Shown here: piece by piece, positions 1 through 64,000 of the stretch
How positions within the stretch are numbered: the first letter of the stretch is position 1
Layout: each line of letters begins with the position of its first letter
The notes under the pieces: model-generated
The model's input: the letters and a program-made list of their open reading frames with translations, nothing else
What the model was told of the DNA's origin: nothing
Databases searched by the model: none
DNA from: Eubacterium sp.
GTDB taxonomy: Bacteria; Bacillota; Clostridia; Lachnospirales; Lachnospiraceae
Length of the DNA stretch: 64,000 nucleotides
Assembly (NCBI GenBank): GCA_017541035.1
Contig: JAFXZW010000021.1
Span: forward strand, 19,287-83,286
Direction: 5' to 3'
Program-made: the position numbers and the translations under genes

Positions 1-1
1 C

Positions 2-562
2 CTGGTGGTGCTGGTTGTCGTCATGATCGTTCTGTATGTTCTCGGCAACAAGATGCAGAAGAAACAAATGGATCAAAAGGAGCAGATCAATTCTGCCGCA
101 CAGCCTGCTTCCATGTTTATCATTGATAAAAAGATCATGCCACTGCGAGAAGCAAAGCTGCCAAAATCCGTTGTTGATCAGCTTCCCAAACGTTATCAGA
201 GAGCTAAGGTTCCGGTGGTAAAGGCAAAGGTTGGCCCTCAGGTCACTACCCTGATCTGCGATGAATCGATCTACGAAGATGTTCCGAAGCATGGCGAAGT
301 AAAGGCCATGGTCAGCGGAATTTACCTGGTCGGTGTAAGAACCCTTCACTCCAAGACCCGGAAGATGCAGCAGCAGGAGGAACTGGACGAAAAGGGCAGA
401 AAGAGAAAGAAGACCATGCGCGAGAAGATGATTCAGCGTCAGGCAGATTATCAGAAGCAACTGGCCGTGCAGATGGAAAACCGAAAAACCAAGGCCGAAG
501 AGAAGGAACAACGCGCCAAGGAAAAGAGAGATCGGGAAAGGGCAAAGAAAATTGTCGACTAA
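2..562 (+). CDS. Membrane-anchored basic coiled-coil protein, N-terminus outside window
   Basis: The frame is open to the left edge, so the real start is probably upstream; the first possible start inside is a GTG at 5. The first ~15 visible residues are a hydrophobic stretch (VLVVVMIVLYVLG) that reads as the end of a membrane anchor. The middle (~40-115) is a mixed polar domain, and the last ~70 residues are very rich in Lys, Arg, Glu and Gln and look helical, ending in KKIVD. The stop overlaps the next gene's TTG start by 11 bases, so the two are probably co-transcribed. I do not recognise the family. A single-pass protein with a charged cytoplasmic tail is the most that can be said. Confidence 0.6.
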   Translation: MVVLVVVMIVLYVLGNKMQKKQMDQKEQINSAAQPASMFIIDKKIMPLREAKLPKSVVDQLPKRYQRAKVPVVKAKVGPQVTTLICDESIYEDVPKHGEVKAMVSGIYLVGVRTLHSKTRKMQQQEELDEKGRKRKKTMREKMIQRQADYQKQLAVQMENRKTKAEEKEQRAKEKRDRERAKKIVD

Positions 563-1481
563 GAATAGCAGTCAGACGAAGCCGCAGAATACGAAGCCGG
601 AGTACACCGCTCCGGAATATAAGAAGGGACTGTCGCTGTTACTGGCAGCAGTTCCTCTTATTTTCGCTGTTTTTTTATCCCTCATTGCTTATTTTGCCGG
701 GATCTTTATAAGCTCCATGAATCAGAAGATCGGAACCTCCACCGTTTCTCCCGAGCTGGATGCTTCCGGAGAAGGTTGGGTTTATCTGATCCGTTATCTT
801 CTCTTTCTGATCATTTTCGGTCTCTGGTACCTCCATCTCCTGCAAAAAAATGAGCAGGAAATGATCCGTTTCCGACGCCTGCATCCGAAAAAGAAAAGTT
901 CTGTCCGTCCATCTGCAGATAAAAAGGAGTGGAATCCCGTTGCTTACTGGGGGAAAAGGCTTCCTCTTCTTCTCATTCTTGGTTATGGTCTGCAGCTCTT
1001 CGTTTCCGGGCTATTGGCCATCATCTCCATCGGCTTCCCTGACACCTTTTCCGCTTACAAGGAACTGATCCAGGCCCTGACCGGCACCGGAGTGGACATC
1101 AAAACCTTTCTGTCAGTTGCTTTTCTGGCTCCCATTGCCGAGGAACTCCTCTTCCGGGGTGTCTGTTACACCTACGCCGAGCGTGCTCTTCCCGTAAACG
1201 GTGCCATTATTTTTCAGGCTGTGCTTTTCGGCATTTACCACGGAAATCTGATCCAGTTCATTTATGCTACTCTGATGGGGGTTCTTTTGGGATTTCTGCG
1301 GAAACAGTCCGGAAGTGTCATTCCCGGCATTGTACTCCACATGATCATTAATATTTCCTGTTATCTTGTTCCGGCCGCCTGGCTGGAAACAGTCCCGAAG
1401 GCTGCCGTGATCACCGCAGTCTCACTCATTGTGATCATCCCCTGCTGCATAATACTTCTGAAAAAAGAACGTCGTAGATAG
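552..1481 (+). CDS. CPBP-family intramembrane metalloprotease
   Basis: A 309-residue multi-spanning membrane protein with the three CPBP (Abi/CAAX protease) motifs in order: EELLFRG with paired Glu at 197-198, His230 in YHGN, and His263 in LHMIIN. In the family these residues bind the catalytic metal inside the membrane. Hydrophobic segments lie around 27-52, 78-97, 137-162, 183-200, 216-246 and 280-303, and a Lys-rich loop at 108-125. The start is a TTG overlapping the end of the preceding gene; no ATG occurs before residue 56, so the TTG is preferred. Bacterial members mature peptides or lipoproteins or act in bacteriocin self-immunity; nothing nearby identifies a substrate. A terminator follows at once. 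Confidence 0.85.
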   Translation: MSTKNSSQTKPQNTKPEYTAPEYKKGLSLLLAAVPLIFAVFLSLIAYFAGIFISSMNQKIGTSTVSPELDASGEGWVYLIRYLLFLIIFGLWYLHLLQKNEQEMIRFRRLHPKKKSSVRPSADKKEWNPVAYWGKRLPLLLILGYGLQLFVSGLLAIISIGFPDTFSAYKELIQALTGTGVDIKTFLSVAFLAPIAEELLFRGVCYTYAERALPVNGAIIFQAVLFGIYHGNLIQFIYATLMGVLLGFLRKQSGSVIPGIVLHMIINISCYLVPAAWLETVPKAAVITAVSLIVIIPCCIILLKKERRR

Positions 1482-1514
1482 AAATGGCCATCCACTTCAT
1501 GGTGTGGTAATGAA

Positions 1515-1560
1515 AACAGGATCGCTTCCTTCGTCAGTCGGAAACGATCCTGTTATTTTT
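1515..1560. terminator. Convergent terminator between CPBP gene and ddl
   Basis: A 10-bp perfect stem (AACAGGATCG at 1515-1524 with CGATCCTGTT at 1545-1554) is followed on the plus strand by ATTTTTTATC. It lies between two converging genes and could serve both; the plus-strand T-run is the better one. Confidence 0.8.
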
Positions 1561-2609
1561 TATCTTTCCTCAGCCATACGTATCAGCTCAACCACATATT
1601 CCTTCATCGGGTGCCCCGCACGATCCATGAGCATGGGATACATGCTGATGGGCGTATGTCCAGGGATGGTATTGATCTCATTGAAAACGATACGATTGGT
1701 ACCTTCTTCCAGGAAGAAATCCACACGGCTGAAACCAAAGCCATCACAGGCGCGGTAGATTGCTACCGCCTTTTCCCGGAATTCCTCCAGTTTACCCTCC
1801 GGCAGTTCCGGATCAAGGACGGTTCTGGAATCCTCATTGTGATATTTTGCATCGAAATCGTAGAATTCGGCTGCAGAAATGATTTCTCCGACTCCGGTTG
1901 CAAAACAGCTTTCGTCATGACCGAAGACCGCACATTCGATCTCCCTTCCTACGATTGCTTCTTCCACAAGGATCTTACTGTCATGCTCCGCTGCCAGCTT
2001 AAGGCCTGAGATCAATTCATTTCTGTCATGCGCCTTGGTGATACCCATGGAGGAACCCGCATTGGAGGGCTTTACAAAAACCGGATAGGGATACGCTGCT
2101 TCCACCTTTGCCACAACGGCATCCATATCCTCCAGCTCATAGGATCTGACCGGAACATATCCCGCCTGGTCAATTCCCAGTCTTCCCACTACCACTTTCG
2201 TGAAAAACTTATCCATGGTAATGGCACCTGACAGATTTCCGCAACCCACATAGGGAAGGTTGGCCATCTCAAAAAGTCCCTGAATGGTACCGTCCTCGCC
2301 CCAAAGGCCGTGAAGCACCGGGAACGCAACATCGATATGCAGCTTCTCAAAATGGTTTCCTTCCATGATGATCAGTGTCCGGTCGGTTTCCGGTGAGATC
2401 ACTGCATGCACAGTGCTTTTCGTCCAGCTCCCGTCCTCCATGGAGGTTATGGTCGGTGCCAGCAGCCATTCTCCGGACTTGGTGATCCCGATCAGGACTT
2501 TATCAAACTGATCTCCTGGGATGGCTCTTGCGACGGTAGCCGCTGATACGATAGACACTCCGTGCTCGGAGGATCTTCCTCCGAAAATGATACATACTCT
2601 CTTTTTCAT
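1560..2609 (-). CDS. ddl: D-alanine--D-alanine ligase
   Basis: A 349-residue ATP-grasp ligase that joins two D-alanines for the peptidoglycan stem peptide, in the cytoplasm. It shows the N-terminal FGGRSSEHGVS signature, HGLWGEDGTIQG, the ATP-grasp core VKPSNAGSSMGI and the C-terminal metal site NEINTIPGHT. The omega loop reads FYDFDAKYHN, keeping the Lys-Tyr pair of D-Ala-D-Ala ligases rather than the residues of VanA-type D-lactate ligases, so normal vancomycin-sensitive precursors are expected. The ATG is preceded by GAGGAAGG at good spacing. It stands alone on the minus strand, 93 bases beyond the comF-like gene, and ends at the shared terminator. Confidence 0.97.
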   Translation of the reverse strand: MKKRVCIIFGGRSSEHGVSIVSAATVARAIPGDQFDKVLIGITKSGEWLLAPTITSMEDGSWTKSTVHAVISPETDRTLIIMEGNHFEKLHIDVAFPVLHGLWGEDGTIQGLFEMANLPYVGCGNLSGAITMDKFFTKVVVGRLGIDQAGYVPVRSYELEDMDAVVAKVEAAYPYPVFVKPSNAGSSMGITKAHDRNELISGLKLAAEHDSKILVEEAIVGREIECAVFGHDESCFATGVGEIISAAEFYDFDAKYHNEDSRTVLDPELPEGKLEEFREKAVAIYRACDGFGFSRVDFFLEEGTNRIVFNEINTIPGHTPISMYPMLMDRAGHPMKEYVVELIRMAEER

Positions 2610-2702
2610 TTTTCCTTCCTCTATCCGATTGTTGTTCTGATTTTACTGTCGGATCTCATTTTTACCGCATACTCTGAACCGGGTGCAAACCCCCGCGTGG
2701 GA

Positions 2703-3398
2703 TCAGCAACAGACCGTGGTCAGGTAAACCCTCTCTGCTCCTGCACCCAAAAGAACCTCCGTACAGGCATCCGCCGTTGCTCCCGTTGTATATATGTCAT
2801 CCACCAGAAGCACCACACGAGGAGGAGGTTTCCTCCCCGGTTGAAATGCCGATCTGAGATTGATAAACCTTTCCTCACGGGATAATTTTTTCTGTGCCTT
2901 TGTGGACTCTCCACGGATCAGGCATTCCGTTTCCAGAGGAATACCCGTTTCCCGTGACACCGCCTCCGCAATCAGCTCCGCCTGATTATAGCCTCTTTCT
3001 CTCAGTCTTTTTTTATGCACCGGTACCGGAATGATCCCCCCAATCCTCAAACTGCTCCACTCTCGCCCGAACTGAATGGCAAGCTGTTCACCGTAGAAGG
3101 AAGCATATTCCGCTCGTCCCCGGTATTTCATCGCAGCCATGGCGTCCGATACCGGAGGCACATAGTGGAGTAACGGAAAACCTTTTTCAAAGCTGTGTTT
3201 TCTTTTTCTGCAATCTCCGCAATACTCCGTTTCCGGATCTTCCACAGTCTTCCCGCACCGATAACACCTCGGTTCTCTCACAAAGGAAAGCAGCCTTTTG
3301 CAGTTATGACACAGGCCTTTTTCCTCAGACGTCAGCAGACCGTCACAGACTGCACAACGGGGAGGAAAGAGCAGATCAAGACTCTTCTTCCATACCAT
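2703..3398 (-). CDS. comF: ComF-family phosphoribosyltransferase-like protein
   Basis: About 231 residues. The N-terminus has a zinc-ribbon arrangement of cysteine pairs (CAVC, CHNC, CYRC, CGDC), and the C-terminal half is a PRTase fold ending with VLLVDDIYTTGATADAC, the phosphoribosyl-pyrophosphate binding loop. This is the ComFC/GntX architecture; ComF proteins help natural transformation by acting in single-strand DNA uptake inside the cell, though many non-competent bacteria have them. I chose the ATG at 3398 (MVWKKSLDLLFPPRC), since family members begin just before the first CxxC. This start overlaps the end of recD2 by 23 bases, fitting translational coupling. An upstream in-frame start at 3452 would add 18 unlikely residues. 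Confidence 0.9.
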   Translation of the reverse strand: MVWKKSLDLLFPPRCAVCDGLLTSEEKGLCHNCKRLLSFVREPRCYRCGKTVEDPETEYCGDCRKRKHSFEKGFPLLHYVPPVSDAMAAMKYRGRAEYASFYGEQLAIQFGREWSSLRIGGIIPVPVHKKRLRERGYNQAELIAEAVSRETGIPLETECLIRGESTKAQKKLSREERFINLRSAFQPGRKPPPRVVLLVDDIYTTGATADACTEVLLGAGAERVYLTTVCC

Positions 3399-5655
3399 AC
3401 AGCTCCTCCAGTCTGAGACGCAGACCTGTATACCTTTTTTGCTCGCTTTCATTATCGATCATTCGGTTCACCATGGAAAGATTTCCCACAAGTACAACCA
3501 TGGTTCTGGCCCGTGTCACTGCGGTATAAAAAAGGTTTCGTGTCAGAAGCTTGTCCGTACCCGAGTAAAGCGGCATGACGACCGCCGGATACTCGCTTCC
3601 CTGGGATTTATGAACGGTTACGGCAAAGGCGTGTTCCAGCTCCTCCAGCATGGAGAAAGGATAGCTGGCTTCCCGCCCGTCATCAAAGCGGATTTCCATT
3701 TTCTCATCAAAAGAATTGATCGTGACAATGTGCCCCATGTCACCATTGAAGACACCCACTCCCTCCTCCTGAATGAAATGATTATCTTCCATGGGAGGGA
3801 TGCGCCATTCCAGTTTATAATTATTCCGGATCTGCATGATCTTGTCGCCCTCGCGGAAGATCACATCTCCATATGTCTTTTCCCGTTTCGTGGCAGCCGG
3901 CGGATTCAGGGCCTCCTGAAGCCGACGGTTAAGGGCTTCCACACCCAACTCATATTTCCGCATGGGGGTCAGAACCTGGATATCCTCCGTGGCAACACCC
4001 AGATACTGCGGCAGGTTGCGGGTCAGAAGCTCACAGATTTCCCGGATCACAGCTTCCGGTCCGTTCCTCGGAATATAGAAGAAATCACTGCTCCGATTGT
4101 GGAATTCCAGATGTTCTCCGTTTTTGATCCTGTGAGCATTGCTGACGATCTCACTCTTCTCAGACTGTCGGAAGATCGTAGACAGGGTTGTTACGGGGAA
4201 ACATCTGCTGGCAATAATATCATGAAGAACATTTCCCGCGCCTACCGATGGCAGCTGATCCGTATCTCCCACAAGGATCAGGCGGGTTCCTGCAGGAACA
4301 GCCATGAGCAGAGAATGCATCAGGCCGGCGTCGATCATGGATGCCTCATCGATGATCACTGCATCACATTCCAGCGGATGCTCTTCATTTCTGGCAAAAT
4401 AACTTTTTCTTTTATTCTCAGGATCCGGCTCTCCGTTGAATTCCAGAAGCCGGTGGATGGTTCTGGCCGGTGCGCCCGTGGATTCCCTGATTCTTTTTGC
4501 AGCACGTCCTGTGGGGGCAGCCAGCTCCACCTCCATGGAATTATTTTCAAAATAATGAATAATGGCATTGATTATGGTGGTCTTTCCGGTTCCCGGACCA
4601 CCCGTGATCACGGCAACTCCCGAACAGATGGCTGAGCGGACCGCCTGCTTCTGCACCGGATCCAGACTGATGGACAGCGTCTTCTCAACCACGTTGATCG
4701 CCTCCTCCAGTTCATCCTCCGGAAGCTCATAATGAATGCACAACTCCAGCAGCCTGCGGGCACATTCTGCCTCATTCACATAATTCCACCAGGGATATAC
4801 AGCCACATGCTCCCGCATTCCGGTGGAAATGTCGGCACATACATTTTTCAGCATCACCTTACGGCTCATACTAAGCTCGATCAGACGGTCATGCGCCTTT
4901 TCCGCAAAGCTGTCCCATTCCTCATCGATCATCATCATGCGGTATGTTCCCGTCAGCAGCTCATCCTCGGGAAGATAGACATGTCCCATACCCTCTGCCT
5001 GGGAAAGCATAAACATAAGAGCGGACTGAAGGCGGAAAACACTGTCCGGAGAAATGCCCATCGTCGCCGCAATCTCATCCGCACGCCGGAACCCGACGCC
5101 GGGCACATCTTCTGCCAGACGGTAGGGATTCTCCCGTAGCACCGCATAGACATCCTTTCCGTACACCTGATAGATCTTCATCGCCAGATTCGCATTGATC
5201 CCGAATTTGGAGAGATAAATGATTACTTCCTGGAATTCGTGATTTTCCTGGTAATGTACCGCGATATCCTTCGCCTTCTGCATCGAAATCCCCTTCACCT
5301 CCGAAAGCCTTTCCGGCTCTTCGGCAATGATGCGAAGAGTGTCTTCACCGAACTTCTTTACGATCCTCTTAGCCAGAACCTTTCCGATTCCCTTTACCAG
5401 GCCCGATCCCAGGTATCGTTCAATTCCTGCCGCATCCGCAGGCATGCTGATATCATAGCTTGTCACCTTGAACTGCAGGTCGTACTGGGGGTGGCTGACA
5501 TATTCTCCTTCCGCAGAAAGGAACAGGCCCTCGTAAACTGAGCCGAAGCTGCCTACGAAGACCTCCTCTCCCTCTGTGGTCTCAACAGAAAGCACAGTAT
5601 ATGCGGTTTCATCATTTCGAAAAATTATTCTTTCGATATACCCCTCTCGTACCAT
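3376..5655 (-). CDS. recD2: ATP-dependent RecD2-type DNA helicase
   Basis: A 759-residue superfamily 1B 5'-3' helicase. It begins with an OB-like N-terminal domain (~1-95), followed by helix-hairpin-helix segments (GSGLVKGIGKVLAKRIV, then LSEVKGISMQKA, then DVPGVGFRRADEIA), and then the motor: Walker A GGPGTGKTT, Walker B VIIDEASMID, LVGDTDQLPSVG, and C-terminal VTVHKSQGSEYP and TAVTRAR. This N-terminal extension marks RecD2 rather than the RecBCD subunit. RecD2 works in DNA repair and replication-fork maintenance. The ATG follows CAGGAG. It sits 21 bases downstream of the mreB-like gene and overlaps the comF-like gene, so the three look like one operon. Confidence 0.96.
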   Translation of the reverse strand: MVREGYIERIIFRNDETAYTVLSVETTEGEEVFVGSFGSVYEGLFLSAEGEYVSHPQYDLQFKVTSYDISMPADAAGIERYLGSGLVKGIGKVLAKRIVKKFGEDTLRIIAEEPERLSEVKGISMQKAKDIAVHYQENHEFQEVIIYLSKFGINANLAMKIYQVYGKDVYAVLRENPYRLAEDVPGVGFRRADEIAATMGISPDSVFRLQSALMFMLSQAEGMGHVYLPEDELLTGTYRMMMIDEEWDSFAEKAHDRLIELSMSRKVMLKNVCADISTGMREHVAVYPWWNYVNEAECARRLLELCIHYELPEDELEEAINVVEKTLSISLDPVQKQAVRSAICSGVAVITGGPGTGKTTIINAIIHYFENNSMEVELAAPTGRAAKRIRESTGAPARTIHRLLEFNGEPDPENKRKSYFARNEEHPLECDAVIIDEASMIDAGLMHSLLMAVPAGTRLILVGDTDQLPSVGAGNVLHDIIASRCFPVTTLSTIFRQSEKSEIVSNAHRIKNGEHLEFHNRSSDFFYIPRNGPEAVIREICELLTRNLPQYLGVATEDIQVLTPMRKYELGVEALNRRLQEALNPPAATKREKTYGDVIFREGDKIMQIRNNYKLEWRIPPMEDNHFIQEEGVGVFNGDMGHIVTINSFDEKMEIRFDDGREASYPFSMLEELEHAFAVTVHKSQGSEYPAVVMPLYSGTDKLLTRNLFYTAVTRARTMVVLVGNLSMVNRMIDNESEQKRYTGLRLRLEELYGMEEES

Positions 5656-5676
5656 TTTCTCCTGTTACCCTGCCGA

Positions 5677-6669
5677 TCACAGTTTTTCATCGTCGATATA
5701 TTCTACATATTTTCCTGTTCCGATAGCCACTGCCGAAAGCGGATCCTCCGCAGTAATGGTGGTGATTCCGGTCTTCTCCTCAATCAGCTTTTCCAACCCA
5801 TGCAGAAGCGCGCCGCCACCGGTCAGAACTATGCCGCGATCAGCGATATCCGCCGCCAGTTCCGGAGGTGTTTTCTCCATCACACTATGGATTGCCTCCA
5901 CGATCTGTCCCGTGGGCTCACGTAGTGCCTCCTCCGTCTCATCCGAGGTTACCAGCACCGTCTGAGGAAGACCCGTAACCAGATTCCTTCCTCTTACATC
6001 CATGGAAATGTTCTCCGGCCTCTTATAGCAGGTTCCGATATTGATCTTCACCTCCTCTGCTGTCCGGTCCCCGATGAGCAGATTATGGCGTTTCCTGATA
6101 TAGCGGATGATGGCATCATCAAAATCATCCCCCGCCACCTTGATGGACTTGCTCACAACTGCTCCCCGCATGGAGATCACAGCGATATCCGTGGTTCCGC
6201 CACCGATATCCACTACCATATTTCCCACCGGCCGGACAATGTCAATCCCGGCGCCAATGGCTGCTGCGATGGGTTCCTCAATGATGGTTACCTCACGGGC
6301 TCCCGCATTATAGGTTGCTTCCTCCACAGCCCGCTTCTCTACTTCCGTCACCCCGGAAGGTACGCATACACAGATCTTCGGACGACGTCCGAAAAAATTA
6401 CGTCCTACCGCTTTCCGGATAAAATACTTCAGCATTTTTTCCGTAGTCGTATAATCCGAAACCACCCCGTGACGGAGCGGGCGGATCGCAATAATATTTC
6501 CGGGAGTCCTTCCCAGCATCAGCCGGGCCTCCTCACCGATCTCCACAATCCTCTCCTGATCCTTATCATATGCCACAACAGAGGGTTCACTTAATACCAC
6601 TCCCTTGCCTTTAACATAAACCAGAATACTCGCTGTACCCAGGTCGATTCCGATATCAGCGCTTGCCAT
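5677..6669 (-). CDS. mreB: MreB/Mbl-family rod-shape actin homologue
   Basis: A 330-residue bacterial actin. Nucleotide-binding motifs are present: phosphate-1 loop DIGIDLGTA, VVAYD, phosphate-2 VVDIGGGTTDIAVIS, EEPIAAAIGAG, and the adenosine motif GIVLTGGGALLHG. MreB filaments lie under the membrane and guide the elongation machinery of the cell wall. The start is the ATG at 6669 (MASADIGIDLG) behind GGGAGGAAGCT; a longer frame from 6729 would overlap the upstream gene. It is not next to mreC/mreD, so it is probably one of several paralogues (Mbl or MreBH-like). It follows the output-less PAS protein gene by 13 bases, which suggests co-transcription. Confidence 0.93.
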   Translation of the reverse strand: MASADIGIDLGTASILVYVKGKGVVLSEPSVVAYDKDQERIVEIGEEARLMLGRTPGNIIAIRPLRHGVVSDYTTTEKMLKYFIRKAVGRNFFGRRPKICVCVPSGVTEVEKRAVEEATYNAGAREVTIIEEPIAAAIGAGIDIVRPVGNMVVDIGGGTTDIAVISMRGAVVSKSIKVAGDDFDDAIIRYIRKRHNLLIGDRTAEEVKINIGTCYKRPENISMDVRGRNLVTGLPQTVLVTSDETEEALREPTGQIVEAIHSVMEKTPPELAADIADRGIVLTGGGALLHGLEKLIEEKTGITTITAEDPLSAVAIGTGKYVEYIDDEKL

Positions 6670-6682
6670 AGCTTCCTCCCTG

Positions 6683-8434
6683 TTAATTCCCCGAGCTTCG
6701 CAGCAGCACGGCCGTTGCCGGCCTGCCATCCATCCATTCGATGGGGATCTCCGTTACATTATAGATCCCGCCCAGTTCGTTGATATATCTCTGCCATGTC
6801 CGGGTTTCCATCGGCTGAGACGTTTCATGGATCGTTCCGGGATAGCTTTCATAATCCTCTTTTCCTCCCGGAATCAGTCTCCGGGAATCATGCCCTGTTA
6901 TATCCATGCCCAGATGCTTCGTCATGGCTTCATTTACGAAAAGAACCTTTCCCGACTCATTCTCACGGATGAATACATCAATGGTCAGCTGGTGGAAGAT
7001 GCTGAGAAGGGTCTGAGAACCTTTCCGTCTCGCCGCCTCCATCTCGATGATCTCTGTGGTTTCCGCAAGCATTCTGCCGATCAGACGTGCGAAATGGATC
7101 TCCGAATCCGACCAGACTCTCTCCTTCCTGCTTTCCAGAAAGCACACTTTTCCCTTTTCTTCCTTCCCTGTTGAAGCCGGCATGAGCATGACCGCACGTG
7201 CCATTCCCTGGAAAACCGTGACACGCATCCGGTTCGTCATGCTTTCCTGATCGATCACACAGCCTTCCTTCCGTATCCTTTTCCATTCCTCTTCCGTAAA
7301 ATGTTCCCGCAACCTGTCCATCTGCAGAGCCGACATGGAATCATTTCCATCCGGACTCCAATGATCTCTCCGGGTAACCGTCTTCTGATCTTCCCGAAGA
7401 GAAAGTGAGAAAAAGGCATAATCCACATCCAGATGTTCTGCTGCCCGGGACAGGATCACATGAAGACGATCCTCCTCATTTCCGCGCATGACATCCTGCA
7501 GTTCAGCAAGAAGCTTCTTCTGTCGAATCTCAAATTCCAGCTGCTTCTCGATCTCAGCCTCGCTTTCACCTCTCTTCCCGGCGATCACCGCTCTCTGAAT
7601 GTATCCGGAGATCAGTTCTCCCAGGTGATACTGTTCACGGGAAGCGATACGAAGACTGGCCGTCTGGGATTTATCGTGAGCACAGAGCATCCACGTAGCA
7701 AGGTAAACTCCGTTTACTACCAACGGAACCGCAGAAACCCGGCTGTCGGGATTTCCGTCTCCAAGTTCGGAATAAACAGCCTCATCCTGCAGCATGGCTG
7801 TTCTTTTGATCGCCTCGAATATTTCCCGGTTCTCCGGCCGTTCAAACATATCGTAGTAATAACCCAGATAAGCATCCGGCCCCACCGGCTGGATCAATGC
7901 ATGTCCTTCCTGATCTACAATCGTGGAATACAATCCGTAGGCATTTGCAAAACAGCCGAAAAGCTCGCTCATCTCCTCTTCCCGGAAGACATCCTTTGTC
8001 GGAATACTCTTTCTCTCTCCTTCGTGTCTTCCGTTGTAAGCCTCTCCGTCTCCGGTCTGAACAATTTCCTGGAAGATATACTCGATCAGATAATAATCCT
8101 CATCATATTCCATGTAGAGGGATCGAATATCCACAGGCCGAACCACGCCGTCATCCCCTACCAGGCGGACATGGTAAGTAAAGTCCGTCCGCGTCTCCGC
8201 AGCCAGACTTACCGCATCAATAAAGCCGTTTCGATCCTCCGGATGAATGTAATCCTTGGGTAACCGAAATCCGCCCTGCAGGCTGGCAAGATTCATTCCC
8301 AGCTGCTGAACATTATCGGAAACGAACTCCAGCTTTGTACGGCTGACCGGTTCATTCAGCGTATATTTCATGACTACAACACAGCTCCGTGTCATCTCCA
8401 GAGCCTGTTTCAGATAATTACGGACACGGTCCAA
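6683..8434 (-). CDS. PAS/PocR-like/GAF/PAS sensory protein without output domain
   Basis: A 583-residue soluble protein with no membrane segment. By eye it contains a PAS_3-like domain (~25-135; FRLPKDYIHPEDRNGF and YHVRLVGDDGVVRPVD are typical), a PocR-like ligand domain (~150-260; MSELFGCFANAYGLYSTIVD), a short coiled coil (~285-315), a GAF-like domain (~320-460) and a second PAS domain (~475-578; VLFVNEAMTKHLGMD). It ends there: no histidine kinase, GGDEF, EAL or DNA-binding module follows. The start is a TTG at 8434 with GAGGGGG nine bases upstream. The mreB-like gene follows after 13 bases. The function is unknown; the domain limits are approximate. Confidence 0.75.
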   Translation of the reverse strand: MDRVRNYLKQALEMTRSCVVVMKYTLNEPVSRTKLEFVSDNVQQLGMNLASLQGGFRLPKDYIHPEDRNGFIDAVSLAAETRTDFTYHVRLVGDDGVVRPVDIRSLYMEYDEDYYLIEYIFQEIVQTGDGEAYNGRHEGERKSIPTKDVFREEEMSELFGCFANAYGLYSTIVDQEGHALIQPVGPDAYLGYYYDMFERPENREIFEAIKRTAMLQDEAVYSELGDGNPDSRVSAVPLVVNGVYLATWMLCAHDKSQTASLRIASREQYHLGELISGYIQRAVIAGKRGESEAEIEKQLEFEIRQKKLLAELQDVMRGNEEDRLHVILSRAAEHLDVDYAFFSLSLREDQKTVTRRDHWSPDGNDSMSALQMDRLREHFTEEEWKRIRKEGCVIDQESMTNRMRVTVFQGMARAVMLMPASTGKEEKGKVCFLESRKERVWSDSEIHFARLIGRMLAETTEIIEMEAARRKGSQTLLSIFHQLTIDVFIRENESGKVLFVNEAMTKHLGMDITGHDSRRLIPGGKEDYESYPGTIHETSQPMETRTWQRYINELGGIYNVTEIPIEWMDGRPATAVLLRSSGN

Positions 8435-8456
8435 GCTGATTCCCCCTCTTTCAAAA

Positions 8457-8490
8457 AGCAGGGACTAGAAGTCGTCCCTGCTCCCCCGGT
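8457..8490 (-). terminator. Terminator after the coiled-coil gene
   Basis: A 9-bp perfect stem (AGCAGGGAC at 8457-8465 with GTCCCTGCT at 8474-8482) is followed on the minus strand by TTTTTGAAAG. It separates the coiled-coil gene from the PAS/mreB/recD2 unit, whose TTG start lies 23 bases beyond. Confidence 0.75.
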
Positions 8491-8496
8491 TCTAAA

Positions 8497-9387
8497 TCAT
8501 TCTTCAGAATGCAGATCTCCGAAAGCATTATCCGTCATTTCCTTCGTTTCTTTTGCTGCTTCCGTAACCTTATCCAGCGATTCCATCAGCTGAGATACGA
8601 ATTCACCGATGGTCTTGCATTCGCGCTTTACCTGAGAACGGGTCATGTAAACCTCATCGCGGGTCTTTGCCTTCATCTCATCACACTCTTCCTGAGCCTG
8701 AGCGCGCATCGCATCACAATCCGCCTCTGTCTCTGCCCTGAGAGTGCTCATTGCTTCCTCTGTACTTGTCCGGAGATTATCGCAATAGGTATCGGTTGCC
8801 AGCTTCTTATTGGCACAATCATACTCTGTGGAGGAACGTAGTCCCGCGCACTCCCGCTCGGTCGACTCCTTCATATTCCTGCAGGCTTCCTCCGTTTCCG
8901 ATGTCAGCTTTGCGCAGGCGTTTTCCGTTTCTTCCCGCTGAGACTCACACTGTACATTTGTCTCATTCACCATACGATCGATCTCTGACTGAGTCTGAGC
9001 CATCTTCAGCTCACACTCCGCCTCGGTATCCCTTACCAGCTTATCCGCCCGCAGCTGCGCATCCAGCGCGACTTTGCTGACAGACTCATATTTTGCCTGA
9101 TAATCAGCGTCCCTCTCCTCAAAGTGCTGCAGACGTGCCCGCAGGGTATCTACCTCCTCCTGCAGGTCCGTATTTGTCGTACGCAGGTTATCCACGGTTG
9201 CCTTGGATTCGTTCATATTGACTTCCCGCATCTTCCGCAGGCTGTCCACCGTTTCTCCCAGCTTTACGGTTGTTTCCTTCAGCTGAGCGATCTGTTTCTC
9301 GTAATCCTCCTGCATTTCCGTGATAAATGTTTCAACAGCCTTTCTGTCATATCCACCGAAGGACACTGTTTTCAGTTCTACTTCCAT
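8497..9387 (-). CDS. DivIVA-like coiled-coil protein with an 11-residue cysteine repeat
   Basis: A 296-residue acidic, almost entirely helical protein. The N-terminus (VSFGGYDRKAVETFI) resembles the membrane-binding start of DivIVA/GpsB proteins, followed by heptad-like coiled coil to ~110. From ~125 to 257 the chain is a strict 11-residue (hendecad) repeat: positions 125, 136, 147, 158, 169, 180, 191, 202, 213, 224, 235, 246 and 257 are C, I, C, C, C, C, C, C, M, C, C, V, C. These ten cysteines are the only ones in the protein. The start is the ATG at 9387, behind AAAGGGG; an upstream in-frame start at 9489 is unlikely. It is monocistronic, ending at a terminator. A scaffold or cytoskeletal role near the poles or septum is inference. 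Confidence 0.8.
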   Translation of the reverse strand: MEVELKTVSFGGYDRKAVETFITEMQEDYEKQIAQLKETTVKLGETVDSLRKMREVNMNESKATVDNLRTTNTDLQEEVDTLRARLQHFEERDADYQAKYESVSKVALDAQLRADKLVRDTEAECELKMAQTQSEIDRMVNETNVQCESQREETENACAKLTSETEEACRNMKESTERECAGLRSSTEYDCANKKLATDTYCDNLRTSTEEAMSTLRAETEADCDAMRAQAQEECDEMKAKTRDEVYMTRSQVKRECKTIGEFVSQLMESLDKVTEAAKETKEMTDNAFGDLHSEE

Positions 9388-9622
9388 ATCGAAACCCCTT
9401 TCCGTACGATCTTTATTCTGTAATCCGATCCGTTCCATGAAAAACCACATGGATAGTAGAAGTATATCACAATTACCCCTGTATTGCATCTCTTTTTTCC
9501 TTCGTCCAAAAAAAATATATCCAAAGAAGCTTCGGTTGTGATATACTGATGCGACCCGTTCATTTCAGCGGCATTTTCATAAATGAGTGTAAACGAAACA
9601 CCTTTCGAAAAAGAGGAAAGAA
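9388..9622. promoter_or_regulatory. Divergent intergenic region with two TATACT boxes
   Basis: This 235-base gap separates the coiled-coil gene and the lipoprotein gene. Each strand carries an extended -10-like TGTGATATACT (minus at ~9453-9463, plus at ~9536-9546), so each gene probably has its own promoter. Neither has a clear -35 box. Nothing else is evident. Confidence 0.45.
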
Positions 9623-10297
9623 ATGAGAAAGCAAATCCTTGCCGGAATCCTCCTGCTCCTTTTGGGAGCCCTGTGCGGATGCGGCGCCAGCAAAGAAAAC
9701 AAATATGAAACCTATGTCCGCTCCATGATCTCGGCGGTATATCAGGGAAGTGACTATGACTCCTACTGCAAGGCAACCGGTATCAGCAGGGAAGAAGCCG
9801 AAGCTGCCCACAAATATGTGATTCAGAGACTGGCTGACAACCTCTGCCGCATTTACAGTCTTGACCTGGAAGGGAATGAGGCTCTGGAGCAGAAACTTCT
9901 GGGGCTTTCCGGCAGAATCTATGAGAATATCCGTTTTGAAGTTGCTCCCACGCGGAAGGAAGGGGATAACTACTACGTCGACGTAACCCTCTACCCCATG
10001 GAATTCCTGAGCGGCACCAATGAGAAGCTGGAAGCCTATGTGACGGAATACGACAGCAAGGTTTCGGCCGGTGAGTATAATGACGTTGAAAAAGAGGAGT
10101 ACCAGCGGAGCTTTGCCTCCGGAGTGATCGAAACCCTTGAAACAGCCGCCGAATCCGTCACCTACGGTGATGCCGTTACCGTAACCGTCCGCATTATTGA
10201 GAGTAAGAATACCTACGCTGTCAGTGAGACAGATCTGAAGAGCGTGGATGCGGCACTTCTTTCCTCTGTTGCTCCTTCCGGAAATGAGGAAAATTAA
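9623..10297 (+). CDS. Lipoprotein of unknown function
   Basis: A 224-residue protein with a lipoprotein signal peptide: MRKQ, a leucine-rich core, and lipobox LCGC with Cys20 as the likely lipidated residue. The mature part is acidic and has paired regions resembling small DUF5105-like or cystatin-like folds (VAPTRKEGDNYYVDVTLYP reads as beta strands), but I do not recognise the family with certainty. It should sit on the outer face of the membrane. AGAGGAAAG precedes the ATG. It is divergent from the coiled-coil gene across 235 bases, and a terminator follows at 10357. Confidence 0.8.
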   Translation: MRKQILAGILLLLLGALCGCGASKENKYETYVRSMISAVYQGSDYDSYCKATGISREEAEAAHKYVIQRLADNLCRIYSLDLEGNEALEQKLLGLSGRIYENIRFEVAPTRKEGDNYYVDVTLYPMEFLSGTNEKLEAYVTEYDSKVSAGEYNDVEKEEYQRSFASGVIETLETAAESVTYGDAVTVTVRIIESKNTYAVSETDLKSVDAALLSSVAPSGNEEN

Positions 10298-10356
10298 AGC
10301 TCCTTCACAGGGAAATCCACGACTGATATTGCAGCACATATCTTTTGCTATAGCAG

Positions 10357-10392
10357 ATAGCAGGGGCCAAAACCCCTGCTATTTGCTTTTTT
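10357..10392 (+). terminator. Terminator after the lipoprotein gene
   Basis: A 10-bp stem (ATAGCAGGGG at 10357-10366 with CCCCTGCTAT at 10373-10382) with loop CCAAAA is followed by TTGCTTTTTT. The T-run doubles as part of the glmS promoter region. Confidence 0.85.
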
Positions 10393-10411
10393 CCACGGGA
10401 TATGTTATAGT
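10383..10411 (+). promoter_or_regulatory. Probable sigma-A promoter for the glmS leader
   Basis: TTGCTT at 10383-10388 and TATAGT at 10406-10411 are separated by 17 bases. The start would lie ~50 bases before the glmS ribozyme cleavage site, as expected for a transcript carrying that ribozyme. Confidence 0.65.
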
Positions 10412-10460
10412 ATCACCATCTGTGCCGGTTCAGGAGGAGCACAGAGTTCGAAAGGTTCAG

Positions 10461-10912
10461 AAACCTTAGCGCCATGTGGCTGCAATCTGCGATTCCCGCA
10501 TGCAGCCTGACGAGGTGAAGCGTTATCGAAAGCTGAGAGATAAATTATTAATAAGACTATTCAAAACCGCAATTGGTTATGAGTTGGGAACGTGAATTTT
10601 ACTATTCACGACCGCTCCAAATCGGCATCGGCTCCATCCGCACTTCGTGCGTATGCCGTGCCTGCGGCACTTCTGAGCCGCTGCGATTTGGGCGGTTCCT
10701 GCTTCGCAGCTCTCCAACAGCAGCTTGCATCCTTGCGTGCAAGCACGCGGATGCAAGCTGCTGTTGGAGAGTCGTGAATAGTAACTCTTGGCCATCAATT
10801 CGGCGGATGCGCTTCCGGACGGCAGTTCGAAGGGAGCTGTAAGGGTCTTTGTTACAGTCTCCGTAGTATCGTGACAAAACCGGTCGGTAACGGACGGAAC
10901 AAAACACGATAC
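10461..10912 (+). ncRNA. glmS ribozyme: glmS ribozyme/riboswitch with a large internal insertion
   Basis: Conserved pieces of the glucosamine-6-phosphate-activated self-cleaving ribozyme occur in order before glmS. These are AGCGCC with the cleavage site between A10468 and G10469; a P1-like stem GGCTGCA/TGCAGCC (10478-10484 with 10501-10507); TGACGAGG at 10508-10515; GAAGCG (10517-10522) pairing with CGCTTC (10810-10815); TTATCGAA; TTCGGCGGATG at 10799-10809; CCGG; and a final stem GTATCGTG/CACGATAC (10866-10873 with 10905-10912). In the family, GlcN6P binding causes cleavage and decay of glmS mRNA. Here TTATCGAA and TTCGGCGG, normally a few bases apart, are ~270 bases apart because of an inserted structured segment. 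Confidence 0.9.
10531..10798 (+). repeat. Multi-hairpin insertion in the glmS ribozyme, MITE-like
   Basis: This segment splits the TTATCGAA...TTCGGCGG arm of the ribozyme. It has a 14-bp perfect terminal inverted repeat (10599-10612 with 10771-10784, core ACTATTCACGAC). Inside is a 23-bp perfect stem (10710-10732 with 10749-10771) capped by GCGTG/CACGC, plus smaller hairpins CGCAC/GTGCG (~10639-10652) and GTGC/GGCAC (~10658-10670). Flanking AATTG...GAGTT and AACTC...CAATT can extend the base of the arm. No open frame is present. It reads as a non-coding mobile or repeat element that folds as one extended arm. Confidence 0.75.
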
Positions 10913-10955
10913 CATGCACCATTTCTTTTTGCGTGCTAAAAAGCACGTAGTTTCC

Positions 10956-10979
10956 GAGGCATGGCGCCTCCCATTTTTT
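10956..10979 (+). terminator. Weak terminator-like hairpin in the glmS leader
   Basis: GAGGC at 10956-10960 pairs with GCCTC at 10966-10970, followed by CCATTTTTTG. It lies between the ribozyme and glmS. It may be chance, or it may cause partial termination after cleavage; no antiterminator partner was identified. Confidence 0.35.
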
Positions 10980-11077
10980 GCGTGTCCATACAAAGCTTTC
11001 AATAGCCGATCCCAAGGTTTTCTTCGGGTGGATTTTTTCCTGTGGGCATGTGCACGAATTGAAAGGAGAATAATATT

Positions 11078-12895
11078 ATGTGTGGAATAGTTGGATTTAC
11101 CGGGGAACTCCCCGCAAAGGATATACTGATCAGCGGCCTGGAGCAGCTGGAGTATCGTGGATACGACAGTGCCGGGATCGCCGTACTGGATGATGAGAAG
11201 GGTCTGCTTCTGAAGAAGAAAACCGGGCATGTGGCGGATCTTCGCGAGGCGGCAAAGGACATGGATACGACAGGGACCTGCGGTATCGGTCATACCCGTT
11301 GGGCAACCCACGGCGGAGTGACGGAAGCAAATGCCCATCCCCATAACTGTGGAACAGTAACTCTGATCCACAACGGGATCATAGAAAATTACCGTGAGCT
11401 GACGGTAGAATACGGTCTCTCCGAAAAGCTGAAATCCGAAACGGATACCGAGGTCGTAGCGGCGCTACTGGACAAGATCTATGAAGGGGATCCCATTACG
11501 GCTATCCGCAAGACCGTGAAGCTTTTGTCCGGAACCTTCGCCCTCTGCATTATGTTCAGCGACCACCCGAATGTAATCTACTGTGTGCGAAATGTCAGTC
11601 CGCTGGTTGCAGCTGTCTTTGATGAGGGAACCATTATCGCATCGGATCTTACCGCCCTCATCCCCTACTCCAGAAAATATTTCGTCGTTCCGGAGTATCA
11701 CATTCTGACCATGACAAAGGATTCCATCCGCGTGGAGGATATGAAGGGAAATAAAGTGACTCCCGAGATCCTTACCGTAGACTGGGACATCAACTCCGCG
11801 CAGAAGGGCGGATACCCGCACTTTATGCTGAAGGAGATCTACGAACAACCGGAAGCTTTGGAGCGTACCATCATGCCACGAGTAAAGGATGGTATGCCGG
11901 ACTTTACCGAGGATGGCATTCCGGATGATGTACTGAAAAATGCCCGGCGTGTTGTTGTGGTGGCCTGCGGCACCGCCATGCATGCCGGCATGGTGGGAGC
12001 AAAGGTGATCGAAAGCAGGCTCCGCATTCCCGTTCAGGTGGAGATCGCATCGGAATTCCGCTATAAGGATCCCATCATCGATGAGAGCGTTCTAACCATT
12101 ATCCTTTCTCAGTCAGGCGAGACCACCGACACGCTGGAAGCCCTGAAAATTGCCAGGAGCAAAGGTTCAAAGACCATCTCTATCGTCAATGTAAAGGGTT
12201 CCACCATTGCCCGGGAAAGTGATTACGTACTGTATACTCATGCCGGGCCGGAAATCGCCGTAGCCAGCACCAAAGCATACACCGTACAGATATCCGCCAT
12301 GTATCTTCTGGCGGCACGCATGGGCTTTGTGAAGGGCATTCTGTCGGAAGATGAGACAAAGGACTTTATCGGCAAGTTATCGGGTGCCGGAGAACTGATC
12401 GCAAAAACTCTGGAAAACGCCAATAATATCAAACGGATTGCAAACCACATCAAGCTTGCCCAGGATGTCTTCTACATCGGCCGCGGCATCGATTATACCA
12501 TGAGCCTGGAAGCGTCGCTGAAGCTAAAAGAGATCTCCTACATCCATGCGGAAGCCTATGCTGCAGGTGAGCTGAAGCACGGCACCATCGCACTGATCTC
12601 CGAAAATGTGCCGGTCATTGCCATTGCCACAGAGCCGTCCGTTTACCCGAAGACCATTTCGAACATGAAAGAAGTAAAGAGCCGCGGAGCCTACGTGATC
12701 CTGATCAGCCAGGATGCGGAAAAGCCTGATGATTCCGTATGCGACCGTCAGATCCGGATACCGGATGCGGAACCCACCTTTGCGGTATTTGCAACGGCTG
12801 CCGTCCTGCAGCTCATTGCTTACTATACCTCCGATGCTCGTGGGCTAGATGTGGATAAACCGCGAAATCTTGCCAAGTCCGTAACGGTAGAATAA
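11078..12895 (+). CDS. glmS: Glutamine--fructose-6-phosphate aminotransferase (isomerizing)
   Basis: A 605-residue cytoplasmic enzyme making glucosamine-6-phosphate from fructose-6-phosphate and glutamine, the first step toward UDP-GlcNAc and cell wall. It starts MCGIVGF, giving Cys2 as the N-terminal nucleophile of the glutaminase domain (~1-230; GIGHTRWATHGG, NGIIENY). Two SIS sugar-isomerase domains follow (VACGTAMHAG, SQSGETTDT, EISYIHAEAYAAGELKHGT), and the chain ends DKPRNLAKSVTVE as usual. AAAGGAG lies nine bases before the ATG. Expression is predicted to be fed back by the glmS ribozyme in the leader. It is the only gene of its transcript, closed by a strong hairpin at 12918. Confidence 0.98.
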   Translation: MCGIVGFTGELPAKDILISGLEQLEYRGYDSAGIAVLDDEKGLLLKKKTGHVADLREAAKDMDTTGTCGIGHTRWATHGGVTEANAHPHNCGTVTLIHNGIIENYRELTVEYGLSEKLKSETDTEVVAALLDKIYEGDPITAIRKTVKLLSGTFALCIMFSDHPNVIYCVRNVSPLVAAVFDEGTIIASDLTALIPYSRKYFVVPEYHILTMTKDSIRVEDMKGNKVTPEILTVDWDINSAQKGGYPHFMLKEIYEQPEALERTIMPRVKDGMPDFTEDGIPDDVLKNARRVVVVACGTAMHAGMVGAKVIESRLRIPVQVEIASEFRYKDPIIDESVLTIILSQSGETTDTLEALKIARSKGSKTISIVNVKGSTIARESDYVLYTHAGPEIAVASTKAYTVQISAMYLLAARMGFVKGILSEDETKDFIGKLSGAGELIAKTLENANNIKRIANHIKLAQDVFYIGRGIDYTMSLEASLKLKEISYIHAEAYAAGELKHGTIALISENVPVIAIATEPSVYPKTISNMKEVKSRGAYVILISQDAEKPDDSVCDRQIRIPDAEPTFAVFATAAVLQLIAYYTSDARGLDVDKPRNLAKSVTVE

Positions 12896-12917
12896 AATTC
12901 CAAATCCCACCAATAAA

Positions 12918-12958
12918 ACAGCCTGCCGTACCTGTTCTTCACAGGAACGGCAGGCTGT
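12918..12958. terminator. Convergent terminator between glmS and the SleB-like gene
   Basis: A 12-bp perfect stem (ACAGCCTGCCGT at 12918-12929 with ACGGCAGGCTGT at 12947-12958) with an inner CCTGT/ACAGG. The minus strand continues TTTATTGG and the plus strand AATTCGTTT, so the hairpin may stop both converging transcripts. Confidence 0.75.
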
Positions 12959-12983
12959 AATTCGTTTCTGCCCGCCCTACGCT

Positions 12984-13002
12984 CCGGATGCAAAACATCC
13001 GG
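12984..13002. repeat. Small hairpin, one of a similar pair
   Basis: CCGGATG at 12984-12990 pairs with CATCCGG at 12996-13002, loop CAAAA, just past the SleB-like gene. The same core with the same GCTCCGGATGCA start recurs at 34933-34950, downstream of the YfhO gene's start region. Confidence 0.5.
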
Positions 13003-13029
13003 GGGGAGCTGAATGGTTACACCTGTTTT

Positions 13030-14511
13030 TTAGAAAAATGCGATATGTCCGATAATGATATATTTGCTGTCCTCCGGATCCACACTGGATGCCAGACGGA
13101 AGCCGATACATCCCTCTACGTTATTATTATTTCCCTCCAGAGCTTCCTTCGCCGCCCGGAGAGCCGTCTCCGAACCGCCTGTTTCCAGACACTTCTTGAA
13201 TCTGCTGGAATTTACCACGGAGAACTGATAAGGAGCATAAACAACCTCCTCCAGTGTATCATCGTATCTATCCATATGAACACGGTTCATTACGACATTT
13301 CCCACTGCCAGCTGTCCTTCATAGGGCTCTGCGCCGGCCTCGCAGTAGATTACCGCTGCCAAAAGATACAGATCATCATAGGTATATTCATAGCCCTTCA
13401 CACGGTAGGTAACACGGGTTCCGTCAAAAAGATCCACGCCATATTTACAACAGCCATCCTCATCGAAGGTGTACATCCAGCCGTCAATGTAAGCAACAAC
13501 ATCTGCCAGCTGATCATCTTCATCCTTGTAGATCCGGATCTCATCCTCTTCGATCCATTCATAGCCGTCATCCGCCTTCTCGCCGTCCGCATTCAGATAG
13601 AAGCCGTCCTGGTACCAGACCACATCCATACTAGCCGCCATCTGTCCGCGCAGCTTTTCCTCGAAATAATAATCGGTTCCGTCTATCTGCTGCCATCCAT
13701 ATACCGGACGTCCATCCTGCTCTGTGTAGAACCAGTGACCTTCCGCACTCTGAACCCAGCCTCTTCTTAAGCGAAGGCTGCCATTCGCTGAAATAACATA
13801 ATAATCCGGTTCTTCCATGAAAGGAGCGGAGGTATCCCGTCCGCCGGCCTCAGCCATCTTTCCCGATGCATAATCAAAGAAGAACCACTGCTTTCCGATC
13901 TTCCGCCAACCAAGGGTACATGCTCCCGACGAAGTGATCCAATACCAGGAACCGGACTCATCCTCATGCCATCCCTGATTCGGAAGATATCCATCCTCAT
14001 CAAAAAGATAAAGATGTGCATCGATCCATGCGCTGCAGGAGGTCAGATAGTCCTTCACGATTTCCGTTTCCCCGTCATCCTTTTCCACTTCATGACGGGT
14101 TGCATACCTCCAGCCACGGTCATTCTTCTCCCAGAAATATTTGTCCGGATTTTCATTCTCCTCGTCGTAAGCTCCGCCCTTCCGGCAGTTTCCGAGGAAA
14201 TATCCGGAATGGTATTCATCGACGGTATATCCCTTCTTGGTGAATAAATACCAGCATCCGTCTACGACGTACCATCCGCCGACCAGGCACTCACCTGTCT
14301 CCTGATTGACGCACTTTCCATAGGCATGGCTGTTCTCATCATCAGGGCTTGTCCAGTATTCCCAGGCCCAGCCGTTCTTTCCTGTCGTAATGGAATCCTC
14401 CGCTGCCTCGGCTCTTTCTCCCCTCAGAAGAACTGCCGCACCCACAGCCAGCAGGATACCCATTATTCCTGTCATGATCCTCGAACATCGATGTTTTCCA
14501 CTTTGTTTCAT
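13030..14511 (-). CDS. Secreted cell-wall hydrolase, SleB-like, with cell-wall-binding repeats
   Basis: 493 residues. A signal peptide (~1-37: basic start, hydrophobic core, AEA) leads to a long region of aromatic repeats of the cell-wall/choline-binding type (GGWYVVDGCWYLFTKKGY, GWRKIGKQWFFFD, GWVQSAEGHWFYTEQDG, GWQQIDGTDYYF; ~60-360). The last ~110 residues are a SleB-type hydrolase domain: DLYLLAAVIYCEAG with the conserved Glu, AVGNVVMNRV, and YAPYQFS. SleB enzymes are lytic transglycosylases acting on peptidoglycan (cortex in spores); vegetative paralogues with binding repeats remodel the wall. The ATG follows AAGGAG. It is monocistronic on the minus strand. Confidence 0.88.
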   Translation of the reverse strand: MKQSGKHRCSRIMTGIMGILLAVGAAVLLRGERAEAAEDSITTGKNGWAWEYWTSPDDENSHAYGKCVNQETGECLVGGWYVVDGCWYLFTKKGYTVDEYHSGYFLGNCRKGGAYDEENENPDKYFWEKNDRGWRYATRHEVEKDDGETEIVKDYLTSCSAWIDAHLYLFDEDGYLPNQGWHEDESGSWYWITSSGACTLGWRKIGKQWFFFDYASGKMAEAGGRDTSAPFMEEPDYYVISANGSLRLRRGWVQSAEGHWFYTEQDGRPVYGWQQIDGTDYYFEEKLRGQMAASMDVVWYQDGFYLNADGEKADDGYEWIEEDEIRIYKDEDDQLADVVAYIDGWMYTFDEDGCCKYGVDLFDGTRVTYRVKGYEYTYDDLYLLAAVIYCEAGAEPYEGQLAVGNVVMNRVHMDRYDDTLEEVVYAPYQFSVVNSSRFKKCLETGGSETALRAAKEALEGNNNNVEGCIGFRLASSVDPEDSKYIIIGHIAFF

Positions 14512-14548
14512 AAAAAATCTCCTTACAATACGTTACGGTTTTCGGACT

Positions 14549-14983
14549 TCATTCCCCCTTATTTTCCCCTGTCTTTTTCTTTCTGAATACAAGCAGCTTA
14601 CTGAGCACATAATTGCCCACCGTAACAACCACCTGTACAACAAGCTTCATGATCTTATCGTTAAAATGCAGCACCGTGACTCCGAGAAACATCATTCCCA
14701 TATCCAGCAAAAGGGTTCCCACCCTTGACAGGAAAAACTTCCCCGCTTCCGCGACACGGTTCGGGTTTTTACTTCGGAACACGAAGCTTCTGTTTGTAAA
14801 ATATGCAAATGTGACCGCCGCGATCCAGGAAATGACATTCGCCGTCTGGAGCTGTACCGGGTTTTCGGGGTCCAGCAGAAACCACACCAGAAGATAATAA
14901 GTACCGAGACTGACCACTGTAGTCAGGCCGCCTATGATCAGATAGCGGATGATCTCCCCGTACTTTTCCCAAAACTCCTTCAC
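14549..14983 (-). CDS. GtrA-family membrane protein
   Basis: A 144-residue protein with four membrane segments and the GtrA signature (RYLIIGGLTTVVSLGTYYLLV near the start; VNVISW-type second helix; NRSFVFRS). GtrA proteins are thought to flip polyprenyl-phosphate-linked sugars across the membrane. The start is GTG at 14983 behind AAGGAAG. It lies 7 bases downstream of a DPM1/GtrB-type glycosyltransferase, the usual partner, so the two probably make and export a lipid-linked sugar used to decorate a wall polymer. Confidence 0.92.
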   Translation of the reverse strand: MKEFWEKYGEIIRYLIIGGLTTVVSLGTYYLLVWFLLDPENPVQLQTANVISWIAAVTFAYFTNRSFVFRSKNPNRVAEAGKFFLSRVGTLLLDMGMMFLGVTVLHFNDKIMKLVVQVVVTVGNYVLSKLLVFRKKKTGENKGE

Positions 14984-14990
14984 GTCTTCC

Positions 14991-15911
14991 TTATTTCCTC
15001 TTCGCTATGATATATTTCGGTCTTCCCTGTACTTCATTATAGATCTTGGCTATGTAATATCCGATGATACCCAGTGCGATCATGATCACACTTCCTGTAA
15101 AGCACTGCAGCGTGATCACGGTGGTGAAGCCTGCCGCTGCCGTCCCGCTGAAATACTGGACCAGTGAGATCACTGTCAGGATAACCGACAGGATCAGCAT
15201 GAACACTCCCAGAAATGTAACAATCTGCATCGGGAAGGATGTAAAGGACGTAATATTAGACATGGCATACTTCGTCAGGGAGATGGTGGACCATTTGGAC
15301 TGGCCCGCTTCCCGCTCTCTCACATCATAGCTGATCTGAGCCGTTTTGAAGCCCACCCAGGATGACAGAGCCCGGAAGAAAGCATTTCTCTCCGGCAGAT
15401 TCTGCAGCACAAGAACCGCCTTCCGGTCCAAAAGCTTAAAATCCGATGCGCGACTCATATCCACACCGGTGGATTTACTGATGATCCGATAGAAGGTTTT
15501 CGCCGCAAAACCGTGGGCGGCACTTTCATTCCCCCTGCTGCTCTTTACTCCTTCGATCACCTCATACCCCTGTTCCCACAGGCGGTACATTTCCACAAGC
15601 TTTTCCGGAGGATGCTGCAGATCGCAGTCCAGTACGGCCACACAATCGCCCTCCGCCTCGGTAAGCCCGGCAAACATGGCTGATTCCTTTCCGAAATTCC
15701 GGGAGAAGGAAACGCCTCTGACCTTATCATTGCGGTCAGCTGCTTCACAGATCTTTTCCCAGGTGCTGTCCTTTGATCCGTCATCCACAAAGATCAGTTC
15801 ATACTCGATCTTCTCTTTTGACAAAATATCTGCGATGGTATTCGCCGCCTTCTCGATCATTTCTTCCTCGTTATAGGCCGGAAGCACCACCGACAGAAGC
15901 TTTTCTTCCAT
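14991..15911 (-). CDS. Family 2 glycosyltransferase, GtrB/CsbB type
   Basis: A 306-residue membrane-bound glycosyltransferase. The GT-A domain (~1-225) shows VVLPAYNEEEMI, VDDGSKDSTW, VSFSRNFGKESAM and the DXD-like AVLDCDLQHPPE; two membrane helices follow (~230-255 and ~263-290), ending KYIIAKRK. This architecture transfers a sugar from a nucleotide donor to undecaprenyl phosphate. The ATG follows GAGGAAG. The gtrA-like gene comes 7 bases after its stop, forming a two-gene operon. metG ends 78 bases upstream and might read through. Confidence 0.93.
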   Translation of the reverse strand: MEEKLLSVVLPAYNEEEMIEKAANTIADILSKEKIEYELIFVDDGSKDSTWEKICEAADRNDKVRGVSFSRNFGKESAMFAGLTEAEGDCVAVLDCDLQHPPEKLVEMYRLWEQGYEVIEGVKSSRGNESAAHGFAAKTFYRIISKSTGVDMSRASDFKLLDRKAVLVLQNLPERNAFFRALSSWVGFKTAQISYDVREREAGQSKWSTISLTKYAMSNITSFTSFPMQIVTFLGVFMLILSVILTVISLVQYFSGTAAAGFTTVITLQCFTGSVIMIALGIIGYYIAKIYNEVQGRPKYIIAKRK

Positions 15912-15989
15912 GAAATCTTCCTCAATATCGATATCTGTATATCTACCCGAAAAGCCGATTCCGTACGGAACCGGGGCTCCTGATCGTGA

Positions 15990-17975
15990 TCAGCTGATCA
16001 TAGAGCCTGCAGGAACATCCGTCTCTGTCGTGAGAAGTGTGAGATTCCCTTCCGCATCCTCCGCACAGAGCAGCATTCCCTGTGATTCCACACCTGCGAG
16101 ACGGGCCGGCTGAAGATTCGTGATCACCACAACCTTCTTACCCACCATCTGCTCAGGTGAATAATAATTCTTGATCCCGGATACGATCTGCAGGACACGT
16201 CCCGCAACCTGTACCTGGGAGCAGATCAGCTTCTTGGACTTCGGAACCTCCTCACAGCTGAGGACTTCCCCCACCTGCAGCTGCATACGGTCGAAATCCT
16301 CGATGGAGATTTGTTCCTTCTGCACCGCATCCAGCTTCACGGGTTCCTTCTTCTCGGGAGCTTTTTCCTTTTTCACGGGCTTTTCAGGTTCCGGTGTCTT
16401 TGCGGGGAAACGTACTGCCAGTTCCTCCAGCATCTTAGGTGTATCGATCCTTGCAAAAAGGATCTCCGGCTTCTCCGTGACTCTCAGTCCGGAAGGATAC
16501 AGACCAAAGGTCCCCAGCTCGGTACAGCGCCGAAGCGTTGTTCCCAGCTGTACAGCGATCTTGTCTGCCGTTTCAGGCAGGAAGGACTGCAGCAGGCTGG
16601 CACCGATGGTGATTCCCTCTACCAGATTGTAAAGTACCGTCGCCAGACGGCCCTTTTTTTCCTCATCCTTGCCGAGTACCCAGGGCTCCGTCTCATCAAT
16701 GTATTTATTCAGTCTCCGGAAAATGTTGAAGATCTCAGTCAATGCATCCGCGATCTTCAGGTGCTCCATACACTCATTCACATGGATGCGGTAAGCCCGG
16801 ATACAGTTGATCAGATCTGTGTCCACATCCTCTGTTATATTCGTATTTGAAACAACACCGTCGAAATACTTATTCACCATGGCCACGGTACGATTGACCA
16901 GATTCCCCAATGTATTCGCCAGATCGGAATTGATCCGCTCGATCAGCAGCTCCCAGGAGATCACGCCGTCATTCTCGAAGGGCATCTCATGCAGCACAAA
17001 ATAACGGACCGCATCCACTCCGAACAGCTCCACCATATCATCCGCATAAAGCACATTTCCACGGGATTTGCTCATCTTTCCGTCGGATTGGATCAGCCAG
17101 GGATGGCCGAATACCTGCTTCGGAAGCGGAACATCCAATGCCATCAGCATGATGGGCCAGTATATGGTATGGAAACGCAGAATGTCCTTGCCGATGAGAT
17201 GCAGATCGGCCGGCCAGTATTTCTTGAAAAGCTCACCGTGGTTGCCGTCTGCGTCGTAGCCCAGTCCGGTAATATAGTTGGAGAGCGCATCGATCCACAC
17301 ATAAACCACATGCTTCGGATCAAAATCCACGGGAATGCCCCATTTGAAAGAGGTACGGGATACGCAGAGATCCTGAAGTCCCGGTTTCAGGAAGGTATTC
17401 ACCATCTCATTTTTCCGGGATTCCGGCTGGATAAACTCCGGATGATCCTCGATATACTGCATCAGCCGGTCGGCGTATTTGCTCATTCTGAAGAAATAGG
17501 CTTCTTCCCTTGCGGGCTGTACTTCACGCCCGCAGTCCGGGCATCTCCCGTCCTTCAGCTGTCCGGGAGTCCAGAAGGATTCGCAGGGAGTGCAGTACAT
17601 TCCCTCATACTCTCCCTTGTAGATATCACCCTTATCATACAGCTTCCGGAAGATCTTCTGGACCTGTTTTTCATGCTCCGGTTCCGTGGTCCGGATAAAA
17701 CGATCGTAGGAGGTATTCATCAGATCCCAGATCCTTTTGATCTCTCCGGCCTTCTCATCCACATATTCCTTCGGTGTGGAAAGATTCTCAAATGCCTTGA
17801 TCTCGATCTTCTGACCGTGCTCATCGGTTCCGGTCTGGAAATGCACATCATAACCCACATAACGCTTGTACCGGGCGATGGCGTCTGCCAGTATGATCTC
17901 ATAGGTATTTCCGATGTGCGGCTTACCCGAGGCATATGTGATCGCGGTCGTGATATAATAGGGTTTCTTTGCCAT
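15990..17975 (-). CDS. metG: Methionine--tRNA ligase
   Basis: A 661-residue class I synthetase. The HIGH-type motif is KPHIGNTY, the KMSKS loop is DGKMSKSRGN, and a single zinc knuckle is formed by CTPC and CPDC (~127-148). The C-terminus (~555-661) is an EMAP/Trbp111-type tRNA-binding domain (MQLQVGEVLSCEEVP, SGIKNYYSPEQMVGKKV), preceded by a Lys/Pro/Glu linker. It charges initiator and elongator tRNA-Met. The ATG follows AAAGGAGGGA. Its leader contains a 12-bp perfect hairpin but no recognisable T-box or S-box. It lies 143 bases downstream of murA on the same strand. Confidence 0.97.
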   Translation of the reverse strand: MAKKPYYITTAITYASGKPHIGNTYEIILADAIARYKRYVGYDVHFQTGTDEHGQKIEIKAFENLSTPKEYVDEKAGEIKRIWDLMNTSYDRFIRTTEPEHEKQVQKIFRKLYDKGDIYKGEYEGMYCTPCESFWTPGQLKDGRCPDCGREVQPAREEAYFFRMSKYADRLMQYIEDHPEFIQPESRKNEMVNTFLKPGLQDLCVSRTSFKWGIPVDFDPKHVVYVWIDALSNYITGLGYDADGNHGELFKKYWPADLHLIGKDILRFHTIYWPIMLMALDVPLPKQVFGHPWLIQSDGKMSKSRGNVLYADDMVELFGVDAVRYFVLHEMPFENDGVISWELLIERINSDLANTLGNLVNRTVAMVNKYFDGVVSNTNITEDVDTDLINCIRAYRIHVNECMEHLKIADALTEIFNIFRRLNKYIDETEPWVLGKDEEKKGRLATVLYNLVEGITIGASLLQSFLPETADKIAVQLGTTLRRCTELGTFGLYPSGLRVTEKPEILFARIDTPKMLEELAVRFPAKTPEPEKPVKKEKAPEKKEPVKLDAVQKEQISIEDFDRMQLQVGEVLSCEEVPKSKKLICSQVQVAGRVLQIVSGIKNYYSPEQMVGKKVVVITNLQPARLAGVESQGMLLCAEDAEGNLTLLTTETDVPAGSMIS

Positions 17976-18000
17976 GATATTCCCTCCTTTTATACAGATA

Positions 18001-18030
18001 TGCAGGATTTTCCGTACAGAAAATCCTGCA
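18001..18030 (-). promoter_or_regulatory. 12-bp perfect hairpin between murA and metG
   Basis: TGCAGGATTTTC (18001-18012) pairs perfectly with GAAAATCCTGCA (18019-18030), with a 6-base loop. On the minus strand it lies 25 bases before the metG ATG and lacks a T-run, so it may be a murA 3' end or an mRNA structure near the metG ribosome site. Confidence 0.6.
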
Positions 18031-18118
18031 GCTTTGATTTGCTTATTGGTATTTCGTAAAATGTTCTTCTCCGAAGCAGAAGTCCTCTGTTATCCGGTGA
18101 AAATCATGCTCCGGCGGA

Positions 18119-19423
18119 TCATACCACCTTCAGCTTGAATTTCTGCCGGGAACGCTCGGAATCCACAATCTCGATCTCTCCGCCCAACGCGCGGATCTTC
18201 GTATCGAAATCTTCATAACCTCGTTTTACATACTGGATATCATCAATAAAGCTGACACCCTCTGCAGCCAGCGCTGCAATCACCAGCGCCGCGCCGGCCC
18301 GGAGATCCGAAGCCGTCAGATTCGCACCGGTAAAACCGGGCACGCCTGTAATGATCGCCGTATTTCCTTCCACACGGATCTTTGCTCCCATTCGGATCAG
18401 CTCCGCCACGTACCGGAAACGATTTTCGAAAATGCTTTCCGTCACTATGCTGATCCCGTCCGAAAGGCAGAGAGCTGTCGCGATCTGTGCCTGCATATCC
18501 GTAGGAAATCCGGGGTACGGCAGTGTTTTTACCTGTGTGGAACGTAAAGCTCCGTCTGCCATGACACGCACCGAATCATCGTATTCAATGACACGGGCCC
18601 CCATATCCACAAGCTTTGAGGAGATTGCCTCCAGATGCTTGGGGATCACGTTGCGGATCAGGACATTTCCTCTGGTGGCCACAGCCATGGCCATAAAGGT
18701 TCCCGCTTCAATCTGGTCGGGAATGATGGAATACTCCGCACCATGCAGCCTTGAAACTCCCCGGACACGGATCACATCCGTTCCGGCTCCCTTGATATTT
18801 GCTCCCATGGTATTCAGGAAGTTGGCCACGTCTACGATATGCGGTTCTTTTGCCGCATTCTCAATGGTAGTCTTTCCCTCCGCCAGGGTAGCCGCCAGCA
18901 TGATATTGATGGTAGCACCTACAGATACGGTATCCAGATAAATATGAGCTCCGGTCAGTTCCTCCGCTTCCGCCACAACCTTACCGCCGGAAACGATATC
19001 CACCTTCGCCCCCAGGGTCTCAAAGCCCTTGATATGAAGATCGATGGGGCGGGAGCCAATGTCACAACCACCGGGAAGGGCCACATTTGCATAGCGGTAC
19101 TTGCCCAGCAGAGCTCCGATCAGATAATAGGATGCACGGATCTTCCGGATATATTCATCGTCAACGGAAAGGCCGCGATCTCCCCTGATGCCGCTGCCAT
19201 TAATGACCACGGTATGCCGGTCCAGATAACGCACCTTTGCGCCGATATTTTCCATAGCCTTCAACAGGGTACGGGTATCGCTGACAAAGGGGACATTTTC
19301 TACCACAACTTCTTCATCCGTCATGATAGCAGCCGCGAGGATTCCCAGCGCGGCGTTCTTCGCGCCTGCAATGGTCACCTCTCCCTCCAGCGGTGTTCCG
19401 CCCCGGATTGCATACTGTTCCAT
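18119..19423 (-). CDS. murA: UDP-N-acetylglucosamine 1-carboxyvinyltransferase
   Basis: 434 residues. It transfers enolpyruvate to UDP-GlcNAc, the first committed step of peptidoglycan synthesis. It shows the N-terminal GGTPLEGEVTIAGAKNAAL and the active-site loop LPGGCDIGSRPIDLH with Cys120, the residue alkylated by fosfomycin, so the enzyme should be sensitive. RVRGVSRLHG and PGFPTDMQAQ are also typical. Length and ends are normal. It has its own promoter at 19487-19516 and a perfect palindrome in the early leader. Many Firmicutes have two MurA paralogues; which one this is cannot be told here. Confidence 0.97.
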   Translation of the reverse strand: MEQYAIRGGTPLEGEVTIAGAKNAALGILAAAIMTDEEVVVENVPFVSDTRTLLKAMENIGAKVRYLDRHTVVINGSGIRGDRGLSVDDEYIRKIRASYYLIGALLGKYRYANVALPGGCDIGSRPIDLHIKGFETLGAKVDIVSGGKVVAEAEELTGAHIYLDTVSVGATINIMLAATLAEGKTTIENAAKEPHIVDVANFLNTMGANIKGAGTDVIRVRGVSRLHGAEYSIIPDQIEAGTFMAMAVATRGNVLIRNVIPKHLEAISSKLVDMGARVIEYDDSVRVMADGALRSTQVKTLPYPGFPTDMQAQIATALCLSDGISIVTESIFENRFRYVAELIRMGAKIRVEGNTAIITGVPGFTGANLTASDLRAGAALVIAALAAEGVSFIDDIQYVKRGYEDFDTKIRALGGEIEIVDSERSRQKFKLKVV

Positions 19424-19460
19424 GTGACTCTACTTTCTCTCTCAGACTTGACTGTATTAC

Positions 19461-19474
19461 GGGCTCGCGAGCCC
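19461..19474. promoter_or_regulatory. 14-bp perfect palindrome in the murA leader
   Basis: GGGCTCGCGAGCCC starts ~13 bases downstream of the murA -10 box, so covers about +6 to +19 of the transcript. It could be a repressor operator or a small RNA hairpin. Confidence 0.5.
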
Positions 19475-19486
19475 ACAATCTGTTGG

Positions 19487-19516
19487 ATTATATCATATAT
19501 ACGGGTATTACGTCAA
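19487..19516 (-). promoter_or_regulatory. Sigma-A promoter of murA
   Basis: On the minus strand TTGACG (19516-19511) and TATAAT (19492-19487) are 18 bases apart, with an extended -10 TGA before TATAAT. This is one of the best promoter matches in the window and lies 64 bases from the murA ATG. Confidence 0.85.
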
Positions 19517-19561
19517 GTTTTTACGCGTTACCCGGAGAAAAGCAGGAAAGAATTCCAAAAC

Positions 19562-20182
19562 TTAACCCAAAATCTTCGCCATAAGTTCCTTCTGAACATG
19601 ATCCGAATCAGCATGAAAGATATCTATGCAGCTATCATCACTGCTTCGATCCCGAAATGCAGGAAAAAGGAAACCGAATTCCGGCTTTCCCGGTTCGTAT
19701 TCGCCAACCAGCGGAGAAATAGCACATATGAGAAAGTCATATACTTCTTCCCCGCCTTCCATCCACTCTCCGTCCGTTCCCCTGGCAGGAACATCATATG
19801 AACCGGAGAACATGAAGATGCTATACTCATTTTCGGTTCTGTAATTCTCTCCAACAACCTCATAGAATATGCTGAGCAGGGCATCATCCTTTAGTTCATT
19901 CTTTCTCAAAGCGGAAAGGAGCGACCACATACCGTTCTTTCTGGCTTCTCCCATCGGGAATCTGTATTCTTTTAACTGTTCATTCGTCTTTGCAAATGGA
20001 ATCGCCTTTGCAATTTCAAGATTCCTCCTGGTTTCGGAGGGATTCAGCTTCCCGAAATGTATGTTAAATGTACCATTATCGAAGCCATCTGTATCCATGT
20101 ATGCTCCTGCAACCCTAATGAAACAATTTCGGGATGGATTCATCCGTCGTGTCAGCTCTAACATGTCATCTCTGTTAATCAT
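19562..20182 (-). CDS. Short DUF4317-family protein
   Basis: 206 residues. It resembles DUF4317 proteins of Clostridia: NRDDMLELTRRMNPSRNCFIRVAGAYMD at the start, NELKDDALLSIFYEVVGENY, and the core YDVPARGTDGEWMEGGEEVYDFLICAISPL followed by PEFGFLFPAFRDRSSD. Typical members, as I recall, are about 370-400 residues; this one stops soon after the FLFPAF...DRS core, so it lacks the C-terminal half. No frameshifted remainder is visible. The start is the ATG at 20182, with AAAGGA ahead. The function of the family is unknown. It sits alone between the sensor kinase and murA, all on the minus strand. Confidence 0.75.
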   Translation of the reverse strand: MINRDDMLELTRRMNPSRNCFIRVAGAYMDTDGFDNGTFNIHFGKLNPSETRRNLEIAKAIPFAKTNEQLKEYRFPMGEARKNGMWSLLSALRKNELKDDALLSIFYEVVGENYRTENEYSIFMFSGSYDVPARGTDGEWMEGGEEVYDFLICAISPLVGEYEPGKPEFGFLFPAFRDRSSDDSCIDIFHADSDHVQKELMAKILG

Positions 20183-20253
20183 TCGTATCAAATTCCTTTC
20201 GCCTTTAAGCTACTCTGATCAGCTTGATCGACTCCTCCATGACTTTACGCATC

Positions 20254-21555
20254 TCACAGGAAGTAACGGATCCGGAATGTACTTCCCTCGCCCTTTTCCG
20301 ATGTGACCGTGATCCTTCCGCCGCCGTTTTTGATGATGCTGGAGGCAAGAGAAAGACCGATCCCCACGGATTCCCGGCGGGCATTTGCCGCGCGGTAAAA
20401 CCTTTCAAAAATGTGCGGGAGATCCTCTTCCGGTATTCCTTCTCCGGTATCACGGATGGTAAGCTCGGCGAATACCGTTGTACTTTGCAGAGAAAGGTAT
20501 ACCTTCTCCCCTGTCCGACTATGCTCGATGCAGTTTTTCAGAATGTTGCTGACCGCTTCCATCTGCCAGTCCGGATCTCCGATCATTTTTGCTTCCGGAA
20601 TCTCTTCCGGACCCACAATCTTACCCTTCGTCTCATTTTCCCAGACCACCTCCACTCCGGCGATCTCGGACAGGATACCCAGCTTCTTCCGCGCCTCCTC
20701 TGCCACGGCCTTAAGACTCATCTCCTCTTTCTTCAGCTCCACCGTTCCGGCATCAATCGGCGCCAGCTTCAGCAGGATCTGCACCAGCGAGGAAACCCAT
20801 TCCAGCTGGATACTGGTCTCCCGGATGAATTCCTTTCTCAGCTCCTCCGGCATTTCCGGATCATCCATGAGATTATCCAAATGGATGCGCATGGAGGCTA
20901 TGGGTGTTTTCAGCTGATGGGAAATATCCGCCAGCCAACGGGAGAGATCCTCGCTCTTCTCCCGGGATTCCTCCGCTGAAGTCCGAAGAAGCTGGGTAAT
21001 CTTGAAAATGTCGCTCTGCAGAAGGGAGAGATCCCCCTCCTCCGTCTGCGTAAGCTTAAGATCATAGCTTCCCCGGTTCAGTTCCGCGAAATATCCCTGT
21101 AATTCCTGCACCTCCCTGTGCACTCTTCTGCGATGCAGGATATACAGGATCAGAATAAAAAGAAGAAAAAGAAAGCCCATGGCCAGATTAAAGATAAGCA
21201 GTCTGTTCCGAAGACGGCTTCCCTCTGCGTCAAAATAGTCCTCGTCATAGCCATAGCGCTGGAGCATGACATTTCCCTTATCATATATTTCCGGATCCGC
21301 ATATCCATATTCCTTTTTCTTAATGAGCTGCATGATCTCCGCGTCCGAAAGCCCGGGAAGTTCTTTTCTCAGAACCCCGGCCATCTCCGCCATGTAGCTT
21401 CTCTCCTGCTCATTACTTTTCCGGATCAGCATTAGATTGCCATACACCAAAAGAACTGCCAGCAGGAGTATTCCCACTGCCGGCAGCAGTATATTCATAT
21501 AAAGCTTGGATCGGCGGCCTTTTCCGTCCTGCCGCGGGTCGGAGGCACTTCTCAT
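20254..21555 (-). CDS. Two-component sensor histidine kinase of the ABC module
   Basis: 433 residues. Two membrane helices (~20-45 and ~118-141) flank a short extracytoplasmic loop of ~70 residues. A HAMP-like linker leads to the H-box LADISHQLKTPIASMR with His213, then the N, G1 and G2 boxes of the ATPase domain (NILKNCIEH, IRDTGEGI, GIGLSLASSII). Its ATG overlaps the response regulator's stop by four bases (ATGA). It closes a four-gene unit with an ABC ATPase and a FtsX-like permease, the Bce/Vex-type arrangement in which kinase and transporter sense and resist cell-envelope peptides. That role is inferred from gene order. Confidence 0.92.
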   Translation of the reverse strand: MRSASDPRQDGKGRRSKLYMNILLPAVGILLLAVLLVYGNLMLIRKSNEQERSYMAEMAGVLRKELPGLSDAEIMQLIKKKEYGYADPEIYDKGNVMLQRYGYDEDYFDAEGSRLRNRLLIFNLAMGFLFLLFILILYILHRRRVHREVQELQGYFAELNRGSYDLKLTQTEEGDLSLLQSDIFKITQLLRTSAEESREKSEDLSRWLADISHQLKTPIASMRIHLDNLMDDPEMPEELRKEFIRETSIQLEWVSSLVQILLKLAPIDAGTVELKKEEMSLKAVAEEARKKLGILSEIAGVEVVWENETKGKIVGPEEIPEAKMIGDPDWQMEAVSNILKNCIEHSRTGEKVYLSLQSTTVFAELTIRDTGEGIPEEDLPHIFERFYRAANARRESVGIGLSLASSIIKNGGGRITVTSEKGEGSTFRIRYFL

Positions 21556-22226
21556 TTTGCCTCCTCCGTGTCAATGCGGTATCCCATGCCCTTTACCGTA
21601 CGGATTACATCTGCATCACCCAGCTTTTCCCGGATTCTCTTTATGTAAACCGTCAACGTATTGTCTTCTACAAAATTTCCGGAGGCATCCCAGATACGGT
21701 CCAGGATCTTCTCCCGGGTCATCAGCTGACCCGTGTTCTGCATCAGCATCAGCAAAATGCGGTACTCCAGCTGGGTAAACTCCACTTCCTGCCCTCTAAC
21801 GAAGACCTGATCCTTCTCTGTGTCGATCTCCACATCTCCTGCCACAAGATTCTTTTTCGTCTTTCCGGATCTCCGCAGCACCGCTTCTACCCGGGAGGTC
21901 AGCTCCCGATTCCGGAAGGGCTTCAGGATATAATCATCCGCGCCCAGTTCGAATCCTTGCACGACATCATTTTCCTCATCTCTTGCTGTAAGGAAAATAA
22001 CCGGAATATCCGTCTCCTCCTTCAGCTGCTTACAGAGATCAAATCCGCTTCCGTCCGGAAGGTTCACATCCAGAATGGCCACATCAAACTGCATGCGGGC
22101 CAGTCTGTCATCTGCCATATGCTTAGACATACAGACCACTACCTCGTATCCCGCCTGCTCCAGCGTATACTGGAGTCCGCGGATAAGCATGGGACTGTCT
22201 TCCACCAAAAGTAGTTTTAACTTCAT
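21552..22226 (-). CDS. OmpR-family response regulator of the ABC module
   Basis: 224 residues. The receiver domain has the acidic pair VED, the phosphoacceptor Asp53 in ILDVNLPDG, the switch Thr in FLTARDEEND and KPF. A winged-helix DNA-binding domain follows (ILDRIWDASGNFVEDNTLTVYIKRIREKLG). The start is the ATG at 22226 behind GGAGG. It lies 16 bases after the permease and overlaps the kinase by four bases. The tandem GTCACTTT repeats 11 bp apart in front of the ABC ATPase gene fit an OmpR-type dimer site, so the regulator probably activates its own transporter operon. Confidence 0.94.
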   Translation of the reverse strand: MKLKLLLVEDSPMLIRGLQYTLEQAGYEVVVCMSKHMADDRLARMQFDVAILDVNLPDGSGFDLCKQLKEETDIPVIFLTARDEENDVVQGFELGADDYILKPFRNRELTSRVEAVLRRSGKTKKNLVAGDVEIDTEKDQVFVRGQEVEFTQLEYRILLMLMQNTGQLMTREKILDRIWDASGNFVEDNTLTVYIKRIREKLGDADVIRTVKGMGYRIDTEEAK

Positions 22227-22242
22227 TTCAACCTCCAACTTA

Positions 22243-24846
22243 TCAATAATTCTGCTTGCGGATCGTTTCGATGATGTTCTGCTTTCGGATACGCCGCACC
22301 GCACTCCACATGATCAGCCATACGATAAGGATAACCGCAAAGACGGAAATGATGATGGCCGCCCAGGGAATCACATAGCCGTAATTGATCCGTGAACGGA
22401 TAGCCAGATAGATCAGCCCCGACAGCAGCACGCCCAGCGGTATACCGATCACCAGTGATCGCAGGGAATAAAGAAGTCCCTCCAGGCGGATCATACGGAT
22501 AAATTCCTTTTGCGTCATACCAACGGAACGGAGCATGGCGAATTCCCGGCTTCGCAAATTCATATTTGTATTAATGGTATTAACGATATTGGTAAGACCG
22601 ATGAGTACGATCACGATAAGAAAGCCATACAGGAAGATCTCCAGCACCAGGATCATCCGATGATTCTGCTGTCTCTGGGCTTCGATATTGAAGATACGGT
22701 AACGGAAACCATCCTTTTGTTCCAGTCCCGCAATTGCCTTCTCCGCTGCCTCTGCATCCACCGCATCCACATAAAGCGGTTGAATCGAACAAAGTGCGGG
22801 GAGTTTTGGAAAATGCTTCTCGCTTATGAAAAGCATCAGACCGCCGTACTCGCGAAAATATCCGCTGAATCCCAAAGGCAGCTCATCGCCTTCACCATCC
22901 AGCACTACCTTTTCCACCCGACAGGTGCTTTCGCTGTAGGTTCGGTCCGGAACGCCTTCTTCCGCTTCCTTCTGCGTGATTTCCCGCAGACCGCTGACAT
23001 AGGAAAATGTCACTTCATCTCCGGCGGAGATCCTGGAAACCCGCCTTCTTGTCTTGACATCCTTCTCCACGTCATAGTATATATCACAATCCGCAAGGAT
23101 TGCAACCTTATCCGGTGTATTCGTCTTCACGCCGATCCGGGAAAGATACTCCCCGAAATCCTTCTCCGGGAGGATCATAATGTTGACGCTGAAGCTTTCC
23201 TCCTCCCCGTATTCTTTTACGCGGTCCGCAAAGGATGCGGATGCATATGCGTCGAGAGAAAGCTCCCCGTCACTCTGAATACCGAAACCCGAATTCCGTA
23301 TCCCGGGAAGGTTGCGGATCTCCGCATAACAGTGGCGAATGGTTTCCGGATCCGGCTGATCATCCTCGCCGACGACCGAGATTTCCAGGTTACTGTCATA
23401 CTCGCTGTATGCTTCGCCCACCAGTCTTTTTCCGTAATCCACAAACCCGGATATGGCGATAAATGTAGAGATTCCGATCACCAGGGAAACCACTGTTGTG
23501 CGGTATTTCCTGCGGCTGCGCTTCAGATTTTTCTCTGCGATCACTCCTCCGATACCGAAAAGCTTCTTCGTTTTTCTTCCGACCTTAAGGCTCCGGCCAT
23601 CCGTTTGAATTTCATCCGTACCGCGGATCACATCGATGGGCGTTATCCTGGCAGCCTTTCTTGCAGGAAGGATGGATGCAAGAAGGATCGTCACAGCGGA
23701 CAGAGCTACGGAGAAAGCCGCAACCCACCAGGGGAAGGTGTATATCATTCCGAAACTGATCACCTTCTTCAGGAGCAGGTTCACCACCTGATCCAGTACC
23801 CAGATCACAAAGGCTCCCAGAGCAATCCCGGCTGTCGTTCCGATCAGAAAGATATAGAGCCCTTCTCTGAGCACAATCCCCCGGATCTGCCTTTTCGTAG
23901 CACCCACGCTGGCCAGCATCCCCAGCTGGGTCTTCTTATCCTCCACAGAAATGCGAAAGCCATTGGAAATGACGAACACGCTGGTTCCCACAATAATGAG
24001 ACTGATGATCGTTCCCAGCAGCACCACCATTCTCATATAGGAATCCGTGAATCCGCCCTCATAACGGACCAACATGCTGGTACTGAAATCATATCCCTCA
24101 TCTATGCTTTCCAGAACTTCGCTGATCCCGTCCATATATTCAGAAAAATGAGCGGGATCATCAAACCGGATATAGATCTCACTGTACTTTTCCAGGAAAT
24201 CCTCCTCCCTTACGAAGGCCGTACAGCTTCCGGAATGTTCCAGGGAATAACGGTTTTCCACGATTCCGACTACCTTGTACTCTGCCTCACCGTGAGAGAT
24301 AAATTGTTCTTCCTCCGCGCTTTCCCAGCCGTAATACGGAATCTCACCTCCATTTTCCTCATCAGGAATGACCCGGTCACCGATTTCGATCCGCAGGGTA
24401 TCGCCCACCTTCGGAGCTCCTTCCATCGATGCATAGTGTTCCGTGAGGACCATTTCCGAAGCATTTTCCGGAAGACGTCCTTCCAGAAGCTCTATGTTCA
24501 TCTGGGCAAATGCCATGTCATCCAAACCGTATACCGTCAGGTACTCGCGTCCCGTTTTCACGGGATCCAGTTTTGCGAAGGCAAGAGTCTGTACCGTACC
24601 GGCCTTCTCCACATGGGCATTGTTCATCAGAATATCATATTGTTCTTTATTTCTAATCCCGAATTCAACATGGTAATCCCCCGTGCTTCGCTTATAATCC
24701 TCTATAATGGAATGTCGGAAGGTTGCGACCATGCCCACCACTGTACAGATCAGGGCTGTGGACAGCATTACACCGATGATCGTCACAAAGGTGCGCTTCC
24801 GGTTACGGGTCAGATTTCGTCTGGTAAATCTACTGATCACGTTCAC
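22243..24846 (-). CDS. ABC transporter permease, FtsX/MacB-like with large extracellular domains
   Basis: 867 residues. An N-terminal helix (~20-42) is followed by a ~230-residue extracytoplasmic domain, a three-helix FtsX block (~280-400; ISNGFRISVEDKKTQLGMLASVGATKRQIRGI), another helix (~440-460), a second extracytoplasmic region (~470-720) and a final three-helix FtsX block (~735-855; NTINTNMNLRSREFAMLRSVGMTQKEF). Such permeases couple ATP hydrolysis in the cytoplasm to work on the outer face of the membrane. The ATPase gene ends 5 bases upstream. The large outer domains are more like LolC/MacB or Vex permeases than the single-loop BceB. Confidence 0.93.
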   Translation of the reverse strand: MNVISRFTRRNLTRNRKRTFVTIIGVMLSTALICTVVGMVATFRHSIIEDYKRSTGDYHVEFGIRNKEQYDILMNNAHVEKAGTVQTLAFAKLDPVKTGREYLTVYGLDDMAFAQMNIELLEGRLPENASEMVLTEHYASMEGAPKVGDTLRIEIGDRVIPDEENGGEIPYYGWESAEEEQFISHGEAEYKVVGIVENRYSLEHSGSCTAFVREEDFLEKYSEIYIRFDDPAHFSEYMDGISEVLESIDEGYDFSTSMLVRYEGGFTDSYMRMVVLLGTIISLIIVGTSVFVISNGFRISVEDKKTQLGMLASVGATKRQIRGIVLREGLYIFLIGTTAGIALGAFVIWVLDQVVNLLLKKVISFGMIYTFPWWVAAFSVALSAVTILLASILPARKAARITPIDVIRGTDEIQTDGRSLKVGRKTKKLFGIGGVIAEKNLKRSRRKYRTTVVSLVIGISTFIAISGFVDYGKRLVGEAYSEYDSNLEISVVGEDDQPDPETIRHCYAEIRNLPGIRNSGFGIQSDGELSLDAYASASFADRVKEYGEEESFSVNIMILPEKDFGEYLSRIGVKTNTPDKVAILADCDIYYDVEKDVKTRRRVSRISAGDEVTFSYVSGLREITQKEAEEGVPDRTYSESTCRVEKVVLDGEGDELPLGFSGYFREYGGLMLFISEKHFPKLPALCSIQPLYVDAVDAEAAEKAIAGLEQKDGFRYRIFNIEAQRQQNHRMILVLEIFLYGFLIVIVLIGLTNIVNTINTNMNLRSREFAMLRSVGMTQKEFIRMIRLEGLLYSLRSLVIGIPLGVLLSGLIYLAIRSRINYGYVIPWAAIIISVFAVILIVWLIMWSAVRRIRKQNIIETIRKQNY

Positions 24847-24851
24847 TTCTG

Positions 24852-25532
24852 CTACCCTCTCTTCACATCCTTTTTGATCTGTCCGTCCTGAATGGTGATC
24901 ACCCGGTCAGCCTGTGCCGCAATATCCAGATCATGGGTGATCATGATAATGGTCTGTCCCGTGCTCCGATTGGCCCTCTGCAGCAGCGCGATGATCTCAT
25001 CACTGGCCTTCTTATCCAGGTTTCCCGTCAATTCGTCTGCCAGAATGATGGCCGGCTGATTGATCAGAGCTCGTCCGATGGCTACACGTTGCTGCTGTCC
25101 GCCGGACATCTGGCTGGGCAGATGCTTCTCCCGGCCGGTCAGCCCCAGTGTTGCGATCAGCTCCGCCAGTCTCTCCGGATCCACATCCTTTCCATCCAGA
25201 TCGCATGGCAGAGAAATGTTCTCCTCTGCGGTGAGCACCGGGATCAGATTGTAAAACTGGTAGATCAGACCGACCTGTCTCCGCCGGAAGATTGCAAGCG
25301 TATCGTCATCCTGGGCATACACATCCTGTCCGCCGATATATACCTTTCCGGAAGTGGGTCTGTCCACACATCCAAGAAGGTGCAGCAGAGTGGACTTGCC
25401 GCTTCCGGAGGCTCCGATGATGCAGAGAAATTCTCCCTTTTCCACCGAAAAGCTGATGTCATCCACCGCCCGAACCTCTGTCTCGCCACTGCCGTAGATC
25501 TTCGATAAATGTTCCGTCCGTAAGATTTCCAT
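24852..25532 (-). CDS. ABC transporter ATP-binding protein, MacB/BceA-type
   Basis: 226 residues. It has all ABC motifs: Walker A IGASGSGKSTLLH, the Q-loop region VGLIYQFYNLIPVL, signature MSGGQQQRVAIGRA, Walker B IILADELTGNLD, and H-loop MITHD. This is the LolD/BceA/MacB subfamily that pairs with FtsX-like permeases. The ATG at 25532 (MEILRTEHLSKIYG) follows GAGGAGAGAG. It is the first gene of the four-gene module ending with the histidine kinase; the promoter is proposed at 25627-25658. Confidence 0.95.
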   Translation of the reverse strand: MEILRTEHLSKIYGSGETEVRAVDDISFSVEKGEFLCIIGASGSGKSTLLHLLGCVDRPTSGKVYIGGQDVYAQDDDTLAIFRRRQVGLIYQFYNLIPVLTAEENISLPCDLDGKDVDPERLAELIATLGLTGREKHLPSQMSGGQQQRVAIGRALINQPAIILADELTGNLDKKASDEIIALLQRANRSTGQTIIMITHDLDIAAQADRVITIQDGQIKKDVKRG

Positions 25533-25567
25533 TTTCTCTCTCCTCAAAGATATTTTCCGAACATATC

Positions 25568-25631
25568 ATGATGCTGGGGTCAAAAAGTATTGCGCAAGCG
25601 CATCGCACGGACCTTTTGACCCTATCATCAT
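25568..25631. repeat. Dispersed palindromic repeat, copy 1
   Basis: An imperfect inverted repeat: ATGATGCTGGGGTCAAAA at the left and TTTTGACCCTATCATCAT at the right, with a GC-rich middle (GCGCAAGCGCATCGCAC). Related copies lie at 29433, 34841, 51121 and 60170. Here it sits in the predicted 5' leader of the ABC module. Confidence 0.7.
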
Positions 25632-25658
25632 ATCATACCAAAGTGACAATAAAGTGAC
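25627..25658 (-). promoter_or_regulatory. Candidate activator-dependent promoter of the ABC/two-component module
   Basis: On the minus strand GTCACTTT is repeated at 25658-25651 and 25647-25640, exactly 11 bp apart. Two overlapping TATGAT boxes follow (25637-25632 and 25632-25627). There is no good -35 box. Direct repeats with one-helical-turn spacing in place of -35 are typical of OmpR/PhoB-family regulators. Confidence 0.6.
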
Positions 25659-25659
25659 T

Positions 25660-25692
25660 GATGGCCGGACCCTACTAAAAGGTCCGGCCATC
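25660..25692 (-). terminator. Hairpin downstream of pyrI, probable terminator
   Basis: A 12-bp perfect stem (GATGGCCGGACC at 25660-25671 with GGTCCGGCCATC at 25681-25692) with a 9-base loop. The minus strand after it is only moderately T-rich. It is the strongest hairpin after pyrI and the likely end of that transcript. Confidence 0.6.
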
Positions 25693-25718
25693 CTACCCGG
25701 TCAAAATAGTCCCGATCC

Positions 25719-25780
25719 CCTGAGACACCACGCCCCCGGAAGACTTGCTTCCGACGAGAATAACCCTTATTCGTCTCAGG
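25719..25780 (-). other. Three-way-junction RNA-like element overlapping the pyrI stop
   Basis: A closing stem CCTGAGAC/GTCTCAGG (25719-25726 with 25773-25780) encloses two perfect hairpins: CGGAAG/CTTCCG (25737-25742 with 25748-25753) and GAATAA/TTATTC (25758-25763 with 25767-25772). The pyrI stop codon lies within the closing stem. It matches no RNA family I recognise. Confidence 0.55.
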
Positions 25781-26189
25781 CCTCATCACAATAAATGCAT
25801 CGGTAGATCCGCTTCTCCACATCCGTCAGGCGGAAAATGTGATCCACACCCGGCTCCACCACTGTGATACAGCGGGGATTCTTGCATTTCTTGATATTGA
25901 TAAGCTTCTTGGGAAGATCCACTTTTTTCTTCTCAATGGTTTCTCCGTCCTTGATAAGACTGACGGTGATATTGGGATCAATGTAGCCTATGACATCCAG
26001 GTCGATATTGTAATCGGCTTTGTCCACCTTGATGATGTCCTTCTTTCCCATCTTGCCACTGCGCACATTCTGAATCAGCGCCACACTGCAGTCCAACTTG
26101 TCCAGCCCCAGATCGTAATAGATCTGCATGGCCTTACCGGCTGTGATATGATCAAGAACGATGCCGTTCTGGATACTGTCTATCTTCAT
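25776..26189 (-). CDS. pyrI: Aspartate carbamoyltransferase regulatory chain
   Basis: 137 residues. The N-terminal allosteric domain (GIVLDHITAGKAMQIYYDLGL) binds nucleotides, and the C-terminal zinc domain has four cysteines in the usual pattern (Cys102, Cys107, Cys131, Cys134; KCKNPRC and YRCIYC). It assembles with PyrB into the ATP/CTP-regulated enzyme of pyrimidine synthesis. The ATG at 26189 follows AAAGGAGGAATAACC. It lies 47 bases downstream of pyrB in the same operon. It is a little shorter than the 153-residue enterobacterial chain, mostly at the N-terminus. Confidence 0.96.
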   Translation of the reverse strand: MKIDSIQNGIVLDHITAGKAMQIYYDLGLDKLDCSVALIQNVRSGKMGKKDIIKVDKADYNIDLDVIGYIDPNITVSLIKDGETIEKKKVDLPKKLINIKKCKNPRCITVVEPGVDHIFRLTDVEKRIYRCIYCDEA

Positions 26190-26236
26190 ATTGGTTATTC
26201 CTCCTTTAATCGAGCTTTGACGTCCCGGAATGACAG

Positions 26237-27151
26237 TCACTCTATCCCCAGCAGATGCAGGATAAGTGCCTCACGGACATATTTTCCGTACAGAACCTGC
26301 TTGAAATACAGCGCCCGCGGATCCTTGTCCACGGAGGTGGCGATCTCATTCACCCGCGGAAGGGGGTGCAGTACGATCATATCCTCCCGACCCAGTGCCA
26401 TCTTCTTTGTATCCAGGATATAGGTATCCTTCAAACGGACATAATCCGCCTCATTAAAGAAACGTTCCCTCTGAACCCTTGTCATGTACAGGATATCCAG
26501 CTCCGGCATGGAATCCTCCAGAGAAGTAACCTCCTTATATTCCAGTCCGGCCGGTTCCAGCACATCGGAAATGATATAATCCGGAACCTTAAGCTCCTCC
26601 GGCGAGATCAGAACGAAACGTATCCCCTTATAACGGGAAAGAGCCTTGATCAGGGAATGAACTGTACGTCCGAATTTCAGATCTCCGCAGAGACCGATCG
26701 TAAAATGGTCCAGCCTGCCCTTTTCACTGAGAATGGTGAGCAGATCCGTCAGGGTCTGGGTCGGATGATTGTGCCCGCCATCTCCGGCATTGATGATGGG
26801 AACCGGTGAATACAGACTTGCCAGCATCGGAGCCCCTTCATTCATATGCCGCATCGCAATCACATCCGCAAAACAACCTACCACACGTACCGTATCCTCC
26901 ACACTTTCTCCCTTGGAGACCGAAGACGAGGATGCCTCTGAAAAACCAAGCACCTGCCCGCCAAGCTCGATCATGGCAGCCTCGAAAGAGAGGCGTGTCC
27001 GGGTACTCGGCTCATAGAAAAGGGTTGCGATCTTTTTTCCCCTGCATTTCTCACTGTAGGCTTCGGGATGCGCCATAATATCCTGGGCCTTGTGCAGGAT
27101 GCTCCACAGTTCGTCCTCGGAAAGGTCCATGGGATCGATCAAATGCTTCAT
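26237..27151 (-). CDS. pyrB: Aspartate carbamoyltransferase catalytic chain
   Basis: 304 residues. It condenses carbamoyl phosphate with aspartate, the committed step of pyrimidine synthesis. The carbamoyl-phosphate site [35 protein letters not shown] and the aspartate-side HPLPRVNEI are all intact. The ATG at 27151 ([14 protein letters not shown]) follows AAGGAGGAATGAG. The next gene is pyrI, and the gene before it, 61 bases away on the same strand, is an atypical carbamoyltransferase. No PyrR-type attenuator is evident in the short gap, only a hairpin at 27178-27205. Confidence 0.97.
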
Positions 27152-27177
27152 CTTCTCATTCCTCCTTACCACAGAAA

Positions 27178-27205
27178 CAGGTCCGCCCAAAAAAGAACGA
27201 ACCTG
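27178..27205 (-). promoter_or_regulatory. Intercistronic hairpin between the carbamoyltransferase genes
   Basis: CAGGTCCG (27178-27185) pairs with CGAACCTG (27198-27205) with one G-T pair and a 12-base loop. There is no T-run after it on the minus strand, so it may be an mRNA processing or stability hairpin. Confidence 0.4.
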
Positions 27206-27212
27206 CTGATCA

Positions 27213-28145
27213 TTACGATTTTAACAATGTGTACATAACCGCCTTCTCTGCATGGCGGCGATTTTCTGCCTGATCCAGAATATGCTCCATATGCTTCCTC
27301 TCGATTTCTTCGGAAATCTCAAAACCGACATGCATAGGCATGTCATGCAATACGATGGCTTTACTCTCTCCGATGAAATCCGCATTCAGCTGATAAGGCA
27401 TCATTTTCTTCATCAACTCCGCTTTTCTCTCCTGATAAGCAGGATCATTGAAGAACTCCATATCCAGCCATGTATCGGTATACAGCACATCCATATCCTC
27501 CACATAACGCTTGATCTCTTCAATGGGAAGGGACGGATCCAGTTCCACATAATGCCCGGTAGCCGCTGCCGCCTCATAGAAATCAGGGCCACAGACCGTA
27601 TCATTCACAAGAGGAGTAAGACCGAACAGCGTACCGTGTCCCATCTTTGCAAAAAATTCCACCAGAGAATTGAAAACGTTATTCTTCGCGCCGATATACA
27701 TCAGACGTACGTCCAGAGAACCGAATTTCTCGATCACGGTCAGCATATCCGCCAGGATCTGACAGGGATGATACGAATTGTCACATCCATTGATAAAGGG
27801 GACAGTGACATTTTCACCGAAAAGCTCTACCGTCTCGTTCTTCACCAGTCGGGCCATGATGATATCTACATTCCGACATACATATTTTATCTCGGAAACG
27901 GGCTCCCCTAAAACGAAATTCGAATCCCGCCAGAGCTGATTGAAATAGGAACCGCCCATCTCGGTGATCCCCGTCGTAAAGGACAGGAATGTCCGGGTGG
28001 ATGTTTTTTCAAATAAAGTATAAAGCTTCTTTCCTTCCAGCGCGTGGGCATACTTTCCGGGATCCTTCTTCATATCCAGAGCCAGATCCAGGATTGCAGT
28101 AAGCTCCTCTGCTGTGAAGTTTTTAAAATTCAGCATGTTTTTCAC
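27213..28145 (-). CDS. Atypical ornithine-carbamoyltransferase-family protein
   Basis: 310 residues. The carbamoyl-phosphate half is canonical: FEKTSTRTF (STRT at 49-52) and HPCQ (126-129), and [10 protein letters not shown] keeps the Asn pair that contacts ornithine in OTCases. The amino-acid half is not: the HCLP motif is HDMP (267-270), and the D-x-x-x-SMG loop reads TDTWLDME (223-230). It may therefore use another acceptor, as putrescine, N-acetyl- or N-succinylornithine carbamoyltransferases do; which one cannot be told. The start is GTG at 28145, eight bases after GGGAGG; the ATG at 28136 is too far. It is followed by pyrB and pyrI. Confidence 0.8.
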
Positions 28146-28217
28146 GTTACTGTCCTCCCGATACAAAAATGTACCGCAAACGACTCCCTATCCTTCACAG
28201 GGAATAAGGGTATCACA

Positions 28218-29405
28218 TCATAGATATTTTTTCAACGCTTCTGCCATATCGGTCTTCTCCCAGGGCACATCAATATCAGTGCGTCCGAAATGGCCGTAAG
28301 CAGCGGTTTGTTTGTAGATTGGTCTTCTGAGATCCAGCATTTTTATGATTCCTGCCGGACGAAGGTCGAAATTCTCACGGACTATCTCGGTCAGGCGCTG
28401 ATCCGAAAGCTTTCCCGTGCCGAAGCTGTCCACCATGACCGAAGTGGGCTGTGCCACGCCGATGGCGTAACTGAGCTGAATTTCACATTTTTCCGCCAGA
28501 CCTGCTGCCACGATATTTTTGGCAACATAACGGGCTGCATAGCATGCGGAACGGTCCACCTTCGTCGGATCCTTTCCGGAAAAGGCTCCGCCCCCGTGAC
28601 GGGCATATCCTCCGTAGGTATCAACAATGATCTTCCGGCCGGTAAGACCCGAATCACCCTGAGGCCCGCCTATCACGAAACGGCCCGTAGGATTGATATA
28701 ATATTTCGTATTCTCATCCAGCATTTCAGAGGGAAGGATCGGATCGAAGACATATTTCCGGATATCCTCATGGATCTGCTCCTGCGACACATCCTCGCTA
28801 TGCTGAGTGGAAAGGACTACTGCATCGATCCGGAAGGGATGTCCTTTCTCGTCATATTCCACCGTCACCTGGGTTTTCCCATCCGGGCGAAGATACGGAA
28901 GTGTTCCGTTCTTACGTACTTTCGAAAGCTGAAGAGCCAGCTTGTGTGCCATGGAAATGGGATAAGGCATCAGTTCCGGTGTCTCCGTCGTCGCATAGCC
29001 GAACATCAGGCCCTGATCACCGGCTCCGATGGCCTCCAGCTCTTCATCCGTCATCTGATTTTCTTTTGCTTCCAAAGCCCGGTCTACGCCCAGAGCGATA
29101 TCCGCAGACTGCTCGTCAATCGCCAGAAGGATTCCACAGGTATCACAGTCAAAGCCGTATTTTGCACGGTCATACCCGATCTCACGAATGGTCTCCCGGG
29201 CTATCTTCTGCATATCCACATAGGCCTGCGTCGTGATCTCGCCCATGACAAGAACAAGTCCTGTCGTTGCGCAGCACTCGCAGGCTACGCGGCTGTTCGG
29301 ATCCTGACGGATCAGTTCATCCAGTATGGCATCGGAAATCTGGTCACAAATCTTATCCGGATGCCCCTCCGTTACCGATTCCGATGTAAAAAAACGTCGT
29401 TCCAT
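28218..29405 (-). CDS. metK: S-adenosylmethionine synthase
   Basis: 395 residues. It makes S-adenosylmethionine from methionine and ATP in the cytoplasm. It shows [16 protein letters not shown], the methionine loop region, [12 protein letters not shown] and the glycine-rich [16 protein letters not shown]. Length and ends are as usual. The ATG follows GAAAGGAAAT. Only ~84 bases separate it from the GNAT gene upstream, and these contain a dispersed palindromic repeat, not an S-box riboswitch, so SAM-dependent control at the RNA level is not seen. Confidence 0.98.
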
Positions 29406-29432
29406 TTATATTTCCTTTCGCAGCAAAAAATG

Positions 29433-29477
29433 ATGATGCTGGGGTCAAAAGGTATTTTGCCCCCCCAGCTGATGATT
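29433..29477. repeat. Dispersed palindromic repeat, copy 2 (short form)
   Basis: ATGATGCTGGGGTCAAAA, a four-base loop, then TTTTGCCCCCCAGC, forming a hairpin. It lies between the GNAT gene and metK. The left arm is identical to that of copy 1. Confidence 0.65.
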
Positions 29478-29489
29478 CGGCGAGCCCGA

Positions 29490-29957
29490 CTACAGAATCT
29501 TCTCCATTCCCACCTTTTGGGGAACAAGCCCGCATTTCTCGTAGAATTCCATCGCGTCCTTATTGCAGCTCCAGACATTAAGCGTCAGGTTATAACAACC
29601 GTTCTTCCGAGCCACATAGCAGGCGTGATCATAGAGAGCTTCTCCCACACCGTGACCACGAAGATGCTCGTCCACGCAGAAATCATCTATGTACAAAGTC
29701 TTGATAGGCGTCAGCACGTGATCTGACGAATGTTCGATATAAATGCAGAAAATATAGCCCATGGGACGGTCTCCGTCATCAACCGCCACATAGATAGGTC
29801 GGATCTCATTATCGATCAGCGCCTCCAGCTGCTCATCGTCGTACTTCCGGCCGATCTTAAAAAGGTCCGGCCGGGCATTGTGATGAACAAGATCCACCTG
29901 ATCCAGCAGTTCATTTATGACCGGAATATCTTTTTTTTCCGCACGCCGAATCCTCAT
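29490..29957 (-). CDS. GNAT-family N-acetyltransferase
   Basis: 155 residues. The GNAT fold is clear: MRIRRAEKKDIPVINELL at the start, the acetyl-CoA loop VDEHLRGHGVGEALYDHA (motif A), and LNVWSCNKDAMEFYEKCGLVPQKVGME (motif B). The substrate is unknown; proteins with this NVWSCN...FYEKCGL ending are annotated as general GNATs in clostridia. It follows the hybrid kinase gene by 24 bases on the same strand and may be co-transcribed. The ATG follows AAAGGAA. Confidence 0.88.
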   Translation of the reverse strand: MRIRRAEKKDIPVINELLDQVDLVHHNARPDLFKIGRKYDDEQLEALIDNEIRPIYVAVDDGDRPMGYIFCIYIEHSSDHVLTPIKTLYIDDFCVDEHLRGHGVGEALYDHACYVARKNGCYNLTLNVWSCNKDAMEFYEKCGLVPQKVGMEKIL

Positions 29958-29981
29958 CTCTCAGTTCCTTTCCGACATCTC

Positions 29982-31739
29982 CTACTTCCGGATATACTTG
30001 TTCAGCGTATCCACAACCACATTCAGGTTATAAGGCTTCGCTATGTAGTCATCCAGCTGATTCTCGATGATCCTCTCCTTATCACCGAACATGGCCCGGG
30101 CCGTAACGGCGATGATGGGAAGGCGCTGACGGCGCTCGGACTTCTCAATCTTCCGGATCTCCTGCGTTGCTGCAATACCGTCCATAATAGGCATCTGTAC
30201 ATCGAAGAGGGCAGCGTCATACCGTTTCTTCTTAAAGAGTTCGACTGCTTTCTCACCGTTCTCGGCAATATCGTAGGAGAAGCCTGCCATACCCAGAAGC
30301 TTTCCGATCACCTGCTGGTTGACCGGCTCATCCTCTGCAACAAGGATACGTGCATTTCGTCCGTTGGCGCTGTTGATGGAGAAGATGGCCGCTTCCGGCT
30401 TCTCCTCAGCCTTCTTTTCTTCCATTTCCGCAGCCTTCACGATCTTCAGCGGGATTTCCGCGATAAATGTGGATCCGATGCCTTCCTTACTCTGCACGGA
30501 GATGGTACCGCCCATCAGCTCCGTGATCTGCTTGGAGATTACGAGTCCCAGGCCGGAACCGCCGTATTTACGTGTATCGGAGCTGTCCACCTGAGAAAAG
30601 CGGATAAAGAGCTTGCCCATATTTGATTCGGAGATACCGATACCGGTATCTGCAACCGCGATCCGGAGCGTAGCCTTGTCTGCCGTATCATCAATGGCCG
30701 CAACCTTCACGCGCACGCCGCCCTCGGAGGTAAACTTGATGGCGTTGGACAGAAGGCAGTTAAGTACCTGCTGGATACGCTGCCCGTCTGCACGTACCAG
30801 CTTGGGAATATTATTACCGAAGTTAAGATCCAGAGAAATGTTCTTGCCGTCAGCTGCGGGAACCTGAGCTGCCACAGTCTCCTCGATGGCTGCCCGGATA
30901 TCCGTGATCTCTTCCTTGATCTTGTATTTACCGGCTTCCAGCTTACTGATATCCAGGATATCATTGATGAGGCGGAGAAGATTGTCCGCACAGTTCTTGG
31001 CCGTGATCAGATTGTCGCGGTAATCTGCCTGCAGATCATCAGCCATCAGTGTCAGCTGGATCATGCCAAGGATACCATTGATCGGAGTCCGGATCTCATG
31101 GCTCATATTTGCAAGGAATTCCGCCTGTGTCTTATATGCAGCATTTGCATCCTCAATGGCCTGAGAGAGCTTCGCCTCCGTCTCCTTCTGGTTGGTCACA
31201 TCGATGACTACCATATTGATATGGTCCGCCTCGGACTTGTACATAACGGTGTTGAATACCTTACCCAGCTTCTCCATGGTGATCTCCACATCCATGAGAT
31301 CCCCCTCCTTGGTACCGGAGGTATTGTAGGCACGGAACCAGGCATTGATATCCTGAAGAACCTCGATGCGGCTGTCCCCCAGAACCTTGTCCTGATAATC
31401 CGAACGATCCAGATTGAAATAGGAATCAAAGGTAACATTGGCGTCTACCATCTGGTAACCTGTTACCTGACCTGTCGGATCCGTAATAATCCTTGCCTGC
31501 GCAAAACCGATGGGCAGGTTCATGAAAAGCTTACGGTACTTATTATCCTCCTTGGAGTTTCCCTTCCCGCTGCCCTTCAGCTGGCTGATCAGGAAGAAAG
31601 CAATCCCCGCCTGCAGGATCAGCATGATGATCCCCACTGCGGTATTCCCGGCGAGGACTCCGATCAGACCGAGTAAGGCGATCACGACACCCCCGATGAT
31701 CCCAATAGTCTTACCGTCCATTTCCTTTAACTTTTCCAT
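29982..31739 (-). CDS. Hybrid sensor histidine kinase/response regulator
   Basis: 585 residues. Two close membrane helices (~11-30 and ~33-53) are followed by a PAS-like domain (~68-185), a coiled linker, H-box FLANMSHEIRTPINGILG with His214, an ATPase domain (NCLLSNAIKFTSEGG, ADTGIGIS, SGLGLVISKQI) and a C-terminal receiver (ILVAEDEPVNQQVIG, ALFDVQMPIMDG, ITAVTA-type switch, KPY). There is hardly any extracytoplasmic part, so the signal is likely cytoplasmic or within the membrane. There is no Hpt or DNA-binding domain, so the partner regulator must be elsewhere. The ATG at 31739 follows AAAAGGAGTG. Confidence 0.92.
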   Translation of the reverse strand: MEKLKEMDGKTIGIIGGVVIALLGLIGVLAGNTAVGIIMLILQAGIAFFLISQLKGSGKGNSKEDNKYRKLFMNLPIGFAQARIITDPTGQVTGYQMVDANVTFDSYFNLDRSDYQDKVLGDSRIEVLQDINAWFRAYNTSGTKEGDLMDVEITMEKLGKVFNTVMYKSEADHINMVVIDVTNQKETEAKLSQAIEDANAAYKTQAEFLANMSHEIRTPINGILGMIQLTLMADDLQADYRDNLITAKNCADNLLRLINDILDISKLEAGKYKIKEEITDIRAAIEETVAAQVPAADGKNISLDLNFGNNIPKLVRADGQRIQQVLNCLLSNAIKFTSEGGVRVKVAAIDDTADKATLRIAVADTGIGISESNMGKLFIRFSQVDSSDTRKYGGSGLGLVISKQITELMGGTISVQSKEGIGSTFIAEIPLKIVKAAEMEEKKAEEKPEAAIFSINSANGRNARILVAEDEPVNQQVIGKLLGMAGFSYDIAENGEKAVELFKKKRYDAALFDVQMPIMDGIAATQEIRKIEKSERRQRLPIIAVTARAMFGDKERIIENQLDDYIAKPYNLNVVVDTLNKYIRK

Positions 31740-31898
31740 TACACACTCCTTTTCTATCCTTCTCCGCCTATGCGACTTACGCGCCAAAAAAGCAACCCCA
31801 TTCAGTCACACATCAGGATAACCATATCCTTAGATGCTGAATAGAAACTATTATATCGCGATTTCCACCACCTGTAAACAAGAGATAGTATTTTTTCC

Positions 31899-34814
31899 TT
31901 ACTTTTCTGCATTGTTTTCCACTACATCTTGTGAATCGGCATCCGAGATCCTTTTTCTTCTCTTCCAGATAATGGAAAGCAGGATGAAGATGCCCCAGCA
32001 GACGATGCTTCCCAGCAGACCGTACCAGAAGCCGGGGGAAACATAACTCATTTTGATCTCATGGGTGCCTGCCGAAAGACGTACAGACAGGAAGGTATCT
32101 CCGGCCGCCAGAGTTTCCGTCTTCTCACCGTCCACCCAGACGGTCCACCCGGTGTCATAGGGAATGGTCGTAAAGAGAATACCGTCCTCCTTTGCCGTAA
32201 TCTTTCCCTCCAGCTTGCCGTCCCTCACCTTTGTCACATTCAGGCCCTGAGCGGAAAGCTTGTAATACATCTCCTGATACTTTTCCTCATCCAGAATGTA
32301 ATCATAAAGGCTGACCGTACCGGATTCAGAAGCATCACTGGCGAATTCGATGGCAATCTCCACCTTGTCCCCCGCTTCAAGGTAGCCCAGGTCAAAGAGC
32401 TGGGCCTGGAAACGGGCATTTCCCATTTCCACATCGTTTTTGCAGTATCTGACCTTCTTTGCACCGTTCTGGCGGGTGTCCATGATATGGATACCGTTTT
32501 CCGTGGCGTGGAAAATGATCGCCACCGTGAACTTTCCTCCGGAGTCGTCCCTTTTAAAGCTGACCAGATGACCATTTGATGACGATGTCCAGGTTTCACA
32601 GTGCTCGCCATATGTTTCCAGCGTGGGATTAAGCCGGCGATATATGGAAGAAACACCGGAAAGCTCTTTTGCGAAACGATTGATGCCGGTGTATCGGTCA
32701 CTGGTGACCGGATCCCAGGTCAGGATATTCTCTCCGGTCATATAACCGATGGGAAGTACCTTCTCTGTTTCATAAACCAGAACACTGTCATTTTCGTAAA
32801 CGGGATCCCGGTAGCTTGCGATGGCAGCATAATCCCCCTTATGAACATAGGTGTATTTGAGCCCCACCAGCGTATTCAGGACAGGATTTCCGCCGTAAAA
32901 GAGAAATTCATTTGCCCCCTCATAGCAGCCAAGACGTCCCATAGTCTCCACCAGCTTGCCGTTCACGGTAGAACAGAAAGTTCCCACAGACCGCAATCCA
33001 TGATAGGTAGCTTCATCCAGCATGCGGGTCATCGCCACATCCGACCGGGCAAATACCGTTTTCTCCCGTTCGTCCTTTTCATCGATATAGTCCTTCGCCT
33101 TCGACATATCAGTCTCATACTCACTGTAATATGCACCGTTCGCCACGTCTATCTTATAAAGACCCAGCGCTGCATTTGTCAGGATCTCTGTTGTGAAAAT
33201 GCACATCAGAATAATACCGCTTGTAAAAAGGCGAAGCTTTCCCCTCTGCCGCAGGAGAATAATAATAAATGCAGCCGTGATCAGCCCGAAGGTAATGATG
33301 GTCATCCATTTACCGTCCAGAAGTCCGGAGGGCTTTCCGAAAAAATAGCTGAGGATAAAGAATGCAAGGGTAAGCACTGCCGCTGCCACAAGCCGCCATG
33401 CGGGCGTCTGCTTCACCCTCATCAGTGCTTCGTAACCTACGGAAAGCAGTACAAAAACATACAGGAAGGAAAACCGGTTAGGGATTCCGTACTGGTCATG
33501 GAAACCGTGCCAGAAGAAATTCAGCACCGTATTATTGAAACTGACAACGAAAAATGCGATCAGGACAAGCTTCCTTATCCTTTCGCCCAGAGAGATCCGG
33601 TTACACAGAAGGAACAGGAAGAACAACATAACCGCAAAGACACCACAATAGGCATTCAGGCCTCCGTCAAAGGACTGCGTATCGATAGGTTCTGTCAGGA
33701 AGAAATGCTGCTTCAGCAGCGAAAAAACATTTCCGTACCAGGACATTTTAGGGAAACCCTTACCGGCACTGGATGTCTGCATGATCCCGTAAAACGCGGT
33801 TAAAAGGCCTACTGCTGCCATTCCCCCTGCCAGAAGGGAATATCCGAGGATCGCAAAGCCCTTGGCGAAGAAGGCTCCCACTGAACGGTGATAATGAGCA
33901 AGAAACCACAGGAACACGAAAACGCAGATCATAAATGCAATATAATAATTGCAGTAAAGTGCATAGAACATGGCAAGGATGAACATCCGCGGGCTTTCAT
34001 TGCGGAAGATCCGCTCCATACCGAGTGTGACCAGCGGAAGCACCATAATGCAGTCCAGCCACATCAGATTCCAGTTATAGCCGATCATATAATTGCAAAG
34101 TGCAAAAGCCACGGAAAAAGCAGGGATCAGCCAGTTATTGGAAGGTTTTCCCAAACGTCTGCGTGACAGCCAGTAGCCGAAAGCTCCTGCCGAGAAGCTG
34201 ATCTTGAATACCACAAGTACGGTAAAGGCTGCGAAGATTCCCTTCCGGGTAAAGAAGATCATGATGAGATTCAGAGGACAGGCGATATAGTACATGAGCA
34301 GAGAAAGATAGTTCTGTCCCATGCCCACATCCCATGTATAAAAAAGGCTCTCCCCGCCTCTCAGCTTCTGCTGGAATTCCGAAAAGAAGGGCACATACTG
34401 GTGCATACTGTCGATGGTTGAAAAAGAGTTCATCCCGAAGGGAGCAACTCCCATAATGACGGCAACAATGATCATGAAGAAAAAGGTAATAACAACCCCC
34501 AGCTGCCAGGACCAGTTCCGGCCAACGAAGGGAACGATCTTCCGTTCGAAGAATCCATTCCTGATTACCACCGGTTCCTGCTCATCTGTCTCCTCCGACA
34601 TCCGGGAGTCTGTTTCCTCCGACTCCGCTGTCTCCTCCGGTTCCCGGGCGTATGACTCCGAGATATCTGACTCCCAGGTATCTGTCTCCTCCGACATCCG
34701 GGAGTCTGTTTCCGCTGTTTCCTCCGACTCCGCTGTCTCCTCCGACTCCGGGGTGTCCGGCTCTTCCGTCACAGCAGCTCCCGCCTTTTCAGTTATCATC
34801 TCCCGTTCATCCAT
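31899..34814 (-). CDS. YfhO-family polytopic membrane protein
   Basis: 971 residues. A very acidic N-terminal tail (~1-85), full of Glu, Ser, Thr and Asp, precedes a polytopic region with about a dozen helices (~100-560) and a long outer domain (~575-930), then a last helix (~935-960) and a basic end. The YfhO core is recognisable (GVAPFGMNSFSTIDSMHQYVPFFSEFQQ; LPLVTLGMERIF; HGLRSVGTFCSTVNG). YfhO proteins are GT-C-fold enzymes; B. subtilis YfhO glycosylates lipoteichoic acid. The acidic tail contains a duplicated stretch and is unusual. The ATG follows TAGGAAATC. It precedes the hybrid kinase on the same strand. Confidence 0.9.
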   Translation of the reverse strand: MDEREMITEKAGAAVTEEPDTPESEETAESEETAETDSRMSEETDTWESDISESYAREPEETAESEETDSRMSEETDEQEPVVIRNGFFERKIVPFVGRNWSWQLGVVITFFFMIIVAVIMGVAPFGMNSFSTIDSMHQYVPFFSEFQQKLRGGESLFYTWDVGMGQNYLSLLMYYIACPLNLIMIFFTRKGIFAAFTVLVVFKISFSAGAFGYWLSRRRLGKPSNNWLIPAFSVAFALCNYMIGYNWNLMWLDCIMVLPLVTLGMERIFRNESPRMFILAMFYALYCNYYIAFMICVFVFLWFLAHYHRSVGAFFAKGFAILGYSLLAGGMAAVGLLTAFYGIMQTSSAGKGFPKMSWYGNVFSLLKQHFFLTEPIDTQSFDGGLNAYCGVFAVMLFFLFLLCNRISLGERIRKLVLIAFFVVSFNNTVLNFFWHGFHDQYGIPNRFSFLYVFVLLSVGYEALMRVKQTPAWRLVAAAVLTLAFFILSYFFGKPSGLLDGKWMTIITFGLITAAFIIILLRQRGKLRLFTSGIILMCIFTTEILTNAALGLYKIDVANGAYYSEYETDMSKAKDYIDEKDEREKTVFARSDVAMTRMLDEATYHGLRSVGTFCSTVNGKLVETMGRLGCYEGANEFLFYGGNPVLNTLVGLKYTYVHKGDYAAIASYRDPVYENDSVLVYETEKVLPIGYMTGENILTWDPVTSDRYTGINRFAKELSGVSSIYRRLNPTLETYGEHCETWTSSSNGHLVSFKRDDSGGKFTVAIIFHATENGIHIMDTRQNGAKKVRYCKNDVEMGNARFQAQLFDLGYLEAGDKVEIAIEFASDASESGTVSLYDYILDEEKYQEMYYKLSAQGLNVTKVRDGKLEGKITAKEDGILFTTIPYDTGWTVWVDGEKTETLAAGDTFLSVRLSAGTHEIKMSYVSPGFWYGLLGSIVCWGIFILLSIIWKRRKRISDADSQDVVENNAEK
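34585..34713 (-). repeat. Duplicated DNA in the acidic tail of the YfhO gene
   Basis: A 33-base sequence is identical at 34585-34617 and 34681-34713, 96 bases apart. It encodes a SRMSEETD-type motif in frame. Shorter TCCGACTCCGCTGTCTCC units also recur. This looks like slippage-prone coding repeat. Confidence 0.75.
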
Positions 34815-34991
34815 GATTTCCTACCATATTTCTGATTCTAATGATGCCGGGGACAAAAAGTGTTTTGCCCCGGCTGATGATACACCCGATGAGTGCAATA
34901 TGCTGCCGTTCTGATCCCGTCCTGCACCCCTCAGGCTCCGGATGCATGACATCCGAAGAATAAGGGGTTACATGGTATCAAAGCAGAATCC
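34815..34991. other. Gap between the GH9 gene and the YfhO gene
   Basis: Besides repeat copy 3, it holds a second hairpin CGGATG/CATCCG (34935-34950) that matches the pair member at 12984. The latter may end the GH9 transcript, but no clear T-run follows it. Confidence 0.4.
34841..34882. repeat. Dispersed palindromic repeat, copy 3 (short form)
   Basis: CCGGGGACAAAA, four bases, then TTTTGCCCCGG, starting with ATGATGCC like the other copies. It lies upstream of the YfhO gene. Confidence 0.6.
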
Positions 34992-37298
34992 TTACTGGAA
35001 TGCTGCCAGAAGATAGACCAGCGGAGAATTCCAGTAGATTGTAACCTCATTTGTAGAAAAGCTCTGTACGTTATCAGCATAGCACATACCCGCCGGGCGT
35101 CCGTAAAGCACTGCCTTTGCGTAGCTGTCGTTCAGCCCGTTGTTCGCACCGCCGATCAGCATACCAGGCATCGCTTCTCCCGCCACCTGGGAAGGACGGT
35201 GATGCGGCTGTTTGGGTGACATGGAACCAAAGCCCGTCACGAAGCAGTAGCCCAGCGGATTGGCTCCCAGAAGATAGTCCATCTGTTTTTTGCCCAGATC
35301 CGTATAGCTGTTATTTCCCGTAAGCAATGCAACCATCTGCATCAACATACCGTTATTTGCTATGGTCATGTTGCTTCCCCAGGGATAATCGGAATTCAGC
35401 ATCATGAAATATTCATCTGCCCGTTCCTCCAGCTGCTTGGCACGGCTGTAGAAACGTTCCTCAACCTTGGATACCAGATCTCCCAGTTCGGAAGCATTGA
35501 TGATCCCCTTCTTGACTGCGGAAAGCAGATCATAGCAGGCATAAGCGGTGATATTTGCCCACCCCAGCTCGGTAGCAAGTCCGATAGGCTCATAGCGGGC
35601 CGCCAGATCCACTTCGGTATAACCTGCGATATACAGCTCCACCGCCGCCCAGAAGATTTCATCCGCAGTGTTATTGTCCGGATACTCTCCCGTCTCCACA
35701 TCCTCCGGATTTGTAAATCCATCCGGCTTCTCCGGAAGTGTCGTGATATAACCCCAGGCTTTCCACGCTGCACTGATGCAGGCTGCCGCAAAATCGGGAT
35801 TATAGTCCATATAGAGGCGTGACGCCTTCGCCATCACCGCCGCAAAATCAGCTGTTGCCGTTGCGGAAATGGGAGACAGAACCAGCTGTTCAACCTCTTC
35901 GTCCGCCTTTACCGTTTCGGGGAAGTTATAGCAGCTCACCTTGTGGTAAACCCCGCCGGATTCACTATCCTGCATCTTCAGCATCCAGTCCAGCTCATAT
36001 TTTGCTTCATCCAGAATGTCCGGAATTCCATTTCCGCTCTCCGGAATGCCCATGTCATCCGCGCTGATCCGGTAGTCCTCGTAGGCCAGCAGGAGATCCT
36101 GTACCGCCTTTGCGCCCGCAACTACATAACGTCCGTAATCTCCGGCATCATGCCATCCACCGGACACATCCAGCTTCTTCTGTTCACCATATACAATGGC
36201 GTCTCCCTGATGACAGATCCCGTGACTGAAGGGACCGGCCTCCTCCTCCGTAAGCTCGATACCGCAGCGCTGCAGATAGAGCATGCGAACAACCGCCTTA
36301 TAAAGATCCGCGTAAACTCCTTCCTCAACCTTAAAGGGATAGGTTTCCCCTACATCTGTAACGATCTTATAGGTTCCGGGAGCGGTTACGGAAGAGAAAT
36401 CCCCCGCGCGTACCACATCATCGGAAGGCGCATGGAAACCGAATTCGCCGAAGGTTCCGCTGTAAACCTCTTCTCCCGTATCCACATTTACCACCTGGAA
36501 GGTCTCCGTTCTCTGGGACTTTACGATCACTGTCTTGGTATCGCCCGGACGGTAGCCGATCTGGTTCACATTCACATTCGGATAATCCGGAAGACCCTCC
36601 AGCTTCTGCGCATTGCTGGCATCCTTAACAGTCAGCTGAATATTGTCAAATGTGATATCGTGGGGTCCCGGATCTCCCGTCATATCCGTCATGATACCCA
36701 TATTAAAGACGATACGGGGTGCCGGATCCGAATCCTCAGCCATGGTGAAATCTACCTCCACATGCTTCGTCTCCGGACCGATATCGATATACTCACCGGC
36801 ATAGGCGTGGAAGTCACCGCCGTTGATCTGCAGACGATATTCAATCTTCCGGGCAATGGTGCTGGATACATCAAAGCTGTAAGTATAGACACCACCCTTC
36901 AGCAGCTGGAAGCCGTCATAATAGATCTGGTTTGCATAATCCACCGTGCCGACATCCTCAATGTGGACTACCAGCTTATTGTCGACATTTTCCATTTTGA
37001 ATTTGCCGCCTTTGGTATAGATATTAAAATTCCCCAACTCACCATCCTCAAAATCGATGCCCACGATCACCTGACCGTTGGATATATTCAGATCCTTTTT
37101 CTCCTCCGTCGGTTTTTCCGTAACCTCTTCCGTGGACTGCGCTTCTGTTACTTCCGGCGTTTCCGTAGCCGCCGTCGTTGCAGAAGCCGTTGTTGAACCG
37201 GTCGTACTCTCCGTACTTTCCGTCTTTCCGCAGCCGGAAAGCAGTAAAGCCCCGGAAAGCATGATCGCCGCCATTCTTCTGAGTCTATATTTCTTCAT
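34992..37298 (-). CDS. Lipoprotein glycoside hydrolase family 9 endoglucanase with N-terminal CBM
   Basis: 768 residues. The lipobox LLSGC gives lipidated Cys23, followed by a Thr/Glu/Ser linker (~25-68). A beta-sandwich like CBM4/9 covers ~72-228, then comes a CelD-type Ig-like domain (~240-325; VNVNQIGYRPGDTKTVIV), and the GH9 (alpha/alpha)6 barrel (~328-768). Catalytic features: GGWHDAGDYG with Asp384/Asp387, HHRP in the substrate region, and the proton-donor Glu751 in STNEVTIYWNSP. It should hydrolyse beta-1,4-glucans such as cellulose or mixed-linkage glucan while held on the cell surface. The ATG follows GAGGGAGGATAC. It stands alone with a ~118-base leader. Confidence 0.93.
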   Translation of the reverse strand: MKKYRLRRMAAIMLSGALLLSGCGKTESTESTTGSTTASATTAATETPEVTEAQSTEEVTEKPTEEKKDLNISNGQVIVGIDFEDGELGNFNIYTKGGKFKMENVDNKLVVHIEDVGTVDYANQIYYDGFQLLKGGVYTYSFDVSSTIARKIEYRLQINGGDFHAYAGEYIDIGPETKHVEVDFTMAEDSDPAPRIVFNMGIMTDMTGDPGPHDITFDNIQLTVKDASNAQKLEGLPDYPNVNVNQIGYRPGDTKTVIVKSQRTETFQVVNVDTGEEVYSGTFGEFGFHAPSDDVVRAGDFSSVTAPGTYKIVTDVGETYPFKVEEGVYADLYKAVVRMLYLQRCGIELTEEEAGPFSHGICHQGDAIVYGEQKKLDVSGGWHDAGDYGRYVVAGAKAVQDLLLAYEDYRISADDMGIPESGNGIPDILDEAKYELDWMLKMQDSESGGVYHKVSCYNFPETVKADEEVEQLVLSPISATATADFAAVMAKASRLYMDYNPDFAAACISAAWKAWGYITTLPEKPDGFTNPEDVETGEYPDNNTADEIFWAAVELYIAGYTEVDLAARYEPIGLATELGWANITAYACYDLLSAVKKGIINASELGDLVSKVEERFYSRAKQLEERADEYFMMLNSDYPWGSNMTIANNGMLMQMVALLTGNNSYTDLGKKQMDYLLGANPLGYCFVTGFGSMSPKQPHHRPSQVAGEAMPGMLIGGANNGLNDSYAKAVLYGRPAGMCYADNVQSFSTNEVTIYWNSPLVYLLAAFQ

Positions 37299-37348
37299 TA
37301 CGTATCCTCCCTCGTAAAAAAGTATTGCCCTCTCACCCAGGTTCGGCG

Positions 37349-37382
37349 GCTCATCGCTCAGTGCGATTCAGATATCATGAGC
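37349..37382 (-). promoter_or_regulatory. Hairpin in the GH9 leader
   Basis: GCTCAT (37349-37354) pairs with ATGAGC (37377-37382), enclosing CGC/GCG. It lies in the ~118-base leader between the HisA-type gene and the GH9 gene; a TATAAT-like box is at ~37407-37412 without a clear -35. No known riboswitch was recognised. Confidence 0.3.
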
Positions 37383-37416
37383 GCACCATCCTCCCGCAAA
37401 AGGAATTATACTCCTG

Positions 37417-38208
37417 CTATACCTCTGTACCCGAAAGATAAGCCAAAACCTCTTCCAGTTTCATATCTCCGCCAAAAATATCCAGTGCACTTCCGATCGT
37501 CACATCCAGTCTGTTCCGTCCTGCTCTTGAAAGGCTTTCCAGATCTGAAAAGCTTCCCACGCCGCCTGCATATGTAACGGGAAATGAGCTTTCCTCCGCC
37601 CACTCTCCCAGAAGCTCCGCCAGTTCCTCATCAATACCCTGTCGCCTTCCTTCCACATCCACTGCATGGATCAGAAATTCGTCCGCCTCCTCACTGAACC
37701 GGAAAAGCTGCTCCCTGTTCACGGGAATATCCGTCAGCTTCTGCCAGCGGTCCGTTGCAATACGGTAGCCATTCTCCGTCTTCCTGCAGCTCAGATCCAG
37801 GGTGATATGCTCCCGTCCCACTGCGGACAGAAGTGCATCCATTCGCCCCCTGTCCATACCACCATCCCGAAAGACATAAGAGGTTACGATCACATGGGTG
37901 GCACCGCAGGATAGAAGCTCCGGAGCATTTTCTGCCGTTACGCCGCCTCCGATCATAAGCCCGTCCGGAAAAGCCGCAAGGGCATCCTTTGCCACCCGAA
38001 GATCCGCCTCATATTCCGGAGTTCCTGCGGGATTCAGCAAAATGATATGGCCGCCCCTGAGCCCCAGTCTGCGGTAAAGCGAGCCGTAGAAGTCCCCGCC
38101 CTCTCCGGCAACAAAGTTCGTGGAGGCCCCTTCCCGGTCAGAAAGTGTTCCCCCGACGATCTGCTTCACACAGCCATTATGAATATCTATGCATGGGCGA
38201 AAACGCAT
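37417..38208 (-). CDS. hisA: Eukaryotic-type HisA: ProFAR isomerase
   Basis: 263 residues with a (beta/alpha)8 barrel. The start MRFRPCIDIHNGCVKQIVGG and the order of motifs (LMIGGGVTAENA, VTSYVFRDGGMDRGRM, LDLSCRKTENGYRIATDRWQ, VTYAGGVGSFSDLE) match the eukaryotic/plant HisA subfamily rather than the common bacterial HisA. It isomerises the ProFAR intermediate of histidine synthesis in the cytoplasm. No other his genes are in the window, so it is an isolated copy. The ATG follows GAGGTTACGGG. It is divergent from the AAA ATPase gene across 127 bases that carry a promoter for each. Confidence 0.9.
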   Translation of the reverse strand: MRFRPCIDIHNGCVKQIVGGTLSDREGASTNFVAGEGGDFYGSLYRRLGLRGGHIILLNPAGTPEYEADLRVAKDALAAFPDGLMIGGGVTAENAPELLSCGATHVIVTSYVFRDGGMDRGRMDALLSAVGREHITLDLSCRKTENGYRIATDRWQKLTDIPVNREQLFRFSEEADEFLIHAVDVEGRRQGIDEELAELLGEWAEESSFPVTYAGGVGSFSDLESLSRAGRNRLDVTIGSALDIFGGDMKLEEVLAYLSGTEV

Positions 38209-38250
38209 CCCGTAACCTCACATTTCAAAAAGACACAATGAAACCACGCT

Positions 38251-38279
38251 ATTATACCATAAAAGATTGATAAATTGAA
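38251..38279 (-). promoter_or_regulatory. Probable promoter of the HisA-type gene
   Basis: On the minus strand TATAAT (38256-38251) is preceded 17 bases upstream by TTCAAT (38279-38274). The -10 is perfect, the -35 weak. It overlaps the divergent AAA-gene promoter. Confidence 0.5.
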
Positions 38280-38303
38280 GTATGTTTCGAACTGTGATAT
38301 AAT
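38275..38303 (+). promoter_or_regulatory. Sigma-A promoter of the AAA ATPase gene
   Basis: TTGAAG (38275-38280) and TATAAT (38298-38303) are 17 bases apart, with an extended TGA before the -10. The ATG follows 32 bases later behind AAGGAGC. Confidence 0.8.
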
Positions 38304-38335
38304 GTTATCCCAATCAACGATTAAGGAGCAAAGCA

Positions 38336-39844
38336 ATGACGAACTATGCTTTATTCAATAAAATCCAGGAATCCCTTCGGATGGCGGATCAGGTAGCAAA
38401 CAGCGGCGTCATGCCTCCCGGCAGCATGAGTCTCCGGGACATGCTGAAATTCGATTATCTGTTGTATCTCGGTTTTCTTTTTGAGCCGGACGGATCTGAC
38501 ACCATGTACGAGCGCAGGTTTATCATGGAATACCTGACCATGGTGATCGATACCGGCAAATTCCTTCAGCTGCGGTATGACCGCTGTGTAAAGCCGGAAT
38601 TCATCAATACGGTTCCCCGTTCCCTGACTTATTTTGCAAAATACGACCTCTCCGGTGGAGCCCGCAGGGACTCCCTGGGACGAACGGCGTCCCGGATGAT
38701 CGTCGATACCTATAATGATCTTGGAACGGAATTCACCACCGGAAATGGCGGGGGCAACTCCATAACCGAGATCGGAAATCTCTCCAACTACTCCATCATG
38801 CTGAACAACTTCCTGAAGGAATATGGTCTTTATAATACCGGTGCCCCCGGTGAGCTGATCTCTGCCGATTCCATCAATGCTGCAAGGCTGAACGGCTCCT
38901 TCCGCAATCCAAAGAGCGTAACCGCCAGCAACACACCCCGCCATCAGCTGAAGGCGGAGGGGAAGGCCCAGGACGGAACCGTTGTTGCTCCAAAGGTGAA
39001 AGCAGAGGAAAAGGAAAAAACTCTGGAAGAGCTGATGGAGGAGCTGGATTCTCTGGTGGGCCTGGATGCCGTAAAGCAGGATCTGACGAATCTGATCAAT
39101 CTGATCAAGGTCCGGAAAATGCGGGAAGAACGCGGTATGAAGCAGCCGGACATCACACTGCATCTGGTATTCTCCGGCAATCCCGGTACCGGCAAGACAA
39201 CCGTAGCGCGGCTGCTTGCCAAGATCTACAAGGCTTTGGGCGTTGTGTCCGGCGGACAGCTGGTTGAAGTAGACCGTTCCGATCTGGTGGTGGGCTATAT
39301 CGGGCAGACTGCCATCAAGACTGCCGAGGTGGTTGATAGTGCCATCGGCGGTATTCTCTTTATCGACGAAGCCTATACCCTGACCGCAGGAAAAGACGAG
39401 AAGGATTTCGGAAAGGAAGCCCTGGATACCCTCCTGAAGAGAATGGAGGATAACCGGAATGATCTGATCGTCATCGTTGCCGGTTACACGGATCTGATGG
39501 AAGAATTCATCGATTCCAATCCCGGTCTCCGTTCCCGCTTTAACAAGAATATCTTTTTCAAGGATTATACCGGTGAAGAACTGTATAAGATCTTTCAGTC
39601 CATGTGCAAAAAGCAGGAATACACTCCTGACAAGAAGGCCGCAGCCTATATCCGGAATTATCTGGACACCCGGGCCAAATCACACGAAGAAAACTTCGCC
39701 AACGCCCGCGAAGTACGGAACTTCCTGGAACGCTGCATCGAGCGTCAGGCCAGCCGGATCGTAACGAAAAAAGATGTCAGCGACAAGCAGCTTCGCACAC
39801 TTACCATCGCTGACTGCGAAGAAGAGGGTTATCCGGCAGAATGA
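38336..39844 (+). CDS. SpoVK/CbxX-type AAA ATPase
   Basis: 502 residues. The N-terminal ~225 residues are a helical region of no recognised family, ending in a Lys/Glu-rich linker. The AAA module (~230-495) has ELDSLVGLDAVKQDL, Walker A GNPGTGKTTV (281-290), Walker B GILFIDEAYTL (339-349), sensor VAGYTDLMEEFI and arginine-finger region NPGLRSRFN, as in CbxX/CfxQ and SpoVK. The family remodels protein complexes such as Rubisco in autotrophs; SpoVK acts in sporulation. The target here is unknown, and the N-terminal domain probably selects it. A TetR regulator gene follows 36 bases later. Confidence 0.9.
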   Translation: MTNYALFNKIQESLRMADQVANSGVMPPGSMSLRDMLKFDYLLYLGFLFEPDGSDTMYERRFIMEYLTMVIDTGKFLQLRYDRCVKPEFINTVPRSLTYFAKYDLSGGARRDSLGRTASRMIVDTYNDLGTEFTTGNGGGNSITEIGNLSNYSIMLNNFLKEYGLYNTGAPGELISADSINAARLNGSFRNPKSVTASNTPRHQLKAEGKAQDGTVVAPKVKAEEKEKTLEELMEELDSLVGLDAVKQDLTNLINLIKVRKMREERGMKQPDITLHLVFSGNPGTGKTTVARLLAKIYKALGVVSGGQLVEVDRSDLVVGYIGQTAIKTAEVVDSAIGGILFIDEAYTLTAGKDEKDFGKEALDTLLKRMEDNRNDLIVIVAGYTDLMEEFIDSNPGLRSRFNKNIFFKDYTGEELYKIFQSMCKKQEYTPDKKAAAYIRNYLDTRAKSHEENFANAREVRNFLERCIERQASRIVTKKDVSDKQLRTLTIADCEEEGYPAE

Positions 39845-39880
39845 TCATAGTTAGGGATACTCATTCGGAAAGGGATAGCA

Positions 39881-40453
39881 ATGAATGAATCGGATGAACG
39901 CTACAGCACTGCGGAGGACGCCATTTTTGATGCCTTTTTCCTTTTGCTGAAGGAGAAGGATCTGGATAAGATTACTGTTTCCGATGTAACCAAGAAGGCC
40001 GGGATCGTACGCAGCACCTTTTATAACCATTATGAAAATATCCCCGCATTACTGGAAGCTGCAGAGGACCGAACCATCCGGCATATCTTCCGGCTGATGG
40101 AGAGCTTTCATCCAAAGAATGACCGTGACATGTGCTTCTCCTATTTTCTGGCTATCTGCAACTATACAAAGAAGAATCCCTTCCTCGCGAATCTGCTGCA
40201 GAGCCCCCGGGAGACAGCCTTTTTTGAAAAAGCCATTACCATGTTCCACCGGTATGTATCGGAAGTAACCAGCACAACCATTTCCGCTCCCCATGAGCGG
40301 ATGGCCTTTGCCTATATGATTGCGGGAGCCATCGGCATCACCATTGGCGTTCTTCACAAATGGATCGCAGACAATTTCGAATCCTCTTCCGAGGAGGTTG
40401 CCGAGATCCTCTCAAAGATATTCCTCTCCGGCATCCTGCCATATCTTTCATAG
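39881..40453 (+). CDS. TetR-family transcriptional regulator
   Basis: 190 residues. The N-terminal helix-turn-helix is typical: AIFDAFFLLLKEKDLDKITVSDVTKKAGIVRSTFYNHYENIPALLEA. The C-terminal ligand domain resembles the TetR_C_8/DhaS-like group (FSYFLAICNYTKKNPFLANLL; PHERMAFAYMIAGAIGITIGVLHKWI). The ATG follows AAAGGGATAGC. It may be co-transcribed with the AAA gene, and converges on the ligase/carrier/condensation operon, whose promoter carries a 15-bp palindrome. Control of that operon is a reasonable guess, but TetR genes more often sit beside their promoter, and here it is at the far end. Confidence 0.92.
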   Translation: MNESDERYSTAEDAIFDAFFLLLKEKDLDKITVSDVTKKAGIVRSTFYNHYENIPALLEAAEDRTIRHIFRLMESFHPKNDRDMCFSYFLAICNYTKKNPFLANLLQSPRETAFFEKAITMFHRYVSEVTSTTISAPHERMAFAYMIAGAIGITIGVLHKWIADNFESSSEEVAEILSKIFLSGILPYLS

Positions 40454-40548
40454 ATGCTTTTCCGGTCGGAATGACAGCTGTTCCTCTCAAGCCGTGGGAA
40501 TCAGGGCTTCTCTTTCCTGATAGTCAGGTTGGTGGTACACAGATTTAC

Positions 40549-40600
40549 AAAAAGGACAGTTCCTGAATGCGGGTATAGCCCACATGGAACTGTCCTTTTT
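40549..40600. terminator. Bidirectional terminator between the TetR gene and the ligase gene
   Basis: A 15-bp perfect stem (40549-40563 with 40586-40600, core GGACAGTTCC) is flanked by A5 and T5, so each converging strand ends the stem in a T-run. Confidence 0.9.
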
Positions 40601-40634
40601 CATATACGGGAAAACCGCTCCGGTCTCGAACGGA

Positions 40635-42158
40635 CTAATCCAGCTCTGCCTCCGCACGCTTGATCTTACCGGTCGCATTACGGTGGAAGGGCGTCGTTCT
40701 GACAACCAGGCCCACGATCTGACGATAGGTAGGCTGACGCTTGTTATACTCGTCCAACATGGCCCTCAATGCCCCTCTCACGGTTTCCTCATCCAGCTTC
40801 TTTGCCTGCACAACATCCTGATCCGGGAAGATCCGTGCCGTAAGGCCGTTATTCTCGCCGGTTACGATCACCTCGCCAACCAGCGGATGGATACCAAGCT
40901 TATTCTCGATCTCCTCAGGAGAAATGTTCTCTCCGTTGGACAGAATGATCAGATTCTTTACTCTTCCGTTGATGAAGAGGAAGCCATCCTCATCCATATA
41001 TCCCTTATCTCCGGTATGGAGCCAGCCATCCTTCAAAGTTTCTTCCGTCTCCCCGGGCATCTTGTAATAGCCCTGCATGACACTGCTGCCCTGAACCTGG
41101 ATCTCACCGTTCTCAAAACGGAGCTTCACATTTGCCAGTGGTTTTCCGATAGAGCCGGCCTTGTGGCAGGACGGTGAATTAAAGCTGATAACCGGTGAGC
41201 ACTCCGACATCCCGTAGCCCTCCAGGACAGTTACACCGTAAGCCTCCAGCTTCTCGATGTAAAAAGGATCCAGATGAGCGCCGCCGGTGAAAATGATGCG
41301 CAGTCTGCCGCCGAATACCTGCTGGGCAACAGCTGCCTTCGGCACTGCTTCGTCCACCGCAGAGAGCCTCTTATAGATCGTTTCGATCATAAGGGGTACC
41401 ATCAGCATAACCTCCGGCTTATAGATGCTCATGTTACGGATCATATGCATAAAGGAATCGTTGATACATACCACGGCTCCAAGGGAAAAGCCCTTCAGCC
41501 AGTCCATAACCAGACAAAAGGCATGATGCACCGGAAGTACGCTCATGAGAACGCATCCCGGCTCAGCCGTAAAATTAACGGCAGTCACATTTTCCGCAAG
41601 ATTGGACTGGGTCAGCATAACCCCCTTGCTCTTACCGGTTGTCCCGGAGGTATAGATCAAAGTAGCGATCTCGTCTTCAGCACGCCCTCTTGTATCTGCC
41701 TTTTCTTCCCCCTTTGCCATCAGTTCGGAAACCGTTTCAAATCCTTCAGCCGGTTCCTCCTGCAGCAGCCAGACCTTCTTAAGCGTCGGGCACGCAGCCA
41801 TAAATGCAGCAGCCAGCGGAGCCATCTTCGGCATGAGGAAAAGCGCTTCCGCATCCGCATCCTGCAAAAGAGCTGTCAGATCTTCCACCGGGAGCCCGGC
41901 GTCCAGCGGAATAGCAATATTTTCCCCTGTCGTAATTCCCAGATAGCTTGCGATCCAACTCACTGAAGCCGTCCCGATCAGAGCAATGTGTGCTCCTGAG
42001 AATCCCTCAGCCGAAAGCCCTTTACGGATCGCAGCGACATTCTCCCCCAGTTCTCCGTAGCTTCTTTCCTTGATCTCCTTTTTCTCCAGCCAGCGCACGG
42101 CCGGAAGCTCCGCAAAGGATGTCTGCGCCTTATCCCATATTTCTCTTACCGTTCTCAT
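40635..42158 (-). CDS. AMP-forming acyl/amino-acid ligase
   Basis: A 507-residue member of the ANL superfamily. It has the P-loop LIYTSGTTGKSKGVML, GYGMSECSPV, the hinge and Asp motif WLHTGDKGYMDEDGFLFINGR and the catalytic Lys motif RNATGKIKR near the end. It should activate a carboxylic acid as its adenylate and pass it to a thiol. With a carrier protein gene 20 bases upstream and a condensation-type protein before that, the carrier is the likely acceptor. The substrate cannot be read by eye; a fatty acid or aryl acid is as likely as an amino acid. It ends the operon and is closed by the shared terminator. Confidence 0.93.
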   Translation of the reverse strand: MRTVREIWDKAQTSFAELPAVRWLEKKEIKERSYGELGENVAAIRKGLSAEGFSGAHIALIGTASVSWIASYLGITTGENIAIPLDAGLPVEDLTALLQDADAEALFLMPKMAPLAAAFMAACPTLKKVWLLQEEPAEGFETVSELMAKGEEKADTRGRAEDEIATLIYTSGTTGKSKGVMLTQSNLAENVTAVNFTAEPGCVLMSVLPVHHAFCLVMDWLKGFSLGAVVCINDSFMHMIRNMSIYKPEVMLMVPLMIETIYKRLSAVDEAVPKAAVAQQVFGGRLRIIFTGGAHLDPFYIEKLEAYGVTVLEGYGMSECSPVISFNSPSCHKAGSIGKPLANVKLRFENGEIQVQGSSVMQGYYKMPGETEETLKDGWLHTGDKGYMDEDGFLFINGRVKNLIILSNGENISPEEIENKLGIHPLVGEVIVTGENNGLTARIFPDQDVVQAKKLDEETVRGALRAMLDEYNKRQPTYRQIVGLVVRTTPFHRNATGKIKRAEAELD

Positions 42159-42178
42159 TTCTTCCGCCTTTCTTTTGC

Positions 42179-42406
42179 TTACGCTTCATCCAACATCTTC
42201 AGGGCATCTCCGATGGTGTACACCTGAAGAGCCTGCTCCTGTTCAATCTCTACATCAAAGGTATCTTCCAGCTCCCCCAGGAAGGACATAAAGTCTAGGG
42301 AGCTGAGTCCCAGGTCCTCACGAAAGCGCATCTCCTCTGTCAGATCCTCTGCCTTAACATCACAATACTGTGCAACAATCCTCTTAAACTCTGCAACCTT
42401 ATCCAT
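42179..42406 (-). CDS. Acyl/peptidyl carrier protein
   Basis: 75 residues. It is a small acidic four-helix carrier with the phosphopantetheine site LGLSSLDFMSF at Ser36, which a PPTase modifies. The helix-2 region after it is typical of ACPs (ELEDTFDVEIEQE). It lies between the condensation protein and the AMP ligase, so it is a dedicated carrier, not the fatty-acid ACP, which would sit with fab genes. The ATG follows AGGAGAGAAAG. A 12-bp hairpin lies in the 93-base gap upstream. Confidence 0.93.
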   Translation of the reverse strand: MDKVAEFKRIVAQYCDVKAEDLTEEMRFREDLGLSSLDFMSFLGELEDTFDVEIEQEQALQVYTIGDALKMLDEA

Positions 42407-42462
42407 TTTCTTTCTCTCCTGTTCATTATATCCTTAAATTCCCTGTAGGCTGTAAGGAGTGT

Positions 42463-42494
42463 TTTTGTTTCGGCTTCGGTTGGCCGGAACAAAA
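42463..42494 (-). promoter_or_regulatory. Hairpin between the condensation and carrier genes
   Basis: TTTTGTTTCGGC (42463-42474) pairs with GCCGGAACAAAA (42483-42494) with one G-T pair and an 8-base loop, just beyond the condensation gene's stop. It has weak terminator character on the minus strand (AAAAACACTCC follows), so it may help set the ratio of the two products. Confidence 0.45.
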
Positions 42495-42499
42495 TCCTC

Positions 42500-43885
42500 C
42501 TAAACCTCAGCGATGATCTCACCGATTTTTTTGTCCGGTTCGGAGATGCCTTTGAAAAGTATCCTCATCATGTAGTAGTAAAGCAGCTCCATATCCTTCT
42601 CCGTCAGACTTGCCGTCTGATAGTGATAAGAGAAGTTCATTCCACCGTTCTCCGTGTGAGAAACGGTGAGGTACATTTTCTTAGTGGCTGCTCCATTTGC
42701 AAACCATTTGGAATGTGTCTGTATCTGATCCAGATATGGATTATCCACATGTACGGGAAGGGGCTGGTAGGTCAGGTAGCAGCTCTCATAGGTCGTATTG
42801 TCAGGCGTTTTGTACCGCCTCTTCATCTCCTCCCGAATCAGTGCAGGATCATAGTTACTGTGCATGTAGATCCGGTTCTGCACATTTTGGATCTCATAAG
42901 CTGCCGCAAGGAATTCCATATCTGCAGGAATCACGGTACGGCAGGGGAACATGATGGTCCGGCTTCCTCCGGAGGTCCATTCATCATGAGTACTCCGTCT
43001 GGAAATGAAGTTCTCGATGGTAATGTCCTCCTGCCCGTTATTGACCTTTGAAAGATAGGTCCGAATGCTGAGGAGAAGAAGGTTCGTCATGGAGATCTGA
43101 TGGTTCATACAGAAGTCCATCAGTCCTCTGACCGGTTCCGGCTCCAGTATGTAATCCTTTACTGCAACGAACAGATTCTCTCTTTCAATATCTGCCGCAC
43201 GAAGCTTCTTGCTTCTGTGTTTCTTCCTGGCGGCCTCCAGTACGGAGGGTCCCGAAATATCGGAGTACAGCGGCTCGCCAAGCAGATCCAGCTGATCATC
43301 CCAGAACTTTTTATCCTTTGCAAAGCGCTTTTCATTTCCGGCCTTAGCCAGATCGTTAGCGAGGACGCTTTCGAAGTCTGCCAGGTCATCCGGATAAGGA
43401 GAACCGAAAGCATAATGAGTATACAGCTTCATCAGGTCATTGACCATGACAACGAGGCCGCAGGAATCGATCAGACGATGATCCATGTGGATAAAGAAGC
43501 CGTTAAAGCCCTCCGGAAGCTTCAGCATGGTCACCTCACACATGGGGCGGTTATCTCCGTCCAGTGTTTCATAAGCCCAGCTCTGCATCAGGTTATCCGC
43601 TTCCTCCATCGTCATACCGGAGAGATCCTTCAGAGGGATATCCCTGGAATCATGCTTGATCAGATACTGCATGATCTTACCGTCCTTATCCGGTTTCGTG
43701 AAACGCAGTCGCATACAGCCATATCTCTGATATTCCAGCTGAATGCATTTCTTCAGAAGACCGAAATCGATCTCTGCCTTCAGGGATGCAACAATGCTCA
43801 CCCCCGATACCTGCTGTGTTTTGTACTCTCTGATCCATTGATAGTGCATGTTCTGTGCCGCGGTCAGCGGATACTCTTTTCTCAT
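42500..43885 (-). CDS. Free-standing condensation-domain-like acyltransferase
   Basis: 461 residues from the ATG at 43885. The two-lobed chloramphenicol-acetyltransferase/NRPS condensation fold is suggested by EYPLTAAQNMHYQW at the start and the active-site segment FIHMDHRLIDSCG, which is the HHxxxDG motif with the second His (His136) and the Asp kept but the first His changed to Asp and the Gly to Ser. Such enzymes join an acyl group on a carrier protein to an amine or alcohol. The operon supplies a carrier and an AMP ligase. AGGAGG lies 12 bases before this ATG; the alternative ATG at 43897 abuts it. No homologue function is certain. Confidence 0.82.
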   Translation of the reverse strand: MRKEYPLTAAQNMHYQWIREYKTQQVSGVSIVASLKAEIDFGLLKKCIQLEYQRYGCMRLRFTKPDKDGKIMQYLIKHDSRDIPLKDLSGMTMEEADNLMQSWAYETLDGDNRPMCEVTMLKLPEGFNGFFIHMDHRLIDSCGLVVMVNDLMKLYTHYAFGSPYPDDLADFESVLANDLAKAGNEKRFAKDKKFWDDQLDLLGEPLYSDISGPSVLEAARKKHRSKKLRAADIERENLFVAVKDYILEPEPVRGLMDFCMNHQISMTNLLLLSIRTYLSKVNNGQEDITIENFISRRSTHDEWTSGGSRTIMFPCRTVIPADMEFLAAAYEIQNVQNRIYMHSNYDPALIREEMKRRYKTPDNTTYESCYLTYQPLPVHVDNPYLDQIQTHSKWFANGAATKKMYLTVSHTENGGMNFSYHYQTASLTEKDMELLYYYMMRILFKGISEPDKKIGEIIAEV

Positions 43886-43936
43886 CTTGAAGAACATCCT
43901 CCTCTTTATTTCTTTTCTTTTCCTCTTGACAGCCGG

Positions 43937-43966
43937 GACTGTATCACAGTCTTTTCCGATGTGCAA
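43937..43966 (-). promoter_or_regulatory. Promoter of the condensation/carrier/ligase operon with overlapping palindrome
   Basis: On the minus strand TTGCAC (43966-43961) and TACAGT (43943-43938) are 17 bases apart. The 15-bp perfect palindrome GACTGT-ATC-ACAGTC (43937-43951) covers the -10, a typical place for a repressor operator. Confidence 0.65.
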
Positions 43967-44043
43967 TACCCCTTCGGACTTAATGAACACATTGAAGGAA
44001 AGTGACCGCAACATAAAAGACAGGTTATAAAAATGTGTTTGAT

Positions 44044-44077
44044 AAAAAAATCGCCGGCATTTTCATACCGACGATTT
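44044..44077 (-). terminator. Terminator overlapping the hydrolase stop codon
   Basis: A 10-bp stem with one mismatch (44048-44057 with 44068-44077) is followed on the minus strand by seven T. The hydrolase's TGA lies in the loop, so the last codons form part of the terminator. Confidence 0.8.
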
Positions 44078-45085
44078 GTCATACTTCATAAAAAAGTCTT
44101 TCATTTTCTTTTGATAAAGATCCGGAGCTACGTAGGCCGAGCAGGAATGTCTCGCTCCCGGGATCAGCACCAGCTCCTTCGGAGCTTTACAAAGCCGGAA
44201 ATTCACTCCGCTGTTCTCCGGCCACACATAGGTATCCTTTTCTCCGTGAAAGAAAAGAACAGGTCTTGTATTCACGGAAAGAGCCTTATCTGTCATTGTA
44301 TCCTTCATGCGGAAGTCCGCGAAAATGCGGCACAGCAGATCCATGCGGAGAAGCAAGAATTCGATCCAGTGCAGGTGAAACCAGCCTGAGGCGATGTCCT
44401 TCATCTGCTGCTTCATGGAATGAAAGCTGCAGTCGGAAATCAAACCGTGAACCTCCGGAGGAAGCTCATTCCCGGCTGCAAGAAGAACAGTGGCTCCTCC
44501 CATGGACTGTCCATACAGATAGATGGGCAGGTGCCTTCCATTCTGATCATTCAGCTTTTTTATCCACCCCAGAAGATCCTTATGCTCCTTTGCACCGAAG
44601 GTAATATATTTTCCTTCGCTCTCTCCGCAGCATCTCTGGTCAATAAAAAGGATATCCGAATGATTCTCATGAAGAAAGGGGGCAATGCAGGCTACGGTAC
44701 CGAAACGCGTTCCCCGGTAGCCGTGGCACATGATCACGATTCTTTCCGTCTTTCCTTCTGCAGGAAGGAAGGATGCATGGAGCTTAAGGCCATCCTCGCT
44801 CTGAAGATACAGGTCCTCCATGGGTTGATTGTAACACCATGCCTTCCCGGCCTCATACTCTTCCTCATATCCGTTTTTCGGATGATTCAGCTCCGTATGC
44901 TTCAAACGGAACCATTTCTTCCGGTTCGGATCGGGAATCACTTTTTCCTTCTTCTCTTCTTTTCCCGCTCTCGTAATAAAGTAAAAGAAAGGCCAGGCGG
45001 ATACCATGCTGATCACTCCCGCTGCCGAAAGGATCAGCCCGCATCTTTTCATGATCTTTCTTTTTTTTCCGCCTTTACCCGTCAT
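44063..45085 (-). CDS. Membrane-anchored alpha/beta hydrolase
   Basis: 340 residues. An N-terminal signal anchor (~15-38) is followed by an alpha/beta-hydrolase domain of the YqkD/serine aminopeptidase type: MCHGYRGTRFG oxyanion region, nucleophile Ser in YGQSMGGATVL, acid Asp in FFHGEKDTYV, and His in PGARHSCS. The domain should face outward. Its substrate is unknown. The ATG at 45085 is chosen because a longer frame adds only eight residues without a better ribosome site. A terminator at its 3' end separates it from the condensation operon, although both run the same way and could be functionally linked. Confidence 0.88.
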   Translation of the reverse strand: MTGKGGKKRKIMKRCGLILSAAGVISMVSAWPFFYFITRAGKEEKKEKVIPDPNRKKWFRLKHTELNHPKNGYEEEYEAGKAWCYNQPMEDLYLQSEDGLKLHASFLPAEGKTERIVIMCHGYRGTRFGTVACIAPFLHENHSDILFIDQRCCGESEGKYITFGAKEHKDLLGWIKKLNDQNGRHLPIYLYGQSMGGATVLLAAGNELPPEVHGLISDCSFHSMKQQMKDIASGWFHLHWIEFLLLRMDLLCRIFADFRMKDTMTDKALSVNTRPVLFFHGEKDTYVWPENSGVNFRLCKAPKELVLIPGARHSCSAYVAPDLYQKKMKDFFMKYDKSSV

Positions 45086-45167
45086 ATGTTCATCCTGTAT
45101 ATCCAACACCCCGTATCATCCGCCAAATGAAAATGCACGCCTATGTCTGCAGCGATTAACCGTCGAC

Positions 45168-46253
45168 TTACAGATCAACGTCCTCATCATAACCGTATTC
45201 TTCTTCAATCGGCTTTGCCTTCCGCGGTCTTCGCACAGGGACGCTTTCATAATCTTCATCCTCTTTCTGTGCGTATCTTCTGCTGCGTCCTGCTGCAGCC
45301 CTTCCGTCTTCCCGTGCATTTTTCATCAGCATCTCCATCGTCATGGCAAAGAAGCAGACTGCGATCACCAGATTCACGATCCAGTCACCCAGCACGCCAT
45401 TTCCCGTCGGAGTGATATCCGAACTCTTATTCAGGAAGAGCTGGAAGATCGCGACGAAAAGATTTACAGCTGCCACAATACCGAAGATCATGATCAGAGA
45501 TCCTCTCTTCCGCCTGATACCGGGATAGGCGTCTGCAGAATCGGCTGTCATAAAGAATACGGTTGCCGCCGTGATGATGGAAATGATACCTGCCTGATAC
45601 ATGGTGAAGGGGAACTGCTCTACGGAAGCGCTCAGCAAAGTAAAGCTGAGGACCAGCATCACCAGCGTATAGAAGGCGTTCATGTAGGCTTTTCTTCTGA
45701 GACGGATCTGCTTCTTGCTGACCTGCCTTTCCTTATCCTCCTCTGAGAAAAGGATCATCAGGAAAAGGACGAGAACCACGATCATCAGAAGCACCATCAG
45801 AAGGATCCTTCCCACGCCTTTATTTCCGGCCACCTTAATATCATAGTCCACCGTATAGACACCGTCCGGAAGCTTTCCCCCTTCCGCCAGACTCTGCTGC
45901 ACGGTAACGAAAAGGGAATCACCCGTAACATTGACATTCTCGGTAACACTCTTATCAGCCGTTGCCTGAACGGTTGTATATGCATCCGTCAGGGAGGCAT
46001 TTTTATAAAATGTCACTTCGGACTTAAGTGTGCTGTCAGTCTTGGCACTGACGGAAAATGAGCATGTCTCCCCGGGAGATTTCAGATAAATGGCCTGTCT
46101 CCCCTCGCCCTCAACGGCACCGTTTTTCACAGTGACCTCTGCAGTATAGGAGAGCTTGACCTTACCGGATGCCCCGAGCGCAAGCAGGGCCAGGATCACC
46201 ATGGAAATAATCATGGCAACAGCTGTTATACGATATTGTGATTTATTCTTCAT
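45168..46253 (-). CDS. Membrane protein with outer beta domain, unknown function
   Basis: 361 residues. An N-terminal helix (~8-30) is followed by an extracytoplasmic, beta-rich, Thr/Val-rich domain (~32-145), five more membrane helices (~148-170, 190-210, 218-238, 250-272, 287-308), and a charged cytoplasmic tail with Arg-rich and Glu/Tyr-rich parts (~312-361, YAQKEDEDYESVP). I do not recognise the family. The ATG follows GAAAGGAAGAA. It lies 94 bases downstream of the NlpC/P60-like gene on the same strand, so the two may work together at the cell surface. Confidence 0.7.
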   Translation of the reverse strand: MKNKSQYRITAVAMIISMVILALLALGASGKVKLSYTAEVTVKNGAVEGEGRQAIYLKSPGETCSFSVSAKTDSTLKSEVTFYKNASLTDAYTTVQATADKSVTENVNVTGDSLFVTVQQSLAEGGKLPDGVYTVDYDIKVAGNKGVGRILLMVLLMIVVLVLFLMILFSEEDKERQVSKKQIRLRRKAYMNAFYTLVMLVLSFTLLSASVEQFPFTMYQAGIISIITAATVFFMTADSADAYPGIRRKRGSLIMIFGIVAAVNLFVAIFQLFLNKSSDITPTGNGVLGDWIVNLVIAVCFFAMTMEMLMKNAREDGRAAAGRSRRYAQKEDEDYESVPVRRPRKAKPIEEEYGYDEDVDL

Positions 46254-46347
46254 GTTTCTTCCTTTCGAAGATGGTTACGTGTATTGTCCTTTTCTCATGC
46301 CGTGGCACTAATGAGCCCTCCCACTGTTCTTAGCGGAAATGTATCGG

Positions 46348-47313
46348 TTATAATATCAGGATACACAGGAACAGCAGGATTGCGGAAAGCAATGTGACCA
46401 GTACGGCAAGTACACGCCCAAAGGTTCCGGAACCGGAAGAACCCGCAGACGCCTGTGCGGCTACCGTTTCCGCATTTCCGGAGATTGCTTCCTCTGTCTG
46501 TTTTTGAGTGGAAGATGTCTTCTCGGTTGTTACACCGGTGCTTTGGGTCTCAGTTGAAACAGCTTCCGTCGTCGGTTCTTCCGTTTCCGTAGCCGTCAGC
46601 TTCTCAAATGCTTCTTTTGCTTTTTCCGTGTTAATCCGGTACACGTAATAGCCGGTGGAACCGCTGTCGTCCGCCTCCGTTGAGGAAGGAGATGTCAGCG
46701 GAGAATAATATTCCACGCCGAAATCCGGTGCCAGTGCATGAGCGATGGTTGGAAATCCCTTGTAGGACTCTCTCCACCGGTGGATCCAGTAATTCTGATA
46801 ATTCTCAACCGTTCCGTTGAAGAGCTCCTTCATAACGATGGCCGCATGCAGCCAGTGCGGGCCGCCGGTGGTTTCGTAATCCTTCATGTTCTTCGTATAA
46901 ATAACGATATCTCCGGCACGGATCCTTCCTGCGTTGACATCCTCCTGCATTTCATTCGTGGCATCCTGGTAGTCGTTGAAGCCGCCCTCCCGGCTGGCTA
47001 CAAGATCAAAACACTCATTATTCTTCAATGCATCATTCAACTCCAGCACGGTGGTTCCGTCTACTGTCACCTCCGGCACCAGACCTGAACGGTTGATCAC
47101 GTTCAGAACCCAGCCGTTGCAGGCTCCTGCCACATAGTAATCCTCCAGATAGAAGGCATCCCGCAGCGTGTCATAATAATCGTCCACCTGAATCGTTCCC
47201 ATGCGAACATTTGGCACATTTGCCTCCGCAACCGGTCCCGCTACATGCAGTACAGCGAGAAGCATGACAACCAGCAGTGCTCCCACTGTCCGGATCCTGC
47301 GTTTTACTCTCAT
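46348..47313 (-). CDS. Secreted NlpC/P60-like peptidase with C-terminal membrane anchor
   Basis: 321 residues. A signal peptide (~1-31, ending AEA) leads to a domain with the papain-like pattern of NlpC/P60 or CHAP enzymes: Cys-Asn in VAGACNGWVLNVINRSG, RAGDIVIYT, and His in HWLHAAIVMKE. A Thr/Glu/Ser linker (~240-290) and a final hydrophobic helix (~298-320) fix it to the membrane. It is probably a peptidoglycan endopeptidase or amidase, though the fold match is by motif only. The ATG at 47313 follows GGAGG by eight bases. pgm lies upstream with its own terminator. Confidence 0.75.
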   Translation of the reverse strand: MRVKRRIRTVGALLVVMLLAVLHVAGPVAEANVPNVRMGTIQVDDYYDTLRDAFYLEDYYVAGACNGWVLNVINRSGLVPEVTVDGTTVLELNDALKNNECFDLVASREGGFNDYQDATNEMQEDVNAGRIRAGDIVIYTKNMKDYETTGGPHWLHAAIVMKELFNGTVENYQNYWIHRWRESYKGFPTIAHALAPDFGVEYYSPLTSPSSTEADDSGSTGYYVYRINTEKAKEAFEKLTATETEEPTTEAVSTETQSTGVTTEKTSSTQKQTEEAISGNAETVAAQASAGSSGSGTFGRVLAVLVTLLSAILLFLCILIL

Positions 47314-47402
47314 CCTTTCATCCTCCGTATGGTACTTCTCATGCCCTTTGTTTCCTTCAGGCCTTTTCAAGATTGCTCTGGTGTATCATCATTAAGACAG
47401 GG

Positions 47403-47430
47403 AAAACCCCGTGACAATTCTGCCACGGGG
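47403..47430 (-). terminator. Terminator after the phosphoglucomutase gene
   Basis: CCCCGTG (47407-47413) pairs with CACGGGG (47424-47430), followed on the minus strand by TTTTCC. It ends the phosphoglucomutase transcript 18 bases past its stop. Confidence 0.8.
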
Positions 47431-47447
47431 CAATTCCCCGATATACC

Positions 47448-49187
47448 TTATGCATTCACGAGTTTTGTGATCAGTTCCTCTACCTGGGCAGCAAAGGAAG
47501 CAGAGAGTTCCTTCGCGTTTTCCAGGGATGTTCCCTTCACCCCAAAATAGAACTTGATCTTCGGCTCGGTTCCCGAAGGCCTTACGCAGAGCCAGAAACC
47601 GTTCTCCAGTTCAAAATAAAGCACATTTGACTTCGGCAGGAAGGTGGGCGTCTCGGCCCCGGTCTTCAGATTCTTCACGATATCCGTATCGTAATCCCGT
47701 ACGGCCAGAACCTCATAGCCTGCGATCTCATGAGGGATATCCTTCCTTAACAGGGACATGATGGATTTGATCTTCTCAACTCCGTCCACTCCCTTCATGG
47801 TGATGGTGGTGATATCATCTACCCAGTAACCATACCGGTTATACATATCGATCAAGGCATCCCACAACGTTTTGCCCAACGATTTATAGTAGGTAGCCGC
47901 CTCGCAAAGCGCCATGGTGGCAACGATGGCGTCCTTATCTCTTGCATGGGTACCGATGAGGCAGCCATAACTCTCCTCGAATCCGAAGAGATAGGTTCCC
48001 ACACCGCTATGCTCATAAGACAGCATCTTCTGACCGATGAACTTGAAACCGGTCAGACATTCCTCCATCTTTACACCATAATGCTCTGCTATACATGCAG
48101 CCAGGTTTGTGGTCACAATGGTTTTGATCAGACGTCCGTCCTTCGGAAGACCGCGAGTAGCCTGGATCTGTGAGATTTCATACTCAGCCAGAAGGGAACC
48201 GGACATATTTCCGGTAAGACACTTATACTCCCCGGATGCTGTATCTTTTACATAAACTCCGAGGCGATCCGCATCGGGATCGGTAGCCAGTACCAGATCC
48301 GCGTTCTTCTCCTCTGCCAGCTTAAGAGCAAGGGCGAAAGCCTCCTTTGCTTCCGGGTTCGGGTAATCCACCGTGGGGAAGTCCCCATCAGGCAGCTCCT
48401 GCTCGGGAACTACATACACATTCGTAAAGCCCAGCTCCGCCAGGATCCTGCGGGCAGGGATATTTCCGGTACCATGAAGCGGTGAATAAACAACAGTGAT
48501 ATCCTTTGCATACTCATCGATGGTATCCTGATGGATCACAAGCTTCTTCAGCTCTGCAATATAAGCATCATCCACTTCCTGTCCGATGATCTGATAAAGT
48601 CCTTTCTCCTTTGCCTCCTCCAGAGAAATGATCTTCGCATCTTCGATGGAAAGCTTCCGAACCTCCAGCATGATTCCGATATCGTTCGGCGGTGTGATCT
48701 GCGCTCCGTCCTCCCAGTATACCTTGTAACCATTATACTCCGGCGGATTGTGGCTGGCCGTTACATTAATGCCGGCGATACAGCCCAGATGACGTACGGC
48801 AAAGGAAAGCTCCGGTGTGGGACGAAGGGACTCAAAACGATATGCCTTGATCCCGTTTGCTGCAAGCACCCGTGCCGCGATATCCGCAAATTCCGGTGAA
48901 AAATGACGGCAGTCGAAGGCGATGGCCACGCCTCTCTCCTGTCCATGCTTCGAAATGATATAATTCGCAAGCCCCTGGGTTGCCCTGGCAACCACATAAA
49001 TATTCATGCGATTAGTTCCCGCACCGATAATTCCCCTGAGACCTGCGGTTCCAAACTCCAGCTCGGAATAAAACCTCTCCTTAATCTCCTTCTCATCCCC
49101 GGCAATGCTCTTCAGCTCAGCCTTTGTGTCCTCATCAAAAAAATCACTGTTTACCCAGGATTCATATGTCTTCATATAGTCCGTCAT
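47448..49187 (-). CDS. pgcA: Phosphoglucomutase/phosphomannomutase
   Basis: 579 residues in four alpha-D-phosphohexomutase domains. The phosphoserine loop is VTASHNPPEYNGYK, the metal loop is DPDADRLGV, the sugar loop is GFEESYG, and the C-terminal phosphate loop is RPSGTEPKIKFYF. It interconverts glucose-1- and glucose-6-phosphate (or mannose forms), supplying UDP-glucose for glycolipid and wall polymers. The size and motifs match B. subtilis PgcA rather than GlmM. The start is the ATG at 49187, twelve bases after AGGAAGGA; a GTG at 49196 is too close. Confidence 0.95.
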   Translation of the reverse strand: MTDYMKTYESWVNSDFFDEDTKAELKSIAGDEKEIKERFYSELEFGTAGLRGIIGAGTNRMNIYVVARATQGLANYIISKHGQERGVAIAFDCRHFSPEFADIAARVLAANGIKAYRFESLRPTPELSFAVRHLGCIAGINVTASHNPPEYNGYKVYWEDGAQITPPNDIGIMLEVRKLSIEDAKIISLEEAKEKGLYQIIGQEVDDAYIAELKKLVIHQDTIDEYAKDITVVYSPLHGTGNIPARRILAELGFTNVYVVPEQELPDGDFPTVDYPNPEAKEAFALALKLAEEKNADLVLATDPDADRLGVYVKDTASGEYKCLTGNMSGSLLAEYEISQIQATRGLPKDGRLIKTIVTTNLAACIAEHYGVKMEECLTGFKFIGQKMLSYEHSGVGTYLFGFEESYGCLIGTHARDKDAIVATMALCEAATYYKSLGKTLWDALIDMYNRYGYWVDDITTITMKGVDGVEKIKSIMSLLRKDIPHEIAGYEVLAVRDYDTDIVKNLKTGAETPTFLPKSNVLYFELENGFWLCVRPSGTEPKIKFYFGVKGTSLENAKELSASFAAQVEELITKLVNA

Positions 49188-49237
49188 GGTATCCACCGGT
49201 CCTTCCTGTCTCTCTAAAAATGATTATTCACAAGCAC

Positions 49238-49537
49238 TTATTTTTCCGCATACTTATGAGGCATTGTAGCACACTCCGGGGAAAAAGGGAAGCATTCCTT
49301 TTCACCTTTTTTTGCAAAAATTTCCGCTGAAAAGGGGGCGGCTTCCCCATACCACCAGCCGGTGCTGTCCTTTCTCCAGGAAGCCTTCGGTTTATATGTC
49401 CATGATCCGTTCTTATTCAGCCAGTAGCCCTTGCAATACTCATTCGCAGCCATAGCTCCGGAGGGTTTCAGATAATACCACTTTCCATTCTGCTTCTGCC
49501 AGCCGGTTTGTACCGCTGGCGAACTATCCCGCGCCAA
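49238..49537 (-). pseudogene. Remnant of a cell-wall-binding protein
   Basis: The frame encodes cell-wall-binding repeats: TGWQKQNGKWYYLKPSGAMA, EYCKGYWLNKNGSWTY and ASWRKDSTGWWYGE, the usual C-terminal repeats of clostridial surface proteins. It starts abruptly without a signal peptide or catalytic part, and the last repeat breaks off after WWYGE into unrelated sequence (KKGEKECFPF). The preceding DNA on the minus strand is a set of inverted repeats. I take it as a decayed fragment of a larger gene that once extended upstream. Confidence 0.7.
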
Positions 49538-49550
49538 ATAGCGGCTTCCG

Positions 49551-49734
49551 AGGTAACATTTCTTCGACTTATGCTGTAATTGTTACCTGCCGGCGTTCAA
49601 TTCCGGGTGAAATAGTGGTTGCCGAGGTAACATTTCTTCGATTTAGCCGGAAATATTACCTGACGCCGCCGTATATGGGATGAATAATGGGATGAAGAGG
49701 TAATATAACATCGAAAAAGCAAGGAAATTTACCT
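49551..49734. repeat. Three tandem inverted-repeat units, period ~74 bp
   Basis: Units of 37-38 bp start with AGGTAA and end with TTACCT (49551-49588, 49625-49661, 49698-49734), with ~36-bp spacers. The first two share AACATTTCTTCGA. The region lies between cca and the cell-wall-binding remnant. Confidence 0.75.
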
Positions 49735-49748
49735 GCCCAACAATCCAT

Positions 49749-51101
49749 TCAACGCTTTACAGCACCTTCATTCTGTTCACGCACCTTTTCCAGAAGGATT
49801 TCCTTCTCATTCAGGTCCGGGTTCTCCAGCACAAGCTCCAGAAGCGCTTTCAGGATCTGCCCCATTTCCGGACCGGGGGCGACACCCGCCTCCTGCAGAT
49901 CCTTCCCCTTTACCGCCAGGTCCTTCAGGGTGAGGGGGGCCGCACTGTCCAGCTGTTCCTGATAAAGCCTTTTCAGCTGCTCCGTCTTTTCCAGCTTCTC
50001 CTCCCGCAGATAATCGCTCTGCCCGGCAATATCCGCCAGACGAAGCTCCAGGAATTCCTGAAAATACTCGATTCCCATGCGGTTCATGCCCTTTCGGAAA
50101 CGCACCGGCGTCATCTCATCCTTGATGCCGTGATCATGCCACAGCACCAGTCTTTTTACATCCTCAATGGTGCGGTTATCCATCCGGAACCGCCGCAGGA
50201 TTTCCTCCGCCATGGGCTCACCCTTTACCGGATGTCCGTAGAAATGATCCGTGCCCTTTTCATCCGTGGTCTTGCAGTCCGGCTTCGCAATATCATGCAG
50301 AAGCGCGGCATAACGCATGGTCTTTGTCGGAGATACATTCTGCATTACCACGATGGTATGGTGACCCACATCCGTAAAATGATACTTTGTATTCTGCGGG
50401 GTTTCCATCATCCGGTCGAATTCCGGAAGGATCTCTGCCGTAATGCCCAACGCATAGAGCTCTTCCATTTCCTCCGGATGCGGAGAACAGATCAGCTTCG
50501 TCAGTTCCGTCTCGATCCGCTCCACGCTTACAAGAGAAATGTCCTTCGTATGTCTTCTGATTGCTTCCCGTGTCTTCTCTTCAATGGTAAATCCCAGTTG
50601 GGCCGCAAAACGGACAGCCCGCATGATCCGGAGTGCATCCTCGTCAAAACGCTCATCCGGGTCACCCACTGCCCTGATCACAGCTGCGGCAAGGTCCTCC
50701 TTCCCGCCGAAGAAATCCTTCAGTCCCTCCTCCGGATGATAAGCCATGGCGTTGATGGTGAAGTCCCTTCTCTTCAGATCCTCTTCCAGATTTTTGGTGA
50801 AGCTGACGGACTCCGGCCGCCTGTGATCGCTGTAATCCCCGTCCAGACGGTAGGTGGTCACCTCATAACCCACACCGTGATTCATGACTGTTACAGTCCC
50901 GTGCTGCAGGCCGGTATCTATGGTACGTCGAAAAAGAGCCTTCACTGCAAGCGGCTCGGCATCCGTCGTAATGTCCCAGTCATGGGGTTCTCTCCCCATC
51001 AGACTGTCCCGGACACAGCCGCCCACCACGTAGGCCTCGTGTCCTGCCTGATTCAGTTTGCGCAGGATCCACAGGACATCCTGCGGGATTGAAATCTGCA
51101 T
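49749..51101 (-). CDS. cca: CCA tRNA nucleotidyltransferase with HD domain
   Basis: 450 residues. The nucleotidyltransferase head has GGCVRDSLMGREPHDWDITTDA with the catalytic Asp pair, then RRDFTINAMAY and the RNA-binding DEDALRIMRAVRFAAQLGF. An HD phosphohydrolase domain follows (YAALLHDIAKPDCK, DHFYGHP, VLWHDH). It adds or repairs the 3' CCA of tRNAs. The ATG at 51101 follows CAGGAGAATAA. It ends 14 bases from the inverted-repeat region, and its leader contains dispersed repeat copy 5 and a long hairpin. Confidence 0.96.
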   Translation of the reverse strand: MQISIPQDVLWILRKLNQAGHEAYVVGGCVRDSLMGREPHDWDITTDAEPLAVKALFRRTIDTGLQHGTVTVMNHGVGYEVTTYRLDGDYSDHRRPESVSFTKNLEEDLKRRDFTINAMAYHPEEGLKDFFGGKEDLAAAVIRAVGDPDERFDEDALRIMRAVRFAAQLGFTIEEKTREAIRRHTKDISLVSVERIETELTKLICSPHPEEMEELYALGITAEILPEFDRMMETPQNTKYHFTDVGHHTIVVMQNVSPTKTMRYAALLHDIAKPDCKTTDEKGTDHFYGHPVKGEPMAEEILRRFRMDNRTIEDVKRLVLWHDHGIKDEMTPVRFRKGMNRMGIEYFQEFLELRLADIAGQSDYLREEKLEKTEQLKRLYQEQLDSAAPLTLKDLAVKGKDLQEAGVAPGPEMGQILKALLELVLENPDLNEKEILLEKVREQNEGAVKR

Positions 51102-51120
51102 TATTTATTCTCCTGATAAA

Positions 51121-51165
51121 ATGATGATAGAGTCAAAATGATCCGCGTGCTTGCGTAATCGCACA
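51121..51165. repeat. Dispersed palindromic repeat, copy 5 (partial, inverted)
   Basis: ATGATGATAGAGTCAAAA followed by a GCGTGCTTGCG-type middle matches the reverse complement of copy 1 with several changes. It lies upstream of cca. Confidence 0.5.
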
Positions 51166-51228
51166 AGACCTTACCTGACCCGCCGAACACGAATGGCGTA
51201 GTCATTTTGCACAGCAAAATAAGTCCAC

Positions 51229-51280
51229 GGGGACGATCCAATCCTGCCAGATTGGCAGGACAGAACCGTCCCCTTTATTT
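51229..51280. other. Strong hairpin between cca and proS
   Basis: GGGGACG (51229-51235) pairs with CGTCCCC (51267-51273), enclosing CCTGCC/GGCAGG; T-rich on the plus strand (TTTATTTA). No plus-strand gene precedes it; on the minus strand it could end proS transcripts. A further TTCACAC/GTGTGAA hairpin lies at ~51308-51328. Confidence 0.5.
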
Positions 51281-51367
51281 ACTTCCCTGTATGTTATAAC
51301 GGCACATTTCACACGTTGCATGTGTGAAGCATATCACCCGCCAGGGAAAAACTATAGACCAAACATC

Positions 51368-52801
51368 TTAGTATGCTCTTCCGAAGTATACCATCTTCTT
51401 AGCCGGCTTTCCGCAGTATACGCAGGTATCCGCTATATGCTCCTGCTCAAAGGGCATGCAGCGTGCGGTAGCGCCGGTTTCTTCCTTGATGGCGTCCTCG
51501 CAGGCACGTTCGCCGCACCACATGGCCTTGATAAAGCCGGGGCGGTTCTCGATGATATCCTTAAACTCTTCGTAGTTCTCAGCAGGATAAGTGTGTGCAT
51601 CCCTGTGTGCCCGCGCCTTCTCAAGCATATCCTTCTGGATGGTATCCAGCAATGCGGGAATCAGTTCCTCCAGCTGATCCAGCTTTACGGTCTGTTTTTC
51701 TCCGTTGTCACGGCGAACCACAACGGCCTCTCCGTTCTCCAGATCCCGGGGACCCACTTCGATCCGAAGAGGAATACCGCGCATTTCCTGCTCGGCAAAC
51801 TTGAACCCGGGAGACTTGTCGGTTCTGTCCACCTTTACACGTGCAACTGCGGAAAGCTTCTCCTCCAGCTGATCTGCTGCGGCGAGAACGCCCTCCTTCT
51901 TCTGCTGGATGGGAATGATCATCACCTGAGTAGGAGCTACCTTCGGCGGAAGCACAAGGCCGTTATTATCTCCGTGTACCATGATCACGGCACCGATCAG
52001 ACGGGTTGTTACGCCCCAGCTTGTCTGATGAACGAATTTCAGTGTATTATCCTTATCGGTATACTGCACACCGAAGGCATGGGCGAAACCGTCACCGAAG
52101 TTATGACTGGTACCGGACTGCAATGCCTTACCATCATGCATCAGTGCTTCAATGGTATAGGTTGCAATGGCTCCGGCAAATTTCTCCTTCTCGGTCTTCT
52201 GTCCCTTGATCATGGGAATGGCAAGAACCTCTTCGCAGAAATCCGCATAAACGTTCAGCATCTGCTCAGTCCTGGCCTGTGCCTCTTCAGCTGTGGCATG
52301 GGCGGTATGTCCCTCCTGCCACAGGAACTCACGGGAACGCAGGAAGGGCCGCGTCTCCTTCTCCCAGCGGACAACAGAACACCACTGATTGTAAACCTTC
52401 GGCAGATCGCGGTAAGAAGTAATGTCCTTCTGATAAAAATCACAGAACAGCGTTTCCGATGTCGGACGCACGCACATTCTTTCCTGAAGCTTATTGGAGC
52501 CTCCGTAGGTAACCCAGGCCACCTCCGGTGCGAAGCCCTCCACATGATCCTTCTCCTTCTCCAGAAGGCTCTCCGGAATCATCAGCGGAAGATATACATT
52601 TTCCACTCCGGTTGCCTTGAAACGTTCATCCAGCTGCTTCTGGATCAGTTCCCAGATAGCATAGCCCGCCGGCTTCAGTACCATAAACCCTTTCACACTG
52701 GTATACCCGGTCAGATCCGCCTTCAGGACCACATCCGTATACCACTGTGCGAAATCCTCTTCCATGGAGGTGATCGCTTCTACCTTCTTGTCGTTCGCCA
52801 T
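51368..52801 (-). CDS. proS: Proline--tRNA ligase, archaeal/eukaryal type
   Basis: 477 residues, class II synthetase. It lacks the editing insertion of the common bacterial ProRS and is of the shorter archaeal/eukaryal type: [32 protein letters not shown] (motif 2 region), [38 protein letters not shown]. It has a C-terminal cysteine-bearing zinc part ([19 protein letters not shown]). Many Clostridia use this type. The ATG follows AAAAAGGAGTC. The ~225-base leader contains two 31-bp repeats but no convincing T-box. Confidence 0.97.
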
Positions 52802-52874
52802 AATATGACTCCTTTTTCTGACTTTTCTTTTTTATTCTTCGCGCTGCACCCTCAGATTAACATCAACCTGAAGC

Positions 52875-52943
52875 ACCTGCAACGTGGATTACTATCCCTT
52901 CAGCCATCCGAAACCTGCAACGTGGATCATTATACCCTCAGCC
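52875..52943 (-). repeat. Pair of 31-bp repeats in the proS leader
   Basis: 52875-52905 and 52913-52943 are near-identical, each starting ACCTGCAACGTGGAT and ending TCAGCC, 38 bases apart. A degenerate third relative (CTGCACCCTCAG) lies nearer proS. Confidence 0.65.
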
Positions 52944-53027
52944 CTCTGGCCTCTGCACATCGAATGACCACTCCCTGTCGTGAGCCTGTGACGAAGGATC
53001 TCTTTTTCTCTCATTCCTTTAGTATAA

Positions 53028-53789
53028 TTACCAGTCCGGGTCCTCAGCATCCAGCAGCTGGAAGGCCGTTCCTTCCGGTTCCCGATGGAGAAAAACTTCC
53101 TCTCCGGTAAAGGGATGCAGAAACTTCATACGGGAGCTATACAGTCCGATCTGCGGTACTTTCTCCTTCCCGCCGCCTCTTCCATCACGTCTGCTCTTTC
53201 CGGCCGGTTTGTTCCGTCCTGTTTTTCCTTCGTCCTTTATTCCGTACTTCACATCACCCCAGATAGGATAACCTGCGTGAGCCAGCTGGCAACGGATCTG
53301 GTGATGCCTTCCTGTGTGCAACCGGATCAGAAGATAGGTAAATGTACCTTCATCCGTGTCAATCACATCCAGCACCTCATAGGAAAGCTCTGCTTTCTTT
53401 GCTCCCTTCGTTCCAGCAGGAACCACCCGGGAGATGTTGTCCTTTTTGTCGAAAAGCAGCCAGTCTGAAAGCTCCCCCTCATCATCCGGGATTTCTCCCC
53501 GAACCACGGCCTGGTAGCATTTCTCGATCTTTCTCTCCTGCGTCAGATCCGAAAGCTTTGCCGCTGCTTCTTCGGTCTTTGCAAAAAGAACGATTCCTGC
53601 CACGGGCCGGTCCAGTCGATTGATCACCGCCAGATAGGGTTCTCCCACACACTCTCCCCGGTCATAGATCAGGTTTTTGAGTGACGTCAGGAGATCCTCC
53701 CGGTTGGAGGGATCCGGCTGAGCGGGCATTCCGTAGGGCTTCACTGCCGCAAGCATGTATTCATCTTCATAGAGAATATCCGGTTTCAT
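53028..53789 (-). CDS. RluA-family pseudouridine synthase
   Basis: 253 residues. The catalytic motif NRLDRPVAGIVLFAKTEEAA contains the essential Asp, and the later YLLIRLHTGRHHQIRCQLAHAGYPIWGD and PFTGEEVFLHREPE are typical of RluA-type enzymes that isomerise uridines in rRNA or tRNA. There is no S4 domain. The ATG at 53789 (MKPDILYEDEYMLAAVKPYG) is clearly the start; the frame extends upstream through a 26-bp repeat array that is not protein. It includes a Lys/Gly/Arg-rich insertion (KTGRNKPAGKSRRDGRGGG, ~205-223). Which uridine is modified cannot be told. Confidence 0.93.
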   Translation of the reverse strand: MKPDILYEDEYMLAAVKPYGMPAQPDPSNREDLLTSLKNLIYDRGECVGEPYLAVINRLDRPVAGIVLFAKTEEAAAKLSDLTQERKIEKCYQAVVRGEIPDDEGELSDWLLFDKKDNISRVVPAGTKGAKKAELSYEVLDVIDTDEGTFTYLLIRLHTGRHHQIRCQLAHAGYPIWGDVKYGIKDEGKTGRNKPAGKSRRDGRGGGKEKVPQIGLYSSRMKFLHPFTGEEVFLHREPEGTAFQLLDAEDPDW

Positions 53790-53833
53790 GTATCCCTTTC
53801 TGTTCTTCAGATCCTTCGCTTCGCTCAGGATGA

Positions 53834-53971
53834 CACAACGGTTGCTTTGCTCTGAACGGCACAACGGTTGCTTTGCTCTGAACGGCACAACGGTTGCTTT
53901 GCTCTGAACGGCACAACGGTTGCTTTGCTCTGAACGGCACAACGGTTGCTTCGCTCAGGATGACACAACGG
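53834..53971. repeat. 26-bp tandem repeat array
   Basis: Units begin CACAACGGTTGCTTTGCTC at 53834, 53860, 53886 and 53912; a variant at 53938 carries CGCTCAGGATGA, and a partial unit starts at 53964. The four first units are identical. It fills the gap between the pseudouridine synthase and aminotransferase genes. Confidence 0.9.
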
Positions 53972-54013
53972 AGTCATTCTGACGAGCAAGACTCTCGGCC
54001 CATAAGCTATCGC

Positions 54014-55297
54014 CTACTCAGCCAGAAGCTTCTCCAGGCTGACGATCTTTACGCAAAGTGCAAAGAGCTCTGCCGCCACCTTCAGATCCTCAAGGGGAGG
54101 ATAGGTGGGAGCCACACGGATATTGGAATCCTGCGGATCCTTTCCATACGGCCAGGTTGCTCCTGCTCCGGTCATGGTAACGCCTGCCTTCTTGGCATGG
54201 GATACGATCTCCTTTGCGCATCCGGGCAGTGCATCAAAGCTGATAAAATATCCGCCCTTCGGTTTCGTCCAATCTCCGATTCCGAGACCCGCCAGTTCAC
54301 GGTCGAAGATCTCTTCTACTACCTCGAACTTCGGACGGATGATATCCGCATGCTTTCTCATATGCTCCGTCATTCCGTGAATATCCTTAAAGAAACGCAC
54401 GTGACGCAGCTGGTTCACCTTATCATGACCGATGGTCTGATTCTTCAGCTGTGACAGAATATCCTCCAGATTGTTTGGAGAGGTTGCCAGTGCCGCAATC
54501 CCGCTTCCGGGGAAGGTGATCTTGGAGGTCGACGCAAATTTATAAACCAGATCCGGATTTCCGGCACGCTTGCACTCCGCCAGAATCTCGATCAGATAAT
54601 CCTGCTCGTCATCGTAAAGGTGATGGATTCCGTAAGCATTGTCCCAGAAAATGCGGAAATCCCGTGCCGCGGGCTTCAGTCTGGCAAACCGTCTGACGGT
54701 TTCATCCGAATAGGAATACCCCTGAGGATTGGAATACTTGGGAACGCACCAGATACCCTTAATTGCCTCGTCCTCAGCCACCAGCTTCTCTACCATATCC
54801 ATATCCGGTCCCTTGTCCGACATGGGAACAGAGATCATTTCAATGCCGAAATACTGCGTGATCGCAAAATGTCTGTCATAACCGGGTACGGGACAGAGGA
54901 ACTTTACCTTGTCCAGCTTGCACCAGGGGGTATTACCGAGAATACCATGAGTATACGCACGGGAAACCGTATCATACATCACATTCAGAGAAGAATTCCC
55001 GTAAATGATGATATTATCGGGATTATTCTCCATCATATCCCCGATCAGAACCTTTGCCTCATGAATACCTGTGAGCACACCGTAATTCCGGCAATCCGTT
55101 CCATCCTCGCAGGAGAGGTCAACCTGAGAATTCAGAGCATCCATCATTCCCATGGAAATGTCCAGCTGCTCCCGGCAGGGCTTTCCCCGGCTCATATCCA
55201 GATTAAGATCCATTTCCTGGAATTTCCTGTACTGCTTTTTCAGCTCCCCGAGCTCCTCCTGCATTTCGTCCTTCGTCATTTCTACATATGGTTTCAT
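54014..55297 (-). CDS. PLP-dependent aminotransferase, aspartate aminotransferase subgroup Ic type
   Basis: 427 residues. It belongs to the PF12897-like group: DLNLDMSRGKPCREQLD, YGNSSLNVMYD, PVPGYDRHFAITQYFG, WDNAYGIHHLY, and the PLP-binding Lys in KFASTSKITFPGSGIA. Characterised members are aspartate aminotransferases of actinobacteria and firmicutes; alanine or other 2-oxo acids cannot be excluded. The ATG directly follows the sugar transferase stop and is preceded by GGAGGTAGAATAA, so the two are translationally coupled, although their functions look unrelated. Confidence 0.92.
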   Translation of the reverse strand: MKPYVEMTKDEMQEELGELKKQYRKFQEMDLNLDMSRGKPCREQLDISMGMMDALNSQVDLSCEDGTDCRNYGVLTGIHEAKVLIGDMMENNPDNIIIYGNSSLNVMYDTVSRAYTHGILGNTPWCKLDKVKFLCPVPGYDRHFAITQYFGIEMISVPMSDKGPDMDMVEKLVAEDEAIKGIWCVPKYSNPQGYSYSDETVRRFARLKPAARDFRIFWDNAYGIHHLYDDEQDYLIEILAECKRAGNPDLVYKFASTSKITFPGSGIAALATSPNNLEDILSQLKNQTIGHDKVNQLRHVRFFKDIHGMTEHMRKHADIIRPKFEVVEEIFDRELAGLGIGDWTKPKGGYFISFDALPGCAKEIVSHAKKAGVTMTGAGATWPYGKDPQDSNIRVAPTYPPLEDLKVAAELFALCVKIVSLEKLLAE

Positions 55298-56044
55298 TTA
55301 TTCTACCTCCTGCTGTATTTCATTTCCCCAGAACTCGCTGGCCGTAGCCTCTCCGGTTTCATTGATATCCTTCCTGCACAGCACCATTTTCGCGGTCTGA
55401 AGAATGATCTTCAGATCTCCTGAAAATGTGATCCGGTCCACATATTCCACATCAAGCTCCAGCTTCCTGTCCCAGCCGCCGTTATTCCGGAAGGTGGCGG
55501 CAGCAAGACCGGTAAGGCCCGGACGCACCTCATGTCTGCGCCTCTGCTCCGGACTGTAACGCGGAAGATATTTCACCAGAAGGGGCCGCGGTCCTACAAT
55601 GGCCATGTCTCCTTTCAGGATATTCAGAAGCTCCGGCAGTTCATCCAGCGATGTGGAACGAAGCAGCTTCCCGAAGGATGTGAGCCTATCCTCGTCCGGA
55701 AGCAGTTCTCCTGCCTCATCCCGTTCATCTGTCATGGTCCGGAATTTATACAGCTTAAATATCTTCTCATCCTTCCCGGGTCTGTCCTGAGTGAAAAGCA
55801 CCGGGCTGCCAAGCTTGCTTCGCACCATTGCCGCCGTTCCAAGCATGACCGGACTGAGCATGACCAGTGCGGAAGCCGAAAGGAAGGCATCCAGCGGTCG
55901 TTTCACATAGGCTTCATATGGTCCCGCAGGCCGGTGTCCGTCCTTATTCTCTTTTCTATCTTTTTGCTCCGCAAGGGCAGCAACCATAGCAGCCACAGCT
56001 CCCGCTGCCGTCACCGTGCAAAGCAGTTTTTTCATGATTTTCAC
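55298..56044 (-). CDS. Undecaprenyl-phosphate sugar-1-phosphate transferase
   Basis: 248 residues. It is a bacterial sugar transferase of the PglC/WbaP core type: an N-terminal stretch (~5-25) hydrophobic, a membrane re-entrant helix (~52-75), KFRTMTDERDEAGE, SLDELPELLNILKGDMAIVGPRPLL and RPGLTGLAA. It loads a sugar phosphate onto undecaprenyl phosphate at the inner face, beginning a surface or capsular polymer. No other polymer genes are adjacent. The start is GTG at 56044 with AGGAGGAAGCC ahead. The N-terminus (MKIMKKLLCTVTAAGAVAA) looks signal-like, which is slightly unusual. Confidence 0.93.
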   Translation of the reverse strand: MKIMKKLLCTVTAAGAVAAMVAALAEQKDRKENKDGHRPAGPYEAYVKRPLDAFLSASALVMLSPVMLGTAAMVRSKLGSPVLFTQDRPGKDEKIFKLYKFRTMTDERDEAGELLPDEDRLTSFGKLLRSTSLDELPELLNILKGDMAIVGPRPLLVKYLPRYSPEQRRRHEVRPGLTGLAAATFRNNGGWDRKLELDVEYVDRITFSGDLKIILQTAKMVLCRKDINETGEATASEFWGNEIQQEVE

Positions 56045-56116
56045 AGGCTTCCTCCTATGATTTTTAATTGACTCATTATACGTTATCTTTTCTGATTCGT
56101 CAAACGAAGAAACTCT

Positions 56117-57376
56117 TTACCGTACATCAAAAAGATACAGCATTTCCCGGGGCACAAAGGCTTTTACCCGTATTCCCTCCGGAAGATATTCCTCGGAAAC
56201 CAGCTTTCCCTTCTTTCTCACTGCGGCAACAACCCCTGCTTTGTCAAAGGGAAGCACCGTATCCACCTCGGCCATGCCTTCCATGAGAAGCGCATCCAGT
56301 TTTTCCAGAAGCCGAGGGATTCCCTCCCCTGTTTTTGCGGAAATCCGTACCGTATGCGACGCCCTGTCGTCCCGGAAATGTACCTCCATTCCCGCCAGTC
56401 TGTCCATTTTATTATAAACCGTAAGTACCGGCTTATCTCTGATCTCCAGCAGATCCAGCACCTGATACACCGTTCTCTGATAGGTTTCCCATTCCGGGTC
56501 GGAGGCATCCACGACATGGATCAGAAAATCCGCATATCCGGCCTCCTCCAGCGTACTGCGGAAGGCCTTGATCAGCTCCGTGGGGAGCTTGCGGATAAAA
56601 CCCACCGTGTCCGTCAGAAGAAGCTGTTGTTTATCCGGAAGAAGCAGTTCCCTTGTGGTGGTATCCAGTGTGGCAAAAAGCTTATCCTCTGCCAGTATCC
56701 CCGCATCCGTAAGGGTATTCAGGAGGGTTGATTTCCCCGCGTTGGTATAACCTACAATGGCCGCGACAGGAATCTTCTTTTTTGTCCTTTCCTTCCGGTT
56801 TAATTCCCGGTGTGCTACTACCTCCTCCAGTTCCCGGGACAACTGTGCGATCCGGTTTCTAACAACACGTCGGTCCTGCTCCAGCTTCTTCTCACCCGGG
56901 CCTCGGGTTCCGATTCCGCCTCCCAGCCGGGAAAGCTCCGTTCCCTTTCCTGCAAGCCGGGACAGATTATAGCGGAGCTGTGCCAGCTCCACCTGGAGTT
57001 TTCCTTCCCCTGTGCGGGCATGGGCTGCGAAAATGTCCAGTATCAGGCCGGTCCGGTCGATCACTTTTACGGAGAGAGCCTGTTCCAGATTTTTCTGCTG
57101 TGCCGGTGAGAGCTCATCATCTGCGATCACAAGCTCTGCATTTCTTTCGGCTACCAGATCCCGCAATTCCTCGATCTTACCGCTGCCCAGGTAGGTACCC
57201 GGTTCCGGCCGCTCCCTTTCCTGAATCAGCGTTCCCACCACCTCCGCACCTGCTGTGCGGGCCAGCTCCTCCAGCTCTCTCAGCAGAGGCTCCGGATCCG
57301 GTTCCTCCGGCAGATGTACGGCAATAAGAAACGCCCTTTCCATATGCTTTTGTTCGGAGTATTCATTCCGGTTCAT
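56117..57376 (-). CDS. hflX: GTPase HflX
   Basis: 419 residues. The N-terminal HflX domain (PDPEPLLRELEELARTAGAEVVG; GSGKIEELRDLV; HARTGEGKLQVELAQL; GGGIGTRGPGEKKLEQDRRV) is followed by a coiled linker and a GTPase domain with G1 GYTNAGKSTLLN, G3 DTVGFI, and G4 NKMD. It is a ribosome-associated GTPase that splits stalled or heat-damaged ribosomes. The ATG is at 57376. Downstream lies the sugar transferase after a 72-base gap. Confidence 0.96.
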   Translation of the reverse strand: MNRNEYSEQKHMERAFLIAVHLPEEPDPEPLLRELEELARTAGAEVVGTLIQERERPEPGTYLGSGKIEELRDLVAERNAELVIADDELSPAQQKNLEQALSVKVIDRTGLILDIFAAHARTGEGKLQVELAQLRYNLSRLAGKGTELSRLGGGIGTRGPGEKKLEQDRRVVRNRIAQLSRELEEVVAHRELNRKERTKKKIPVAAIVGYTNAGKSTLLNTLTDAGILAEDKLFATLDTTTRELLLPDKQQLLLTDTVGFIRKLPTELIKAFRSTLEEAGYADFLIHVVDASDPEWETYQRTVYQVLDLLEIRDKPVLTVYNKMDRLAGMEVHFRDDRASHTVRISAKTGEGIPRLLEKLDALLMEGMAEVDTVLPFDKAGVVAAVRKKGKLVSEEYLPEGIRVKAFVPREMLYLFDVR

Positions 57377-57384
57377 ATCCTTAC

Positions 57385-57475
57385 TCCATCAAGATCCTAC
57401 GTGCTTAGGATGGTATCTCCTCGGCATCCCTTCAGCTTTGAGATCCTACGCGCTCAGGATGATATCCGTGCTTAA
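57385..57475. repeat. Two copies of a small hairpin repeat upstream of hflX
   Basis: GATCCTACGTGCTTAGGATG and GATCCTACGCGCTCAGGATG, ~55 bases apart, each able to form ATCCT/AGGAT. The CGCTCAGGATGA core also occurs at 53822 and 53952. Confidence 0.55.
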
Positions 57476-57481
57476 TTACAT

Positions 57482-58135
57482 CTAACCCAGGAGTTCTTTC
57501 ACTTCCGTAAGGGACGGAAGGATCTTCCATGCTTTCTCCCTCATTTCATCATTCGGTTCAAGAAGATCCGGCACCATGATGGAGGTCATTCCCGCTGCCG
57601 CAGCAGCACGGATTCCGTTATAGGAATCTTCGATCACAAGGCAGTTTTCCGGAGCGGTCTGCATCACTTCCGCCGCCTTAAGGAAGATGTCAGGCTCCGG
57701 CTTACTCCGGGTAACCTGATCACCGCCCACCACCCTGGAAAAGTAATCCAGAAGTCCGGCATCCTTAAGCTGTCTTCTGACTACCTCCGTTTTCGTGGAA
57801 GAAGCAATGGCGGCAGGTATGCCCTTTTCCGTCAGATATTGAAGCAGTTCCTCCGTACCGGTCTTTACCGGCAACTGTCCCTCCGCATGATACCTTTCCC
57901 AGAAAAGGCCAGAGGTATCACGCGTGAACTCTTCCACCGGGAAATCCTCCCCGCAGGAATCCAGAAGGATCTGTCGTGTCATGGCAGAGTTGGTGCCGAT
58001 GCAGCGATGACACACCTCTTCCACATTGTTCATTGCGTATTTCTTTCCCACTGCGATGCAGCATTCCAGGTAGATCCTCTCCGAATCAAAGATTACCCCG
58101 TCCATATCGAAAATGACTGCTTCCGTTTTTATCAT
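57482..58135 (-). CDS. HAD-family phosphatase, beta-phosphoglucomutase-like
   Basis: 217 residues. Motif I FDMDGVIFDSE carries the nucleophile Asp and acid/base Asp, a helical cap follows (~17-85), motif II is AIASST, the Lys is in SKPEPDIFLKAAEVM, and motif III is VIEDSYNGIRAAAAAGM. It is a cytoplasmic hydrolase or mutase of small phosphate esters; the substrate is unknown. Its ATG overlaps the DUF885 stop by four bases (ATGA), so the two are co-translated, but no functional link is evident. Confidence 0.92.
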   Translation of the reverse strand: MIKTEAVIFDMDGVIFDSERIYLECCIAVGKKYAMNNVEEVCHRCIGTNSAMTRQILLDSCGEDFPVEEFTRDTSGLFWERYHAEGQLPVKTGTEELLQYLTEKGIPAAIASSTKTEVVRRQLKDAGLLDYFSRVVGGDQVTRSKPEPDIFLKAAEVMQTAPENCLVIEDSYNGIRAAAAAGMTSIMVPDLLEPNDEMREKAWKILPSLTEVKELLG

Positions 58136-60129
58136 GTGTGCTCCTTGATATATTTATCCACGCGCTGCTTCAGCTGATGATAATAGCAGGGACCGGTTTC
58201 CAGGATCACCTTATGGTATTCCACCGGATCAAACTTCGATCCCAGAGCATTTTCCGCATAGGTCCGCAGATCTGCCATTTCATAATATCCCATACTATAG
58301 CTCAGATAAGACGAAGCATCGCCCACAAGCATATTATAAAACTCCTGCGCACCTTCACTTTTATCTGTCAGGTCATTCTCTTTCAAATAGTTTTCTATAT
58401 CCTTTACCGTCCAACCCTCATAGTTGATCTTCAGATCGATAAAACTTTGTATAAGCACAATGTATTCACGGTTTATATTCGCCAGTCTGGATATCGTCTT
58501 TGCATATTTATTTCCGTTGAAATCACAATTGCTCACTGCCTGATAAGCTGTATAAACAGCCCAGCCTTCCATGTACCCCAGCTCCAGAAAGAGCCTGCGG
58601 ACGAGAGACGGATTCGTCCTTGCAAAATACATATTCTGATACATGTGCCCCGGGTAGCCCTCATGCGCCAGAGTTTCATAGGGTTCCGTCACACTCCCGG
58701 CATTTACACGGATAAGATTTCCATCTGGATTATCTATGGGCGGGAACATATAGAACGCCCCTGTTGCGATTGAGACCTTTTCCAGCGTTTTACTCATGTT
58801 GGCGATGGAGTATGGGATGGAATCCGTTTTAGGAAAATCCCCCATGGATTTTTCCATGATCTGATCCATCAATTCTTTTAATGGGATCTCCTTCTGATAA
58901 TCGAAGAGGGTTTTGGCATTGTCAATATAGTATTCATAGCCATCCGGATCCGAATAATAAACCTCATACATCTCCTGATGAAGTTCATTTTCTCTCCGCT
59001 GCATATAATCGATCATTTCCTGCGGCGTTTTATCACTTCCCGTGTTCTTCTTGAGAAGCAAAGCGTAATACTCATTTCCCTCCTGTCCGTAGCTGCAAAG
59101 GCCTCCCTGAACCTTTCCTTTTCCCTTCCAGCTCTGGAAGGTTTTCTTCATATCCTCATAAGCAGGCAGGAAAGCCTTCTCCACTGCTTCCCTATTCCTT
59201 TTTTTGAATTCTTCCCTCTCCGTCTCTGTAAGGAATGTGATACCATCCATGCACTCGTTAAAATAAGCCACCATGAAACTATCGTCCGTATCTTCCTTCA
59301 GGATCTCATCGCACTGGCCGATCATCACATCCAGTATACCGTCCTCCAGACCGTAACCCTCTTCAACCTTTTTCTCTTCCCCCTCCAGTTCGGCGCGAAT
59401 ATAATCAGGGAGCTGATTCACCAGGGTGATATAGTCCTCCACTGCTTCTTTGGAGTAGAAATCATAGGTTGTAAAAACCAGAGGGATTTCCTCCTGCAAA
59501 CCACGTGACGGTGAAAAAGAATGCTTCAGCCGGTAATACTCCAGCTCCGCCCGACTGATCTTCAGTTCATCCAAAAGATATTCCAGATCAAATGCCTGCT
59601 GTTCCGTGAGAGTTTTTCTGTCAATCGCTTCAAAAGTACTGATCCAGTATGTTGTTCTCTCCTTTTCCTTTTCCACAGTTTCTTTTGCTGAGGCAGCAGC
59701 TCCCCAGCCAACCTCGGGAGCCGGTATCCCCAGGCTGTCCCCATTGCGTAAATGGTCTTTATAGCTAAGCGTGCTCTTTGTCACCCTTTCCCTGAAAAAT
59801 TCAAGGAAAAGATTGTTAAGTTCCTCGTTTTCAACTGCAGCATAGGTCGTCTCCTCCGTTGTGTCCTCGGTAGTCGGAGCCTGTGTATCCTCCGTGGAAG
59901 GCTGAATGCTCGGAAGCTCCTCTGTCCTGTCACCGGAGCCGCCTCCGGTATTCGCTTCGGCAAAGGGATCATCCTCTGTTGCAAAGAGGTTGAAAATGCT
60001 TCCTGTCTTCTCTCCGGTCATCGTCTGTTCTTTCCCGCAGCCACAGAGGGAAAGAGAAATTGCGGCTATCAGTAGAAGGGACACCCAGTACCTTACTCTC
60101 TTCGGGAAAAGAGTTTTTCTTCTGTTCAT
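58132..60129 (-). CDS. DUF885-family lipoprotein, probable metallopeptidase
   Basis: 665 residues. A lipoprotein signal (SLCGC lipobox; the last Cys lipidated) is followed by a Thr/Glu-rich linker (~35-85) and a DUF885 domain. It includes the zinc-peptidase-like motif LAHEGYPGHMYQ with His-Glu and the second His, GYMEGWAVYTAY downstream, and PCYYHQLKQRV near the end. DUF885 proteins resemble gluzincin carboxypeptidases, but their substrates are mostly unknown. It should act at the outer face of the membrane. The ATG at 60129 follows AAGGAGTGACG. It has its own promoter after the atp terminator. Confidence 0.88.
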   Translation of the reverse strand: MNRRKTLFPKRVRYWVSLLLIAAISLSLCGCGKEQTMTGEKTGSIFNLFATEDDPFAEANTGGGSGDRTEELPSIQPSTEDTQAPTTEDTTEETTYAAVENEELNNLFLEFFRERVTKSTLSYKDHLRNGDSLGIPAPEVGWGAAASAKETVEKEKERTTYWISTFEAIDRKTLTEQQAFDLEYLLDELKISRAELEYYRLKHSFSPSRGLQEEIPLVFTTYDFYSKEAVEDYITLVNQLPDYIRAELEGEEKKVEEGYGLEDGILDVMIGQCDEILKEDTDDSFMVAYFNECMDGITFLTETEREEFKKRNREAVEKAFLPAYEDMKKTFQSWKGKGKVQGGLCSYGQEGNEYYALLLKKNTGSDKTPQEMIDYMQRRENELHQEMYEVYYSDPDGYEYYIDNAKTLFDYQKEIPLKELMDQIMEKSMGDFPKTDSIPYSIANMSKTLEKVSIATGAFYMFPPIDNPDGNLIRVNAGSVTEPYETLAHEGYPGHMYQNMYFARTNPSLVRRLFLELGYMEGWAVYTAYQAVSNCDFNGNKYAKTISRLANINREYIVLIQSFIDLKINYEGWTVKDIENYLKENDLTDKSEGAQEFYNMLVGDASSYLSYSMGYYEMADLRTYAENALGSKFDPVEYHKVILETGPCYYHQLKQRVDKYIKEHT

Positions 60130-60169
60130 ATCGTCACTCCTTATCGTAAGTATTCTTCCCCATAAAATC

Positions 60170-60250
60170 ATGATGCTGGGGCCAAAGGGGTTTTGCCCCC
60201 GGCTGAATATTCGCATCGCATGGTCCTTTTGACCCTGTCATCAAATCATT
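60170..60250. repeat. Dispersed palindromic repeat, copy 4 (long form)
   Basis: It contains both arm types: GGGGCCAAAGGGGTTTTGCCCCC as an internal hairpin, and the outer right arm CCTTTTGACCCTGTCATC, as in copy 1. It lies in the DUF885 gene leader. Confidence 0.7.
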
Positions 60251-60268
60251 AGTCGTTCATAACCTTGT

Positions 60269-60297
60269 ATTTTACATGATTCACGGTCTTCACACAA
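60269..60297 (-). promoter_or_regulatory. Promoter of the DUF885 gene
   Basis: On the minus strand TTGTGT (60297-60292) and TAAAAT (60274-60269) are 17 bases apart, ~25 bases past the atpC terminator. The leader then runs through repeat copy 4 to the ATG at 60129. Confidence 0.6.
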
Positions 60298-60322
60298 GTG
60301 TAAAATATGCGTAGATCTGTGC

Positions 60323-60367
60323 AAAAAACCCGGGGCAGTGCTGAACGGTTCAGAACTTCCCCGGGTT
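60323..60367 (-). terminator. Terminator of the atp operon
   Basis: AACCCGGGG (60327-60335) pairs with CCCCGGGTT (60359-60367), followed on the minus strand by TTTTTT. It lies 5 bases past the atpC stop. Confidence 0.9.
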
Positions 60368-60371
60368 ATTA

Positions 60372-60776
60372 TTATTTTCCTTCTCTTTCTGCCATCCGGA
60401 TACGGAGAACGGAACGTTTCAGTGCCAGTTCAGCCTTACCACCATCCCCGGCATTATCCTCCAGTTTCCTTTCCGCTCTGATCCGTGCTTCCTCCGCACG
60501 GTTTTTATCAATCTCCTCCGGCCACTCCACAGCTTCCGCAAGGATCGTGATCTTATCCGGGAGGATCTCCGCAAAGCCCGAATGCAGGGCAGCCTCCCGG
60601 CATTCCTTCCCGTTATGGATCCGGAGAATTCCGGGATCCAGTACCACGGTTGTAGGAACATGCTTAGGGAAAATTCCCACATCACCGTCAGTGGTGGTGA
60701 ATTCTACGAAAGTCGCTTCGCCACGGAAGAATTCCCGCTCGGGAGTAATGATAATCAGTTGTAACGTATCTGCCAT
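60372..60776 (-). CDS. atpC: F1F0 ATP synthase epsilon subunit
   Basis: 134 residues. The N-terminal beta-sandwich (LQLIIITPEREFFRGEATFVEFTTTDGDVGIFPKHVPT) and C-terminal helical hairpin rich in Ala, Glu and Arg are typical of epsilon, the rotor subunit that couples F1 and Fo and can inhibit hydrolysis. The ATG at 60776 follows AGAGGTGTGCC. It is the last gene of the atp operon, ~104 bases after atpD, and is followed directly by a strong terminator. Confidence 0.96.
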   Translation of the reverse strand: MADTLQLIIITPEREFFRGEATFVEFTTTDGDVGIFPKHVPTTVVLDPGILRIHNGKECREAALHSGFAEILPDKITILAEAVEWPEEIDKNRAEEARIRAERKLEDNAGDGGKAELALKRSVLRIRMAEREGK

Positions 60777-60879
60777 GGCACACCTCTTATAAATCACAGA
60801 ATCACTCACAACTCCGGATGACTTATCATCTGTCAATCCAAAAAGCGAAGCATTCTATACAGCCGATCTTCGGGGTATT

Positions 60880-62316
<1,437 letters not shown>

Positions 62317-62428
62317 TTAATTATTTCGTATAAATGACATTCCGATTTAAATCGAAGTCCTTCCACAGCCTGTATATGGGATACTCCCGAACTCTTTCCA
62401 GAGTTCATTCGCCTACCCTTAAATGATA

Positions 62429-63370
62429 CTATGTAAGCGCTTCCGCACCGGCTACGATCTCTGTCAACTCCTGAGTAATGGAGCCCTGACGTGCCCTGTT
62501 ATACTGCAGTTCCAAAGTACTGATCATGTCCTGGGCATTCTCGGTTGCGGAATCCATTGCCTGCATACGTGCCGCATTTTCCGATGCAATAGCCTCAAGA
62601 AATGCTCCGTAGATCAGGTTTGTCATGTATTTCGGAATGATCTCGTTCAGGATCTTTTCTTCCGGATGGTAATGATCCATGACCGATCCGAAAAACACCA
62701 TATCGCGTTCGATACCGCTGTTGGACATGCCATAATTCATCTGAAGATTCTGATCCTGCTCGGATTCTTCCAGTACCGCCGCCATATCCTCAGCAAAATC
62801 CTCCTTGGAGAGGGGGATCATTTTCCGAAGAGTGGGAATGTGAGTAACCGTATTCCGGAAATCCGTATAAGCCACATAGATCTCGTCGATCTCGCCTGCA
62901 TTGAAGCGTTCCATAAGGGTTTTCGTAATGGCAATACAGTCATTATAGAGCGGTTCGTTGATAATGTCGGACTCGTCCCATTCCACATGATAGCCCTTGC
63001 GCTTCAGACCTTCAATGCCCTTTCTGCCGATACCGAAGATCAGGGTATTCTCCTTATCAAAGCCGTAGGAATCCACCAGCTTTACGATATTGGAATTATA
63101 TCCGCCGGCCAGTCCCCTGTTGGAAGAAAGGACTATCACCGCCTTTTTCCCGGAACTGTCTTCCTTCAGGAAACGGTTGTCCAGATCCCAGGTTTTGGCC
63201 AGGATCGAGCAGATCGTTCTGTAGAGCGCCTCAAAATAAGGTGAATTGGCTTCCACCCTGGCTCTGGCTTTCTGCAGCTTCACCGTAGACACAAGCTTCA
63301 TAGCCTTGGTGATCTGCTGCGTACTCGTCACACTCTCTTTTCTTCTTTTTATGCTTCGCATAGAAGGCAT
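62429..63370 (-). CDS. atpG: F1F0 ATP synthase gamma subunit
   Basis: 313 residues. It is the central rotor shaft: long N-terminal helix SMRSIKRRKESVTSTQQITKAMKLVSTVKLQKA and C-terminal helix AMDSATENAQDMISTLELQYNRARQGSITQELTEIVAGAEAL, with the Rossmann-like middle (VIVLSSNRGLAGGYNSNIV). It is slightly longer than the usual ~285 residues because of insertions in the middle domain. The ATG follows TGGAGGAATTAGATC. It lies 22 bases after atpA. Confidence 0.97.
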   Translation of the reverse strand: MPSMRSIKRRKESVTSTQQITKAMKLVSTVKLQKARARVEANSPYFEALYRTICSILAKTWDLDNRFLKEDSSGKKAVIVLSSNRGLAGGYNSNIVKLVDSYGFDKENTLIFGIGRKGIEGLKRKGYHVEWDESDIINEPLYNDCIAITKTLMERFNAGEIDEIYVAYTDFRNTVTHIPTLRKMIPLSKEDFAEDMAAVLEESEQDQNLQMNYGMSNSGIERDMVFFGSVMDHYHPEEKILNEIIPKYMTNLIYGAFLEAIASENAARMQAMDSATENAQDMISTLELQYNRARQGSITQELTEIVAGAEALT

Positions 63371-63392
63371 GATCTAATTCCTCCATACGGCC

Positions 63393-64000
63393 TTACGATT
63401 CGGAAGGGCTCTGCATTTTCTTCTTGGTTTCCACGATTGCGTGAACAAGCATCTTCTCAACGTCTTCTTTTATCTCTTTCTCCTCACGAATCCGGCTAAA
63501 GATGTCCGGTTCATAGTTGGAAATGTACTCAAAGAGCGCCTCTTCAAATGCTGCAATCTGATTCACGGCAATGTCCAGCAGGTAATGCTTTACGGCCGCA
63601 TAAATGATCACCGTCTGCTTTTCCACCGGCAACGGCTTATACTGGGGCTGAACCAGGATCTGACGGATCCTTTCGCCCTGTGCCAGCTTCTCCTTTGTGT
63701 CATCATCCAGCTCAGAACCGAACTGGGAGAAAGCAGCCAGCTCACGGTATTGCGCCAGCTCCACACGAATGGGAGCGGCAATCTTCTTCATTGCCTTGAT
63801 CTGCGCGGCACCACCCACCCGGGATACGGAAAGTCCGGGATTGACGGCCGGGCGGAAACCGGAATTGAACATTTCCGTCTCCAGATAGATCTGTCCGTCT
63901 GTAATGGAAATAACGTTGGTGGGAATGTACGCCGAAACGTCTCCCGCCTGCGTCTCAATGATGGGAAGTGCGGTAAGGGATCCTCCGCCGTACTCTTCAC
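63393..64000 (-). CDS. atpA: F1F0 ATP synthase alpha subunit, C-terminal part
   Basis: About 201 C-terminal residues are visible; the rest lies beyond the right edge. The reading includes [36 protein letters not shown], the signature [17 protein letters not shown], and the helical end ([33 protein letters not shown]). It is the non-catalytic nucleotide-binding subunit. The order alpha, gamma, beta, epsilon is the standard bacterial F1 gene order, so delta, b, c and a genes should lie further right. Confidence 0.97.

Follow-up and report, generated by a model that had tools for sequence, protein, structure and literature searches.

In the present study, we analysed a 64-kb stretch of DNA (the window, numbered from its first letter), in which the glmS gene occupies positions 11078-12895 of the forward strand. 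The gene encodes a protein of 605 aa, which scored 734.7 bits against the NCBIfam model TIGR01135 (cut-off 418.05). The upstream ORF ends at 10297, and the parts of a glmS ribozyme lie between this ORF and glmS at 11078. The match to a lineage-specific covariance model ends at 10922, which locates the ribozyme in the 5' leader of glmS. An earlier note on this DNA had proposed a glmS ribozyme with one large insertion at 10461-10912; the ribozyme was found there, with the model match extending to 10922. The parts of the window's leader described below are on the forward strand.

Core motifs and secondary structure of the glmS ribozyme

The core strands characteristic of the glmS family (AGCGCC, GACGAGG, AUCGA and UCGGCGGAU) were all present in the window and in the correct order. 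The strands were located at 10468-10473 (AGCGCC), at 10509-10515 (GACGAGG), at 10523-10530 (UUAUCGAA) and from 10799 (UUCGGCGG, the fourth strand also being given as UUCGGCGGAUG at 10799). The predicted cleavage site, A-1/G1, was placed at 10468/10469 by homology to glmS ribozymes, on the AGCGCC that begins at 10468. The double pseudoknot of the core could be paired completely, and all of its pairs were standard. P2 consisted of six pairs between GAAGCG (10517-10522) and CGCTTC (10810-10815), one of which showed a two-sided change in relatives. P2.1 consisted of three pairs between CGA (10511-10513) and UCG (10526-10528), and P2.2 of four pairs between CGCC (10470-10473) and GGCG (10802-10805), the latter invariant in 10 of 10 sequences. 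These results agreed with the earlier note, which had the core pieces in order and the GAAGCG/CGCTTC helix able to form.

The remaining helices were also well preserved. The P1 hairpin (10478-10507) was paired at 7/7 positions between 10478-10484 and 10501-10507 and at 4/4 positions in its apex (10488-10491/10497-10500), where all four pairs had two-sided changes in the alignment with relatives. The P3 hairpin (10816-10829, CGGAC/GUUCG) had 5/5 pairs and was invariant in 10 sequences. P4 and P4a, the latter with a GUAA tetraloop, were located at 10866-10912. P4 was paired at 8/8 positions, seven of which changed on both sides among relatives, and P4a at 6/7, with one G-A mismatch. Within the P3/P4 domain, the ACAAAA on both sides, the GNRA loop GUAA and the purines of IL4 were read in the sequence, and an additional hairpin was found in J3/4.

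We then compared the window row with the 89 columns that do not vary among nine relatives. In column 1 the window row is empty, as its stretch begins one base later, and among the 88 comparable columns a single difference was observed, at 10830 in J3/4. The structure including both pseudoknots, as drawn for the window row, had 94.3% of its cells paired, and 22 of 52 pairs had two-sided changes. None of 500 shuffles scored as high, and slid partners were 26.8-38.3% paired, with two-sided changes at no more than 6 pairs.

Detection by Rfam and by a lineage model

At the gathering threshold, Rfam gave no match anywhere in the 64-kb window. At a lax threshold, the glmS family (RF00234) matched the 3' part only (10865-10912, 22.6 bits vs. 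a cut-off of 37), and no glmS match was obtained when 10440-10545 was searched alone. What the window ribozyme lacks is a single Rfam match above the gathering score, which is a search criterion and not a structural feature. We fetched 54 related loci through a protein search and submitted 20 of them to Rfam; all 20 had a glmS match over the cut-off. Such a match was also present in 53 of the 61 genomes of the genus, and the window's genome had none.

A lineage covariance model (R2), which was built from eight close relatives and has 179 positions, recovered both halves of the ribozyme. The 5' half matched at 10457-10634 with 88.4 bits, its ribozyme part being 10457-10540 (model positions 1-84), and the 3' half matched at 10711-10922 with 59.6-59.7 bits, its ribozyme part starting from about 10796. 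Because the lineage model found the two halves, we attributed the missing Rfam match to the insert. The earlier note had foreseen that the ribozyme might escape covariance searches or be called as two fragments, and both were observed. The lineage model placed the halves in order, with 88 and 60 bits.

A nucleotide search with 10440-10920 in the 61 genus genomes matched some part of the query in 31. The two ribozyme halves were a short gap apart in close relatives (e.g., 30 nt in G343 and 47 nt in G322), compared with 264-265 nt in the window at the same query points. Eight genus genomes had no Rfam match that passed the cut-off. Among their readable leaders, a ribozyme core before glmS was found in the window's genome only. 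The leaders outside this readable set were those of G328 and the first G333 copy, which were cut short, of G332, where the gene was partial, and of G345, in which no glmS gene was found. In G356, G344, G319 and the second G333 copy, the core motif was not found in the 1500 bases before glmS. Two sub-threshold Rfam matches were obtained in G333 (32.7 and 28 bits). The window thus provides a case of how a regulatory RNA drops out of a standard covariance search.

An expanded loop in the catalytic core

The loop between P2.1 and P2.2 spans 10530-10799 and measures 270 nt. We determined its length with a fixed motif across all fetched loci, which yielded 53 distinct ribozymes: besides the window, the loop had 4-7 nt in 35 and 21-69 nt in 17, counts that miss ribozymes departing from the motif and motif-less loci such as L037 and L039. 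The view of the earlier note that this loop usually has a few bases fits the 35 and passes over the 17.

To locate the loop within the known structure, we used published residue numbering. In the available portion of PMC7125110, the P2.1 strands are core residues 28-30 and 43-45, P2.2 has the pairs 2-56 and 5-53, and residues 47-50 form the P2.1-P2.2 pseudoknot loop, residue 50 of which reaches the base of P1. The accessible text of PMC11602151 gives matching contacts in B. subtilis numbering, namely C38-G55, at the connection of P2.1 to P2.2, and A56-U61. By our own sequence-based mapping, residues 43-45 correspond to 10526-10528, residue 46 to 10529, residue 47 to 10530, residue 50 to 10799, residue 51 to 10800 and residues 53-56 to 10802-10805. 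This mapping therefore places the insert in a loop of the catalytic core, the 4-nt P2.1-P2.2 loop, and not in a peripheral hairpin. The earlier note had assigned it to a peripheral arm extending a hairpin end, an assignment that follows the nested Rfam drawing and is not borne out by the part of PMC7125110 considered here. The UCGA/UCG hairpin of that drawing uses strands that crystal structures assign to the two pseudoknots.

The insert itself was composite, consisting of an arm helix common to two relatives, a left part of 59 nt and an element of 186 nt. The length of about 270 nt given in the earlier note was accurate, and the repeat makes up only part of it. At the base of the arm, GCTGAGAG (10532-10539) pairs with CTCTTGGC (10785-10792) at 8/8 positions, with a pairing probability of 0.87-0.93. 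The arms of L012 and L016 start and end like that of the window (ACTGAAGG with CTTTCGGT or CTTTCAGT). Across these three sequences the helix is complete (8/8 in each), with two pairs changed on both sides, three on one side and three invariant. Elsewhere it has 6/8 pairs in L041 and three in L017, and the five remaining rows have gaps at these columns and form two pairs or none. The tally for this helix over all rows (five pairs with two-sided changes, 85.4% paired) draws in part on rows whose homology is doubtful. Beyond the base helix, the arm looks unrelated between relatives. The expected number of pairs between the two ends of the insert was 7.96, compared with an average of 1.14 over 200 dinucleotide shuffles. 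Since 2 of the 200 reached the observed value, the pairing of the ends is not attributed to chance. In a control with 60 single-base shuffles, the maximum closure was 9.63, above the observed 7.96. Judged by these sequence comparisons, the P2.1-P2.2 loop is an optional stem in this lineage.

The left part (10540-10598) resembles, from 10556 onward, a partial copy of the left end of the element: ACTATTCAAAACCGC at 10556 and ACTATTCACGACCGC at 10601 are 87% alike over 15 nt. Partial left-end duplications also occur in other repeat copies, and the left part may be a shrunken second copy of the element, for which the likeness is suggestive only.

Length variation was also observed at other places of the ribozyme. 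In the relative L042 (2140 onward), the P2.1-P2.2 loop is not the site of expansion; about 24 additional nt are found before AUCGA, on the P2 side of the core. P1-bearing segments range from 18 to 237 nt in the lineage and measure 142-237 nt in L028, L050, L062, L108, L027, L030, L142, L127, L143 and L064. The repeat model described below had no match in the six long-P1 loci searched with it (L027, L028, L030, L050, L062 and L143).

A dispersed structured repeat within the loop

The 186-nt element at 10599-10784 is a MITE-like dispersed repeat with a structured layout. It scored 163.6 bits against the repeat-family model, of which the window copy is a training sequence, so that, like all training copies, it matches by construction. 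The element comprises the ends TTACTATTCACGAC/GTCGTGAATAGTAA, a forked hairpin, a CTGCTTCGCAG hairpin and a long hairpin capped by GCGTGCAAGCACGC. Its ends are perfect inverted repeats (14/14 nt). At 186 nt it is too short for a transposase, and the three overlapping ORFs (89, 264 and 137 aa) extend beyond it.

The distribution of the repeat was assessed by end motifs and by the covariance model. The 15-nt end motif TTACTATTCACGRCC was present in 13 of 299 family genomes, including that of the window, with 59 matches vs. 5 for the reversed control. Four exact facing pairs of this motif were 192-197 nt apart; allowing one mismatch gave more, some with a different interior. In eight genomes, a 12-nt end motif with one mismatch allowed was no commoner than its reversed control (69 matches vs. 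124), and the copy counts therefore rest on the covariance model. With this model, matches at E<=0.001 were found in 51 of the 61 genus genomes, including 33 matches in AC2029 (G304), and none in ten. In the window's genome, fuller scoring gave 13 places at E<=0.01, 12 of them at E<1e-6; two places matched only part of the model, and the 13 derive from 14 rows, one of which is the reverse strand of the window copy. Within the 64-kb window, the model matched 10599-10784 only, on both strands. The E-values are rough, and specificity is supported by the ten matchless genus genomes and the single site in 64 kb. These results bear out the suggestion of the earlier note that the insert is mobile-element-like.

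We aligned 21 copies, including that of the window, over 213 columns; 16 came from the genus, and two other genera contributed the remaining five. The rows started from 22 copies scripted from 37 candidate stretches, from which L187, L193, L198 and L209 were dropped (L198 and L209 being one short copy) and to which L204, L207 and L208 were added by their ends. The aligned copies shared a similar layout, with inverted ends, a hairpin that in most is forked into two small hairpins, CTGCTTCGCAG and the long hairpin capped by GCGTGCAAGCACGC. In 44 of 51 predicted pairs, both sides were changed in a sequence. This covariation bears on DNA and RNA alike. The same ends enclosed another interior in L076, L083, L090 and L092, and in L203, L205 and L206 of the window's genome, which were unused in the alignment. 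A check for target-site duplications gave, at the flanks of many copies, only the terminal TTA/TAA, which itself belongs to the inverted repeat. A repeat copy was also located 14 nt downstream of the Rfam match of the ribozyme and before glmS, in the other orientation, in two further species of the genus (L125 and L128); a copy in the glmS leader was present in at least 3 of the 61 genus genomes. Overall, the analysis uncovered a dispersed repeat family with strong covariation, widespread in one Lachnospiraceae genus.

Several side observations were made on these repeats. In L186 (G304:C1:1957387-1957665), the left end of the repeat is amplified in 48-nt tandem units, with three end motifs 48 nt apart, and partial left-end duplications of this kind were also seen in L183, L195, L196 and L207. 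Upstream of glmS in L013 lies a different short repeat around CTCAGGATGACATC, in several tandem copies.

The window copy matched no Rfam family at the gathering score. On the minus strand, its layout is similar to that of Clostridiales-1 RNA (RF01699), with an outer stem and a hairpin capped by CGUGCUUGCACG, but the copy reached only 38 bits against a gathering score of 48, and L009 reached 27 bits. Two of 14 submitted loci matched RF01699 at E<=0.1; the 12 without a match include some that perhaps do not hold a full copy. Membership in Clostridiales-1 was rejected on this score, and the repeat may be a distant relative of that family. An intron was also rejected, with no Rfam intron family matched, and matches to the microRNA families MIR1219, mir-22, mir-642, mir-1451 and mir-4874 were below their own cut-offs and were regarded as long-hairpin artefacts.

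The insert is known from a single draft assembly (139 contigs), its join with the ribozyme was seen in no other strain, and the repeat family occurs at 13 places in this genome, as would be expected if the assembler had joined a repeat into the ribozyme. We consider such an artefact very improbable. The nearest other copy in the genome, by BLAST, shares 77% identity over 73 nt and 88% over 32 nt with it, and is too different for a usual repeat-driven misjoin. Moreover, the two flanks belong together as the matching halves of a single ribozyme, with glmS downstream, and the 8-bp helix that closes the insert is also present in two relatives.

The insert might also be a functional added domain, acting as a second sensor or a folding brake, and not a tolerated passenger. 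The optional stem that the lineage keeps at this loop (over 20 nt in 17 of the 52 others) and the structured nature of the element family, with its 44 of 51 predicted pairs changed on both sides, would be consistent with this. It seems improbable to us, given that the arm past the base helix looks unrelated between relatives and that the element is present at many other sites.

A second insertion and the hairpin downstream

A second insertion, which the earlier note, describing only the loop insert, had left unmentioned, was revealed by comparing segment lengths. The segment from the UCGGCGGAU motif to the P4a side measures 66 nt in the window vs. 31-38 nt in 37 other distinct ribozymes. The additional sequence, about 33 nt at about 10830-10863 in J3/4, forms the hairpin GGAGCTGTAA/TTACAG(T)CTCC, which has 10 bp and a pairing probability of at least 0.96. 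The accessible part of PMC11602151 describes a base triple between P3 pairs and the J3/4 linker, and the hairpin may therefore weaken docking of the support domain.

A ribozyme burdened in this way could be dead or decaying, with the repeat and the J3/4 hairpin having disabled it and the leader being a relic. The two insertions, which are absent from the compared sequences (37 others for J3/4 and 52 others for the loop), the change in J3/4 at 10830 and the missing Rfam match over the cut-off would fit this explanation. On the other hand, P1, P2, P2.1, P2.2, P3 and P4 are fully paired, and P4 has two-sided changes at 7/8 pairs among the compared sequences. Only 1 of the 88 comparable invariant positions differs, yet a very recent insertion could look alike. 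On balance, we regard a disabled ribozyme as quite unlikely.

Downstream of the ribozyme, a terminator-like hairpin (GAGGCATGGCGCCTC, 10956-10970) was found in 9 of 10 compared leaders and was absent from L011. Three relatives have GAGGCATGGTGCCTC in place of it. A terminator scan of 10300-11090 gave two sites (10956-10970 and 10352-10387), compared with 0.9 (sd 1.0) in shuffles, which is weak when taken alone. The hairpin at 10956-10970 contains CATGGCGC, the exact complement of GCGCCATG of the ribozyme (10469-10476), and could therefore trap the P2.2 strand; as a T-run follows it in the window, it could alternatively be a terminator.

Folding and proposed function

In a pseudoknot-free fold model, P1, P3, P4 and the base helix of the arm formed with probabilities of at least 0.87, and P2 with 0.63-0.69. 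Core nucleotides paired with the insert at a mean probability of 0.035, the values for G10528 and A10529 being 0.37 and 0.36. The outer stem of the element itself reached a pairing probability of at most 0.28.

Collectively, the ordered and paired core strands, the recovery of both halves by the lineage model and the TIGR01135 gene downstream support the original reading of a glmS ribozyme with a large insert. We consider it probable that the leader holds an intact glmS ribozyme-riboswitch, whose core loop is an optional stem in the lineage and here carries a dispersed, self-folding repeat; this judgement covers the explanation as a whole. Self-cleavage of the ribozyme is likely on the preserved sequence. 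The 8-bp base helix would hold both ends of the loop together, and the insert would leave the core as a separate domain. The core would then still fold, bind glucosamine-6-phosphate and cleave at A10468/G10469 as in relatives, and cleavage would lower glmS mRNA when the sugar is abundant. Transcription of 270 nt between P2.1 and the second P2.2 strand would delay completion of the core, and folding may therefore be slower than in relatives.

A further reading, which we put forward tentatively and regard as unlikely, is that the pseudoknot core of an active ribozyme has acquired a transposable structured repeat through a loop that serves the lineage as an entry point for additional stems, and that the repeat now tunes cleavage speed or the response to the ligand. 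The locus itself represents a natural test of the amount of additional RNA that can be accommodated in the active-site pseudoknot of glmS, at a loop of which one residue touches the base of P1 in the portion of PMC7125110 consulted.

Comparison with known systems

The window ribozyme shares with the glmS ribozyme family (RF00234) the gene context, the cleavage-site motif, P1, P2, P2.1, P2.2, P3, P4 and the GNRA-capped P4a. It differs from this family in the length of the P2.1-P2.2 loop (270 nt, compared with 4), in the J3/4 hairpin of about 33 nt and in having no single match above the cut-off. The Lachnospiraceae glmS ribozymes with 21-69 nt in the loop (e.g., L012, L016 and L041) are expanded at the same place, and L012 and L016 also have the base helix; unlike the window, L012, L016 and L041 have no match to the repeat model and pass the Rfam cut-off. 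Variants of the glmS ribozyme from Deinococcus-Thermus with extra stems in the catalytic core were reportedly described by McCown, Roth and Breaker in 2011. These variants are said to resemble the window in having an extra stem within the core, but they belong to another phylum and are not known to be repeat insertions.

Like the bacterial MITEs reviewed in PMC10969869, as far as its available text goes, the window repeat is short, has inverted-repeat ends, occurs in many copies and forms stable folds. It is MITE-like by its ends, size and copies, and differs from the MITEs treated in that portion of the review in sitting within an existing ribozyme. The same text regards riboswitches or terminators formed by MITEs in mRNAs as conceivable, and describes no MITE within a ribozyme. 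In a keyword search of titles and the starts of abstracts in the open-access literature, which leaves most subscription papers outside, a repeat within a glmS ribozyme or riboswitch core was not described among the matches listed.
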